Shown one piece after another: positions 1-46,901 of a stretch of 46,901 nucleotides of DNA (position 1 is its first letter; every line of letters starts with the position of its first letter). Source of the DNA: an uncultured Bacteroidales bacterium (lineage in GTDB: Bacteria > Bacteroidota > Bacteroidia > Bacteroidales > Paludibacteraceae); contig CALMUD010000262.1 of NCBI GenBank assembly GCA_937872735.1, positions 1 to 46,901 on the forward strand. The letters run 5' to 3'. Under the pieces are notes generated by a model. That model did not search any database, was not told the origin of the DNA, and was given only the letters and a program-made list of their open reading frames with translations. The translations under genes and the position numbers were made by a program.

Positions 1-260
1 ATGTCGATATGCAGCACGGGGTACACCGTCCACTCCTTTTCCAACTGTTCGATGGCCAAGCCTTTGAACAAATCCTTTTGTCCCAAGAAGTAGGCCTCCA
101 GCGTGGAAAGCAGCAGACTCTTGCCAAAACGGCGAGGGCGGCTCAGAAAATAATATTTGCCGGTAGTCGCCAGCTCATATATCTGAGCCGTCTTGTCCAC
201 ATAGACGTAACCTCCCTTGCGGATTTCTGAAAAACTCTGTATGCCAATCGGAAACAACAT
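1..260 (-). CDS. AAA-ATPase-like / PD-(D/E)XK nuclease family protein, N-terminal fragment (cut by window edge)
   Basis: The minus strand is open from an ATG at 260 to the window edge, giving 86 residues. They begin [14 protein letters not shown], followed by [13 protein letters not shown] and [19 protein letters not shown]. The [11 protein letters not shown] stretch is the Walker A-like signature of the AAA-ATPase-like family (PF09820), whose members usually carry a C-terminal PD-(D/E)XK domain (PF08011) and run to about 500-580 residues. Such genes occur in many copies in Bacteroidales genomes and their cellular role is not established. It has its own -7 element at 292-299 and lies downstream of, and in the same direction as, the MATE gene. 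The C-terminal part is outside the window, so an intact nuclease domain cannot be confirmed. Confidence 0.85.
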
Positions 261-291
261 AAGCGTGAATAATTTAAAGACTCCATTCTCA

Positions 292-299
292 CAAAGATA
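292..299 (-). promoter_or_regulatory. Bacteroidota -7 promoter element for the AAA-ATPase-like gene
   Basis: On the minus strand this reads TATCTTTG, an exact TAnnTTTG match, 31 bases before the ATG at 260. A short palindrome, GGTTGTCAACC (307-317), followed by six T on the minus strand, lies just upstream. It could be an operator or a weak terminator for the MATE gene. Confidence 0.65.
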
Positions 300-358
300 C
301 AAAAAAGGTTGACAACCTATTTTAAAGAAAACATGCTCGACATTAAAACAGCAAGAGA

Positions 359-1735
359 CTACGACTTAGAGTGAAAGACAGACGACTCATCCATCTTCTT
401 GAACTTGCGAAACTGATAAATCAACAGAATCGCAGTAACAATGGATGAGAGCGTATCGGCTACCGGCATACTGACCCAAATGCCAGTCTGCCCCAACAAA
501 TGCGGCAACAGCAATATCATGGGAATAAGAAACAGCATCTGACGTGTAGTGGAAAGAAACGCTGCCCATGCGGCTTTTCCTATTGATTGAAAGAAGGTAG
601 AAGTCACCATTTGGAATCCGACAATGGGGAAAGTAGCCACGGTAATGCGCAAACCAAACGCAGAATCGGCAATCATACGCTCGTCGCTGGTAAAGGCCAT
701 CATAATCTGATGAGAAAAAAACTCACACACCAAGAATGCCGTAATCATCACCGAAGAGGCAAAAAAGATGGCTGTCTTTAGCACCTCTGTAACCCTTCCA
801 TACTGCTTGGCTCCAAAATTATAACCCGCAATAGGCTGCATACCTTGGTTGATTCCCATCACCACCATGGCAAACAGCATCAGAATTTTGTTCACATTAC
901 CATAAGCGCCTATGGCATAATCACCTCCGTATGACGCTAACTGACGATTGATAAGAATCACCACCAAACAGGAACATATATTCAGCAGAAATGGTGATAT
1001 GCCAATGGACAAAATACCCTTGACTATGGATTGACGGAGACGGAAAGCAAATCGTTGAAAATGGAGAAACTGTCTGGAATCAAGGAAATGCCTTACTATC
1101 AATACCAGAGATACAGTTTGCGATAATACCGTCGCAAGGGCAGCTCCCCTGATACCCCACTCAAAAACAAAAATAAAAATCGGTGCAAGAATAAGATTGA
1201 ACAATACCGTCAGCAACGTCATATTCATGGCTTTTCGCGGATTTCCTGCCGAACGCATTGCGTTATTCAGCCCGAAATATAAATGGGTGCCGACATTTCC
1301 TATCAATATAACCGTCATAAAATCACGCACATAAGGCCATGTAGATGCACTGGCTCCAAACAGAATGGCTATCGGTTTCATGAAAATCAATCCCACCAGC
1401 ATGATAAACACACCCAATATGACATTAAGTACCGCAATGTTGCCTAACACGTGCGCTGCTCCCTGATCATCTTTCTGACCCATTTTAATGGTTATGAGCG
1501 TGCTGCCTCCCGCTCCCACCATCGCGCCAAAGGCGGCGGCTATGTTCATTAGAGGCAGGGTTATTGTCATGGCCGCAATAGCCAAGGCTCCTACCTTGTG
1601 ACCAATAAAAACACTGTCGATAATGTTGTATACCGATGATGCTATCAATGCCACTATGGTTGGTATGGAATAGCTGATTAACAATTTTCGAATATCAGCT
1701 TGTCCTAATTCAGCTGGCGATTTTCCTACACTCAT
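359..1735 (-). CDS. MATE family multidrug efflux transporter (MepA-like)
   Basis: A 458-residue polytopic membrane protein. The N-terminus has the MATE pattern [26 protein letters not shown], split here as [14 protein letters not shown] and [13 protein letters not shown] second related segment near residue 245 contains [18 protein letters not shown] and NRQLASYGG, as expected for the two six-helix halves of a 12-helix transporter. The motif [16 protein letters not shown] in the C-terminal half is typical of the MepA/DinF-like branch. MATE proteins export cationic drugs or metabolites by proton or sodium antiport across the inner membrane; the substrate cannot be predicted. It is transcribed alone from a TAATTTTG element at 1761-1768 and diverges from typA. 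Length is normal and no defect is seen. Confidence 0.93.
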
Positions 1736-1760
1736 TTTCCTATCCTGATTATAATGCCTG

Positions 1761-1768
1761 CAAAATTA
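1761..1768 (-). promoter_or_regulatory. -7 promoter element of the MATE gene
   Basis: Minus-strand TAATTTTG followed by CAGG, 25 bases upstream of the ATG at 1735. It matches TAnnTTTG with the GCA extension common in this window. Confidence 0.65.
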
Positions 1769-1905
1769 CCATTTTTATCCGACAGTTAAGATACATGAAT
1801 GAACCATCAGGCAAAAGAAAAGGATGAAGCGCCTATGAACGGTGAAAAATATGCTCACAAACACATTTTAATACAATACTTGCACAATTTTCCTTTAAAA
1901 TTCAC

Positions 1906-1913
1906 TAACTTTG
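1906..1913 (+). promoter_or_regulatory. -7 promoter element of typA
   Basis: Exact TAACTTTG followed by CA, 31 bases upstream of the typA ATG. A TTG at 1880-1882 lies 23 bases further up, slightly longer than the usual -33 spacing. Confidence 0.7.
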
Positions 1914-1944
1914 CATTTTCAAAAAGACATAAATTTAAGTTAGA

Positions 1945-3759
1945 ATGCAAAAAATCAGAAATGTCGCAATTATTGCGCACGTTGACCACGGCAAAACAAC
2001 GCTGGTGGACAAGATGTTACAAGCCGGGAAACTTTTCAGTGATCATGAAAAGCCTGGCGAACTCATCCTTGACAACAATGATTTGGAGCGAGAGCGAGGG
2101 ATAACCATCGTCTCTAAAAACGTATCTATTCGCTATAAAGATTGCAAAATCAACATTATTGATACTCCTGGGCACTCGGACTTCGGTGGCGAGGTGGAGC
2201 GCGTGCTCAACATGGCCGACGGCTGTCTTCTGCTGGTCGATGCCTTTGAGGGGCCAATGCCTCAGACCCGTTTTGTGCTGCAAAAGGCCCTGCAAATCGG
2301 ACTGAAACCGATTTTGGTTGTCAACAAGGTTGACAAACCAAACTGCCGTCCCGATGAGGTTGTAGAGGCTGTATTTGACTTGATGTGCAGTCTTAATGCC
2401 ACAGAGGACCAGCTCAACTTCCCTATCGTTTACGGCTCTGCCAAGAACAACTGGATGTCAGACGACTGGAAGAAACCTCGTGAGAATGATATCACTCCAG
2501 TATTGGATGCCATCATCAAATATATTCCGGCTCCAGAACACCGTGAAGGCAGCGCCCAAATGCTGATAACATCATTGGTATTCTCCTCTTACGTCGGCCG
2601 TATCGCCGTGGGTCGTGTACATCGGGGCAAGTTGCATGAAGGTGAGGACGTGGCTTTGGCCAAACGTGACGGCACCATCGTAAAGAACAGAATCAAGGAA
2701 CTTCGCGTATTCGAAGGTTTCAGCCAGTCTAAAGTATCTGAAGTGGAAAGTGGCGAACTTTGCGCATTGGTCGGTATCGATAATTTCGAAATCGGTGAAT
2801 GTATCTGCGATTTGGCCAATCCTGATCCGCTACCTCCAATCGCCATCGACGAGCCTACCATGAGTATGGAGTTCCGAATCAACGACTCTCCATTCTTTGG
2901 CAAAGAGGGTAAATTTGTTACTTCACGCCATATCAACGACCGTCTGGTCAGCGAATTGGACCGCGATGTCGCACTGCGTGTCGAGAAGGGTCTGGCCGAT
3001 GGCCACTGGACCGTCTATGGCCGTGGTGTGCTCCACTTGTCCGTTCTTATCGAGACCATGCGTCGCGAAGGATATGAGCTGCAGGTGGGACAGCCTAAGG
3101 TCATCATCAAAGAGATTGACGGCATCAAGAATGAGCCTATGGAGGAACTGACCATCGATACACCTGAAGATGTTTCGGGTAAGGTCATCGAAATGGTTGC
3201 TACCCGCAAGGGTGATATGGTATCAATGGAAAGACGTGGCGACCGTGTCCATCTGGATTTCAACATTCCATCCCGTGGTATCATCGGATTGCGTACCAAC
3301 GTGCTGACCGCCACCGCTGGCGAGGCCGTCATTGCTCACCGATTCACAGGATTTGCCCCATACAAAGGCCCTATGGAAAGACGTAACAATGGCTCCATCA
3401 TTGCAATGGAAACCGGTACGGCTTTTGCCTATGCACTCAACAACCTGCAAGACCGCGGCAAATTCTTCATCAGTCCTCAGGAAGAAATCTATGTAGGACA
3501 AGTAGTTGGCGAGAACAACAAGTCTGACGATTTGGTGGTTAATGTCACAAAATCGAAGAAACTTACCAATATGCGTGCTGCCGGCTCTGATGACAAGGTC
3601 AAACTGGCTCCTCCTATCATTTTCAGTTTGGAGGAGGCACTGGAGTATATCAAAGAGGACGAGTTGGTTGAAATCACACCTAAGAGCATGCGTATGCGCA
3701 AGATTATCCTCGATGAGAACGAGCGTAAAAAAGCATCAAAAAAGACAGCCACTGACTAA
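1945..3759 (+). CDS. typA: GTP-binding protein TypA/BipA
   Basis: A 604-residue translational GTPase related to EF-G and LepA that binds the 70S ribosome and supports 50S assembly and stress adaptation. All GTPase motifs are present: G1 AHVDHGKTT at 11-19, the switch region RERGITI near 50, G3 DTPGH at 73-77, and G4 NKVD at 127-130. Domain II, two EF-G-like alpha/beta domains and the TypA-specific C-terminal domain follow ([15 protein letters not shown] and GEIYVGQ-like [13 protein letters not shown]). The ATG at 1945 is chosen because [19 protein letters not shown] is the family N-terminus. It is monocistronic, with a promoter at 1906 and a strong terminator directly downstream. Confidence 0.98.
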
Positions 3760-3783
3760 TCAGCGGTAACTTTACATAATCAG

Positions 3784-3822
3784 GCTGGTATCCTTGGTTC
3801 TCCAAGGATACCGGCTTTTTTT
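3784..3822 (+). terminator. Intrinsic terminator of typA
   Basis: A 14-base arm at 3784-3797 pairs with 3802-3815 (one G-T position), loop TTCT, followed by a seven-T run. Confidence 0.9.
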
Positions 3823-3919
3823 ATGGATTTATGGCGGCATTGTCTATTGCTTCCTCTCTTTTTGTCCTTATCAGTGGTACTTTCTGCTTCATTGTGACAC
3901 TAAATAAAAGGAAATGAAG

Positions 3920-3927
3920 TATCTTTG
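3920..3927 (+). promoter_or_regulatory. -7 promoter element of the DUF5686 gene
   Basis: TATCTTTG followed by CAC. It implies a 5' leader of roughly 85 bases before the ATG at 4018. The leader contains the short palindrome GTCATCTGATGAC. Confidence 0.65.
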
Positions 3928-4017
3928 CACGTATGAATGAGTCATCTGATGACTGGCGAATGAAGCCTTTAACAACTATCAACCCCCGCCGAATCAGACT
4001 TCTCCTTATATTATTTT

Positions 4018-6594
4018 ATGAGAAATTTCACGTTTAGATTTTTTTTATTCTTCACCATTGGTCTATTGGTCTGCACTGAATCCTTTGCAGGCAAAGTCAC
4101 CTACCAGGGATTTGTCAGAGACTCAATCAGCGGCGAGACTCTGCCCTATGCCTCTGTCACCTACCGCAATTCGCCATACGGTACCGAAACCGACTTGCAG
4201 GGTTACTACATTCTGGAGACAGACTCTGCCATCAACAACAGATTTTTGGTATTCTCCTATCTCGGATACCGCTCCAAGGTGATTGACATCAGCAAACGTG
4301 GACACCACATCAATGTCACGTTGGCCCCTGTGGTTCAACAGTTGGGTGCCGTGGTAATAAAGGCGACAAGAAAAGAAAAATACAAGAGGAAGGGAAATCC
4401 TGCGGTAGATTTGATGCGGAAAGTGATAGCCCACAAAGATTCTAACGACATCCGCAAGGATGACTACTACAGTGTGAAACGATATGAAAAAAACATACTG
4501 GGACTGAACAACGTGAAAGCCCCTGATGACTCGACAAAGCTAAAAAAGGGGAAGTTCAACTACATTTATCAATATATCGACAGTTCTGAGGTTTCCGACA
4601 ACACTTATCTTCCATTCTCCATCCGCGAGAATATTTCAGATATCAGTTACCAGGAATCGCCCTACAGACTGAAAAGGACTATCACCGCACAGAACAACAA
4701 AATACTGATGAATGTGCTGTCAGAAGACATGATAGACAACGTATTGTCTGAAAGTTTTGCCGACGTGCAACTCTACGACAACAATATCGACCTCTACCTC
4801 ACCAAATTCGTCAGTCCGCTTTCCGTGATTGCCCCTACTTTTTACCATTTCTTCATTGACGATACCATCACTGGTGACGACGGCCAAAAGTATATCGAGA
4901 TGAACTTTATCCCCGCCAACACCACTGACATGGGATTTACGGGCACCATGCTCATCACCACCGACAGCTCTTATGCCGTGAAATCAGTAAAAATGAATAT
5001 TCCCCGCAACATCAAGCTGAATATTGTGGAGAAACTGCACATCGAGCAGGAATATGAAAAGACGGAGGAAGGACGATATGCTGTCAGCCATGAAAAAATG
5101 GTGAGCGAGGTTTTCCTTATTGACGGACTGCAAGGTGGATATGTAAAACGGGATGCCTACTATACCGGATACAAATGGCACGACATTGACAAAACCATTT
5201 TCGACCGGCAGGAAAACACTTTCACTCTGCACACGGCCAAAGCCCATGCCGATACCTTCTGGAATGGTCAACGGCCTGTGAAACTGACCACCAAGGAAGC
5301 CAGCATCGACTCCATGACCCACCAATTGAAACAGAAGGTATGGTTCAACGTGCTTGAATTCACACTGAAAACTTGCTTGGAGGGATACATGACACTCGGC
5401 AAGAATGGCTATTTTGATTACGGGCCTGTGATGTCAACCTACTCACACAACAATCTGGAAGGCTCCCGCATACGATTGGGAGGCCGTACCAATCCTGCAC
5501 TCAATCCCCATTGGTTTCTTGACGGATACGGTGCTTACGGATTTGACGATGAAAAACTGAAATATAAAGGAGAGGTGGAATACTCTTTTAGAGAGAAGAA
5601 ATTCAGCAAGATGGACTTTCCTCGCAAAGCGCTGCAAGTGAGCTACAGCTATGACTGGGACATTCCAAGCGAACGTTTCCTGGGCGAATATAATTCCAGC
5701 TTTGTACATTCGTTCAAACGTGAGAAGGTGACTCAATATGCCTATGTGCGCACCCAGCAAGCCAAATATATTGAAGAGAAAGGCAGCGGATTCAGCTATA
5801 CATTGTCTCTAAAGCATCAGGAGGAAAAAGCCGCCGGCGATTTGGTTTATAGACAAGTCAACGACAGCAGTGTGGTTGATGGTCTGGAGACTTCGACTTT
5901 CGGCATCGATTTGGGTTATGCACCTGGGGTACGTTACTACCAAAACAAGACCACCAGATATGTGATGAACCCGGAGATTCCGCAATTCACGCTTTCACAT
6001 CAGACGGCATACAAAGACCTGCTGGGAAGCCAATACACTTACAACAAAACAGAGATGTCTTATCGGCAAGAATTTTTTCTGACGCCTCTCGGATATGTAA
6101 ATGTAACATTACAGGCAGGTAAGATATGGGACAAGGTTCCTTACCCTCTTCTGTTCATTCCTGCGGCCAATCTGTCGTATATCATTCAGCCGGAGACCTT
6201 CTGGCTGATGAACAACATGGAATTTCTTAACGATCAATACGCATCGACGGAGATAACATACAACATGGACGGATTTCTGTTCGGAAGAGTACCTCTCATC
6301 AAGAAACTCCATTGGAAAGAGGTGTTCCGTTTCAGAGCCATGTATGGTTCACTGAGCGACAAAAACAATCCTGCAAAACATACCGACAGCAAAGATTTGT
6401 TTGCATTTCCGCAAGACAAAAATGGGCACAACACCTCCTACGAGTTCGGAGCTCAACCCTACATGGAAGCCTGCGTCGGAATTCATAACATATTCAAACT
6501 TTTCAGAATTGAATATGTGCGCCGACTTAACTACCTTGACAATTACAAAGCGGAAAAATGGGGCTTGTGCGTAGGAATGGGACTTTATTTCTAA
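4018..6594 (+). CDS. DUF5686 family outer membrane protein with carboxypeptidase-like regulatory domain
   Basis: An 858-residue exported protein. Residues 1-24 form a signal peptide (FRFFLFFTIGLLVCTESFAG). Residues about 28-108 are a CarboxypepD_reg-like beta-sandwich (YQGFVRDSISGETLPYASV, then DLQGYYIL and FSYLGYRSK), as found at the N-terminus of TonB-dependent receptors. The remainder is the long DUF5686 region with many alternating aromatic/polar strands and a C-terminus ending in GLCVGMGLYF, consistent with an outer membrane beta-barrel. The family is widespread in Bacteroidota and has no established biochemical role; it is not a SusC protein because no plug domain is seen. It lies between typA and porT with its own promoter. 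No truncation is seen. Confidence 0.88.
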   Translation: MRNFTFRFFLFFTIGLLVCTESFAGKVTYQGFVRDSISGETLPYASVTYRNSPYGTETDLQGYYILETDSAINNRFLVFSYLGYRSKVIDISKRGHHINVTLAPVVQQLGAVVIKATRKEKYKRKGNPAVDLMRKVIAHKDSNDIRKDDYYSVKRYEKNILGLNNVKAPDDSTKLKKGKFNYIYQYIDSSEVSDNTYLPFSIRENISDISYQESPYRLKRTITAQNNKILMNVLSEDMIDNVLSESFADVQLYDNNIDLYLTKFVSPLSVIAPTFYHFFIDDTITGDDGQKYIEMNFIPANTTDMGFTGTMLITTDSSYAVKSVKMNIPRNIKLNIVEKLHIEQEYEKTEEGRYAVSHEKMVSEVFLIDGLQGGYVKRDAYYTGYKWHDIDKTIFDRQENTFTLHTAKAHADTFWNGQRPVKLTTKEASIDSMTHQLKQKVWFNVLEFTLKTCLEGYMTLGKNGYFDYGPVMSTYSHNNLEGSRIRLGGRTNPALNPHWFLDGYGAYGFDDEKLKYKGEVEYSFREKKFSKMDFPRKALQVSYSYDWDIPSERFLGEYNSSFVHSFKREKVTQYAYVRTQQAKYIEEKGSGFSYTLSLKHQEEKAAGDLVYRQVNDSSVVDGLETSTFGIDLGYAPGVRYYQNKTTRYVMNPEIPQFTLSHQTAYKDLLGSQYTYNKTEMSYRQEFFLTPLGYVNVTLQAGKIWDKVPYPLLFIPAANLSYIIQPETFWLMNNMEFLNDQYASTEITYNMDGFLFGRVPLIKKLHWKEVFRFRAMYGSLSDKNNPAKHTDSKDLFAFPQDKNGHNTSYEFGAQPYMEACVGIHNIFKLFRIEYVRRLNYLDNYKAEKWGLCVGMGLYF

Positions 6595-6601
6595 TTTTTT
6601 G

Positions 6602-6609
6602 TAACTTTG
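6602..6609 (+). promoter_or_regulatory. -7 promoter element of porT
   Basis: TAACTTTG followed by CACC, starting only 8 bases after the DUF5686 stop codon. It implies a leader of about 125 bases before porT. Confidence 0.65.
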
Positions 6610-6692
6610 CACCTGAAAGGAAATAAAATCCATCAGCACAACGTTATTGTTCCATAAGGTGGAATATGAGTACATGGCTACTCCGTGAGCAA

Positions 6693-6710
6693 GGGCGGAA
6701 ATTTCCGTCC
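6693..6710 (+). repeat. 18-base palindrome in the porT leader
   Basis: GGGCGGAAATTTCCGTCC is self-complementary over all 18 positions if one G-T pair is allowed. As RNA it would form a six-pair hairpin with an AAATTT loop, 30 bases before the porT start. It has no T-run, so it is more likely regulatory than a terminator. Confidence 0.5.
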
Positions 6711-6739
6711 ATTTCTGAAAACAACAAAAAAAATTAGGT

Positions 6740-7453
6740 TTGAAAAAGATGCTTTTTTGCCTGTTAGCCCTTATTTCCATGGCTACAGCAGCATATCCGC
6801 AACATAAGTTTGGTCACGTGCGCAACCTGATCAATGCTGATAACAAATTGTACCACTTCGGCTTTATTTTAGGTCTGAACGCAATGGATTTCAATCCATC
6901 ACAGTCAGGCGCCATTGCCACCGATGATGGGAAAAGATGGTATGGCGACGTCACTGATTTTGGCACAGGATTTACCGTAGGTATCATCAGCGACCTTCGG
7001 TTGGGCGAATATTTCAACCTACGCTTCAATCCGGTATTGCTGTTCAACGACCGCAAACTGCATTTTGTAGATGAAGACGGAAATCCGGGCGAGGACGCTG
7101 ACGTCAAATCAGACATCATTGACTTTCCGCTGCTGGTGAAGATGAGAGCCCAGCGTATGGGCAATTACCGGCCTTATCTGCTGTGCGGACCTGCTGCCAC
7201 CATCGACTTGGGGCGATCAAAGGATTGCAACATTCTGCTGAAACAAATGGATTATGGCATTGAGTTCGGTTTCGGTTGCGATATCTATCTCACCTACTTC
7301 AAACTGGGTCCGGAATTCAAGATGTTTCTTGGTATGAATAATATGCTGGACACTGACCGTCCTGACCTTGAGGGGTCGAAACAAATGAAATACACGCAGG
7401 CTTTATCAAAATTGACTTCCCGAATGTTCACGCTGACTTTCAACTTTGAATAA
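6740..7453 (+). CDS. porT: PorT-family outer membrane beta-barrel protein, probable type IX secretion component
   Basis: A 237-residue exported protein. After a signal peptide (MLFCLLALISMATAAYPQ) comes LYHFGFILGLNAMDF, the hallmark of PorT/SprT, then alternating strands ending in RMFTLTFNFE with a C-terminal aromatic. PorT is an outer membrane protein needed for T9SS export of proteins with the C-terminal sorting domain; such a cargo is encoded at 44452-46053. The start appears to be TTG at 6740, which supplies the Lys-Lys n-region of the signal peptide. The ATG at 6749 would leave the signal peptide without positive charge but is possible. Other PorT-like beta-barrels (PF13568) share the fold, so T9SS membership rests on the N-terminal motif. 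Confidence 0.82.
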   Translation: MKKMLFCLLALISMATAAYPQHKFGHVRNLINADNKLYHFGFILGLNAMDFNPSQSGAIATDDGKRWYGDVTDFGTGFTVGIISDLRLGEYFNLRFNPVLLFNDRKLHFVDEDGNPGEDADVKSDIIDFPLLVKMRAQRMGNYRPYLLCGPAATIDLGRSKDCNILLKQMDYGIEFGFGCDIYLTYFKLGPEFKMFLGMNNMLDTDRPDLEGSKQMKYTQALSKLTSRMFTLTFNFE

Positions 7454-7476
7454 ACAGGAAGGTACCAAACATAAGG

Positions 7477-7511
7477 CAACGGGGATGTGCAGTTGATGCG
7501 CATCCCCGTTG
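7477..7511. terminator. Hairpin between converging porT and cysK
   Basis: Arms 7477-7490 and 7498-7511 pair over 14 bases (one G-T), loop AGTTGAT. There is no long T-run on either side, so this is a probable bidirectional terminator of moderate strength. Confidence 0.65.
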
Positions 7512-7532
7512 TCATATTATCTATTCAATCCA

Positions 7533-8477
7533 TCAAAGTGGATATTCATCAAAAGCATAAAGCAGGGTTGAGAGGTATCGTTCGCCCGTATCTGGTAACA
7601 GAGCCACAATTTTCTTGCCTTTGTTCTCCGGTTTCAAGGCCAGCTGCAAGGCTGCAAAGACAGCAGCCCCCGATGAGATGCCGACCAACAGACCTTCCTG
7701 CTGAGCCAACTCGCGCCCCGTACGGATGGCATCATCATTCTCTACTTGATAAATCTGATCCACTACTGCCCTATTGAAGGTGGCAGGCACGAACCCTGCT
7801 CCGATACCCTGAATTTTATGAGGACCCGATTTGCCACCCGACAGCACTGGCGATGACGCAGGTTCCACAGCCACTATCTGCACCTTTGGATTTTTCTCCT
7901 TCAGTTTTTTACCTATACCGCTGACAGTGCCGCCGGTACCCACACCAGCAACAAAGATGTCAACTTTGCCATCGGTGTCACGCCAGATTTCCTCACCCGT
8001 TGTACGATAATGGACTTCAGGATTGGCTGGATTCTCAAACTGCTGCAAAATCACAGCGCCAGGTATTTCTTCTTTAAGCTCGTTTGCCTTGGCTATGGCA
8101 CCTTTCATGCCCGACGCTCCAGGTGTCAGTTCCAGGCGTGCGCCATAAGCTTTGAGCAAATTGCGGCGTTCCACGCTCATCGAATCTGGCATCACCAGTA
8201 TCACCTTATAACCTTTGACTGCCGACACAAAAGCCAAACCGACACCCGTATTGCCGCTAGTAGGCTCTATGATGGTGGCTCCTGCCTTCAACGTTCCCTT
8301 GCGTTCGGCATCCTCTACCATTGCCAACGCTATTCGGTCTTTCACACTGCCTGCGGGATTGAAATACTCCAGCTTAGCTATAATACTCGTGCCTATGTGC
8401 TTGCCCGCACTAAACTTATTCAACTCCAACAAAGGGGTATTGCCGACCAATTCGGTCAATTTTTTTGCGATAGTCAT
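7533..8477 (-). CDS. cysK: Cysteine synthase A (O-acetylserine sulfhydrylase)
   Basis: A 314-residue cytoplasmic PLP enzyme that makes L-cysteine from O-acetylserine and sulfide. The PLP lysine is K46 in [11 protein letters not shown], the substrate loop is [12 protein letters not shown], and the phosphate-binding glycine loop is [16 protein letters not shown]. The C-terminal part has [12 protein letters not shown] and [14 protein letters not shown], both standard for CysK. The start [19 protein letters not shown] matches the family. It lies 51 bases downstream of metY on the same strand, so the two form a sulfide-assimilation unit. CysM or cystathionine beta-synthase are less likely given length and motifs. 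Confidence 0.97.
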
Positions 8478-8528
8478 ATTCCTTGAATTTTTTATTGTTA
8501 TTCTTTTTATCTAAATCGGGCACAGCAA

Positions 8529-9818
8529 TCAAATAGCCTTGAAAGCCTGGTCCAAATCATCAATAATATCATCAATATGTTCGGTGCCTATGCTCAGACG
8601 GATAGTGCTCTGATGGATTCCCTGGTCCTCCAATTCCGCATCAGTGAGTTGAGAGTGGGTGGTGCTGGCAGGATGAATCACCAGCGATTTCACATCTGCC
8701 ACATTGGCCAATAAGGAGAAAATCTTGAGATGGTCAATAAAACGCTGGGCCTCTTCGGCTCCGCCCTTGATGTCAAAGGTGAATATGGAACCAGCTCCAT
8801 TAGGGAAATAACGCTCGTAGAGTGCATGGTTGGGATGCTCGGGCAGGGATGGATGATTGACCTTTGCCACTTTGGGGTTGTTCTTCAGATAATCCACCAC
8901 CTTGAGCGCATTTTCCACATGTCGTTCCACACGCAACGAGAGTGTCTCTACTCCCTGTAACAGCAGGAACGCGCTAAGCGGACTAAGAGTCGCACCTGTA
9001 TCACGTAAAATGACGGCACGAATCCGGGTAACGAAAGCCGCAGCTCCCACCGCATCTGCGAACACTATGCCATGATAGCTTGGTTCCGGTTTCGACAGCT
9101 GAGGAAATTTGTCGTTCTGTTTCCAGTTGAACTTGCCACTGTCAACAATCACACCACCCAGTGTGGTACCATGTCCGCCAAGAAATTTGGTGGCCGAGTG
9201 AACTACAATGTCTGCACCATGCTCTATCGGACGGAACAGATATGGGGTGGCAAAGGTATTGTCTATAATCAATGGTATACCGTGACTGTGAGCTATCTTG
9301 GCAACCGCATCCACATCAATGATGTTGGAGTTGGGATTGCCAAGGGTCTCAATAAACACCAATTTGGTATTTGGTTTGATGGCCTTTTCATAAGCAGAAA
9401 GATCATCAGGGTCCACAAAGGTGGTGCTGATACCAAATTTGCTGAGTGTATGGCTAAGCAGGTTGAAGGTACCGCCGTAGATGGTTTTGGCAGCCACCAC
9501 ATGGTCACCAGCTGCGGTAATGTTCTCTATTGCGTAGGTTACAGCTGCCGCTCCACTGGCCACCGCCAGTCCGGCTACTCCACCCTCAAGGGCTGCCACT
9601 CTATCTTCAAAAACTCCCTCGGTGCTATTGGTCAGTCGGCCATATATATTGCCAGCATCACGCAACCCGAATCGGTCGGCCGCATGCTTTGAATTATGGA
9701 ACACGTATGAGGTGGTCTGATAGATTGGTACAGCACGCGCATCTGTGGCTGGGTCAGCCTGTTCTTGTCCAACATGCAACTGCAATGTTTCAAAGTGTAA
9801 TTTCTTTTTGTCTGTCAT
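8529..9818 (-). CDS. metY: O-acetylhomoserine sulfhydrylase (homocysteine synthase)
   Basis: A 429-residue Cys/Met metabolism PLP enzyme that makes homocysteine from O-acetylhomoserine and sulfide, the direct sulfhydrylation route to methionine. It begins with LHFETLQLHVGQEQ and TDARAVPIYQTTSYVF, typical of MetY. The PLP lysine is K211 in VVHSATKFLGGHGTTLGG, and LVIHPASTTHSQL is the conserved C-terminal motif. At 429 residues it fits MetY better than MetB/MetC (about 380-400). It is the first gene of metY-cysK, with a well-spaced promoter (TTG, 20 bases, TAACTTTG) at 9876-9906, and diverges from the response regulator gene. Confidence 0.95.
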   Translation of the reverse strand: MTDKKKLHFETLQLHVGQEQADPATDARAVPIYQTTSYVFHNSKHAADRFGLRDAGNIYGRLTNSTEGVFEDRVAALEGGVAGLAVASGAAAVTYAIENITAAGDHVVAAKTIYGGTFNLLSHTLSKFGISTTFVDPDDLSAYEKAIKPNTKLVFIETLGNPNSNIIDVDAVAKIAHSHGIPLIIDNTFATPYLFRPIEHGADIVVHSATKFLGGHGTTLGGVIVDSGKFNWKQNDKFPQLSKPEPSYHGIVFADAVGAAAFVTRIRAVILRDTGATLSPLSAFLLLQGVETLSLRVERHVENALKVVDYLKNNPKVAKVNHPSLPEHPNHALYERYFPNGAGSIFTFDIKGGAEEAQRFIDHLKIFSLLANVADVKSLVIHPASTTHSQLTDAELEDQGIHQSTIRLSIGTEHIDDIIDDLDQAFKAI

Positions 9819-9875
9819 ATTCGTATCTCCTATTCTTTAATTTGTTTTCAATCTGTTTCGTATCTTTCAACACCA

Positions 9876-9906
9876 CAAAGTTAAAGCTGCCACACCGTCC
9901 ACGCAA
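9876..9906 (-). promoter_or_regulatory. Promoter of metY-cysK (-33 and -7)
   Basis: Minus strand: TTG at 9906-9904, a 20-base spacer, then TAACTTTG at 9883-9876. This is close to ideal Bacteroidota sigma-ABfr spacing. The -7 box ends 57 bases upstream of the metY start. Confidence 0.8.
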
Positions 9907-9925
9907 TAACACAAAAATGCCATTT

Positions 9926-9947
9926 TGATACCACAAACATGGTATCA
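9926..9947. promoter_or_regulatory. Candidate operator between metY and the response regulator gene
   Basis: Perfect inverted repeat TGATACC, 8-base spacer, GGTATCA. It lies about 20 bases upstream of the metY -33 element and about 17 bases upstream of the -7 element of the response regulator gene, where one dimeric regulator could act on both promoters. Confidence 0.5.
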
Positions 9948-9964
9948 GGTAGTTAAAGATTTAG

Positions 9965-9972
9965 TAAATTTG
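9965..9972 (+). promoter_or_regulatory. -7 promoter element of the LuxR-type regulator
   Basis: TAAATTTG followed by CAGC, 19 bases before the ATG at 9992. No clear -33 TTG is seen at the right distance, so activator dependence is possible. Confidence 0.6.
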
Positions 9973-9991
9973 CAGCATAAACAGAAATCGA

Positions 9992-10639
9992 ATGAATATA
10001 CTATTAGCTGACAATCAAGATATTACAAAGGCGGGGATTCGGTATCTACTGTCACGCATCAGCCAGGAGCTAATAGTAACAGAGATAAAAAACAAAAAGG
10101 GACTAATCAGTCAACTGCAACAGGATGAAAGATGTGCTGTGATTCTTGACTTTACCAGTATGGATATAGAGAGCGTTGATGAACTGCTGGTGATTCAGTC
10201 CCGATTTACCAAAACCGAATGGCTGCTGTTCAGCTACGAGTTGAGTGAAGAATTTATCCGCCGGGCCATTCTCAGCAGCAACAAGTTTAGTATCGTGATG
10301 AAAGATGGGGAGGCAGAGGAAATCAGTTTTGCCCTGCATAATGTGCTGCGCTGCGAAAGATACATCTGCCGTTACGCATCCGACCTTCTACTACGCGAGC
10401 AAAAGCATGACGAGCCCAAAGAGAAAGACCTGCTGACTCCCACCGAAAAGGAAATACTGAAAGAAATTGCCTTGGGCAAAACCACAAAAGAGATTGCCGC
10501 TGAGAGATGTCTCAGTTTCCACACCGTCAACACACACAGAAAAAACATTTTCAGGAAACTGGAAGTGAACAATGTGCACGAAGCCACAAAATATGCGATG
10601 AGAGCTGGTATCATTGATGCGGCCGAATACTGCATCTGA
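9992..10639 (+). CDS. LuxR/NarL-type response regulator (orphan)
   Basis: A 215-residue two-domain protein. The N-terminal receiver-like domain (about 1-120) has D7, a candidate phosphoacceptor D53 (AVILDFTSMD), S81 and K104 (IVMKDG). The usual second acidic residue is N8, so the acidic pocket is weakened and phosphorylation is uncertain. Residues 147-208 form a LuxR helix-turn-helix: LTPTEKEILKEIALGKTTK, then AAERCLSFHTVNTHRKNI and FRKL. No histidine kinase is nearby. It diverges from metY-cysK and shares with it an inverted repeat at 9926-9947, so regulation of sulfur amino acid genes or autoregulation is plausible but unproven. Confidence 0.85.
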   Translation: MNILLADNQDITKAGIRYLLSRISQELIVTEIKNKKGLISQLQQDERCAVILDFTSMDIESVDELLVIQSRFTKTEWLLFSYELSEEFIRRAILSSNKFSIVMKDGEAEEISFALHNVLRCERYICRYASDLLLREQKHDEPKEKDLLTPTEKEILKEIALGKTTKEIAAERCLSFHTVNTHRKNIFRKLEVNNVHEATKYAMRAGIIDAAEYCI

Positions 10640-10688
10640 AAAATTGAAAAAAATTGGGAAAAGAATAGGACAGAGAAGAAAAAAGACT

Positions 10689-10696
10689 TACTTTTG
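10689..10696 (+). promoter_or_regulatory. -7 promoter element of tRNA-Ser
   Basis: TACTTTTG followed by CG, ending 5 bases before the first tRNA base. Transcription would start at or very close to the mature 5' end. Confidence 0.6.
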
Positions 10697-10701
10697 CGCT
10701 T

Positions 10702-10789
10702 GGAAAGATGCCAGAGTGGTCGAATGGACTGGACTCGAAATCCAGCGAACGGCCTAGCCGTTCCGTGGGTTCGAATCCCACCCTTTCCG
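10702..10789 (+). tRNA. tRNA-Ser (anticodon CGA, codon UCG)
   Basis: An 88-base class II tRNA. The acceptor arm GGAAAG pairs with CTTTCC and the discriminator is G. The anticodon stem CTGGA/TCCAG encloses loop CTCGAAA with anticodon CGA. A long variable arm (GAACGGC/GCCGTTC) marks tRNA-Ser, and the T arm is GTGGG/CCCAC with TTCGAAT. CCA is not encoded and must be added after transcription. One A-C mismatch is present at the base of the acceptor stem. Confidence 0.97.
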
Positions 10790-10793
10790 CTTT

Positions 10794-10846
10794 CAAGCCA
10801 GATTTCTCATTCAATTGAGAAGTCTGGCTTGATTTTTGCATGTTTT
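10794..10846 (+). terminator. Terminator of tRNA-Ser
   Basis: Arms 10794-10809 and 10816-10831 pair (CAAGCCAGA with TCTGGCTTG, plus TTCTCA with TGAGAA), followed by two T-rich tracts. Confidence 0.85.
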
Positions 10847-10914
10847 TTAAGAGATTTTAGCAAACAAATGAAGAGGACTCCCGTTATAACAAAGGAAAAA
10901 AGGGAGAAAAACCT

Positions 10915-10922
10915 TATCTTTG
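10915..10922 (+). promoter_or_regulatory. -7 promoter element of the LysM-NlpC gene
   Basis: TATCTTTG followed by TAA. It implies a leader of about 165 bases before the ATG at 11093. The leader contains GGAAGGT (10970-10976) and its complement ACCTTCC (11012-11018), which could close a long hairpin. Confidence 0.6.
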
Positions 10923-11092
10923 TAAATGTAGGGCTAATTGATGTTTCCTCTACTTTACTTTTCCTTTTCGGAAGGTCACTATCTAACGGTGGACAGATGC
11001 TGCCACGCATCACCTTCCTGGGCCATTCATTTCAGGCCAATGTGAGGTCGATACCTCCCTAACAATAGTTCCTAAATTAGAGAACAACGCAA

Positions 11093-13378
11093 ATGAAACG
11101 ATTTTTTTTCTTCATCATATGCACTATTTTATGCTTGTCGGCGGCTGAAGGCAGACGGCATCATTCCCATTTCAGATTTCACAGCCACTATCATGGTGCG
11201 CGGATGAAACCCAGCGATGCCCGCGATACGCTGAATGCGCCAGTCAACATTGCCGACTCCATCATATACGAGGCCACCAAACACCTTGGAAAACCTTACA
11301 GAAGCGGAAACAAGGGTCCCTACGCTTTCGACTGTTCCGGATTCACAGGCTACGTTTACCGCCAATTCGGATTCTCGCTGGGAGCATCTTCCTCCGACCA
11401 GTATCTGCAAGGAGTACGTATTTCCACCGAGAATGTACACAAAGGCGACCTGGTCTTTTTTACGGGTCACAATTCCAGAGGTGGAATCGGACACGTGGGC
11501 ATCGTTTTTGATGTCGACCCCATCAACCACTCTTTCCGATTCATACATGCCGCCAATGGCAGTGGCATCAGAATCGACAGATATCCCGACGCTTTTTATT
11601 ATACCCGCCGATTCAGAGGTCTCCGCAGAATAATAAACTACAACGAAAGCCGCTTTGCGCCACCTCTGTTTGCAGCTAATGATGCCGCCATCAACAATTC
11701 TGTGGACTTACAGCCACAAAACAAACTGGACCTTAGCATTGCCGCCGAAAGCAACAAACACAAAGTACGCCGCGGAGAAACTCTTTACCGAATTGCTCAC
11801 AAATACAACTGTTCAATTGCCGATCTCAGGAAATGGAATCATTTGAGTGGCCGTCAAAGAGTAAGACCAGGACAAACGCTCGTCATCAGACAAGAAAAAG
11901 ACGTGAACACCTATCTGCAAGACGCTCGCAAAGAGGTCGCCGCTGAGGACGTGAATGCCAACGATATCAAAGTTTCAGTCAAAAGAGGAGAATCGGTTTA
12001 CTCTCTCTCTCAAAAATACAACTGTACCATCAAAGAACTGGTTACATGGAACAATCTGCACGGAAACAGAGTGGATGAAGGTCAAGAACTGGTCATCAGA
12101 CCAAGCAAGACAGTTGCCAACAGCCCAGTTTATGCAGGGAAACCCAATGCCAATACTATCACTCTTACTGTATCTGAAGGAGAAACCATATTCTCTTTGG
12201 CAAGAAAATATCACTGCACCTCCAAAGATATCAAAGAATGGAACAACCTGACTTCCAGCCGTCTGAAAACAGGACAGACTCTAGTTATAAAGGGAGAAAA
12301 CGACAGGAAGAAAGAGGCCGAAGAGAAAGCGAAGGCCAAGGAACAGGCAATAGAAGAAGAACGAAAGAAAATTGACAACGGCAACACGCATACAGTGCAA
12401 ACAGGGGAGACTCTTGCCGCCATTGGTCGAAATTATAAATGTTCAACTGCCGAACTGATTAAATGGAATCACCTCCGTAACGCCAAAATAAGAGTCGGAC
12501 AGATTATAAAAATACGGCCGGGAAATGCTGAATACGTTGCCACCCGCACCTACAGCAAGAAAAAGGGTGAGTCTGATACGAACAATGGTGAGACTGCCAA
12601 CAATGCCGAGACAAACAGCAACGAAGAAAAGACTGGAAAAACATCTACTGAGACCTCAACACACTCAGACGCAAGACCGACAAAGAGCCACAACCAAAGC
12701 ATCAAAGCGGGTTCAACAAACGACACGTCCGCCTCTTCACCTAACGCATACAAGGTTAAACGAGGAGAAACCATATTCCAGTTAGCAAAAAGATACCATT
12801 GTACCGTAAGAGATCTAAAAAAATGGAACAGACTGCGCTCTTGCAAACTGAGACCAGGGCAACAGCTTATAATTAAGAATGGACAAAACTCGCAGATCCA
12901 AGAAAGCGAGAAAACCAATATCGGCAACGAAAACAAAGCAGACGAAAAGAATATTAATAGCGACGAACAAAAGGAGGAAATCGCAGGAAAACACACTGTA
13001 GCCAAAGGCGAAACCATCTACAGAATTGCAAAAGAGAACAACTGTTCAGTAGAACAAATTCAAAAATGGAATCACCTGCGCACACGCAAACTGAAAGTAG
13101 GACAAACTATTATTGTCAAAGGAGGGCAAGCAACAAAAAGCTCACCGGCCTCAGACATTGCCGCCAAGGGCCAGAAGAGTGAAATAGCGCAAAGCACACC
13201 ATCCGATACCACAAACAGCGTCACAACGCCAGGAATGCACATTGTGGGCAAAGGTGAAACCATTTATCACATTGCGAGAAGTTATCATTGCTCCATAGGG
13301 CAAATACAGAGATGGAATCATCTGCACACTCGCAAACTGAAAGTGGGACAGTCATTGGTTATCAAGAGCAAAAAGTAA
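11093..13378 (+). CDS. Secreted NlpC/P60 peptidoglycan endopeptidase with seven LysM repeats
   Basis: A 761-residue exported cell-wall hydrolase. A signal peptide (1-20) is followed by a His-rich stretch with six His between 23 and 34. The NlpC/P60 domain (about 52-180) has catalytic C81 (FDCSGF), H134 (GIGHVGIVF) and H152 (FIHAANGSGI), so it is predicted to cleave stem peptides of peptidoglycan. Seven LysM modules follow at about 222-265, 292-336, 356-400, 432-475, 552-595, 633-676 and 715-758; these bind the glycan strand. Each carries one Cys at the same place (240, 311, 375, 450, 570, 651, 733). A charged helical linker (402-428) and Ser/Thr/Asn-rich linkers separate modules. The catalytic-domain-first order with so many LysM copies is uncommon. 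pyrH starts 34 bases downstream and is probably co-transcribed. Confidence 0.93.
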   Translation: MKRFFFFIICTILCLSAAEGRRHHSHFRFHSHYHGARMKPSDARDTLNAPVNIADSIIYEATKHLGKPYRSGNKGPYAFDCSGFTGYVYRQFGFSLGASSSDQYLQGVRISTENVHKGDLVFFTGHNSRGGIGHVGIVFDVDPINHSFRFIHAANGSGIRIDRYPDAFYYTRRFRGLRRIINYNESRFAPPLFAANDAAINNSVDLQPQNKLDLSIAAESNKHKVRRGETLYRIAHKYNCSIADLRKWNHLSGRQRVRPGQTLVIRQEKDVNTYLQDARKEVAAEDVNANDIKVSVKRGESVYSLSQKYNCTIKELVTWNNLHGNRVDEGQELVIRPSKTVANSPVYAGKPNANTITLTVSEGETIFSLARKYHCTSKDIKEWNNLTSSRLKTGQTLVIKGENDRKKEAEEKAKAKEQAIEEERKKIDNGNTHTVQTGETLAAIGRNYKCSTAELIKWNHLRNAKIRVGQIIKIRPGNAEYVATRTYSKKKGESDTNNGETANNAETNSNEEKTGKTSTETSTHSDARPTKSHNQSIKAGSTNDTSASSPNAYKVKRGETIFQLAKRYHCTVRDLKKWNRLRSCKLRPGQQLIIKNGQNSQIQESEKTNIGNENKADEKNINSDEQKEEIAGKHTVAKGETIYRIAKENNCSVEQIQKWNHLRTRKLKVGQTIIVKGGQATKSSPASDIAAKGQKSEIAQSTPSDTTNSVTTPGMHIVGKGETIYHIARSYHCSIGQIQRWNHLHTRKLKVGQSLVIKSKK

Positions 13379-13412
13379 GGAAGAAGAATCAAATCAAAAA
13401 AAAACATAAAAC

Positions 13413-14123
13413 ATGGCAAAATTCAAACGCATTCTACTCAAATTGAGCGGAGAATCGCTGATGGGCGAGAAGCAATACGGAATTGATGAAAAAAGACTGA
13501 GCGACTATGCTACTCAGATAAAAGAAATTCACGACATGGGAGTGGAAATCGCCATTGTAATAGGTGGAGGAAACATTTTCAGAGGAATGAGCGGCGTATC
13601 GAAAGGCTTTGACAGAGTGAAAGGAGACCAAATGGGTATGCTCGCCACCGTCATCAACAGCCTGGCCCTACAGTCTGCACTGAAAAGCACTGGAGTTAAA
13701 GCCGAGGTACTCACAGCTATCAGAATGGAACCCATCGGCAACTTCTACAGCAAGGATAAAGCCATTGAATGTATTGAGGCTGGGAAGGTGGTTATCTGCT
13801 CTGCTGGAACCGGCAACCCATTCTTTACCACCGATACAGGTTCTTCATTGCGTGGCATTGAATTGGAAGCTGATGTTATGCTGAAAGGCACACGCGTTGA
13901 CGGCATCTACACTGCCGACCCTGAGAAAGACCCCAAAGCCACCAAATTCGATGAGATATCCTACGATGAGATATTCAAACGCGGACTGAAGGTGATGGAC
14001 CTCACGGCAACAGAAATGTGCAAAGAGAACAAACTTCCCATCATTGTGTTCAACATGGATACTTTCGGAAACCTGAAAAAAGTTTTGTCTGGTGAGAAAA
14101 TAGGAACTTACGTACATCCGTAA
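13413..14123 (+). CDS. pyrH: UMP kinase
   Basis: A 236-residue cytoplasmic amino acid kinase-family enzyme that phosphorylates UMP to UDP, feeding RNA and cell-wall nucleotide sugar synthesis. The N-terminus FKRILLKLSGESLMG holds the ATP-binding lysine and glycine motif. IAIVIGGGNIFRG, GDQMGMLATVINSLAL and GTGNPFFTTDTGSSLRGIE are PyrH signatures. It lacks the frr neighbour often found elsewhere; here it follows the LysM-peptidase gene closely and is followed by a strong terminator. Length is normal. Confidence 0.98.
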   Translation: MAKFKRILLKLSGESLMGEKQYGIDEKRLSDYATQIKEIHDMGVEIAIVIGGGNIFRGMSGVSKGFDRVKGDQMGMLATVINSLALQSALKSTGVKAEVLTAIRMEPIGNFYSKDKAIECIEAGKVVICSAGTGNPFFTTDTGSSLRGIELEADVMLKGTRVDGIYTADPEKDPKATKFDEISYDEIFKRGLKVMDLTATEMCKENKLPIIVFNMDTFGNLKKVLSGEKIGTYVHP

Positions 14124-14145
14124 GGTTCAAGAAGAAAATCAGAAC

Positions 14146-14184
14146 AAAGCCGCAATTCCACGCTTGGGATTGCGGCTTTATTAT
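14146..14184 (+). terminator. Terminator of pyrH
   Basis: Arms 14146-14159 and 14166-14179 form a 14-pair stem (one G-T), loop ACGCTT, followed by a short AT-rich tail. Confidence 0.85.
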
Positions 14185-14212
14185 TGCCCATCAAGAAGGA
14201 AATGGGCAAAAC

Positions 14213-14256
14213 TGCACAAAAAAAGGGGCATCCATTATAATGGATACCCCCTTTAA
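14213..14256 (-). terminator. Terminator of the ribosomal protein block
   Basis: AAAGGGGCATCCAT pairs with ATGGATACCCCCTTT around a TATA loop, with a single mismatch or bulge. On the minus strand it is followed by a run of eight T, which fits termination just after rplQ. Confidence 0.9.
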
Positions 14257-14271
14257 CTTATGTAAAAGAAT

Positions 14272-14766
14272 TTACTTTTCCTCAGAAGGAGTCTCTTCAA
14301 CTACAGTTGCATCAGAGACCTCATCAGCCTTCTTCTTTGCAGAAGAACGACGAGTACGAGTAGACTTCTTGCTTGCTGTAGTCTTGCCCTTGAGCATGTT
14401 CTCATCATAATCAACCAACTCGATAAAACACATCTCAGCAGCATCACCCAAACGGATGCCAGTCTTGATGATACGAGTATAGCCACCATTGCGGCTTGCG
14501 ATTTTCTGAGAAACCTCACGGAAAAGTTCAGTAACGGCCTCTTTATCCTGAAGGTAACTGAACACCACACGACGGGAATTGGTAGAATCATCCTTGCTCT
14601 TGGTCAGAAGAGGCTCAACATAAACACGCAGAGCCTTAGCCTTAGCAACAGTAGTGGTGATTCTCTTATTCTTAGCCTTAATCAAAGAACAAGCCATGCT
14701 TGAGAGCAGAGCGCTACGCTCAGAACTCTTTCTGCTCAAATGGTTGAATTTCTTAATATGCTTCAT
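14272..14766 (-). CDS. rplQ: 50S ribosomal protein L17 with C-terminal extension
   Basis: A 164-residue bL17. The core (1-120) starts [20 protein letters not shown], close to the family's usual opening, and includes [16 protein letters not shown]. Bacterial L17 is typically about 120 residues; here a low-complexity tail of about 40 residues rich in Lys, Ser, Thr and then Glu ([20 protein letters not shown]) is added, a feature also known from other Bacteroidota. It is the last gene of the ribosomal block, 4 bases after rpoA, directly before the terminator. Confidence 0.97.
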
Positions 14767-14770
14767 TTTA

Positions 14771-15763
14771 TTACTCTTTATCTAATTTATATTTCGAGAT
14801 ATCCATGCCGAAGGATAGATCAAGGCTGTCGAGCAACTGCTCAAGCTCGGTAAGAGACTTCTTACCAAAGTTACGGAACTTGAGTAAGTCGTTCTTATTA
14901 AACACAACCAAATCGCCAAGAGTCTCGACATCAGCAGCCTTAAGACAATTAAGTGCACGGACCGAAAGATCCATATCCACCAACTTGGTCTTAAGCAACT
15001 GGCGCATGTGAAGAACCTCCTCATCAAATCCATCCTCATTATCGCCATCACGAGAGTCGATCGTAATCTTCTCATCTGAGAACAACATGAAATGATAGAT
15101 AAGAATCTTGGCAGCCTCTTTCAAAGCATCCTTAGGATGAATTGAGCCATCTGTTTCTATCTCCAAAACCAACTTTTCGTAGTCGGTCTTCTGCTCAACA
15201 CGATAATTCTCAATCGTGTATTTTACATTGCGGATAGGAGTAAAAATAGAATCAATAGCAATCAAACCGATTTCTGATCCTGGAATCTTATTTTCATCAG
15301 CCGGTACCCAACCACGGCCCTTGGCTATGGTCAGTTGGATGTGAAATTCAGTACCAGGGTTGAGATGGCAAATTGCCAAATCAGGGTTCAACACCTCAAA
15401 ACCTGTTAAACTCTTAGTTATATCCCCGGCATTGAACACTTCGGTCCCCGAAACGGTCAAATCTACCTTTTCGCTTTCAACCTCCTCCACTTTCTGCTTA
15501 AAGCGTACTTGTTTGAGGTTAAGGATAATATTAGTAACATCCTCTACAACACCAGGGATATAAGAGAACTCATGGTCAACTCCATCAACCTTCATCGAAG
15601 TGATGGCGAAACCCTCCAAAGAAGATAACAAAATTCTTCTCAGGGCATTTCCTATGGTGATTCCATATCCCGGTTCCAACGGACGAAACTCAAACTTACC
15701 CTTGCAGTTGTCCGCCTCCAACATTATAACTTTATCGGGTTTTTGAAATGCTAATATAGCCAT
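14771..15763 (-). CDS. rpoA: DNA-directed RNA polymerase subunit alpha
   Basis: A 330-residue alpha subunit. The N-terminal domain (about 1-230) has [20 protein letters not shown], which drives dimerisation and beta/beta' assembly. A linker rich in acidic residues ([11 protein letters not shown]) leads to the C-terminal domain (about 255-320) with [20 protein letters not shown] and [19 protein letters not shown], which contacts UP elements and activators. It sits between rpsD and rplQ as in most bacterial alpha operons, 17 bases after rpsD and 4 bases before rplQ. Confidence 0.99.
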
Positions 15764-15780
15764 GGATAAATTATTATTTA

Positions 15781-16386
15781 TTATTTAGAGTATAACTCGA
15801 CGATTGATTGTTCCTTGATATTCTCAGGGATATCAGTTCTCTCAGGCACATACGAATACTTACCTGACATTGTTGTGTTATCCCACTCTAACCAAGGATA
15901 CTTGCTGTGATTGAATCCAGCCAATGAGTTAGCGATAGCCTCTAAAGATTTCGACTTCTCACGTACGCCTACAATCTGACCTGCCTTAAGCAAATAAGAA
16001 GGGACATTGACGATTTCGCCGTCAACTACGATGTGACGATGAGAAACCAACTGACGTGCAGCTGCGCGCGTTGGGGCCATACCCAAACGATAAACCACAT
16101 TATCCAGACGAGACTCCAACAACTGAAGAAGAACCTCACCAGTTACACCCTTTGAGCTAGATGCCTTCTCAAAAAGGTTACGGAACTGGTTTTCCAACAC
16201 ACCATAAGTGTATTTAGCCTTCTGCTTTTCAGCCAGCTGATTACCGTACTCCGATACCTTCTTTCTTCTGTTCACTCCATGCTGTCCTGGCGGAAAGTTA
16301 CGCTTTGCCAGAACCTTGTCGGGACCGAAGATAGCTTCACCAAATCTACGAGAGATTCTCGTCTTGGGACCAATATATCTTGCCAT
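15781..16386 (-). CDS. rpsD: 30S ribosomal protein S4, cysteine-free (zinc-independent) form
   Basis: A 201-residue uS4, a primary 16S rRNA binder that nucleates 30S assembly. It opens with [20 protein letters not shown], and the S4 RNA-binding domain spans about 92-155 ([20 protein letters not shown], then [10 protein letters not shown]). There is no cysteine in the whole protein, so the N-terminal zinc knuckle of the C+ form is absent. A 111-base gap separates it from rpsK in an otherwise tightly packed block, and S4 is a known autoregulator in other bacteria. Confidence 0.98.
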
Positions 16387-16497
16387 TTTTTTTAAAAATT
16401 AATCACCAAATTCACCGAGCGCAGCCGCGACTGCTGAGAGGTTTTTCGCAATCAATGACGCCCTATGAACCGGAGAACTTGTTAAGTAAAATAATAA
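16387..16497 (-). promoter_or_regulatory. Long rpsK-rpsD intercistronic leader, candidate S4 autoregulatory region
   Basis: 111 bases without a gene inside an operon where most gaps are under 35. On the minus strand it contains a GC-rich hairpin, GCAGU-CGCG-GCUGC, then an A-rich stretch directly before the rpsD ATG. A regulatory role is inferred from the known habit of S4 to repress its own mRNA. Confidence 0.35.
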
Positions 16498-16887
16498 TTA
16501 AACTCTACGTTTTTTAGGTGGTCGGCAGCCATTATGAGGAAGTGGCGTAACGTCGATGATTTCAGAGACCTCAATACCTGCACCATGTATGGTACGGATA
16601 GCTGATTCTCTTCCATTTCCTGGACCAGATACATATGCAATCACCTTTCTCAGACCCAAGTCAAATGCCGTCTTGGCACAATCCTGTGCGGCCATCTGGG
16701 CTGCATAAGGAGTATTCTTCTTAGAGCCACGGAATCCCATTTTACCAGCTGAAGACCAAGAAATAATCTGACCCTCACTGTTTGCCAAAGAGACAATAAT
16801 GTTATTGAAAGATGAGTGGACATGCAGTTGTCCATTAGCGTCAACTTTTACAACCCTTTTTTTAGCTGCTACTGCTTTTTTTGCCAT
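16498..16887 (-). CDS. rpsK: 30S ribosomal protein S11
   Basis: A 129-residue uS11 of the 30S platform. [39 protein letters not shown] and [19 protein letters not shown] are the family blocks, ending in the conserved PPKKRRV tail. It follows rpsM after 28 bases. The N-terminus carries a short Lys/Ala-rich extension ([11 protein letters not shown]). No anomaly is seen. Confidence 0.99.
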
Positions 16888-16915
16888 ATTTACTTTATAT
16901 TAAAAGCATTATTTA

Positions 16916-17296
16916 TTACTTAGTTGCTTTCTTCTTGTTTGCAACAGTCTTCTTCTTGCCCTTACGCGTACGAGCATTGTTCTTGGTACGCTGACCTCTG
17001 ACGGGCAAGCCCAAACGATGACGGATACCTCTATAACAGCCAATATCCATCAAACGCTTGATGTTCATTTGCACTTCAGAGCGGAGATCACCTTCGACCT
17101 TCATGGTTGAGCCAATTATCTCACGAATCTTAGCTGCCTGGTCGTCAGTCCAATCCTTAACTTTGATGTTTCTATCAACACCAGCTTCCGACAAAATACG
17201 GTTGGCTGAGCTACGACCGATGCCATAGATGTAAGTCAAACCGATTTCTCCACTCTTGTTCTGTGGCAAATCTACACCAACAATTCTTATAGCCAT
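16916..17296 (-). CDS. rpsM: 30S ribosomal protein S13
   Basis: A 126-residue uS13 of the 30S head, contacting the 50S subunit and P-site tRNA. The helix-two-turns-helix part starts [20 protein letters not shown], and the basic tail has [20 protein letters not shown] and [19 protein letters not shown] sequence lies in the 31-base gap upstream (17311-17318) and could be an internal promoter for the alpha section. The order infA-rpmJ-rpsM-rpsK is the standard one. Confidence 0.99.
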
Positions 17297-17310
17297 AAAC
17301 TAATTTTTTG

Positions 17311-17318
17311 CAAAAATA
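17311..17318 (-). promoter_or_regulatory. Possible internal promoter ahead of rpsM
   Basis: Minus strand TATTTTTG followed by CA, in the rpmJ-rpsM gap, 14 bases before the rpsM ATG. It fits the extended -7 pattern of this window but has no clear -33 partner. Confidence 0.3.
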
Positions 17319-17327
17319 ATAAATTTT

Positions 17328-17444
17328 TTAACCCTGACGTAATTTTAACTTGGGATTTTTCTTGTTAATTACATACAAACGTCCTTTTCTCCTGACGATT
17401 TTGCATTCAGGAGTACGCTTTTTTAGAGATGCTTTTACTTTCAT
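17328..17444 (-). CDS. rpmJ: 50S ribosomal protein L36, zinc-free form
   Basis: A 38-residue bL36 in its usual place between infA and rpsM. The translation starts [20 protein letters not shown] and ends NPKLKLRQG, matching the family in length and in the KIVRRKG core. Of the CCCH zinc ligands, only C14 remains; positions 11, 27 and 33 are Thr, Asn and Leu. It is therefore the C-minus, zinc-independent type. The gap to infA is 12 bases. Confidence 0.97.
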
Positions 17445-17456
17445 ATCGTTTAATTA

Positions 17457-17675
17457 TTATTTATATCTAAAAGATATACGACCTTTACTCAGATCATAAG
17501 GAGACATTTCAACACGAACCTTATCACCAGGGAGGATGCGAATATAATGAAGCCGCATCTTACCAGAAATATGAGCTGTGATTTCGTGTCCATTCTCCAA
17601 TTCAACACGGAACATCGCATTGGACAAAGCCTCTTTGATGGTACCGTCTTGTTCTATTGCACTTTGCTTAGCCAT
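17457..17675 (-). CDS. infA: Translation initiation factor IF-1
   Basis: A 72-residue single OB-fold (S1-type) protein that binds the 30S A site during initiation. It starts [19 protein letters not shown] and contains [20 protein letters not shown] and [17 protein letters not shown], which are family signatures. It is 6 bases downstream of map, in the normal secY-map-infA-rpmJ order. Confidence 0.99.
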
Positions 17676-17681
17676 TCTGAC

Positions 17682-18446
17682 CTAACTGTTTTCGATAAAT
17701 TTGAATGATGATAATATGTCAGCCTTCTCGGCTCCTATAGCCAGAGTGTGTTCGAAATGGGCAGCCGGCTGATGGTCGACAGTGGTTACAGTCCATCCAT
17801 CCTTAGATATTTTTATATCCCGACTACCCATGGCTATCATAGGTTCGATGGCTATGACCATTCCCCTACGTAGTTTGATGCCGCATCCCCGCTTGCCATA
17901 ATTACGCACATGCGGATCCTCATGCATCATTCTGCCTATTCCGTGTCCTGTATACTCACGTACAACGGAATATCCATCACCCTCTACTTTTTGCTGTATC
18001 GCAGCCCCAATATTCTCAATTCGGGCACCCTCCACAGCCTGGGCTATACCACTATAAAGAGCTGCCTTTGTTGATTGCAACAAGGCAGCTACTTTTTCTG
18101 AAACCTGCCCCACAGCAAATGTGTAGCAAGAATCTCCATGAAAACCATTTTTCACAGCGCCACAATCCACCGAGACAATGTCACCATCCTTCAACTCATA
18201 GTTCGAAGGAATACCATGCACAACTTGATCATTAACCGAAGTACAAATGGAATTTGGAAATCCATCATATCCCAAAAAACTAGGGACTGCACCACAATCG
18301 CGAATAAACGACTCGGCAACTTTATCCAGCTGCAAGGTTGTAACACCTGGCTTAATATTCCTTCCGACCTCAGCCAAAGTCTGTGCCACAATCATATTGC
18401 TGACGCGCATAAACTCAATATCCTCATCGGTCTTCAGGTATATCAT
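17682..18446 (-). CDS. map: Methionine aminopeptidase, type I
   Basis: A 254-residue cytosolic metallopeptidase that removes the initiator methionine co-translationally. The five metal ligands are visible: D94 (VSVDCG), D105 (FHGDSCYTF), H168 (YTGHGIG), E201 (IAIEPM) and E232 (HFEHTL), with catalytic H77 (QVVHGIP) and H175. It lacks the N-terminal zinc-finger extension of type Ib enzymes. It starts 7 bases after secY, so co-translation is likely. Confidence 0.98.
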   Translation of the reverse strand: MIYLKTDEDIEFMRVSNMIVAQTLAEVGRNIKPGVTTLQLDKVAESFIRDCGAVPSFLGYDGFPNSICTSVNDQVVHGIPSNYELKDGDIVSVDCGAVKNGFHGDSCYTFAVGQVSEKVAALLQSTKAALYSGIAQAVEGARIENIGAAIQQKVEGDGYSVVREYTGHGIGRMMHEDPHVRNYGKRGCGIKLRRGMVIAIEPMIAMGSRDIKISKDGWTVTTVDHQPAAHFEHTLAIGAEKADILSSFKFIENS

Positions 18447-18453
18447 CTGTATC

Positions 18454-19782
18454 TTAATAAGCTGACATTTCAGAACGGCCCTTGATTCGTCCAGAACGCA
18501 TTAAACCATCATAATGATGCATCATCAAATGGCTCTGTACCTGCTGTATGGTATCAAGAACAACACCCACAATAATCAACAATGAAGTTCCACCAAAGAA
18601 CTGGGCAAACTGCATATTGATGTTGCAAGGGTTAGCAATAAGCGCTGGAAGAACTGCCAAGAAAGCAAGGAACAAAGATCCAGGAAGAGTGATACGAGAC
18701 ATAATTGTATCGATATACTCTGCAGTCTCAGTACCTGGCTTAACACCAGGAATAAATGAACCACTTCTCTTCATATCCTCGGCCATCTGAGTTGGCTGAA
18801 TGGTAATTGCAGTATAGAAATACGTAAATAATACTATCAATATTGCGAAAACCACATTGTACGCAAATCCCTTATAGTCAAAGTAACTATTGAAGAAACT
18901 TCCCGCATCCTTTGAAATGAAAGGAGCTACAGAATAAGGAATAAACATGATTGCCTGGGCAAAGATGATTGGCATCACATTGGCAGCATAAACCTTCAAT
19001 GGAATATACTGACGCGCACCACCCACCTGGCGACCACCAGAGGTCATCTGCTTGGCATACTGGACAGGCACACGGCGTGTACCCTCAACCAGCATCAAGG
19101 AGAGACCAATGACAATTACCAAACCAACAATCTCAAGCAAGAATTTAATCAAGCCACCTTCTCCATGAAGATTCAAGGCGAATTCTGAGATTACAGCAGA
19201 TGGGAAACGCGCAATAATACCAATCAAGATAATGAAAGAAATACCATTTCCTACACCCTTGTCAGTAATACGCTCACCCAACCACATTACAAACATGCTG
19301 CCTCCACACAGAATGACGGTAGAAGAAATCTTGAACCACCAATCGTTAGGTACTGCCCCAGGAGACTGAACATACAAGTTAACCAAATAAGATGGACCCT
19401 GAATAAGAAGAATGAGAACAGTAAGAATCCTGGTATACTGAGTCAACTTGCGACGACCACTTTCACCATCTCTCTGCATCTTCTTGAAGGAAGGGACTGC
19501 AACCGTCATCAACTGGATGACGATTGAAGCAGAGATGTACGGCATAATACCCAGGGCAAAAACAGAAGCATTGGAAAACGCACCTCCCGAAAACATATTC
19601 AGAAGGCTCATGATTCCATTTGCAGTCTGTTGGTCCAAAGCCCCAAGCTGATTAGGATCGACACCCGGCAGAACAATAAAAGAACCGATTCTGTAGATAA
19701 ATACGAATAATACCGTGATAAGGATACGCTGACGCAAATCCTCAATCTTCCAGATGTTTTTTATTGTTTCTATAGCTTTCAT
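18454..19782 (-). CDS. secY: Preprotein translocase subunit SecY
   Basis: A 442-residue inner membrane protein with ten predicted transmembrane segments that forms the Sec channel. IWKIEDLRQRILITVLF and YRIGSFIVLPGVDP open the protein; the plug/TM2 region has GGAFSNASVFALGIMPYISA, and the C-terminal loops have QMAEDMKRSGSFIPGVKPG and TETAEYI. Its start overlaps the rplO stop by one base (TAATG), an arrangement that suggests translational coupling. The downstream gene map is 7 bases away. Confidence 0.99.
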   Translation of the reverse strand: MKAIETIKNIWKIEDLRQRILITVLFVFIYRIGSFIVLPGVDPNQLGALDQQTANGIMSLLNMFSGGAFSNASVFALGIMPYISASIVIQLMTVAVPSFKKMQRDGESGRRKLTQYTRILTVLILLIQGPSYLVNLYVQSPGAVPNDWWFKISSTVILCGGSMFVMWLGERITDKGVGNGISFIILIGIIARFPSAVISEFALNLHGEGGLIKFLLEIVGLVIVIGLSLMLVEGTRRVPVQYAKQMTSGGRQVGGARQYIPLKVYAANVMPIIFAQAIMFIPYSVAPFISKDAGSFFNSYFDYKGFAYNVVFAILIVLFTYFYTAITIQPTQMAEDMKRSGSFIPGVKPGTETAEYIDTIMSRITLPGSLFLAFLAVLPALIANPCNINMQFAQFFGGTSLLIIVGVVLDTIQQVQSHLMMHHYDGLMRSGRIKGRSEMSAY

Positions 19783-20237
19783 TATTTCTCGTTCAAAGTT
19801 ACCACTTTACCACCAGCAGCCTCAATGGCAGCCTTTGCAGAAGCAGAGAATGCGTCCGCCGTAACAGTCAGCGATTTGCTAACTGCACCCTTGCCAAGTA
19901 TCTTGACAAGTTCTTTGGCCTTGGCAAGACCTGCCTTTGCAAGCACAGCCTTGTCAATTTCAGATACATTCAACTTTTCTGATACAGTCTGAAGATCAGC
20001 CAAATTAACGGGTCTATAAGAGACTCTATTAATATTCTTGAAACCGAACTTAGGCAGGAGACGCTGCAATGGCATCTGACCACCCTCGAAGCCAATCTTG
20101 TGAGAATAGCCTGAGCGAGAGCCAGCACCTTTACTACCACGAGTAGAAGTACCGCCGTAACCAGAACCTTGACCACGACCCAATCTTCTCTTCGAATGAG
20201 TAGAACCAGCAGCTGCTTTTAAATTACTTAAATCCAT
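19782..20237 (-). CDS. rplO: 50S ribosomal protein L15
   Basis: A 151-residue uL15, a late-assembly 50S protein. The glycine- and arginine-rich N-terminus ([19 protein letters not shown], then KGAGSRSGY) threads into 23S rRNA. The globular half contains [13 protein letters not shown] and ends with an Ala-rich helix. It sits between rpmD and secY as usual and overlaps secY by one base. Confidence 0.98.
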
Positions 20238-20266
20238 ATTTATTTAAAACTTTTTCAAACAATTAA

Positions 20267-20443
20267 TTACTTAACCACAACGACGAGGTGCTTAACAGCC
20301 TCGTACATACCTCTGATAGCAGGAGTATCCTCATGCTCAACAACAGAGTTGGTCTTCTTGAAACCTAGGGCATCCAAATTAGCCTTCTGTCTCTTAGAAC
20401 AGTCTATTCTGCTAACTACTTGCTTTAACTTTATTGTAGCCAT
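20267..20443 (-). CDS. rpmD: 50S ribosomal protein L30
   Basis: A 58-residue uL30 between rpsE and rplO, the standard position. The translation starts MATIKLKQVVSRIDCSKRQK and continues ALGFKKTNSVVEHEDTPAIR and GMYEAVKHLVVVVK, with the family's FKKTNSVVEH-type core and full length. The gap to rpsE is 5 bases. Confidence 0.97.
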   Translation of the reverse strand: MATIKLKQVVSRIDCSKRQKANLDALGFKKTNSVVEHEDTPAIRGMYEAVKHLVVVVK

Positions 20444-20448
20444 AATTA

Positions 20449-20982
20449 TTAACCTTTAAAAACTTTATCTAATGAGACACCACGGTTCTGCGCTACAGAA
20501 AAAGCATCTCTCAACTGAGAAAGTGCAAGTACTGTAGCCTTTACAAGGTTGTGAGGGTTAGATGAACCCTTTGACTTTGCAAGGACATCCTTTACTCCTG
20601 CGCTCTCAAGTACTGCACGCATGGCACCACCGGCTTTCACACCAGTACCTTCAGATGCAGGCTTGATGATGACTTCAGAGCCACTGAATCTGGCAATCTG
20701 CTCATGAGGGATAGTACCCTTAAGTACAGGAACCTTCACCAAGTTCTTCTTGGCTGCTTCAGTACCCTTGTCAATAGCGGCAGTGACCTCATTGGCCTTA
20801 CCCAGACCATAACCTACAAGGCCCTCACCATTACCAACTACAACGATAGCAGCAAAAGTAAGCGCACGGCCACCCTTAGTAACCTTAGTTACCCTGTTAA
20901 GGGCAACCAAACGTTCCTTCAGTTCAGACTCGTTGTTGTTAGTGTTGTTGCTTGTTTTTGTATTTTTTGTATTCTCAGCCAT
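20449..20982 (-). CDS. rpsE: 30S ribosomal protein S5
   Basis: A 177-residue uS5, a 30S body protein that contributes to decoding accuracy and mRNA unwinding. A short Asn/Lys/Thr-rich N-terminal tail is followed by the S5 double-stranded RNA-binding domain ([20 protein letters not shown]) and the C-terminal domain with [19 protein letters not shown]. It is the first gene of the rpsE-rpmD-rplO-secY stretch and lies 5 bases after rplR. Confidence 0.98.
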
Positions 20983-20987
20983 AACAA

Positions 20988-21332
20988 TTAAAATTTAAGA
21001 CCTCCCTTACGGGCTGCTTCAGCCAATTCCTGAACTCTACCATGATAGAGATAACCATTACGGTCGAAAACAACTTCAGTAACACCAGCAGCAATAGCAT
21101 TCTTGGCAACCAATTCTCCGACCTTTGCGGCTTGATCCTTCTTAGTTTCCTTTTCAGTCAACTTTAAAGATGAAGCCGAAGCCAAAGTTACACCCTTGTC
21201 ATCATTGACAACCTGGGCATAAATTTGCTTGTTACTTCTGAAAACCGACAGACGCGGTCTTTCTGCAGTACCGGACATCTTGTTCCGGATACTTTTCTTT
21301 ATCTTATTTCTTCTTTGAACTTTATCAGTCAT
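20988..21332 (-). CDS. rplR: 50S ribosomal protein L18
   Basis: A 114-residue uL18 that binds 5S rRNA in the central protuberance. [20 protein letters not shown] and [15 protein letters not shown] are the conserved N-terminal blocks, and [20 protein letters not shown] with ARKGGLKF is the family C-terminus. It lies between rplF and rpsE. No anomaly is seen. Confidence 0.98.
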
Positions 21333-21355
21333 AATAACCTAATTTACGTAGTGTA

Positions 21356-21910
21356 TTACTTAGCTCCAGCAGCCTTTCCAGCCTTTCTGCGGATTTGCTC
21401 ACCAATAAACTTGATACCCTTGCCTTTATAAGGCTCTGGCATACGGAATGAGCGAATCTTTGCACAGATTTGGCCAATCAACTGTTTGTCACAAGACTCA
21501 AGGTTGAGCAGTGGATTCTGGTTTCTTTCACTCTTGGTTTCTACCTTTACCTCCTTTGGAAGCTGGAAGTAAATTGTATGAGAATAACCCAGAGAGAACT
21601 CGATAACCTGTCCCTGATTAGAGACACGATAACCGACACCCACTAGCTCCATTTCCTTACGATAGCCAGTTGAAACTCCTACAACCATGTTATTTACAAG
21701 AGAACGATAGAGTCCATGAAGAGACTTCTCCTCCTTGTCATCACCCTTACGGCTGAGAACAACAGAACCTTCTTTTACCTCTACATTGATTTTAGGATCA
21801 ACTTTCTGAGACATTTCTCCTTTAGGACCCTTTACGGTAACAGTGTTATCTTTAACAGAAACTGTAACTCCACTTGGAATACTAATTGGTAAATTTCCTA
21901 TTCTTGACAT
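21356..21910 (-). CDS. rplF: 50S ribosomal protein L6
   Basis: A 184-residue uL6 near the factor-binding site of the 50S subunit. It consists of two repeated domains: the first starts MSRIGNLPISIPSGVTVSVK with VTVKGPKGEMS, the second has GVGYRVSNQGQVIEFSLGYS and ends with the PYKGKGIKFIGEQIRRKAGK signature. It is in the usual rpsH-rplF-rplR order. Confidence 0.99.
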   Translation of the reverse strand: MSRIGNLPISIPSGVTVSVKDNTVTVKGPKGEMSQKVDPKINVEVKEGSVVLSRKGDDKEEKSLHGLYRSLVNNMVVGVSTGYRKEMELVGVGYRVSNQGQVIEFSLGYSHTIYFQLPKEVKVETKSERNQNPLLNLESCDKQLIGQICAKIRSFRMPEPYKGKGIKFIGEQIRRKAGKAAGAK

Positions 21911-21927
21911 TTACAATTCCTCCTAAA

Positions 21928-22323
21928 TTAATAAACATAACACAAAATTTCACCGCCGACTTTCATGTCGCGAGCTTCCTTATCGGTAACAACACCCTTA
22001 GAAGTGGAAACAATGGCAATGCCCAATCCATTGAGGACGCGAGGCATGTCTTTGTAACCAGTGTACTTACGCAAACCAGGAGTAGAAATTCTTACCAGGT
22101 TTCTAATTGCGTTGACTTTGTTCACCGGATCATACTTCAGGGCAATCTTGATTGAGCCCTGAGGTCCGTCCTCAATGAACTTGTAATTCAAGATATAACC
22201 CTTCTCGAGCAATATCTTGGTAATCTCTTTCTTCAAATTTGATGCAGGAACATCAAGCACACGATGCTTGGCACGAATAGCGTTCCGCAATCTCGTCAGA
22301 TAATCTGCTATTGGATCTGTCAT
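21928..22323 (-). CDS. rpsH: 30S ribosomal protein S8
   Basis: A 131-residue uS8 that binds the central domain of 16S rRNA. MTDPIADYLTRLRNAIRAKH and LRKYTGYKDMPRVLNGLGIA are conserved blocks, and the STSKGVVTDKEARDMKVGGE C-terminal signature is intact. S8 is the translational repressor of the spc operon in E. coli, acting near rplE; whether that holds here cannot be seen from sequence alone. Confidence 0.99.
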   Translation of the reverse strand: MTDPIADYLTRLRNAIRAKHRVLDVPASNLKKEITKILLEKGYILNYKFIEDGPQGSIKIALKYDPVNKVNAIRNLVRISTPGLRKYTGYKDMPRVLNGLGIAIVSTSKGVVTDKEARDMKVGGEILCYVY

Positions 22324-22375
22324 AAAATTATAAAATTAAATTGATCAGGAATATCCTGACAATATTTAAGTTGCT

Positions 22376-22645
22376 TTACCAGCTTGCCTTCTTTACACCA
22401 GGTATCAAACCAGCAGAAGCCATCTCACGGAACTGAATACGTGAGATGCCGAAAACACGCATATAACCTCTTGGTCTGCCTGTCAATTTGCAACGATTGT
22501 GCTTACGAACAGGAGATGCGTTTTTAGGGAGCGCCTGAAGACCGGCATAATCACCATCCTTCTTGAGTTGTGCTCTCTTTTCTGCATATTTGGCGCAAAG
22601 TTTTTCCCGCTTTACCTCACGGGCTACCATTGATTCTTTTGCCAT
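22376..22645 (-). CDS. rpsN: 30S ribosomal protein S14, long zinc-independent form
   Basis: An 89-residue uS14 of the 30S head. It is the long C-minus type: it starts [20 protein letters not shown], and only single cysteines occur ([14 protein letters not shown]), so no CxxC zinc site can form. The C-terminal [20 protein letters not shown] and [14 protein letters not shown] are standard. It follows rplE after 6 bases. Confidence 0.98.
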
Positions 22646-22651
22646 TCTATT

Positions 22652-23194
22652 TTATTTTTTAAAAGGTAAACCGAATTCTTTCAATAATGCGAAACCTTCC
22701 TCGTCAGTTTTTGCTGAGGTTACAAAGGTAATATTCATTCCCAATATATTGGTAATAGAATCGATATTTATTTCAGGAAAAATTATTTGCTCCTGAATAC
22801 CAAGGGTGTAATTACCCATTCCATCCAACTTTGAGTCAATACCCTTGAAATCGCGGATACGAGGAAGAGCCACACGAACGAGACGCTCCAGGAATTCATA
22901 CATCTTCTCACGACGGAGAGTGACACGAACACCAATAGGAGCCTTCTTACGAAGACGGAAATTGGAGATATCCTTCTTTGAAAGAGTAGGGACAGCCTTC
23001 TGACCAGAGATGGCAGTCAATTCATTAATTGCAGTTTCGATGATTTTCTTGTCATCTACCGCCTTTCCCAAGCCTTCGTTGATAACGATTTTCTCAAGAA
23101 CAGGCACCTGCATAATTGTTTTGTAACCAAACTGCTTGGTCAAAGCAGGAACGATACGATCAGTATATTCTTTTTTCAGACTGGCTGTATTCAT
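22652..23194 (-). CDS. rplE: 50S ribosomal protein L5
   Basis: A 180-residue uL5 that binds 5S rRNA and contacts P-site tRNA. It contains [53 protein letters not shown] and [13 protein letters not shown], all family blocks. Its start overlaps the end of rplX by four bases (ATGA), which suggests translational coupling. Confidence 0.99.
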
Positions 23195-23529
23195 TTCTTA
23201 ACCTCCCCATCTTTAATTTCTTCACCCGATTTCTTAGCATAACGAACTGACTTGCCCTCAGCATTCAAACGGCGGCCAATACGAGTTGGCTTGCCAGACT
23301 TAGGGTCAATAGGGTTCAAATTAGAAACATGGATAGGAGCTTCCTTAGTGATAATGCCACCCTGAGGGTTCTTAGCACTAGGCTTAGCGTTCTTCTTAAC
23401 CATATTCATGCCCTTGACAATAGCCTTCTGATCCTTAACGAGGACCTCGAGCACCTCGCCTTGCTGGCCTTTGCTCTTACCTGTGTTAATATAGACGATG
23501 TCGCCTTTCTTAATATGTAACTTAGTCAT
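23191..23529 (-). CDS. rplX: 50S ribosomal protein L24
   Basis: A 112-residue uL24, an assembly initiator of the 50S subunit. The KOW motif ([20 protein letters not shown]) is at the N-terminus, followed by [15 protein letters not shown] and [19 protein letters not shown]. The C-terminal tail is Lys/Glu-rich. It is 17 bases after rplN and overlaps rplE by four bases. Confidence 0.98.
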
Positions 23530-23546
23530 TGCTTGAATTTTGAAAA

Positions 23547-23912
23547 TTAAAGTACTTCAGGAGCAAGAGAAACGATCTTCATGTTTGTGGCACGAAGCTC
23601 TCTGGCAACGGGGCCGAAAATACGGCTGGCCCTCATTTCACCGGCACCATTCAGAAGTACGCAAGCGTTGTCATCAAAACGGATGTATGAGCCATCAGCA
23701 CGTCTGATTTCCTTCTTGGTTCTGACTATTACCGCCTTTGAAACTGTTCCCTTCTTCATATCGCTGGATGCGAGAACATCCTTGACAGTAACAACGATAA
23801 TATCGCCTACACCTGCGTAACGTCTACCTGTACCTCCAAGTACACGGATACACAATGCGTTTTTGCCGCCACTGTTATCGGCAATATTCAATCTTGATTC
23901 TTGCTGTATCAT
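23547..23912 (-). CDS. rplN: 50S ribosomal protein L14
   Basis: A 121-residue uL14 forming intersubunit bridges. [40 protein letters not shown] and [20 protein letters not shown] are the conserved N-, middle and C-terminal blocks. Only two bases separate it from rpsQ. No anomaly is seen. Confidence 0.99.
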
Positions 23913-23914
23913 AA

Positions 23915-24166
23915 TTACTTAGCTCTTTCAATAATTTGGACCAATCTCCATCTTTTTGTTTTACTCAGAGGACGAGTTTCCATAATGCTTACTAAATCAC
24001 CTACATTGCATTCGTTTTTCTCGTCGTGAGCGTGATACTTCTTCGTCTTGTTGACGAACTTCTTGTAAATAGGGTGCTTCTCCTTATACTGGATTGAAAC
24101 GGTAATTGTCTTATCCATCTTATTGCTGGAAACAACACCTTGTCTTACTTTTCTTAAGTTTCTCAT
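23915..24166 (-). CDS. rpsQ: 30S ribosomal protein S17
   Basis: An 83-residue uS17, an OB-fold primary binder of the 16S rRNA 5' domain. [20 protein letters not shown] and [40 protein letters not shown] are the family blocks. It lies in the standard rpmC-rpsQ-rplN order with a 22-base gap to rpmC. Confidence 0.99.
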
Positions 24167-24188
24167 TTTAAATCAAGCCCAATGGTTA

Positions 24189-24383
24189 TTACTTTTTCAA
24201 TTCTCTTGCGCGCATCTCCGTTTTAATACGGGCGATGTCCTTACGAGAAATTTTCAATATAGAAGGGTTTTCCAGAGGAGAAACTGAATTCTCTATCTTC
24301 TTGCGGTTCAAATCCTTCACAGAAGCGTCAAGACGCTCCTGAAGATCCTTATCGGATAATTCTTTTAATTCTGCTGCTTTCAT
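24189..24383 (-). CDS. rpmC: 50S ribosomal protein L29
   Basis: A 64-residue two-helix uL29 near the peptide exit tunnel, part of the docking area for SRP and trigger factor. MKAAELKELSDKDLQERLDA and ISRKDIARIKTEMRARELKK are typical. The gap to rplP is 3 bases. Confidence 0.98.
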   Translation of the reverse strand: MKAAELKELSDKDLQERLDASVKDLNRKKIENSVSPLENPSILKISRKDIARIKTEMRARELKK

Positions 24384-24386
24384 GAT

Positions 24387-24821
24387 TTACGCGTTTTGTG
24401 TTAGATCATAATCTCTACGTACAATGAACTTTGTAGCGACTGGCAGCTTCTGTGCTGCGAGGCGAAGAGCCTCCTTGGCTATAGCCAAAGACACACCCTC
24501 AACTTCAATGATGATACGTCCAGGAGTGACAGTAGCAACGAAACCTTCTGGGTTACCTTTTCCTTTACCCATACGTACATCCAAAGGCTTCTTTGTGATT
24601 GGCTTGTCTGGGAATATTCTCATCCAGATTTGTCCCTCACGGTTCATATAACGAGTAACAGCGACACGGGCAGCTTCAAGCTGACGTCCCGTAATCCATT
24701 TTCTATCTTCCAAGACTTTGATACCGAAAGAACCGAAGGCAAGCTGATTTCCTCTCTGCGCATTGCCCTTCAGTCTACCCTTCTGCCATCTTCTGAACTT
24801 GGTTTTTTTGGGTTGTAACAT
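24387..24821 (-). CDS. rplP: 50S ribosomal protein L16
   Basis: A 144-residue uL16 that helps position A-site tRNA at the peptidyl transferase centre. [60 protein letters not shown] and [21 protein letters not shown]-type sequence are all family signatures. It lies between rpsC and rpmC. Confidence 0.99.
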
Positions 24822-24840
24822 TTTCTACTAAATTAAAGAA

Positions 24841-25569
24841 TTAGACAGATTGTTTTTTTCTTCTCTTTGAGAATCCGCCCTTGTTATTGTTGAATGAGCG
24901 GTTATTCTCCTTTACGGCAGTGAAATCAGGAGCAAGGTCCTTCTTGCCGTAAATCTCGCCACGGCAAATCCAAACCTTTATACCTATCAAACCCACCTTG
25001 GTGAGGGCTGCTGTCTGAGCATAATCGATATCAGCACGGAAAGTGTGCAATGGAGTTCTACCCTCCTTGAACATTTCCTTGCGGGCCATTTCTGCGCCAT
25101 TAAGACGGCCACAGACCTGGACCTTGATACCTTCGGCACCCAAACGCATTGTAGAAGAAATTGCCATCTTGGTGGCACGTCTGTAAGCGATTTTGTTCTC
25201 AATCTGACTTGCAATGTTGTTAGCTACGATAACAGCATCCAACTCAGGCTTCTTAACTTCGAAGATGTTGATTTGAACATCCTTGTCGGTAATCTCTTTC
25301 AGTTCCTCTTTCAGTTTGTCAACTTCCTGACCACCCTTACCGATAATAATACCGGGGCGTGCAGTACAAATAGTGATAGTGACAAGCTTAAGAGTACGTT
25401 CAATAACGATTCTAGAAATACTAGCCTTAGCCAAACGGGCCTGAAGATACTTTCTGATTTTGGAATCCTCCAAAATAGTATCGCCATAGTTTTTTCCGCC
25501 AAACCAGTTAGAATCCCAACCTTTGATGATTCCCAGACGGTTGCTTACCGGATTAATCTTTTGTCCCAT
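24841..25569 (-). CDS. rpsC: 30S ribosomal protein S3
   Basis: A 242-residue uS3 at the mRNA entry channel. [20 protein letters not shown] opens the protein. The KH domain contains [20 protein letters not shown], and the C-terminal domain has [20 protein letters not shown] and GVKVWI-like [15 protein letters not shown]. The tail is basic and Asn-rich. The first 17 bases overlap the end of rplV in another frame. Confidence 0.99.
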
Positions 25570-25996
25570 TTTCTGCTACTTTTTGGTTATCGTTTGAATC
25601 TTCCTTCTTGATAGTATCGACATAAAGCGTGACATGATTAGAACGCTTGCGGATTCTGTAACCACGACCCTGAGGTGCGGTACGCAGTCTCTTCAACATA
25701 CCTGCGCCGTCCACGAAGATTTCACTTACATACAATTCACCACCTTCTGCCTTTCTCTCGTTCTTCTGTTCCCAGTTCGCGATGGCCGAACGAAGGAGTT
25801 TCTCCAGACGGATTGAAGCGTCCTTAGGAGAGAACTTAAGAGCACTGAGGGCTCTATAAGCCTCCATGCCGCGAATAACGTCAGCTAATAGACGCATCTT
25901 ACGAGGAGAAGTAGGCACATCGTTCAATTTAGCGAAATACACACTTTTCAAAGACTCTTTTCTAGCGTCAGCTGCTTTTTTCTTTCTTTGAGCCAT
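25553..25996 (-). CDS. rplV: 50S ribosomal protein L22
   Basis: A 147-residue uL22 whose beta-hairpin lines the peptide exit tunnel. [18 protein letters not shown] is the conserved first half, and [20 protein letters not shown] with [11 protein letters not shown] is the hairpin and C-terminal strand. A hydrophilic tail of about 20 residues ([18 protein letters not shown]) extends beyond the usual end and creates the 17-base overlap with rpsC. Confidence 0.98.
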
Positions 25997-26024
25997 ATTT
26001 AATTATTCTTTTTTTTCTTACGGA

Positions 26025-26291
26025 TTATTTGTTATTATTTCCGTGACCTCTAAAATTGCGAGTCAAAGAGAACTCACCAAGTTTGTGGCCTACCATATTC
26101 TCTGTAACAAATACGGGAATAAACTTATTACCGTTATGGACTGCGATGGTATGGCCCACGAAGTCAGGGGAGATCATAGAAGCTCTTGACCAAGTTTTGA
26201 CAACGGATTTCTTGCCGCTCTCATTCATGGCCAGAACCTTCTTCTCGAGCTTGACATCGATAAATGGACCTTTTTTTAATGATCTACTCAT
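26025..26291 (-). CDS. rpsS: 30S ribosomal protein S19
   Basis: An 88-residue uS19 of the 30S head. [60 protein letters not shown] and [15 protein letters not shown] give a complete match to the family. It lies between rplB and rplV with gaps of 20 and 28 bases. Confidence 0.99.
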
Positions 26292-26311
26292 AAAATTACC
26301 TTAGATTTTGA

Positions 26312-27136
26312 TTACTTCTTTCTTCTTTCAATAATGAACTTGCTAGAAATCTTCTTTGGTGCGCGCGTCTTATAGCCACGAGCCAACAGACCCTTGCGAG
26401 ATCTTGGAAGACCTCCAGACTGACGTCCTTCACCACCACCCATTGGGTGATCAACAGGGTTCATTACGACACCTCTGTTGTGAGGACGACGGCCTAACCA
26501 GCGAGAGCGGCCTGCTTTACCAGAGCTTTCAAGCATGTGGTCAGCATTGCCGACGGTACCTACGGTAGCTTTGCAAGTGCAAAGAATCATACGAGTTTCA
26601 CCTGAAGGTAATTTTACGATAGCATACTTGCCTTCTCGCGAAGTCAACTGTGCAGCCGTACCAGCAGAACGGACAAGGGCAGCACCCTGACCAGGACGCA
26701 ACTCAATGTTGTGTACCATGGTTCCGAGTGGAATGCTCTGCAATGGCAGTGCATTGCCGATTTCAGGCGCAGCCTCTGCTCCTGAAAGGAGCTCTTGGCC
26801 TACCTGAAGTCCATTAGGAGCGAGAATGTAGCGCTTCTCACCATCCTTGTAGAAGAGGAGAGCGACATGAGCCGAACGGTTCGGATCATATTCGATCGTC
26901 TTCACAACAGCTGGAACACCATCTTTTTCTCTTTTAAAATCAATTACTCTGTATTTTCTCTTGTGACCACCACCGATGTAACGCATGGTCAGACGACCAT
27001 CATTGTTACGACCGCCGGTCTTACTCATACCGCTTACAAGAGATTTTTCTGGCTTGCTGGCGGTAATTGCGTCAAACATGCCAATAACTTTGTGTCTTTG
27101 CCCCGGTGTAGAGGGTTTAAATTTACGAACAGCCAT
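26312..27136 (-). CDS. rplB: 50S ribosomal protein L2
   Basis: A 274-residue uL2 needed for subunit association and peptidyl transferase activity. [20 protein letters not shown] is the N-terminal RNA-binding block, and [20 protein letters not shown] near residues 222-241 contains the conserved histidine close to the catalytic centre. [20 protein letters not shown] lies between them. Length is normal. Confidence 0.99.
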
Positions 27137-27144
27137 TTGCTTTA

Positions 27145-27444
27145 TTAAATATTGCTATATAAGTCAATTACTTCTCCCGCTTTCAATGTGACATAAGCCT
27201 TCTTGTATGAAGCGGTTCTGCCTGAGATGAGTGTCCTTTTGGTAGAACGAGATTTTGCCTTTCCGTTATACATTGATGTATTTACAGAAAGGACATTAAC
27301 CTTGTACATTTCCTCAACAGCCTTCTTGATGTCGCCTTTTGTAGCAGACTTCAAGACGCGAAATCCGAATACCGACTTCTCGTTCAGGGCTGTAACTTTC
27401 TCAGTTACAATTGGTTTGATTATGATTCCCATCTTCTTATGCAT
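27145..27444 (-). CDS. rplW: 50S ribosomal protein L23
   Basis: A 99-residue uL23 at the exit tunnel, the docking point for trigger factor and [23 protein letters not shown] and [20 protein letters not shown] are recognisable, and the loop before the last strand is short and basic. Its start overlaps the end of rplD by 8 bases, which suggests coupling. Confidence 0.97.
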
Positions 27445-28066
27445 TTAAAGTTTTCTCGATATTTGCCAATGCACTTTCTGTGAAAATCACAGTCTTTGCG
27501 TCCATAATTTTGTAAGTGTTTAATTCAGAAGCTGCTAACACTTTTGATTTAGACAAATTACGGGCTGACAAATATACGTTTTTATTTAGTTCTGACAAAA
27601 CCAAAACCGATTTCTTATCAGAAACTTTTAAATTGTTGGTAAAGTTGATGAACTCCTTTGTCTTTGGAGCCTCAAAATCAAAGTCCTCAACAACTATGAT
27701 GTTGTTGTCTTTTGCCTTATACGACAGAGCCGACTTGCGGGCAAGCAGCTTTGTCTTCTTGTTCAGCTTGAACGAGTAGTCACGTGGCTGAGGGCCGAAT
27801 GTACGGCCACCACCTACTAACACTGGCGACTTGATATCACCACGACGGGCACCGCCCCCGCCTTTTTGCTTCCCAAGTTTACGAGTACTTCCTGAGTTCT
27901 CGCTTCTCTCCTTTGCCTTGTGAGTACCCTGACGAAGGTTGGCCAGATACTGCTTAACACCCAGATAAAGGACGTGATCATTCGGCTCAATTCCAAATAC
28001 GGCATCACTCAGAGTGACTTTCTTGCCCGTATCTTCTCCTTTTATGTTATATACGCTCAGTTCCAT
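27437..28066 (-). CDS. rplD: 50S ribosomal protein L4
   Basis: A 209-residue uL4. The extended loop that reaches into the exit tunnel is present: [20 protein letters not shown] and [21 protein letters not shown]4 is the autoregulator of the S10 operon in E. coli by a mechanism restricted to certain groups; no leader of that kind is seen here. It overlaps rplC by one base and rplW by eight. Confidence 0.98.
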
Positions 28067-28680
28067 TACTTATTGATAATTACGATTGAACCTTTTGTTC
28101 CTGGCAATGATCCTTTCAATACAAGAATATTGTTTTCAGGAATAACCTTTAAGACTTCGAGATTCTTGACAGTGACGGTGTCGCCACCTGTGCGGCCTGC
28201 CATTCTCATTCCCTTGAATACCTTTGCAGGGTATGAACATGCTCCGATTGATCCTGGGTGACGCTGACGGTCGTCCTGACCATGGGTTGACTGTTGCACA
28301 CCGCCGAAATTGTAGCGGCCTACAACACCCTTGAATCCTTTTCCTTTTGATGTGCCACATACGTCAACGAACTTGGCGTCTGCAAACATCTCTACCGAAA
28401 TCTGGTCTCCAAGGTTGTACTCCTTGTCATAATTGAACTCGGCCAAGTGTCTCTTGGGAGTTACGCCTGCCTTCTTGAAGTGGCCCAATTCTGCGGCTGG
28501 TGTGTTCTTCTCTTTTTTGTCATCGAACGCAACCTGGAACGCTTTGTAGCCATCCTTCTCAACGGTCTTTACCTGCGTAACAACACAAGGACCAACTTCG
28601 ACAACAGTGCATGGTACATTTTTACCATCAGCACTGAAAACGGATGTCATTCCGATTTTTTTACCTAATAATCCTGGCAT
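28066..28680 (-). CDS. rplC: 50S ribosomal protein L3
   Basis: A 204-residue uL3, an early assembly protein whose finger reaches the peptidyl transferase centre. [20 protein letters not shown] opens the protein, and the finger contains [20 protein letters not shown] and [20 protein letters not shown]. Bacteroidota-type substitution of the usual THGSH by STHGQDD is visible. Order rpsJ-rplC-rplD is standard. Confidence 0.98.
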
Positions 28681-28715
28681 TTCAATAAAATATTAATGAT
28701 AATACTATAAAAAAC

Positions 28716-29021
28716 TCACACTTTGATTTCTACGTCAACTCCACTTGGCAATTCAAGCTTCATCAGCGCATCAACAGTCTTTGCTGTTGAGCTATAGATG
28801 TCAATCAGACGCTTGTATGCTGAAAGCTCAAACTGCTCTCTTGACTTCTTGTTGACGAATGTTGAACGGTTTACAGTAAAGATTGAAGTATGTGTTGGGA
28901 GCGGAATAGGACCGCTGACAACAGCTCCCGTGTTCTTTACAGTCATGACTATCTTCTCGGCTGACTTGTCAACCAAAGAGTGGTCGTATGACTTCAATTT
29001 GATTCTGATTTTTTGACTCAT
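28716..29021 (-). CDS. rpsJ: 30S ribosomal protein S10
   Basis: A 101-residue uS10 that also acts as NusE in transcription antitermination. [40 protein letters not shown] and [11 protein letters not shown] are signature blocks. It follows fusA directly, with no tuf gene between them. Confidence 0.99.
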
Positions 29022-29056
29022 TTGAATCTAATCTATTTTTTAAATTTCTATTATTC

Positions 29057-31177
29057 TTACTTTAACAAATCCACTCTACCCTTTGCAGCCTCAACCACGG
29101 TGCGTGCGATAGAAGTAGAAACCTGCTCGTAGTGAGAGAACTCCATGGTTGAAGTCGCTCTACCAGAAGAAATGGTACGCAATGCAGTTACATATCCGAA
29201 AGTCTCTGCCAATGGCACCTTGGCCTTAACGACACGCGCTCCGGTACGGGATGTTTCCATACCCTCAACCTGACCACGACGTTTGTTCAAGTCACCGATT
29301 ACATCACCCATGTTCTCCTCTGGAGTAACGACCTCCAGTTTCATGATAGGTTCCAAAAGAACTGGTTTTGCCTTTGCACAAGCATTCTTGAATGCAAGGT
29401 TGGCACAAATCTCAAATGAAATCTGATCTGAATCGACTGGATGATATGAACCATCAACCACAACTACCTTCAGACGGTCTACAGGGAAACCTGCCAACAC
29501 GCCTGACTTCATTGCATTGGTGAAACCTTTCTGAATAGATGGAATGAACTCCTTAGGAATGTTACCACCCTTCACTTGGTCAACGAACTGCAAGCTGCCT
29601 ACAAAATCATCGTCAGCTGGGCCAACCATAAGTGCCATATCGGCATACTTACCACGGCCACCCGACTGCTTCTTGTAAACCTCACGATGGTCAACTGTCT
29701 CCGTGATAGCCTCCTTATATGATACCTGAGGCTGACCCTGGTTACATTCAACCTTGAACTCACGCTTCAGACGGTCAAGAATGATGTCCAAGTGAAGCTC
29801 ACCCATACCCGAAATGATAGTCTGGCCAGACTGCTCGTCGGTATGAACACGGAAGGTAGGGTCCTCTTCAGCCAATTTGGCAAGACCATTGCCCAGCTTA
29901 TCAACATCAGCCTGAGACTTAGGCTCAACGGCAATACCAATCACTGGATCTGGGAACTTGATAGACTCAAGAACGACAGGGTTCTCCTCGTCACACAATG
30001 TATCACCAGTACGGATATCCTTGAAGCCGACACCTGCGGCAATATCTCCTGCATCAACCAAATCAATAGGATTCTGATGATTTGAGAACATCTGGAACAA
30101 ACGTGAAATACGCTCTTTCTTGCCCGAACGAGGATTGAACACATACGAACCGGCAGCTACTTTTCCTGAATAAACTCGGAAATAGCACAGACGGCCTACA
30201 AATGGGTCAGTGGCAATCTTGAATGCAAGAGCGCACAAAGGCTCATCCTCATCTGCATGACGGTCAATTTCCTTATCAGGATCATTCACGTCATGACCTA
30301 CGATTGTATTTCTGTCCTTAGGACTTGGCAAGTAATCACAGACTGCATCAAGCATAGTCTGCACGCCCTTGTTCTTGAATGAAGAACCACAAATAACAGG
30401 GAAAAGTTCGTTAGCGATAGTACCCTTGCGGATAGCGGCACGAATTTCGTCCTCTGTAATAGTGGATGGGTCACTAAAGAACTTCTCCATCAATTTGTCA
30501 TCGAATTCAGCGGCAGCCTCGAGCATTTTCTCTCTCCATTCTGCAGCCTCAGCCTGCAATGCAGGTTCAATATCGTCAACTTCATACTCGGCACCCTGAG
30601 TTTCATCATGCCAAAGTATTTCCTTCATCTTGATCAAATCGACAACACCTCTGAACTTCTCCTCAGCGCCAACTGGAATCTGGATGGCACAAGGTTTGGC
30701 ACCCAGAAGGTCCTTAATCTGCTTAACCACCTCATAATAGTTGGCACCCGAACGGTCCATCTTGTTGACATAGCACAAACGGGGAACGCCATACTTCTCT
30801 GCCTGACGCCAAACAGTCTCTGACTGAGGCTGAACACCACCGACTGCACAGAATGTAGCAACGGCACCATCAAGCACACGAAGAGAACGTTCAACCTCGG
30901 CCGTGAAGTCAACGTGCCCTGGGGTATCAATCAAATTGAACTTATATGTTTTACCACCATAGTTCCAACGACAAGTCGTGGCAGCTGATGTGATAGTTAT
31001 ACCGCGCTCCTGCTCCTGGACCATCCAGTCCATAGTGGCAGCACCATCATGCACCTCACCGATTTTGTGAGTAAGACCCGTATAGTAGAGGATACGCTCT
31101 GACGTTGTGGTCTTACCGGCATCGATGTGTGCCATAATACCTATATTTCTTGTAAGATGTAAGTCTTGCTTAGCCAT
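29057..31177 (-). CDS. fusA: Translation elongation factor G
   Basis: A 706-residue five-domain GTPase that drives ribosomal translocation and, with RRF, recycling. G1 is AHIDAGKTT at 16-24, G3 is DTPGHVDF, and G4 is NKMD. Domain II, III and V motifs such as [20 protein letters not shown] and [20 protein letters not shown] are intact. It lies between rpsG (32 bases) and rpsJ (35 bases), as in the str operon, but tuf is not present, which is normal for Bacteroidota where tuf is located with secE-nusG and rpoBC. Confidence 0.99.
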
Positions 31178-31209
31178 AATAATTTATGAATGAAAAATTG
31201 GTTTAAATA

Positions 31210-31686
31210 TTAGAATCTGAAATGAGCGAATGCACGGTTGGCCTCAGCCATCTTGTGCATATCCTCCTTACGTTTGAACGCACCGCCCTGATTGTTATAG
31301 GCATCAGAGATTTCAGCCGCCAATTTTTCTGCCATTGAATGGCCACTACGCTTGCGAGCGAAAGAGATTAGATTCTTCATAGATATAGACTCTTTTCTGT
31401 CTGGGCGAATTTCGGTAGGGACCTGGAAGGTAGCGCCACCTACACGACGAGACTTAACCTCAACAATAGGAGTTATATTTTCCAATGCTTTTTTCCAGAT
31501 ATCAAGAGGTGTTTTCTCCTCATTAGGGAATTTCGCCTTCAGATTGTCCAATGCAGAGTAGAAGATGCCATAAGCTATGCTCTTCTTTCCATCATACATC
31601 AAATGGTTTACAAATCGTGTAACCATAGCCTCATTAAAGACGGGATCTGGTAATATAACCCGTTTTTTGGGTGTTGACTTTCTCAT
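31210..31686 (-). CDS. rpsG: 30S ribosomal protein S7
   Basis: A 158-residue uS7, the primary binder of the 16S rRNA 3' domain. [60 protein letters not shown] and [10 protein letters not shown] are conserved, and the C-terminus ends in [14 protein letters not shown]. It is preceded by a 137-base gap after rpsL that contains a perfect hairpin. An A-rich stretch directly before ATG replaces a Shine-Dalgarno sequence. Confidence 0.99.
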
Positions 31687-31730
31687 TTTTTTAAAATTTC
31701 TGTTCTTGTTTTGGTTGCTCTATACGCTTC

Positions 31731-31750
31731 AATGGTTTCGCTAAACCATT
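31731..31750 (-). promoter_or_regulatory. Hairpin in the rpsL-rpsG intercistronic region, candidate S7 control site
   Basis: Perfect 8-base inverted repeat AATGGTTT/AAACCATT with a 4-base loop, 44 bases upstream of rpsG in a 137-base gap. In E. coli, S7 binds the rpsL-rpsG intercistronic region and represses translation. The same logic is inferred here from position alone. Confidence 0.4.
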
Positions 31751-31823
31751 TACTCAACCTGTCATCTGCCACCAGTAAACTCAAACAATGTTTAACTAAT
31801 AATTAATTAAAATAGGTGTGCAA

Positions 31824-32222
31824 TTATTTCTTTGCTGCTGGTTTTGCACCCTCCTTAGGACGCTTAGCTCCGTATTTTGAACGACGCTGAGTACGGTTGG
31901 CTACAGCTGCGGTATCAAGGGTTCCACGTACGATGTGATAACGTACGCCTGGAAGATCCTTTACACGGCCGCCACGGACCAATACGATTGAGTGCTCCTG
32001 CAGATTGTGGCCTTCTCCTGGAATGTAGGCATTCACCTCTTTCTGGTTGGTCAGATGTACTCTGGCTACCTTACGCATTGCAGAATTTGGCTTCTTTGGG
32101 GTTGCGGTGTATACACGCACGCAAACGCCACGTCTCTGAGGGCACAGATTCAGTGCTGGAGACTTGCTCTTGTCCAACTGAGTTGACCTTCCTTTTCTAA
32201 CTAACTGTTGAATTGTAGGCAT
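31824..32222 (-). CDS. rpsL: 30S ribosomal protein S12
   Basis: A 132-residue uS12 at the decoding centre. [40 protein letters not shown] and [20 protein letters not shown] are the family blocks. The lysine in TPKKPNSA and the DLPG loop are wild type, so no streptomycin-resistance substitution is seen at these well-known positions. The C-terminal tail is Ala/Lys-rich. It is the first gene of the ribosomal block and has a well-formed promoter upstream. Confidence 0.99.
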
Positions 32223-32286
32223 TTTACTAATTTTTAACTTTTAACTTATGTTTTTTACTTATTATACACTTTGGTATATGAGTGTG

Positions 32287-32316
32287 CAAAGTTACAAATA
32301 TTTTTTCTTTTTACAA
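32287..32316 (-). promoter_or_regulatory. Main promoter of the ribosomal protein block
   Basis: Minus strand: TTG at 32316-32314, 19-base spacer, TAACTTTG at 32294-32287 followed by CA. The spacing is ideal. The AT-rich leader to the rpsL start is about 60 bases. Confidence 0.85.
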
Positions 32317-32425
32317 TAGTTTATTTTCTTTTTATTTGTAACATTTTCAGCACGTTTGCATCTTCTTTTCCCAGCTTTCCCAATTTATATCATCTTTCCT
32401 CTCTCTATTTTCCCCTTAAATAAAT

Positions 32426-32433
32426 TATATTTG
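32426..32433 (+). promoter_or_regulatory. -7 promoter element of the PgpH-type gene
   Basis: TATATTTG followed by CA, 33 bases before the ATG at 32467. Its position rules against the longer reading frame that opens at 32356. Confidence 0.65.
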
Positions 32434-32466
32434 CAAAATGAGATTAAGCACCCTTACATTATTTAT

Positions 32467-34671
32467 ATGGAAGAACAAATAAACGACGAAAAGTGGAAAA
32501 GCGAGGCCAGGGAAAAAGCCAGACTGGCGATGGAAGAGGCTCAACGCAACAAAATAGAAGCTCAAAAGGCGCACAAAGAATCGGTAAGAAACGAACGGAA
32601 AAAATTGTTCGTCATGGCGCTACTGTTCTTTGCCGCTGCGGTCGTCATTGTTTACATTTTCCCTTCCTCCGGACGATTCAAATACAATTATGAGGTTGGT
32701 AAGCCCTGGGCCTACGAGAATCTGACGGCTCCCAGCAGCTTCCCCATTCAAAAATCGAGTTCTGAAATTGACAGGGAATACGGACAGTTGCTACGACAGA
32801 GCTATCGTCCATGCTATACGGTAGACAACAATACCGCCGATAAGATGCAGAAGATTTTTGCTGAAATCAGTTCCAGCAAATCCACAGCCATTGCGACTGC
32901 CCATTCCCAATACATTTCAGCTCAGCTGAAAGAGATATATAAAGAAGGTATACTCTCAAACGATGATTTGGACCGTCTGAACAAGATGGGCATCAAAAGC
33001 ATTAAAATAAGGAAGCAGGACTCCGAAGGCGGCCCAAGCTACTATACCGAGCAGCCTATCAAAAACATTTACACCATAAAGAATGCTTATGAGAAAATAA
33101 TCGAAGCGGCACCCGCTGGGCTCGATAAAAACATTCTGAGGTCCTATAACATCAACAATGTGCTGGTATCCAACCTTGATTTTGACAAGGAAATTTCCGA
33201 CCAGCTGAGGAGCGAACTTTATAAGGAGATTTCACTCAACAAGGGCATGGTACAGAATGGGGAGAAAATAATTGACCATGGCGACATCGTATCACCCCAC
33301 ACCTATGAGATTCTCAATTCCCTTCGTTCCGAAATGGAGACAGGCCATAAGAGTCAGCGCAGCACCTCTGTACTCACGGGGCAGAGCATCTGCATTCTCT
33401 GCATCTTGTCAGCCTTTTTTCTATATATGGGATTGTTCAGAAAGCGCTTCGTGTGCGTCAAGAATATCTTTTTTATGCTGTGCCTCATTGTCGGCTTGTG
33501 TGCGCTCACCGCATCAATCACCAAATTGGGGAATGAGGAGATTTTTGTGACTGTATACCTTATACCATACGCGCTGCTGCCGATTACCATCAGCACATTT
33601 TTCGATACCCGTACCGCATTGTTTTCTCACCTCACCACCGTTCTGCTGTGCTCACTGATTGCTCCTCACGAATTTGAGTTTCTTATGTTGCAAATAATTG
33701 TGGGCATGATATGTATCAGCACCTTAAAAAATATATATCAAAGGGCCCAGTTAATAAGGTCGGCGGGCATCATAGCCGGCATCTACATTCTGTGCTACTC
33801 AGGACTCGCACTGATACAAAATGGGGGATGGGAGAGGAAAGACAATATAGTGTTAGTCTCCTTCATCATCAACGGTGGTTTGCTGCTGTTCGCCTACCCT
33901 TTCATATATATCATGGAGAAATTGTTCAGTTTCGTTTCCGATGTCACATTGGTGGAATTGACCAACACCAACAATCCGTTACTGCTTCAGTTTGCCGAAG
34001 TTGCACCTGGCAGTTTTCAACACTCGCTGCAAGTCTCCAATCTGGCGGCTGACGCGGCCATTGCGATAGGAGCCAATCCAATGCTGGCAAGGGCTGGCGG
34101 CTTGTACCACGACATAGGAAAAATCGGAAATCCTATTTACTTTACCGAGAATCAGAAGGATTTCAACCCCCATCAGTTTCTTACCGAGCGCGAAAGTGTG
34201 CAGGTTATCACCCGTCATGTGACAGATGGCATCATCATTGCCAAAAAGAACGGATTGCCACAGCAGATACAAGACTTCATTGAGACACACCATGGAAAGA
34301 ATCTGGTGCGTTACTTTTACAACACCTACGTCAACCGGCACCCCGACGAGGCTGTCGATAAGGCTCTGTTCTCCTATCAGGGCAAATTGCCTGCCACCAA
34401 AGAGACCGCCATCGTCATGATGTGCGATGCCGTCGAGGCTGCCTCTAAAAGTCTGGACAGATATACGGATGAGACCATCAACACGCTGGTAGAAAACATC
34501 ATCGGCACGCAAATAAAGGAATGTGCCTTTGCCGAGGCTCCCATCACCATCAAGGAAATTGAAGAAGTTAAAAACACACTGAAAGAAAAGCTGAAAAATA
34601 TGTACCATACCCGAATCCGGTATCCTGAACTGAGAAGGGACGCAAACGTGAATGTCCAGACGGGCAAGTAA
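32467..34671 (+). CDS. 7TM-HD family phosphohydrolase, probable cyclic-di-AMP phosphodiesterase (PgpH type)
   Basis: A 734-residue inner membrane protein. A charged cytoplasmic N-terminus precedes TM1 (about 46-66), then an extracellular 7TMR-HDED domain of about 230 residues, a bundle of transmembrane helices (about 305-495) and a cytoplasmic HD domain. The metal-binding H548-D549 lie in GGLYHDIGKIGNPIYF, preceded by PGSFQHSLQVSNLAADAA and followed by ITRHVTDGIIIAKKNGLP, and MMCDAVEAASKSL. This architecture is that of PgpH, which hydrolyses c-di-AMP. The ATG at 32467 is preferred over 32356 because a promoter lies between them and the extra 37 residues look non-coding. It diverges from rpsL and ends in a strong terminator. 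Confidence 0.9.
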   Translation: MEEQINDEKWKSEAREKARLAMEEAQRNKIEAQKAHKESVRNERKKLFVMALLFFAAAVVIVYIFPSSGRFKYNYEVGKPWAYENLTAPSSFPIQKSSSEIDREYGQLLRQSYRPCYTVDNNTADKMQKIFAEISSSKSTAIATAHSQYISAQLKEIYKEGILSNDDLDRLNKMGIKSIKIRKQDSEGGPSYYTEQPIKNIYTIKNAYEKIIEAAPAGLDKNILRSYNINNVLVSNLDFDKEISDQLRSELYKEISLNKGMVQNGEKIIDHGDIVSPHTYEILNSLRSEMETGHKSQRSTSVLTGQSICILCILSAFFLYMGLFRKRFVCVKNIFFMLCLIVGLCALTASITKLGNEEIFVTVYLIPYALLPITISTFFDTRTALFSHLTTVLLCSLIAPHEFEFLMLQIIVGMICISTLKNIYQRAQLIRSAGIIAGIYILCYSGLALIQNGGWERKDNIVLVSFIINGGLLLFAYPFIYIMEKLFSFVSDVTLVELTNTNNPLLLQFAEVAPGSFQHSLQVSNLAADAAIAIGANPMLARAGGLYHDIGKIGNPIYFTENQKDFNPHQFLTERESVQVITRHVTDGIIIAKKNGLPQQIQDFIETHHGKNLVRYFYNTYVNRHPDEAVDKALFSYQGKLPATKETAIVMMCDAVEAASKSLDRYTDETINTLVENIIGTQIKECAFAEAPITIKEIEEVKNTLKEKLKNMYHTRIRYPELRRDANVNVQTGK

Positions 34672-34681
34672 AAGCAGACAG

Positions 34682-34715
34682 AAAATTTCTTAGGGAATAA
34701 TATACCTGTTGACAC
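34682..34715 (+). repeat. Left copy of an imperfect inverted repeat
   Basis: The core TTAGGGAATAATATACCTG continues TTGACAC and is repeated in reverse complement at 35542-35574 with three mismatches in 26 bases. An AAAATTT extension matches on the outer side after a one-base gap. The pair brackets the hypothetical gene at 34883-35506. Confidence 0.7.
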
Positions 34716-34741
34716 GTTTTTTTGTAATAGGCACATAAAAC

Positions 34742-34780
34742 AAAAAGCGGAAAACCCTTTTGTGGTTCTTCCGCTTTTTT
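34742..34780 (+). terminator. Terminator after the PgpH-type gene
   Basis: AAAAGCGGAA (34743-34752) pairs with TTCCGCTTTT (34769-34778), extended by AACC/GGTT with one bulge, and ends in a six-T run. Confidence 0.85.
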
Positions 34781-34828
34781 AGTAAATTTAGGACAAGCCT
34801 AAAATAGACAATTCCGTAAAAATATTCT

Positions 34829-34836
34829 TATATTTG
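34829..34836 (+). promoter_or_regulatory. -7 promoter element of the hypothetical gene at 34883
   Basis: TATATTTG followed by TAA, 46 bases before the ATG. An inverted repeat TTTAGG-5-CCTAAA (34787-34803) lies in the upstream control region. Confidence 0.55.
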
Positions 34837-34882
34837 TAAGATTATTATTGTTATGTGATATTTATCTATAAAGATAATAATT

Positions 34883-35506
34883 ATGGATAAGATAAATCTT
34901 ACGGAATCACAATTGCACAGAATAATTAAAGAAAGTGTAAAGACAATATTAGTTGAAATCGGATATAGGACTGCGACACTTGCAGCAGGTGCTAATATGA
35001 AAGCTAATAATGATATTCGTAATGGTATCATATATTATGGCAAAAGAAATAGGAATAATATGGATAAAGTTGACCAATCAGCCAAATTAGATTATAAAGC
35101 AATCTCTCAATCAGTGATTGATAATGTAGGAGCATTTACCTTGCTGTTCTTAAAAACAGAAAAAGAAGGATATCTTACAAGTTTGGTAAAGTTTCATTTC
35201 AATGAGATTATATATTTAAGCAATAACTGCTTTATAATGCAAGGTGTTACAGAAATGTCAAAACATCCTATACCAAGTAGTAAATATAGACCCAAGCCTG
35301 TTTATGTTAAAATTCAATATAACTTTAACACTCAGCTATTTACAGAAGTCGTATATTGCGCAAATGGAACTATTAGACGTAAGGATATATTAACTCTTAT
35401 CACAGCAGAGGATGTTGGCGCAGAAAATAAGGCAACAGCGGATTCTTTACTCTTACATATGAGTAATTGCCTTTATTCAATTGAAGATTATCAAAGTTCA
35501 TTATAA
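34883..35506 (+). CDS. Hypothetical protein with N-terminal LTESQLHRIIKES motif, AT-rich accessory gene
   Basis: A 207-residue protein I cannot assign to a known function. It begins with a short amphipathic helix (INLTESQLHRIIKESVKTIL), a motif I recall from other Bacteroidota accessory and phage-related proteins of unknown role. The middle and C-terminal parts read as alternating beta strands (SLVKFHFNEIIYLSNNCFIM, VYVKIQYNFNTQLFTEVVYC). There is no signal peptide or transmembrane segment, so it is probably cytoplasmic. Base composition is far more AT-rich than neighbouring housekeeping genes, and it is bracketed by inverted repeats at 34682-34715 and 35542-35574. It has its own promoter. 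Transfer from elsewhere is likely. Confidence 0.7.
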   Translation: MDKINLTESQLHRIIKESVKTILVEIGYRTATLAAGANMKANNDIRNGIIYYGKRNRNNMDKVDQSAKLDYKAISQSVIDNVGAFTLLFLKTEKEGYLTSLVKFHFNEIIYLSNNCFIMQGVTEMSKHPIPSSKYRPKPVYVKIQYNFNTQLFTEVVYCANGTIRRKDILTLITAEDVGAENKATADSLLLHMSNCLYSIEDYQSSL

Positions 35507-35513
35507 AATAAGA

Positions 35514-35547
35514 TGACACACTAATATTTATTCAATTTAGAGTGTCA
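35514..35547 (+). repeat. Hairpin after the hypothetical gene
   Basis: TGACAC (35514-35519) pairs with GTGTCA (35542-35547) across a long AT-rich loop. The right arm is the inner end of the 35542-35574 repeat. Terminator function is doubtful. Confidence 0.35.
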
Positions 35548-35574
35548 ACAAATATATCATTCCCTAAAAATTTT
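35542..35574 (-). repeat. Right copy of the imperfect inverted repeat
   Basis: Its reverse complement, TTAGGGAATGATATATTTG then TTGACAC, matches the left copy at 34682-34715 with three mismatches. It ends 8 bases before the ATG at 35583, so it also forms the immediate upstream region of that gene. Confidence 0.7.
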
Positions 35575-35582
35575 ATAAAAAT

Positions 35583-36017
35583 ATGATACTAAGTAATTAC
35601 GTTGAAGGCATAGGCATGCGTCCCGCCCCTACGATAAAACACAAGGACAAAGAAAATGATTTTCAATTTAACATTTACAATATAATCAACCGAACAAAAT
35701 ATAGGGTATATCAGGAAGCTGCCTTGTATGGTGACTGTAACGAGCTGATTCCAGATATAAGTGTTGTTAAAAGAAAAACATTCGAACCGATTCTTTTGAT
35801 TGAAATAACGACACACATAATGCTTGATAAGATAAAGGATAAAATGATAGAAATAAGAAATAGAATTGGGGAATGTGAACTTTTCGTTTACGATTATGAT
35901 ACCGAAAAATGGTATAATATGAACTATGATGATGAAGAGGAACAGACCTGTAAAGAACATTTATACTGCAAATTGATTAGTCATCAGATAAACTATATAA
36001 ACAAGGAAAATTATTAG
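35583..36017 (+). CDS. Small Uma2/PD-(D/E)XK-like protein of unknown function
   Basis: A 144-residue AT-rich gene product. The central part follows the Uma2 (DUF820) pattern of the PD-(D/E)XK nuclease superfamily: an early acidic residue in YQEAALYGDCNE, then LIPDISVVKRKTFEPILLIE, then lysines in DKIKDKMIEIRNRIGECELF and VYDYDTEKWY. The expected (D/E)xK is IEIT here, as in many Uma2 proteins, so nuclease activity is uncertain. No -7 element is visible before it; the inverted-repeat arm at 35542-35574 occupies its upstream region. It may be transcribed by read-through from the preceding gene. The fold assignment is an inference from motif spacing only. Confidence 0.65.
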   Translation: MILSNYVEGIGMRPAPTIKHKDKENDFQFNIYNIINRTKYRVYQEAALYGDCNELIPDISVVKRKTFEPILLIEITTHIMLDKIKDKMIEIRNRIGECELFVYDYDTEKWYNMNYDDEEEQTCKEHLYCKLISHQINYINKENY

Positions 36018-36033
36018 AAGGTATTAAATCCTG

Positions 36034-36059
36034 AAAGCTCCGTGGCGACACGGGGCTTT
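36034..36059 (+). terminator. GNRA-capped hairpin after the Uma2-like gene
   Basis: AAAGCTCCGTG and CACGGGGCTTT pair over 11 positions (one G-T) around a GCGA tetraloop. It has no T-run, so termination would be weak; it may be a structured RNA element. Confidence 0.6.
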
Positions 36060-36120
36060 AAATGTTCCAAAAGAACATTTCACCACTACCCTTGCCGTTT
36101 GCCGACATCCTTCGGTTTTT
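36060..36120 (+). repeat. Second and third hairpins of a stem-loop cluster
   Basis: AAATGTTC-CAAAA-GAACATTT (36060-36080) is a perfect hairpin abutting the previous one with no gap. CCGA-6-TCGG (36102-36115) followed by five T resembles a small terminator. Together with 36034-36059 they form three stems within 87 bases. Confidence 0.5.
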
Positions 36121-36228
36121 CGCTTGTTTTTGTTCAATATTTCTACAATATATCATTCCATTTATTTTGTCAATTATCTGAATATTAGTACATTTTTCAT
36201 ATAAGATATAAAGCAACTGTTTTAATTT

Positions 36229-36453
36229 ATGGGCAATTTATCCACTATACAGACTGTTGATGTATGCACCATCAAGAAGGTGATGCAGCTGCTGAGCATG
36301 AGCAAAAGCACAGCCGGCAGATATATAAGTCTGTGCCGTGACATATTGCACTTACTCGTTGTAGCTTACCTGTGGCTGGATTTTCACAAAAGTATCTTAT
36401 TTCCCAACCGCACGGGTATTCTTTCAGTGTCGCCGGCAAGTAGGCAAAAGTAG
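36229..36453 (+). pseudogene. Truncated mobile-element HTH protein running into antisense integrase sequence
   Basis: The frame encodes 74 residues, but only the first 40 or so look real: TIKKVMQLLSMSKSTAGRYI and SLCRDIL are a helix-turn-helix of the small DNA-binding proteins found beside integrases in Bacteroidota mobile elements. From about 36350 the frame reads through the opposite strand of the integrase fragment (36351-36472) and the residues lose any family character. I interpret this as the N-terminal remnant of an HTH gene fused to unrelated sequence by a deletion. A functional short protein cannot be excluded. Confidence 0.55.
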
Positions 36454-36472
36454 GATTTTCGAATTGAGACAT
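36351..36472 (-). pseudogene. N-terminal fragment of a tyrosine integrase
   Basis: From the ATG at 36472 the minus strand reads MSQFENPTFAYLPATLKEYP and CGWEIRYFCENPATGKLQRV. This is the arm-binding N-terminal segment of Bacteroidota site-specific tyrosine recombinases (strand pattern PA-LKE...W-I-YYV..P.TGKL). After about residue 40 (36353) similarity ends abruptly and the frame continues into the antisense of the HTH fragment. The SAM-like core-binding and catalytic domains are missing, so it cannot recombine. Its ATG is 110 bases from the 3' end of tRNA-Arg, the typical place for the integrase of a tRNA-targeted element. Confidence 0.6.
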
Positions 36473-36512
36473 TTTTTTCTTCTGAAACAGAGTCCCAAAA
36501 GAAAAGTGCCGC

Positions 36513-36553
36513 AAAACAGCCGCACTTTATTTTAAAATACGGCTGTTTTTTCT
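36513..36553. terminator. Terminator-like hairpin downstream of tRNA-Arg
   Basis: AAAACAGCCG (36513-36522) pairs with CGGCTGTTTT (36540-36549), with T tracts on both strands. On the minus strand it would end the tRNA-Arg transcript. Confidence 0.7.
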
Positions 36554-36581
36554 ATGTAATATTCTGATTTTCAATTATTTG

Positions 36582-36655
36582 TGATTGAGAAGGGATTCGA
36601 ACCCTTGACCCACAGCTTAGAAGGCTGTTGCTCTATCCAACTGAGCTACTCAACC
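36582..36655 (-). tRNA. tRNA-Arg (anticodon TCT, codon AGA)
   Basis: A 74-base tRNA on the minus strand. The acceptor GGTTGAG pairs with CTCAATC (one G-T) and the discriminator is A. The anticodon stem ACAGC/GCTGT encloses loop CTTCTAA with anticodon TCT. The T arm is AAGGG/CCCTT with TTCGAAT. CCA is not encoded. Its 3' end faces the accessory region and the integrase fragment. Confidence 0.97.
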
Positions 36656-36686
36656 ATTGCTCTCTACACATCGTGCAATTGCAGTG

Positions 36687-36718
36687 CAAAAGTAGTATTT
36701 TTATTTAACCCAAGCAAA
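36687..36718 (-). promoter_or_regulatory. Promoter of tRNA-Arg
   Basis: Minus strand TTTG at 36718-36715, 20-base spacer, TACTTTTG at 36694-36687 followed by CA. The -7 box is about 31 bases upstream of the mature tRNA, implying a short 5' leader removed by RNase P. Confidence 0.75.
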
Positions 36719-36734
36719 ATATATCAGCTTTTTT

Positions 36735-39056
36735 TTAGAATGGATACCCAATGGCGAAATGGAAAGCGAAATCATCACTCCATGTAATGTCGTGATAACG
36801 CCACCGCTCCCCATCGGGCAAAGCCGGGTCATAGGCTTTCATTCCCACATCCAAACGGATTAAAAAATAGGTAAAATCACAACGCAGTCCCAATCCATAG
36901 GCCATGGCTATCTGTTTATAAAATTCATCTAAATGGAATGTTCCTTCGGGCTGGAAATCATAATTCTTAATATTCCAGATATTGCCGGCATCGACAAAGG
37001 CTGCGCCCTCAAATTTCCAGAAAAGTTTAGACCGGTATTCTATATTTGCTGTCAATTCTATATTACCCGATTGGCTCACGAAGTCCTCCGAATTAGGAGA
37101 AGTATAGGTACCAGGCCCCAGAGTACGGACAGCCCAACCTCTCACACCATTCGCACCTCCCGCAAAAAAACGTTTTTCGAATGGCACCATTTCGGCGTTT
37201 CCATAGGGAAATTCCACACCTGTCTTTATATGAAACACAAGTCGGTTCTTATCATCAACATACTTGTTCAACGCATATTCAAATTCGCCCTTCACATATT
37301 GCGAATAAGGGATATTGGCTATCTGATAGGCTCCGTTATACTTGTTCTGATGCGTGAGGGTGCTGATGCCATAAAGCAGGTTGCCCGCACTTTCAAACGA
37401 GATTTTATAGGAAGTTTTATCCAGATGCCTCGTGCTGCTTTCGTTATCGAATGTCATTGCAGCACCGGCATCAAAAATAAAATGGTCAGAATAGCTGTAA
37501 CGAAGCACCGAATATTTGGAATCGGCATACCGCTGTTCAAAGGCGGCCGACATCCATGGAATATACACATAATTAAGATTGAAAGCGTCAATAGAATAAC
37601 TGTAATAGCGGCGTACATTCCACACATACTTGGTTCCCGCTGTGGTGATGATACGATTATATTCCGGACGTTTCTGGTTGTCATAAGCCAACGTGAATTC
37701 TGTGGATGAATTGACTTTCTGCTTGAACGAAGAGGAAAGGAAAGGGAACACAAAACGGGGTATTTTCAGTGACAGCTCCCCATCCAGTTCCAGCGCATTT
37801 TTATTAAGGATGTCGGGAATTTTGTTGTCCGTATTCGATATGGCTTCTTCCGACACTCGCATTTTAAATCCGAGTACTTCTGAACCATGAAACAGATTTC
37901 GGTCTTCCAAGCCCGAAGATACGGCAAATCCCAAATCACCTTCCGAGTTGGTTCCTTCCAAATCTAGCGAAAACGAACGTATCTTATTAGGTGTCAGTGT
38001 AATATTGCATTCTAATTCATTATCCGCAGTCCGTAAATCTCTGAAATGGATATCCGTAGACTTGATAACATCGAGAGTACTAAACTTATTGTAGGTACGG
38101 TCCACATAGATGTCGTTATACCACATGCCAGGGTATAGACGAATGTTGTCAGCAAGAACATGTTGACGCACCAAGGGTTTCTTATCGTAATAAAGGACAA
38201 CACCCGGTTTGATAGTCGTTGAATCATAGCTGGACAGAGGCTGCGCTGCCGCTGATGATTTACTCAGCATCAGCACATTTATCTGCTTCACCGTATATCG
38301 CGGGTGCAGCGTTTCCTCCACATCTCCATTGGAAGATGACACATAATAGGGCTTGAGTTGCAGGGTGACATCCACCTGATGACTGTCAAGAGAGCTGTCC
38401 ACCATATAGGAGATATTGTCCTTAGTAAAGAAATAATAACCGCGACGGCGTGCCAACGTGGTCAATCGTGCCCTCTCGGCATTAAGCACATCAGAATCAA
38501 ACAGCATTCCCGAATCTAGCTTCGTCTCACTATATTTTGCTGATGCAAATATATTGCCCAATACGGTATCGTTATGATAGTCAAGCGTGATATGCCTCAC
38601 TCTGTATGGCTGGGATTCCTGCACATGATATACCACATAAGCGCGTTTCTTTCGATACTCTACCGTACTGGTTACTTGCGCGTTCAGATAGCCCTTTGTC
38701 TTAAAATACTGTTGCAGTTTTTTCTCTGATTTCACAGTCAGGTAGGGATCATACACTACAGGTGGCTCTCCCATGCGCTTCAGCCAGCGATTTCTGCGTT
38801 TGGAGGTGTCTCTACCCGACATATTATAAGTAGCAAGCCTTATGCGGGATATTCCAAACACCTTGAAGTTGGGCTGCTGGCACAGATAGGATTCCAGCGT
38901 TTTGGCATCAATTCCAGGTGCTTTTGATTCTATATCAGTTTTTTCCAATAGATATTGGCCGTCTGATATATATTTGGTGGTTGAGCACGAAAATAATGTC
39001 AGCACCGATAACAGTGCCAACCCCATTTTCAGACTGATTGATTCAAAAAATTTCAT
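36735..39056 (-). CDS. tamL: Translocation and assembly module lipoprotein TamL (BamA/Omp85 family)
   Basis: A 773-residue outer membrane protein. The N-terminus MKFFESISLKMGLALLSVL ends in the lipobox LFSC with C24, so it is lipid-anchored, unlike classical TamA. POTRA-type domains follow (KTKGYLNAQVTSTVEYRKKR, RRGYYFFTKDNISYMVDSS), then a 16-strand-type barrel. The conserved Omp85 segment is FAGGANGVRGWAVRTLGPGT (VRGW motif), with the C-terminal strand ending FAFHFAIGYPF. In Bacteroidota TamL partners TamB in outer membrane assembly; tamB is not in the window. The start at 39056 is chosen over an upstream in-frame ATG because it gives the lipoprotein signal and the promoter at 39075-39082 lies in the alternative extension. 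Confidence 0.92.
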   Translation of the reverse strand: MKFFESISLKMGLALLSVLTLFSCSTTKYISDGQYLLEKTDIESKAPGIDAKTLESYLCQQPNFKVFGISRIRLATYNMSGRDTSKRRNRWLKRMGEPPVVYDPYLTVKSEKKLQQYFKTKGYLNAQVTSTVEYRKKRAYVVYHVQESQPYRVRHITLDYHNDTVLGNIFASAKYSETKLDSGMLFDSDVLNAERARLTTLARRRGYYFFTKDNISYMVDSSLDSHQVDVTLQLKPYYVSSSNGDVEETLHPRYTVKQINVLMLSKSSAAAQPLSSYDSTTIKPGVVLYYDKKPLVRQHVLADNIRLYPGMWYNDIYVDRTYNKFSTLDVIKSTDIHFRDLRTADNELECNITLTPNKIRSFSLDLEGTNSEGDLGFAVSSGLEDRNLFHGSEVLGFKMRVSEEAISNTDNKIPDILNKNALELDGELSLKIPRFVFPFLSSSFKQKVNSSTEFTLAYDNQKRPEYNRIITTAGTKYVWNVRRYYSYSIDAFNLNYVYIPWMSAAFEQRYADSKYSVLRYSYSDHFIFDAGAAMTFDNESSTRHLDKTSYKISFESAGNLLYGISTLTHQNKYNGAYQIANIPYSQYVKGEFEYALNKYVDDKNRLVFHIKTGVEFPYGNAEMVPFEKRFFAGGANGVRGWAVRTLGPGTYTSPNSEDFVSQSGNIELTANIEYRSKLFWKFEGAAFVDAGNIWNIKNYDFQPEGTFHLDEFYKQIAMAYGLGLRCDFTYFLIRLDVGMKAYDPALPDGERWRYHDITWSDDFAFHFAIGYPF

Positions 39057-39074
39057 AACCCGCTTAATTACGTG

Positions 39075-39082
39075 CAAATATA
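39075..39082 (-). promoter_or_regulatory. -7 promoter element of tamL
   Basis: Minus strand TATATTTG followed by CAC, 18 bases before the ATG at 39056. Confidence 0.65.
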
Positions 39083-39236
39083 CAGCATTTGCGGTGGATG
39101 ACAGGCAAATCGGGGACTTATTTTTCATCTATTCATTTCCGTATGCTCTCACTCTTTTTCTTCCTGACTCCATCCTTTTTAGATACAGGAGGAAGAAAAG
39201 CGACATCTTCATACATTCCGTAATCTGTTTTTTTTA

Positions 39237-39244
39237 TATTTTTG
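39237..39244 (+). promoter_or_regulatory. -7 promoter element of glmM
   Basis: TATTTTTG followed by CAATG, 50 bases before the chosen ATG at 39295. The tamL and glmM promoters diverge within a 238-base intergenic region. Confidence 0.6.
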
Positions 39245-39294
39245 CAATGCGCACTAATGTGCAAACATACCGAAACAAACAAAAACAGACTGAA

Positions 39295-40686
39295 ATGACA
39301 TTAATAAAATCCATTTCTGGAATAAGAGGTACCATTGGCGGAAAAGTAGACGACAATCTGACTCCTCTTGATATAGTAAAATTCACCTCCGCATTTGCCA
39401 CTTGGCTGAGAAACAATGCTCGGGTAAAAAACAACAAGATTGTGGTAGGCCGTGATGCCCGTCTGTCCGGTCCTATGGTCGACAGCATTGTCAGCGGAAC
39501 GCTGTGCGGAGTTGGCATGGATGTTGTCAACATTGGTCTGGCCACCACCCCCACTACAGAAATAGCAGTAAAAAAAGAGGGTGCCTGCGGAGGTATCATC
39601 ATCACCGCCAGCCATAATCCCAAGCAATGGAATGCACTGAAACTGCTCAACGAGAACGGTGAATTTTTGAGCGACAAAGATGGAAAAGAAGTGCTGGCCA
39701 TGGCTGCTACTGCCGATTTTGACTATGCCGAAATTGACGAGATTGGAAAGGTAACTTACGAAAACGACTACAATCAAATCCACATTGACGAGGTTTTGAA
39801 ACTGAAGATGGTCGATGTCAACGCTATTAAAGCCGCCAATTTCACTGTCGCCATTGATTGCGTCAATTCGGTAGGAGGGCTCATTTTGCCTGACCTGCTG
39901 AATCGTCTGGGCGTGAAAAACATAATAAAACTCAATTGCGAGGCCACCGGCAATTTTGCCCATACACCAGAGCCGATACCTGAAAACCTGACACAAATAT
40001 CAGATTTGATGAAAAAAGGTTCTGCCGATGTGGCGTTTGTGGTAGACCCGGATGTTGACCGTCTGGCTATTATCTGTGAAGACGGATCCATGTTCGGCGA
40101 AGAATACACCTTGGTATCTGTCGCTGACTACATTCTGAGCAAAAAGACTGGAAACACAGTATCAAACCTTAGTTCCACGCGTGCCTTGCGCGATGTCACA
40201 CGTGCGCATGGAGGTGTCTATACACCTGCCGCGGTGGGTGAGGTGAATGTAGTGACCAAAATGAAAGAGGTAAACGCTATCATTGGAGGCGAAGGCAATG
40301 GCGGGGTTATCTATCCTGAATGTCACTACGGCCGAGATGCCCTCGTTGGCATTGCCATGTTCCTTTCCTTGCTGGCTCATGAGGGTAAAAAGGTGACCGA
40401 ATTAAAAAAGAAATATCCTGCATACGAAATCTCTAAAAACAAGATTCAGTTGACTCCCGACATTAATGTGGATGCCGTACTGAAAGCAATGAAAGAGAAA
40501 TACAAGAATGAGGATGTTACCGACATAGACGGTGTCAAGATTGATTTCCCCGACAAATGGGTACATCTGCGCAAGTCGAACACGGAACCTATCATCCGAA
40601 TCTACTCTGAAGCCTCCACTCAAGTCGAGGCTCAGAATCTTGCACAAAAAATCATTGGTGAGATCAAGGACATTATCAAGAAATAA
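39295..40686 (+). CDS. glmM: Phosphoglucosamine mutase (alpha-D-phosphohexomutase family)
   Basis: A 463-residue cytoplasmic enzyme. MTLIKSISGIRGTIGGKVDD is the GlmM-type N-terminus, the phosphoserine is S106 in GIIITASHNPKQWNALKLL, the metal loop is DPDVDRLAI near 251-259, and the phosphate-binding C-terminal motif is RKSNTEPIIRIYSEA. It most likely interconverts glucosamine 6-phosphate and 1-phosphate for UDP-GlcNAc, hence peptidoglycan and LPS. A phosphomannomutase or phosphoglucomutase role cannot be fully excluded because these enzymes share motifs. The upstream in-frame start at 38902 is rejected because it runs antisense through tamL. A strong terminator follows. Confidence 0.92.
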   Translation: MTLIKSISGIRGTIGGKVDDNLTPLDIVKFTSAFATWLRNNARVKNNKIVVGRDARLSGPMVDSIVSGTLCGVGMDVVNIGLATTPTTEIAVKKEGACGGIIITASHNPKQWNALKLLNENGEFLSDKDGKEVLAMAATADFDYAEIDEIGKVTYENDYNQIHIDEVLKLKMVDVNAIKAANFTVAIDCVNSVGGLILPDLLNRLGVKNIIKLNCEATGNFAHTPEPIPENLTQISDLMKKGSADVAFVVDPDVDRLAIICEDGSMFGEEYTLVSVADYILSKKTGNTVSNLSSTRALRDVTRAHGGVYTPAAVGEVNVVTKMKEVNAIIGGEGNGGVIYPECHYGRDALVGIAMFLSLLAHEGKKVTELKKKYPAYEISKNKIQLTPDINVDAVLKAMKEKYKNEDVTDIDGVKIDFPDKWVHLRKSNTEPIIRIYSEASTQVEAQNLAQKIIGEIKDIIKK

Positions 40687-40706
40687 GAATACCTTTTCTG
40701 CAAATG

Positions 40707-40741
40707 GGCTGCGTCATGAAACAAGTGACGCAGCCTTTTTT
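40707..40741 (+). terminator. Terminator of glmM
   Basis: Perfect 10-base stem GGCTGCGTCA/TGACGCAGCC (40707-40716, 40726-40735) followed by six T. Confidence 0.93.
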
Positions 40742-40796
40742 GCGTAACAAGGTCGCCCCCTCACCAAAACAAGCATCATAACATCCAAATTTTGAT

Positions 40797-40804
40797 TAAC
40801 TTTG
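40797..40804 (+). promoter_or_regulatory. -7 promoter element of the histidine phosphatase-uvrA unit
   Basis: TAACTTTG followed by CA, 19 bases before the ATG at 40824. Confidence 0.7.
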
Positions 40805-40823
40805 CAAAAATAGACAGATTAAA

Positions 40824-41453
40824 ATGGCCACAAGAATATATCTGACAAGGCACGGACAAACAGAGTGGAACTTGCAAAAGCGGATGCAGGGACACAAAAA
40901 TTCTGACCTCACCTCTCTTGGCAAGGAACAAGCCAAGGCTTTAGGCTTAAGAATGAAAGATGTGGAACTAAACGCAATATACACCAGCAGCCTGCCCCGC
41001 GCCATGCAAACCGCTGAGTTGATAAGGGGAAAGAACGAAATCCCCGTCATTCCCGATGACAATCTGAGAGAGATTTATCTCGGATGCTGGGAGGGGATGC
41101 TCTTCGACGAAGTGGAGAAGAAATACCCTGCGCAATTCGACAATTTCTGGAATCATCCGGAAAAATATGTTCCTGTTGATGGAGAGTCATTTAACGACCT
41201 CCGTATAAGAGTGGGTAAGGCATTGCTCAATATTGCAAAGCAAAATAGTGGTAAAGACGTGCTGGTGGTGGCTCACGGAATTGTCATCAAAGCGCTCTAC
41301 ACTTACTTCCGCAACCAACCCATAGCAGAGATTGCACACAGTCCCTACACGCACTCCGCCTGTCTGTGCGAAATAGTATTCAACCCGCCGGTTTGGGATG
41401 TAATGAAATGGAACGACACCGACCACTATAAATATATTGAAGAAACGAAATAA
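40824..41453 (+). CDS. Histidine phosphatase family protein (phosphoglycerate mutase-like)
   Basis: A 209-residue cytoplasmic enzyme of the histidine phosphatase superfamily. The catalytic histidine is H10 in [12 protein letters not shown]59 lies in [11 protein letters not shown], the acidic proton donor is E83 in [11 protein letters not shown], and the second histidine is H151 in [10 protein letters not shown]. The family includes cofactor-dependent phosphoglycerate mutases, GpmB-like phosphatases and alpha-ribazole phosphatase (CobC). No cobalamin genes are nearby and the length fits a broad-specificity phosphatase, so the substrate is open. uvrA starts 3 bases after its stop codon, and both are probably read as one transcript. 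Confidence 0.9.
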
Positions 41454-41456
41454 GCT

Positions 41457-44282
41457 ATGGCTGATAAAGGTGAAATCATCATAAAGGGAGCTCGGGTCCA
41501 TAATTTAAAGAACATCGACGTAAAAATACCGAGAAACAAATTCACAGTAATTACGGGGCTTTCCGGCTCTGGCAAATCGTCATTGGCCTTCGATACGCTT
41601 TATGCCGAGGGTCAACGCCGTTATGTGGAAAGTCTGTCTTCATATGCCCGACAGTTTTTGGGCAGACTGAGCAAACCTGAGTGTGACTTTATAAAAGGCA
41701 TTCCACCAGCTATCGCCATAGAACAGAAAGTCAGCACCCGAAACTCAAGGTCTACGGTGGGGACTTCTACCGAAATATATGACTATCTGAAACTGCTCTA
41801 CGCACGTATCGGGAAAACATTTTCTCCCGTTTCGGGCGTGGAGGTCAAGAAGCACCAAGTCAGTGATGTCATCGACTACATTCTGTCGTTTCCATCGGGT
41901 ACCAAAGGAATGATAATGAGCGATATCAACCTGCCCGAAGGAAGAACCATCAAGGAGCAACTTGACATTTTGCAAAAACAAGGATACAGCCGCGTAGAAA
42001 TCAATGATACCATTTACAGAATAAGCGAGCTTAACGAGGCCCAGATAAAAGAGGGAACCTCAACTCAAATAATTCTGGTGGTCGACAGGTTCGCTGTGGC
42101 TGACGATGAGGACACCAAAAGTCGATTGGGAGACTCTATCCAGACCTCCTTTTGGGAGGGCGACGGAGCCTCCTGCCTCGTCAAGATGTTCAAGGACAAC
42201 GGGACAAAAGAAATCAAACAGTTTTCCATCAAATTTGAAGCCGACAGCATGAACTTTGACGAGCCAAACGAGTTAATGTTCAGCTTCAACAGTCCTTTCG
42301 GCGCTTGTCCTGAGTGTGAGGGATTCGGCAAGGTTGTCGGCATTGACGAGAATTTGGTAGTACCCAACAAATCTTTATCGGTATATGAGGGTGCGGTCAT
42401 TTGCTGGCGTGGTGAAAAGATGTCGGAATGGCTGGACGACCTGATTGCAGGCGCCAAATATTGCCACTTCCCCATACACAAGCCTTACTTTGAACTGACA
42501 AAGGAGGAACATGACATGCTGTGGAACGGCACCCCAAACTTCCATGGCATCAACGACTTTTTCAAATTCGTCAAAGAGAACCAATATAAAATACAATACA
42601 GGGTGATGCTGTCCCGCTTTCGCGGCAAAACCACTTGCCCCGTATGTCATGGCACGAGACTTAAACCGGAGGCCAACTACGTCAAGGTAGGAGGCAAGAG
42701 CATCTCCGAACTGGTTTCTATGCCTATCAGCAAGTTAAAGGTTTTCTTTTCCGAATTGACCTTGAGCGAACATGATCAGCAGGTAGGCAAACGACTGCTG
42801 ACCGAAATCAACAACCGCACCCAGTTTCTATGCGATGTAGGACTGGAATATCTGACTCTTAACCGTATGTCAAGTACGCTGTCGGGCGGCGAAAGTCAGC
42901 GTATCAATCTGGCCACCTCGCTGGGCAGCAGTCTGGTAGGGTCGCTCTACATTCTTGACGAGCCCAGCATAGGATTACACCCCCGCGACACTGACCGACT
43001 GATAAAAGTGCTCAGACAACTGCAGCAACTGGGCAATACGGTGGTTGTGGTCGAACACGACGAGGAAATCATGCGCGCTGCCGATTATCTGATTGACATC
43101 GGACCCGAAGCTGGACGACTGGGAGGAAAAGTGATGTATCAGGGGCCATTGGAAGATGGACTCAAAGATCCCGAACTGAGAAAAAACAGTTATACCTACA
43201 AATATCTGACAGGAGAAGAAAAAATTGAGATTCCTAAAATAAGACGTCCATGGAGCAACTATATTGAGGTTAAAGAGGCCCGTGAAAACAACCTGAAGGG
43301 AATCAATGTCAAATTCCCTTTAAATGTCATCACAGCCGTTACTGGCGTCAGTGGCTCTGGCAAATCATCATTGGTGTGCGACATTCTCTACAACGCGCTC
43401 AAACGCCACTATGGCGGCTCTACCGAAAACAATGCAGGACTGCATGCTGCTATCGATGGCAGTCTTGACCTACTGACAGACGTGGAATTTGTGGACCAGA
43501 ATCCGATAGGGAAATCGGCGAGGGCCAACCCCGTAACCTACATCAAGGCTTACGATGATATCCGGAAATTGTTTTCGGAGCAACCCTATGCCAAACAGAT
43601 GGGCTACACTGCCGCCTACTTCTCTTTCAATGTTGAGGGAGGACGCTGCGAAGAGTGTCAGGGAGAAGGCACCATCACGGTTGAGATGCAATTCATGGCC
43701 GACTTGGTGCTCACCTGCGATGCCTGCCACGGCAAAAGATTTCGTCAGGACATTCTGGAAGTGAAATACCGCGACAAAAACATCTACGATGTGCTGGAAA
43801 TGACTATCAATCAGGCTATCGAATTTTTCAGTGCAGGCAAAGGAAATCTGGAAAAAAGGATAGTGAAGAGAATGAAGCCTCTTCAAGACGTGGGATTGGG
43901 TTACGTCAAGCTGGGACAATCATCAAGCACGCTGTCCGGCGGTGAAAGCCAACGCGTAAAGTTGGCTTCTATACTTGCCGATGAAAAGCCGGAGCCGACC
44001 CTGTTCATCTTTGATGAGCCTACAACAGGACTGCACATTCACGACATCAAGACCTTGATGAAGGCTTTCGATGCTCTTATTGCCGCTGGTCACACTGTCA
44101 TCATCATCGAACACAACTTAGACGTGATAAAGTGTGCTGACTACATCATCGACATAGGCCCCGAAGGAGGTGAGGCAGGTGGCAATCTTGTATTTGCCGG
44201 AACACCCGAAGATCTGCTCAAATGCAAAGAGTCATACACGGCCAAATATTTGAAAATAAAAATGGACGAAGACCTGAAATAA
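41457..44282 (+). CDS. uvrA: Excinuclease ABC subunit A
   Basis: A 941-residue DNA damage sensor of nucleotide excision repair; as a dimer it loads UvrB at lesions. It has two ABC ATPase modules. Walker A motifs are GLSGSGKSS (34-42) and GVSGSGKSS (630-638); ABC signatures LSGGESQR occur near 474 and 825. Zinc-binding cysteine pairs are CPVCHG near 394 in the first module and CEECQGEG plus CDACHG near 730-757 in the second. [12 protein letters not shown] and [20 protein letters not shown] are typical UvrA sequences. Length is standard. It follows the phosphatase gene almost directly and has a perfect 15-pair terminator. Confidence 0.99.
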
Positions 44283-44302
44283 GAGAAAAAAATCCAGACA
44301 TA

Positions 44303-44343
44303 GAACGGGCTCGGATGCAAATACATCCGAGCCCGTTCCTTTC
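44303..44343 (+). terminator. Terminator of uvrA
   Basis: Perfect 15-base stem (44303-44317 with 44324-44338), loop CAAATA, followed by CTTTC. Confidence 0.88.
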
Positions 44344-44390
44344 ACCAACAACTGGTCATCACCACTTGTCAAACTCAAACAAAAGAGAAA

Positions 44391-44430
44391 ACAAAAAAGG
44401 AGGGACAACTCATACGAGTTGTCCCTCCTT
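44391..44430 (-). terminator. Terminator of the T9SS cargo gene
   Basis: Perfect 15-base stem (44397-44411 with 44416-44430), four-base loop, followed on the minus strand by a T-rich tract of six T. Confidence 0.92.
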
Positions 44431-44451
44431 ATATTTAAGTCGTAATCTAAA

Positions 44452-46053
44452 TTACTTCTTGATGATAGAGCCAGCGATAACGCCCTCAGCTGTATAAGCC
44501 TTTACGATGTAGATACCCTTAGCCAAGTTGGAAACATTGATAGCGTTTCCATTAGCACTTGCCTTAACGGCACCGTCCAAACCATAAACAACTACACTCT
44601 GAACACCTTCGTTGTTGACAGTAACCACGTCAGCAGAAGGGTTAGGATAGATTGAAAGCTTAGCATCAGAAAGAACAGTCTCAACTGAAGCAGCAGGCTG
44701 AGAAGCAGTCATTGTGTAAGCTGTAACACCGATAACATCGGTAGCGGTAGTTGCAGCTCCTGGGTCAGTAGATACAGTAGCACCAGCAAATGATTGGCCA
44801 TCACCTGTACCTGTAGAAGTCAACTGAATGTCATCAATGTTGTAAGAGAAAGCAGGATTGGTCTCGAAAACCAAAGCCAAATACTTCTTTGAAGCATCCA
44901 TCTTCACAGCTGGAGTCTTGTATGCTTTCCAAGAACCTGCAATCTTGAATGTATCACAGAACAAAGTAGGAGTAGCAGTAAATGCATCAGCAGGAGCATC
45001 TACAAACTCATAAGCGATAGGCAGAGACAAAGAATCCTTGTCTGTCTTTGCAGTAAGGCCTTCTGCCATAGTGGCACACCACTTAGACAAGAAAGAGCAA
45101 TTGAACTCTTTGATGTTCTCTAAACCTGCAGTTGGGATAAAGAAATAAGTATTACCATCACGCAAAGTGCCATTTAAGATCTGCAAAGACTGTAACTGTT
45201 CGCAATCATAATAAGCACTACCATCAGTACCAAGAGTTTCCCACAATCTCTGTGCAGTAACATGCTGTTTTGAAACAAGAGTTCTTTCACAATAAATAGG
45301 AAGTGAAGATGCCATCTGAGTGTTAACATCAGTACAAGATTTGCTCTTGTATACAGTGATGGCCTTGGTAGCATCATTCATAGAAAAACGTTCCATGTTT
45401 GATGCATCGCTATATACAGCACCTAAGTTGTTGAAATTTTCAGCAAAGAACGGTTTGTTACCTTCACCCACGAACTTCATATTCTTGATGTAAACGGCAC
45501 GGGTATCGTCACCAGCTGGCACAGCGACCAGACGCTGCCATCCAAAAGTCATCATGTGCGCAACCTGAGTACCAGCAGGAGCATAGATGTACATTGACTC
45601 TGTGTTCCACTTATCAGCTGGGTTTTTGTACTTGATATCACGGTCAAACTTGACGAAAGCTTTGTCCAGACCATACTTGCCACCTGTTGTATCGTCAACC
45701 AGGCCCATATTCAACGCTGCCCACTTGTTTCCAGCTATTGTATCATGCATTGTTCCACCCTTATAGTAGAACTCAATGACCAAATTCCAGTTCTTGGTCA
45801 AATCGATACCTGCCTTAGAGTAGAAACGGACATCGTTATACATAACCTGGTGAGTGATTTTAGCAGCTGTCGTTCCATCAGGAGCGGTAGCGCCAGATTC
45901 AACAGCATCACCATCTGCTGCTGTTGCGTACTTAAGAACCTCAATGCCATCAGCAACCACACCATCCTTGATGATGTACTGCTCGGCCGCATTAGCTGAA
46001 TTCAAACCCAATCCAGCTAAAAAAGCTAAAGAAAGTAAACTTTTAACCTTCAT
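44452..46053 (-). CDS. Secreted protein with type IX secretion sorting domain (type A), function unknown
   Basis: A 533-residue exported protein. Residues 1-22 form a signal peptide (MKVKSLLSLAFLAGLGLNSA, then NA). Residues about 465-533 are a T9SS type A C-terminal sorting domain: KLSIYPNPSADVVTVNN, VVVYGLDGAVK, INVSNLAKGIYIVKAY and terminal IIKK. The body has beta-sandwich-like strands, six cysteines in the middle (SKSCTDVN, IYCERT, YDCEQL, FNCSF, KWCAT, LFCDTF), and the repeated theme NWNLVIEFYYKGG and YNIDDIQLTSTGTG, reminiscent of carbohydrate-binding jelly-roll modules, but no catalytic domain is recognised. It would be exported by Sec, then by the T9SS and attached to or released from the surface. 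It lies downstream of a probable glycan-binding protein but has a terminator between. No clear -7 box is seen; TATAATTG at 46073-46080 is a weak candidate. Confidence 0.85.
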   Translation of the reverse strand: MKVKSLLSLAFLAGLGLNSANAAEQYIIKDGVVADGIEVLKYATAADGDAVESGATAPDGTTAAKITHQVMYNDVRFYSKAGIDLTKNWNLVIEFYYKGGTMHDTIAGNKWAALNMGLVDDTTGGKYGLDKAFVKFDRDIKYKNPADKWNTESMYIYAPAGTQVAHMMTFGWQRLVAVPAGDDTRAVYIKNMKFVGEGNKPFFAENFNNLGAVYSDASNMERFSMNDATKAITVYKSKSCTDVNTQMASSLPIYCERTLVSKQHVTAQRLWETLGTDGSAYYDCEQLQSLQILNGTLRDGNTYFFIPTAGLENIKEFNCSFLSKWCATMAEGLTAKTDKDSLSLPIAYEFVDAPADAFTATPTLFCDTFKIAGSWKAYKTPAVKMDASKKYLALVFETNPAFSYNIDDIQLTSTGTGDGQSFAGATVSTDPGAATTATDVIGVTAYTMTASQPAASVETVLSDAKLSIYPNPSADVVTVNNEGVQSVVVYGLDGAVKASANGNAINVSNLAKGIYIVKAYTAEGVIAGSIIKK

Positions 46054-46183
46054 ACAATTTTTATTTATTAGACAATTATATACTTCTTAAATCGACCGCT
46101 AATATAGTCATTTTTTGCTATTGCTGCAACATTTATAGACCGATATTGTTTATAAAAACGGCAGTTTATACTATTTATTGCAC

Positions 46184-46216
46184 AAAAAAAGTCAGACCTT
46201 TCGGCCTGACTTTTTT
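46184..46216. terminator. Terminator of the glycan-binding protein gene
   Basis: GTCAG/CTGAC stem extended by CC/GG with one mismatch, flanked by A and T runs on either side, so it can act on both strands. It separates the gene at 46233 from the T9SS cargo gene. Confidence 0.85.
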
Positions 46217-46232
46217 ATAAAAGATAAATTAA

Positions 46233-46901
46233 TTATTCAAAAGCTTTAGTACGAGGAGCACTGATATAGTGCTGCGATGGTTTACCCCAATTCAGCTTAG
46301 GATAAATGGCACCGTTTCCGTCATTAGGAACAATACGTACATTATCAATAGCCAATAGGAAGTTGTTGTCAGTCTTTGCCTGGTCATAAGAAACGAAACC
46401 GATAATCAAACCACCATAAGATTCTGAATCATGGATATCAGAATTTGTAACGAAATATGGGACATGAGCATCAGCACTTGCACCAGCACTTGCATTGCCA
46501 TCACCATATAGATTGGCAGCAGCATCAGCAGCAGCCTTGGCATCTGTCCATGAATTCTCTGTCAAATTCTGGGCATAGGCGATGTAATTCTTGTTAGCAA
46601 AACTCCACTTGAATTCTGACAATGGAACTGTAACCGTCATCCAACCACTTGATGTATTCATCGAAGAAACTGAATTAACAGCCCATCCCGTAGCACCAGC
46701 TGTCTTGTTCCAGCTAACCTCGCTGAAGTTCAACTGCGCACAATAAGCACGGAATGTACCCATGGTCTGCTCGTAATCCGAAGTGAAACCTATTGACAGT
46801 GTAACACCATCCAAAGGCATTGACTCAGGAACATACACCTCAAACTTGAGTACATAGTTTCCATAATTCTGGTTAGAACTAAGGGCAAAATGTCTTGGTT
46901 G
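46233..46901 (-). CDS. Probable surface glycan-binding protein, C-terminal part (cut by window edge)
   Basis: The minus strand is open from the window edge to a stop at 46233, giving 222 residues of a longer protein. It starts within sequence FALSSNQNYGNYVLKFEVYV, so no start codon should be assigned. SGWMTVTVPLSEFKW and LLAIDNVRIVPNDG, ending NWGKPSQHYISAPRTKAFE, resemble the C-terminal glycan-binding domain of Bacteroidota surface glycan-binding proteins (SGBP-B type) encoded in polysaccharide utilisation loci. That assignment rests on motif style and length. If correct, the complete protein would be a lipoprotein with N-terminal IPT/TIG domains and susC/susD genes would be expected beyond the right edge. 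Confidence 0.6.
   Translation of the reverse strand, partial: QPRHFALSSNQNYGNYVLKFEVYVPESMPLDGVTLSIGFTSDYEQTMGTFRAYCAQLNFSEVSWNKTAGATGWAVNSVSSMNTSSGWMTVTVPLSEFKWSFANKNYIAYAQNLTENSWTDAKAAADAAANLYGDGNASAGASADAHVPYFVTNSDIHDSESYGGLIIGFVSYDQAKTDNNFLLAIDNVRIVPNDGNGAIYPKLNWGKPSQHYISAPRTKAFE

What the first reader, a model, noticed from the sequence alone, without database searches (positions are those of the whole stretch)
36229..36472. Two mobile-element gene fragments converge on a sharp junction near 36350
On the plus strand an HTH protein is recognisable up to about 36348; on the minus strand an integrase N-terminus is recognisable down to about 36353. Each frame then runs into the antisense of the other. 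This suggests a deletion that removed the rest of both genes and joined their 5' parts, leaving the scar of an integrated element beside tRNA-Arg.
Basis: partly seen in the sequence, partly recalled or inferred. Interest (0 to 1): 0.6.

Follow-up and report, generated by a model that had tools for sequence, protein, structure and literature searches.

The report
Deletion scar of a tRNA-integrated prophage-like element
Next to an arginine tRNA gene of a Bacteroidales genome lie the first ~40 codons of two genes of a phage-like element, joined head-on because the ~15 kb between them was lost; this is an ordinary dead remnant, though an unusually clean one.

Summary
Profiles built only from other genomes each hit exactly one of the window's 830 six-frame ORFs. 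A small HTH family matches the plus strand up to 36348 (E=5e-12, profile positions 3-32 of 53). A tyrosine-integrase family matches the minus strand down to 36353 (E=2e-7, positions 4-43 of 385). At most 4 bp separate them. None of 32 integrase alignments crosses the junction.

In an intact analogue (L190), the HTH gene and the integrase face each other across ~15 kb of element, and the integrase abuts tRNA-Leu. One internal deletion of such an element gives exactly this junction. The integrase starts 108 bp from tRNA-Arg(TCT); in intact elements the gap is 106-128 bp.

Two corrections. HTH is not the element's far end: in a bounded relative it lies ~6 kb inside. The outer part and distal att are also unrecognisable here, so more than one loss, or erosion, occurred.

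In three congeners this tRNA is preceded by two other genes and has another 3' flank. Assembly error is not excluded. No function is likely. Ordinary finding, low interest.

The parts
36229..36348 (+). 5' part (about 40 codons) of a small HTH protein gene of a prophage-like element; homologues are about 51-64 aa, so the last ~20 residues are missing
   Evidence: Independent profile E=5e-12, positions 3-32 of 53; alignment A2
36349..36352 (.). deletion junction (uncertain to 4 bp)
   Evidence: HTH similarity ends at 36348, integrase similarity ends at 36353; 32 integrase alignments all stop at residue 39-40
36353..36472 (-). 5' part (40 codons of ~385-420) of a tRNA-targeting tyrosine integrase gene; core-binding and catalytic domains missing
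   Evidence: 63% identity over 30 aa to a ~420 aa integrase, E=1e-8; independent profile E=1.6e-7, positions 4-43 of 385; alignment A1
36473..36580 (-). tRNA-integrase interval with a terminator hairpin (36513-36549); probable attL-side flank carried in by the element
   Evidence: About 81% identical over 83 bp to the flank of tRNA-Arg(CCG) in the same genome; three congeners have a different conserved terminator here; in relatives att repeats or shared flanks include the terminator
36581..36655 (-). tRNA-Arg(TCT), the integration target; intact
   Evidence: ARAGORN
34672..36228 (+). A+T-rich island (30% GC) with two orphan ORFs (34883-35506, 35583-36017); probably acquired DNA, perhaps cargo of the same element; no distal att found
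   Evidence: GC 0.304 against 0.45 in flanking genes; absent at this position in three congeners; no informative relatives; att search negative

Best explanation
An integrative, phage-like element of the Bacteroidales inserted at the 3' end of tRNA-Arg(TCT) through its own tyrosine integrase, bringing a tRNA 3' flank with its own terminator. Inside the element the small HTH gene and the integrase gene faced each other with the structural genes between them. A later internal deletion (about 15 kb by analogy with L190) cut both genes after about 40 codons and fused their 5' parts head-on. The outer part of the element and its distal att site were lost or eroded as well. The element cannot excise or replicate any more; the tRNA presumably still works, using the element-borne terminator. 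Shown: the homology of both fragments, where it ends, the geometry in an intact relative, and the tRNA next door. Inferred: that a single deletion made the junction, its size, the origin of the terminator, and the inertness of the remnant.
For: Profiles from other genomes hit only these two frames in the window, ending within 4 bp of each other. All integrase alignments stop at the junction. L190 has HTH(+) 360-575, ~14 kb of element genes, integrase(-) 14723-15982 and tRNA-Leu(-) 16020, the required geometry, with 50% identity of its integrase N-terminus to the fragment. Elements of the same kind with a second integrase branch show the same order in G028, G017 and G142. Integrase start lies 108 bp from the tRNA, against 106 bp in L068 and about 128 bp in L190. 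Relatives integrate at tRNA 3' ends: a 29-bp exact att copy in G143 at tRNA-Pro and a 92-bp att repeat that includes the terminator in G017. In three congeners the tRNA-Arg(TCT) 3' flank and the neighbouring genes differ. Own genome holds only three PF00589 proteins of about 296-311 aa, none the missing C-terminal part.
Against: No distal copy of the tRNA-Arg 3' end was found in the window, and the outer replication-type module seen in relatives is missing, so a single deletion does not explain the whole state. No intact element at tRNA-Arg(TCT) was found to align the breakpoints. The parent element is unknown at DNA level. The genome is a draft of 268 contigs, and read support for the junction could not be checked.
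Confidence: 0.84

Rival explanations
1. The junction is an assembly artefact: the assembler joined two reads or strain variants, and the living population carries the intact element.
For: The genome is fragmented and 85% complete; the exact 30-base junction sequence is in no other held contig.
Against: Contig C262 runs 36 kb to the left and 10 kb to the right of the junction with conserved chromosomal genes on both sides. No contig of the own genome carries the remaining integrase part.
Confidence: 0.07
2. The two fragments come from two different elements that inserted one after the other at the tRNA (tandem accretion) and were fused by a deletion across their boundary.
For: HTH homologues occur in elements with two different integrase branches, so HTH and integrase are not strictly tied; the HTH gene is ~6 kb from the far att in G017.
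Against: The same two genes occur together in the right geometry in one element, L190; one element needs fewer events.
Confidence: 0.06
3. An inversion with one breakpoint in each gene joined the 5' parts; the 3' parts are joined elsewhere.
For: Inversion between two genes on the same strand also joins 5' parts head-on (reasoning).
Against: The own genome has only three PF00589 proteins, all complete proteins of ~300 aa, and no second HTH hit; in intact elements the genes face each other, so a deletion suffices. About 15% of the genome is missing.
Confidence: 0.02

Closest known systems
Prophage remnants / cryptic integrative elements at tRNA 3' ends left by internal deletion
   Same: Truncated integrase directly beside the target tRNA, foreign A+T-rich DNA, loss of most element genes
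   Different: Distal att repeat not recognisable; both gene ends meet within 4 bp
Intact phage-like element of L190 (G189:C214) at tRNA-Leu(TAG)
   Same: HTH gene and integrase of the same families, same convergent order, integrase beside the tRNA
   Different: Not truncated between the two genes, at another tRNA, only distantly related in sequence (50% identity over 30 aa of the integrase N-terminus)
Phage_integrase (PF00589) tyrosine integrases of Bacteroidota prophages (e.g. Porphyromonas phages in the INPHARED collection, about 30% identical to L190's integrase)
   Same: N-terminal segment of a related integrase subfamily
   Different: Fragment has no core-binding or catalytic domain

Membership tests
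Functional tyrosine integrase (PF00589) | Catalytic domain (PF00589) | tested here: not met
   Only profile positions 4-43 of 385 are present; no PF00589 domain in the window fragment
Functional tyrosine integrase (PF00589) | N-terminal segment typical of this integrase subfamily | tested here: met
tRNA-integrated mobile element (remnant) | Integrase gene reading away from the 3' end of an intact tRNA at a short distance | tested here: met
   108 bp here; 106-128 bp in intact relatives
tRNA-integrated mobile element (remnant) | Direct repeat of the tRNA 3' end at the far end of the element | tested here: not met
   No copy with up to 3 mismatches in the window, nor by blastn in 6.5 kb; the method does find it in G143 and G017
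Small HTH family of these elements | 51-64 aa protein with T-I-K-x-V...S-x-S-x-A...R core | tested here: met
   N-terminal 30 positions match; C-terminal ~20 positions missing
Deletion scar | Breakpoints aligned to an intact element at the same site in a close strain | tested here: inconclusive
   No element of this integrase family at tRNA-Arg(TCT) in about 70 loci surveyed

The most novel reading that the evidence does not exclude
The element-borne terminator and att half-site at tRNA-Arg were domesticated: in several genomes the tRNA-Arg(TCT) 3' flank looks like the att flank of a related element with no integrase left, so repeated visits by such elements may have replaced the tRNA's native terminator.
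Probability: 0.15. Interest if true: 0.4.

Novelty: new member of a known kind. Interest (0 to 1): 0.2.

Why it matters
It explains a foreign island beside tRNA-Arg and warns annotators that the two ORFs at 36229-36472 are not genes. The intact relatives used to read it are a little-annotated family of ~20 kb tRNA-integrated elements. The sharing of tRNA 3' flanks between tRNA loci of one genome could be a simple marker for past insertions even where the integrase is gone.

Tried and rejected
Pfam, PHROGs and NCBIfam scans of the two short ORFs gave nothing significant; fragments this short need a purpose-made profile. Searches with the complete ORFs in phages, plasmids, viral and genome collections found no homologue across the junction. 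A nucleotide search of 60 related genomes with 36017-36580 hit only the own tRNA-Arg(CCG) flank with confidence. A weak 17-nt repeat of the tRNA at 34631-34647 lies inside the HD-domain gene and was rejected as a distal att. Structure prediction was not used: the fragments are too short, and the rules of that tool do not list the loci I fetched from whole genomes. Papers searched did not name this element family.

Full report
WHERE IT LIES. The window is contig C262 of a 268-contig draft genome of 2.38 Mb, 85% complete. Gene content indicates Bacteroidales (my reading of the genes; no name is given). The tRNA-Arg(TCT) is at 36581-36655 on the minus strand. Right of it is a TamA/BamA-like gene (36735-39128, minus); left of it, beyond an A+T-rich stretch, a 7TM-HD-type gene (32356-34671, plus) (names from my own knowledge).

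THE OBSERVATION. The plus-strand ORF 36229-36453 and the minus-strand frame from ATG 36472 exist. Curated libraries do not recognise them. The first 40 residues of the minus frame match the N-termini of complete integrase ORFs, mostly of 385-423 aa, in many genomes of the family, best 63% identity over 30 residues, E=1e-8. The first 40 residues of the plus frame match ORFs of 51-64 aa, weakly one by one (best E=7e-4). To avoid circularity I built one profile from 11 HTH homologues and one from 14 integrases, none from the window, and searched all 830 stop-to-stop frames of 30 aa or more in the window. Each profile hit one frame: HTH E=5e-12, ending at base 36348; integrase E=1.6e-7, ending at base 36353. 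In a local tblastn against the loci fetched from other genomes, 32 loci matched the integrase ORF and every alignment stopped at residue 39 or 40.

WHAT THE PARTS ARE. The integrase relatives sit beside tRNAs: tRNA-Gln (L068, L069), tRNA-Leu (L072, L190), tRNA-Arg(CCG) (L071), tRNA-Pro (L073), tRNA-Ser (L168). The ones scanned are tyrosine integrases by Pfam (PF00589). In G143 the element at tRNA-Pro is bounded by an exact 29-bp copy of the tRNA 3' end some 21 kb away. The HTH homologues lie in phage-like elements with a DUF5906 primase-helicase-like protein, a transglutaminase-like protein, a J-domain protein, a glucosaminidase and ParE toxins.

THE GEOMETRY. In L190 (G189:C214) the HTH gene is at 360-575 plus, the integrase at 14723-15982 minus and tRNA-Leu(TAG) at 16020-16102 minus. 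The two genes point toward each other. Counting residues, the two junction points correspond to about L190 515 and 15752, so about 15 kb would be missing here (my arithmetic). G028, G017 and G142 show the same order with a second, more distant integrase branch. A deletion between the two genes gives exactly the arrangement in the window. The integrase start lies 108 bp from the tRNA here, 106 bp in L068 and about 128 bp in L190 (counting from the homologous start).

WHAT THE SIMPLE READING DOES NOT COVER. In G017, whose element is bounded by a 92-bp repeat, the HTH gene is about 6 kb from the far att. In the window only 1.6 kb separates the HTH fragment from the HD gene, with two orphan ORFs at 30% GC, and there is no copy of the tRNA-Arg 3' end. 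So the outer end was lost or eroded too. In three congeners two genes (a beta-propeller lipoprotein-like gene and a DUF6057 gene) stand between the HD gene and tRNA-Arg(TCT); in the own genome this pair is on contig C186 in another context. The locus has therefore been rearranged more than once, and order and cause are open.

THE FLANK. The 3' flank of tRNA-Arg(TCT) (about 36486-36580, with a terminator hairpin) is about 81% identical to the flank of tRNA-Arg(CCG) in the same genome, whereas three congeners share another terminator at this tRNA. A like pattern recurs: in G143 the tRNA-Arg(TCT) flank is 97% identical over 72 bp to the flank of the tRNA-Pro that carries an element, and in G064 the tRNA-Arg(TCT) flank resembles that of the tRNA-Arg(CCG) that carries one. 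Since the G017 att repeat includes the terminator, I infer that such elements bring the terminator with them and that these flanks are att halves. This would support a past insertion here independently of the gene fragments, but it is an inference from a few cases.

ALTERNATIVES. Assembly error cannot be excluded without reads, but conserved chromosome lies on both sides and no piece with the rest of the integrase was found in the draft. Two elements fused across a boundary, or an inversion, need more events. No homologue spans the junction in any collection searched.

VERDICT. A confirmed observation with a supported interpretation: the scar of a tRNA-integrated, phage-like element. It is ordinary biology, cleanly resolved. 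Interest 0.2.

Noticed in passing
window 36486-36580 and L050:6102-6194; L122 and L073; L089 and L071: Within one genome, the 3' flank of tRNA-Arg(TCT) is similar (81-97% over 55-90 bp, terminator included) to the flank of another tRNA; in G143 and G064 that other tRNA carries an integrated element. Looks like att halves left by element visits.
   Followed up: partly
window 34672-36580; L063, L064, L065; L075:10684-14060: Two genes (DUF6057 and a beta-propeller lipoprotein) lie between the HD gene and tRNA-Arg(TCT) in three congeners but on another contig with other neighbours in this genome.
   Followed up: partly
L190:1-16102, L199-L200, L201-L202, L078: Family of ~20 kb tRNA-integrated phage-like elements with DUF5906 primase-helicase, transglutaminase and J-domain proteins; the structural-looking proteins scanned match nothing in PHROGs or Pfam, and none of the proteins scanned was recognised as a terminase or portal.
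   Followed up: partly
L201:6077-6152 and L202:5948-6039: Element at tRNA-Pro(TGG) bounded by a 92-bp direct repeat (97%) that spans the tRNA 3' end, its terminator and some flank beyond.
   Followed up: yes
L079:12435-14949: Another cluster of small element genes (HTH homologue, DUF5618-like) beside tRNA-Pro with no integrase recognised, possibly another remnant.
   Followed up: no
window 35583-36017: Orphan 144-aa ORF with a C-terminal part that reads like a nuclease-fold (Uma2-like) protein by eye; no library match.
   Followed up: no
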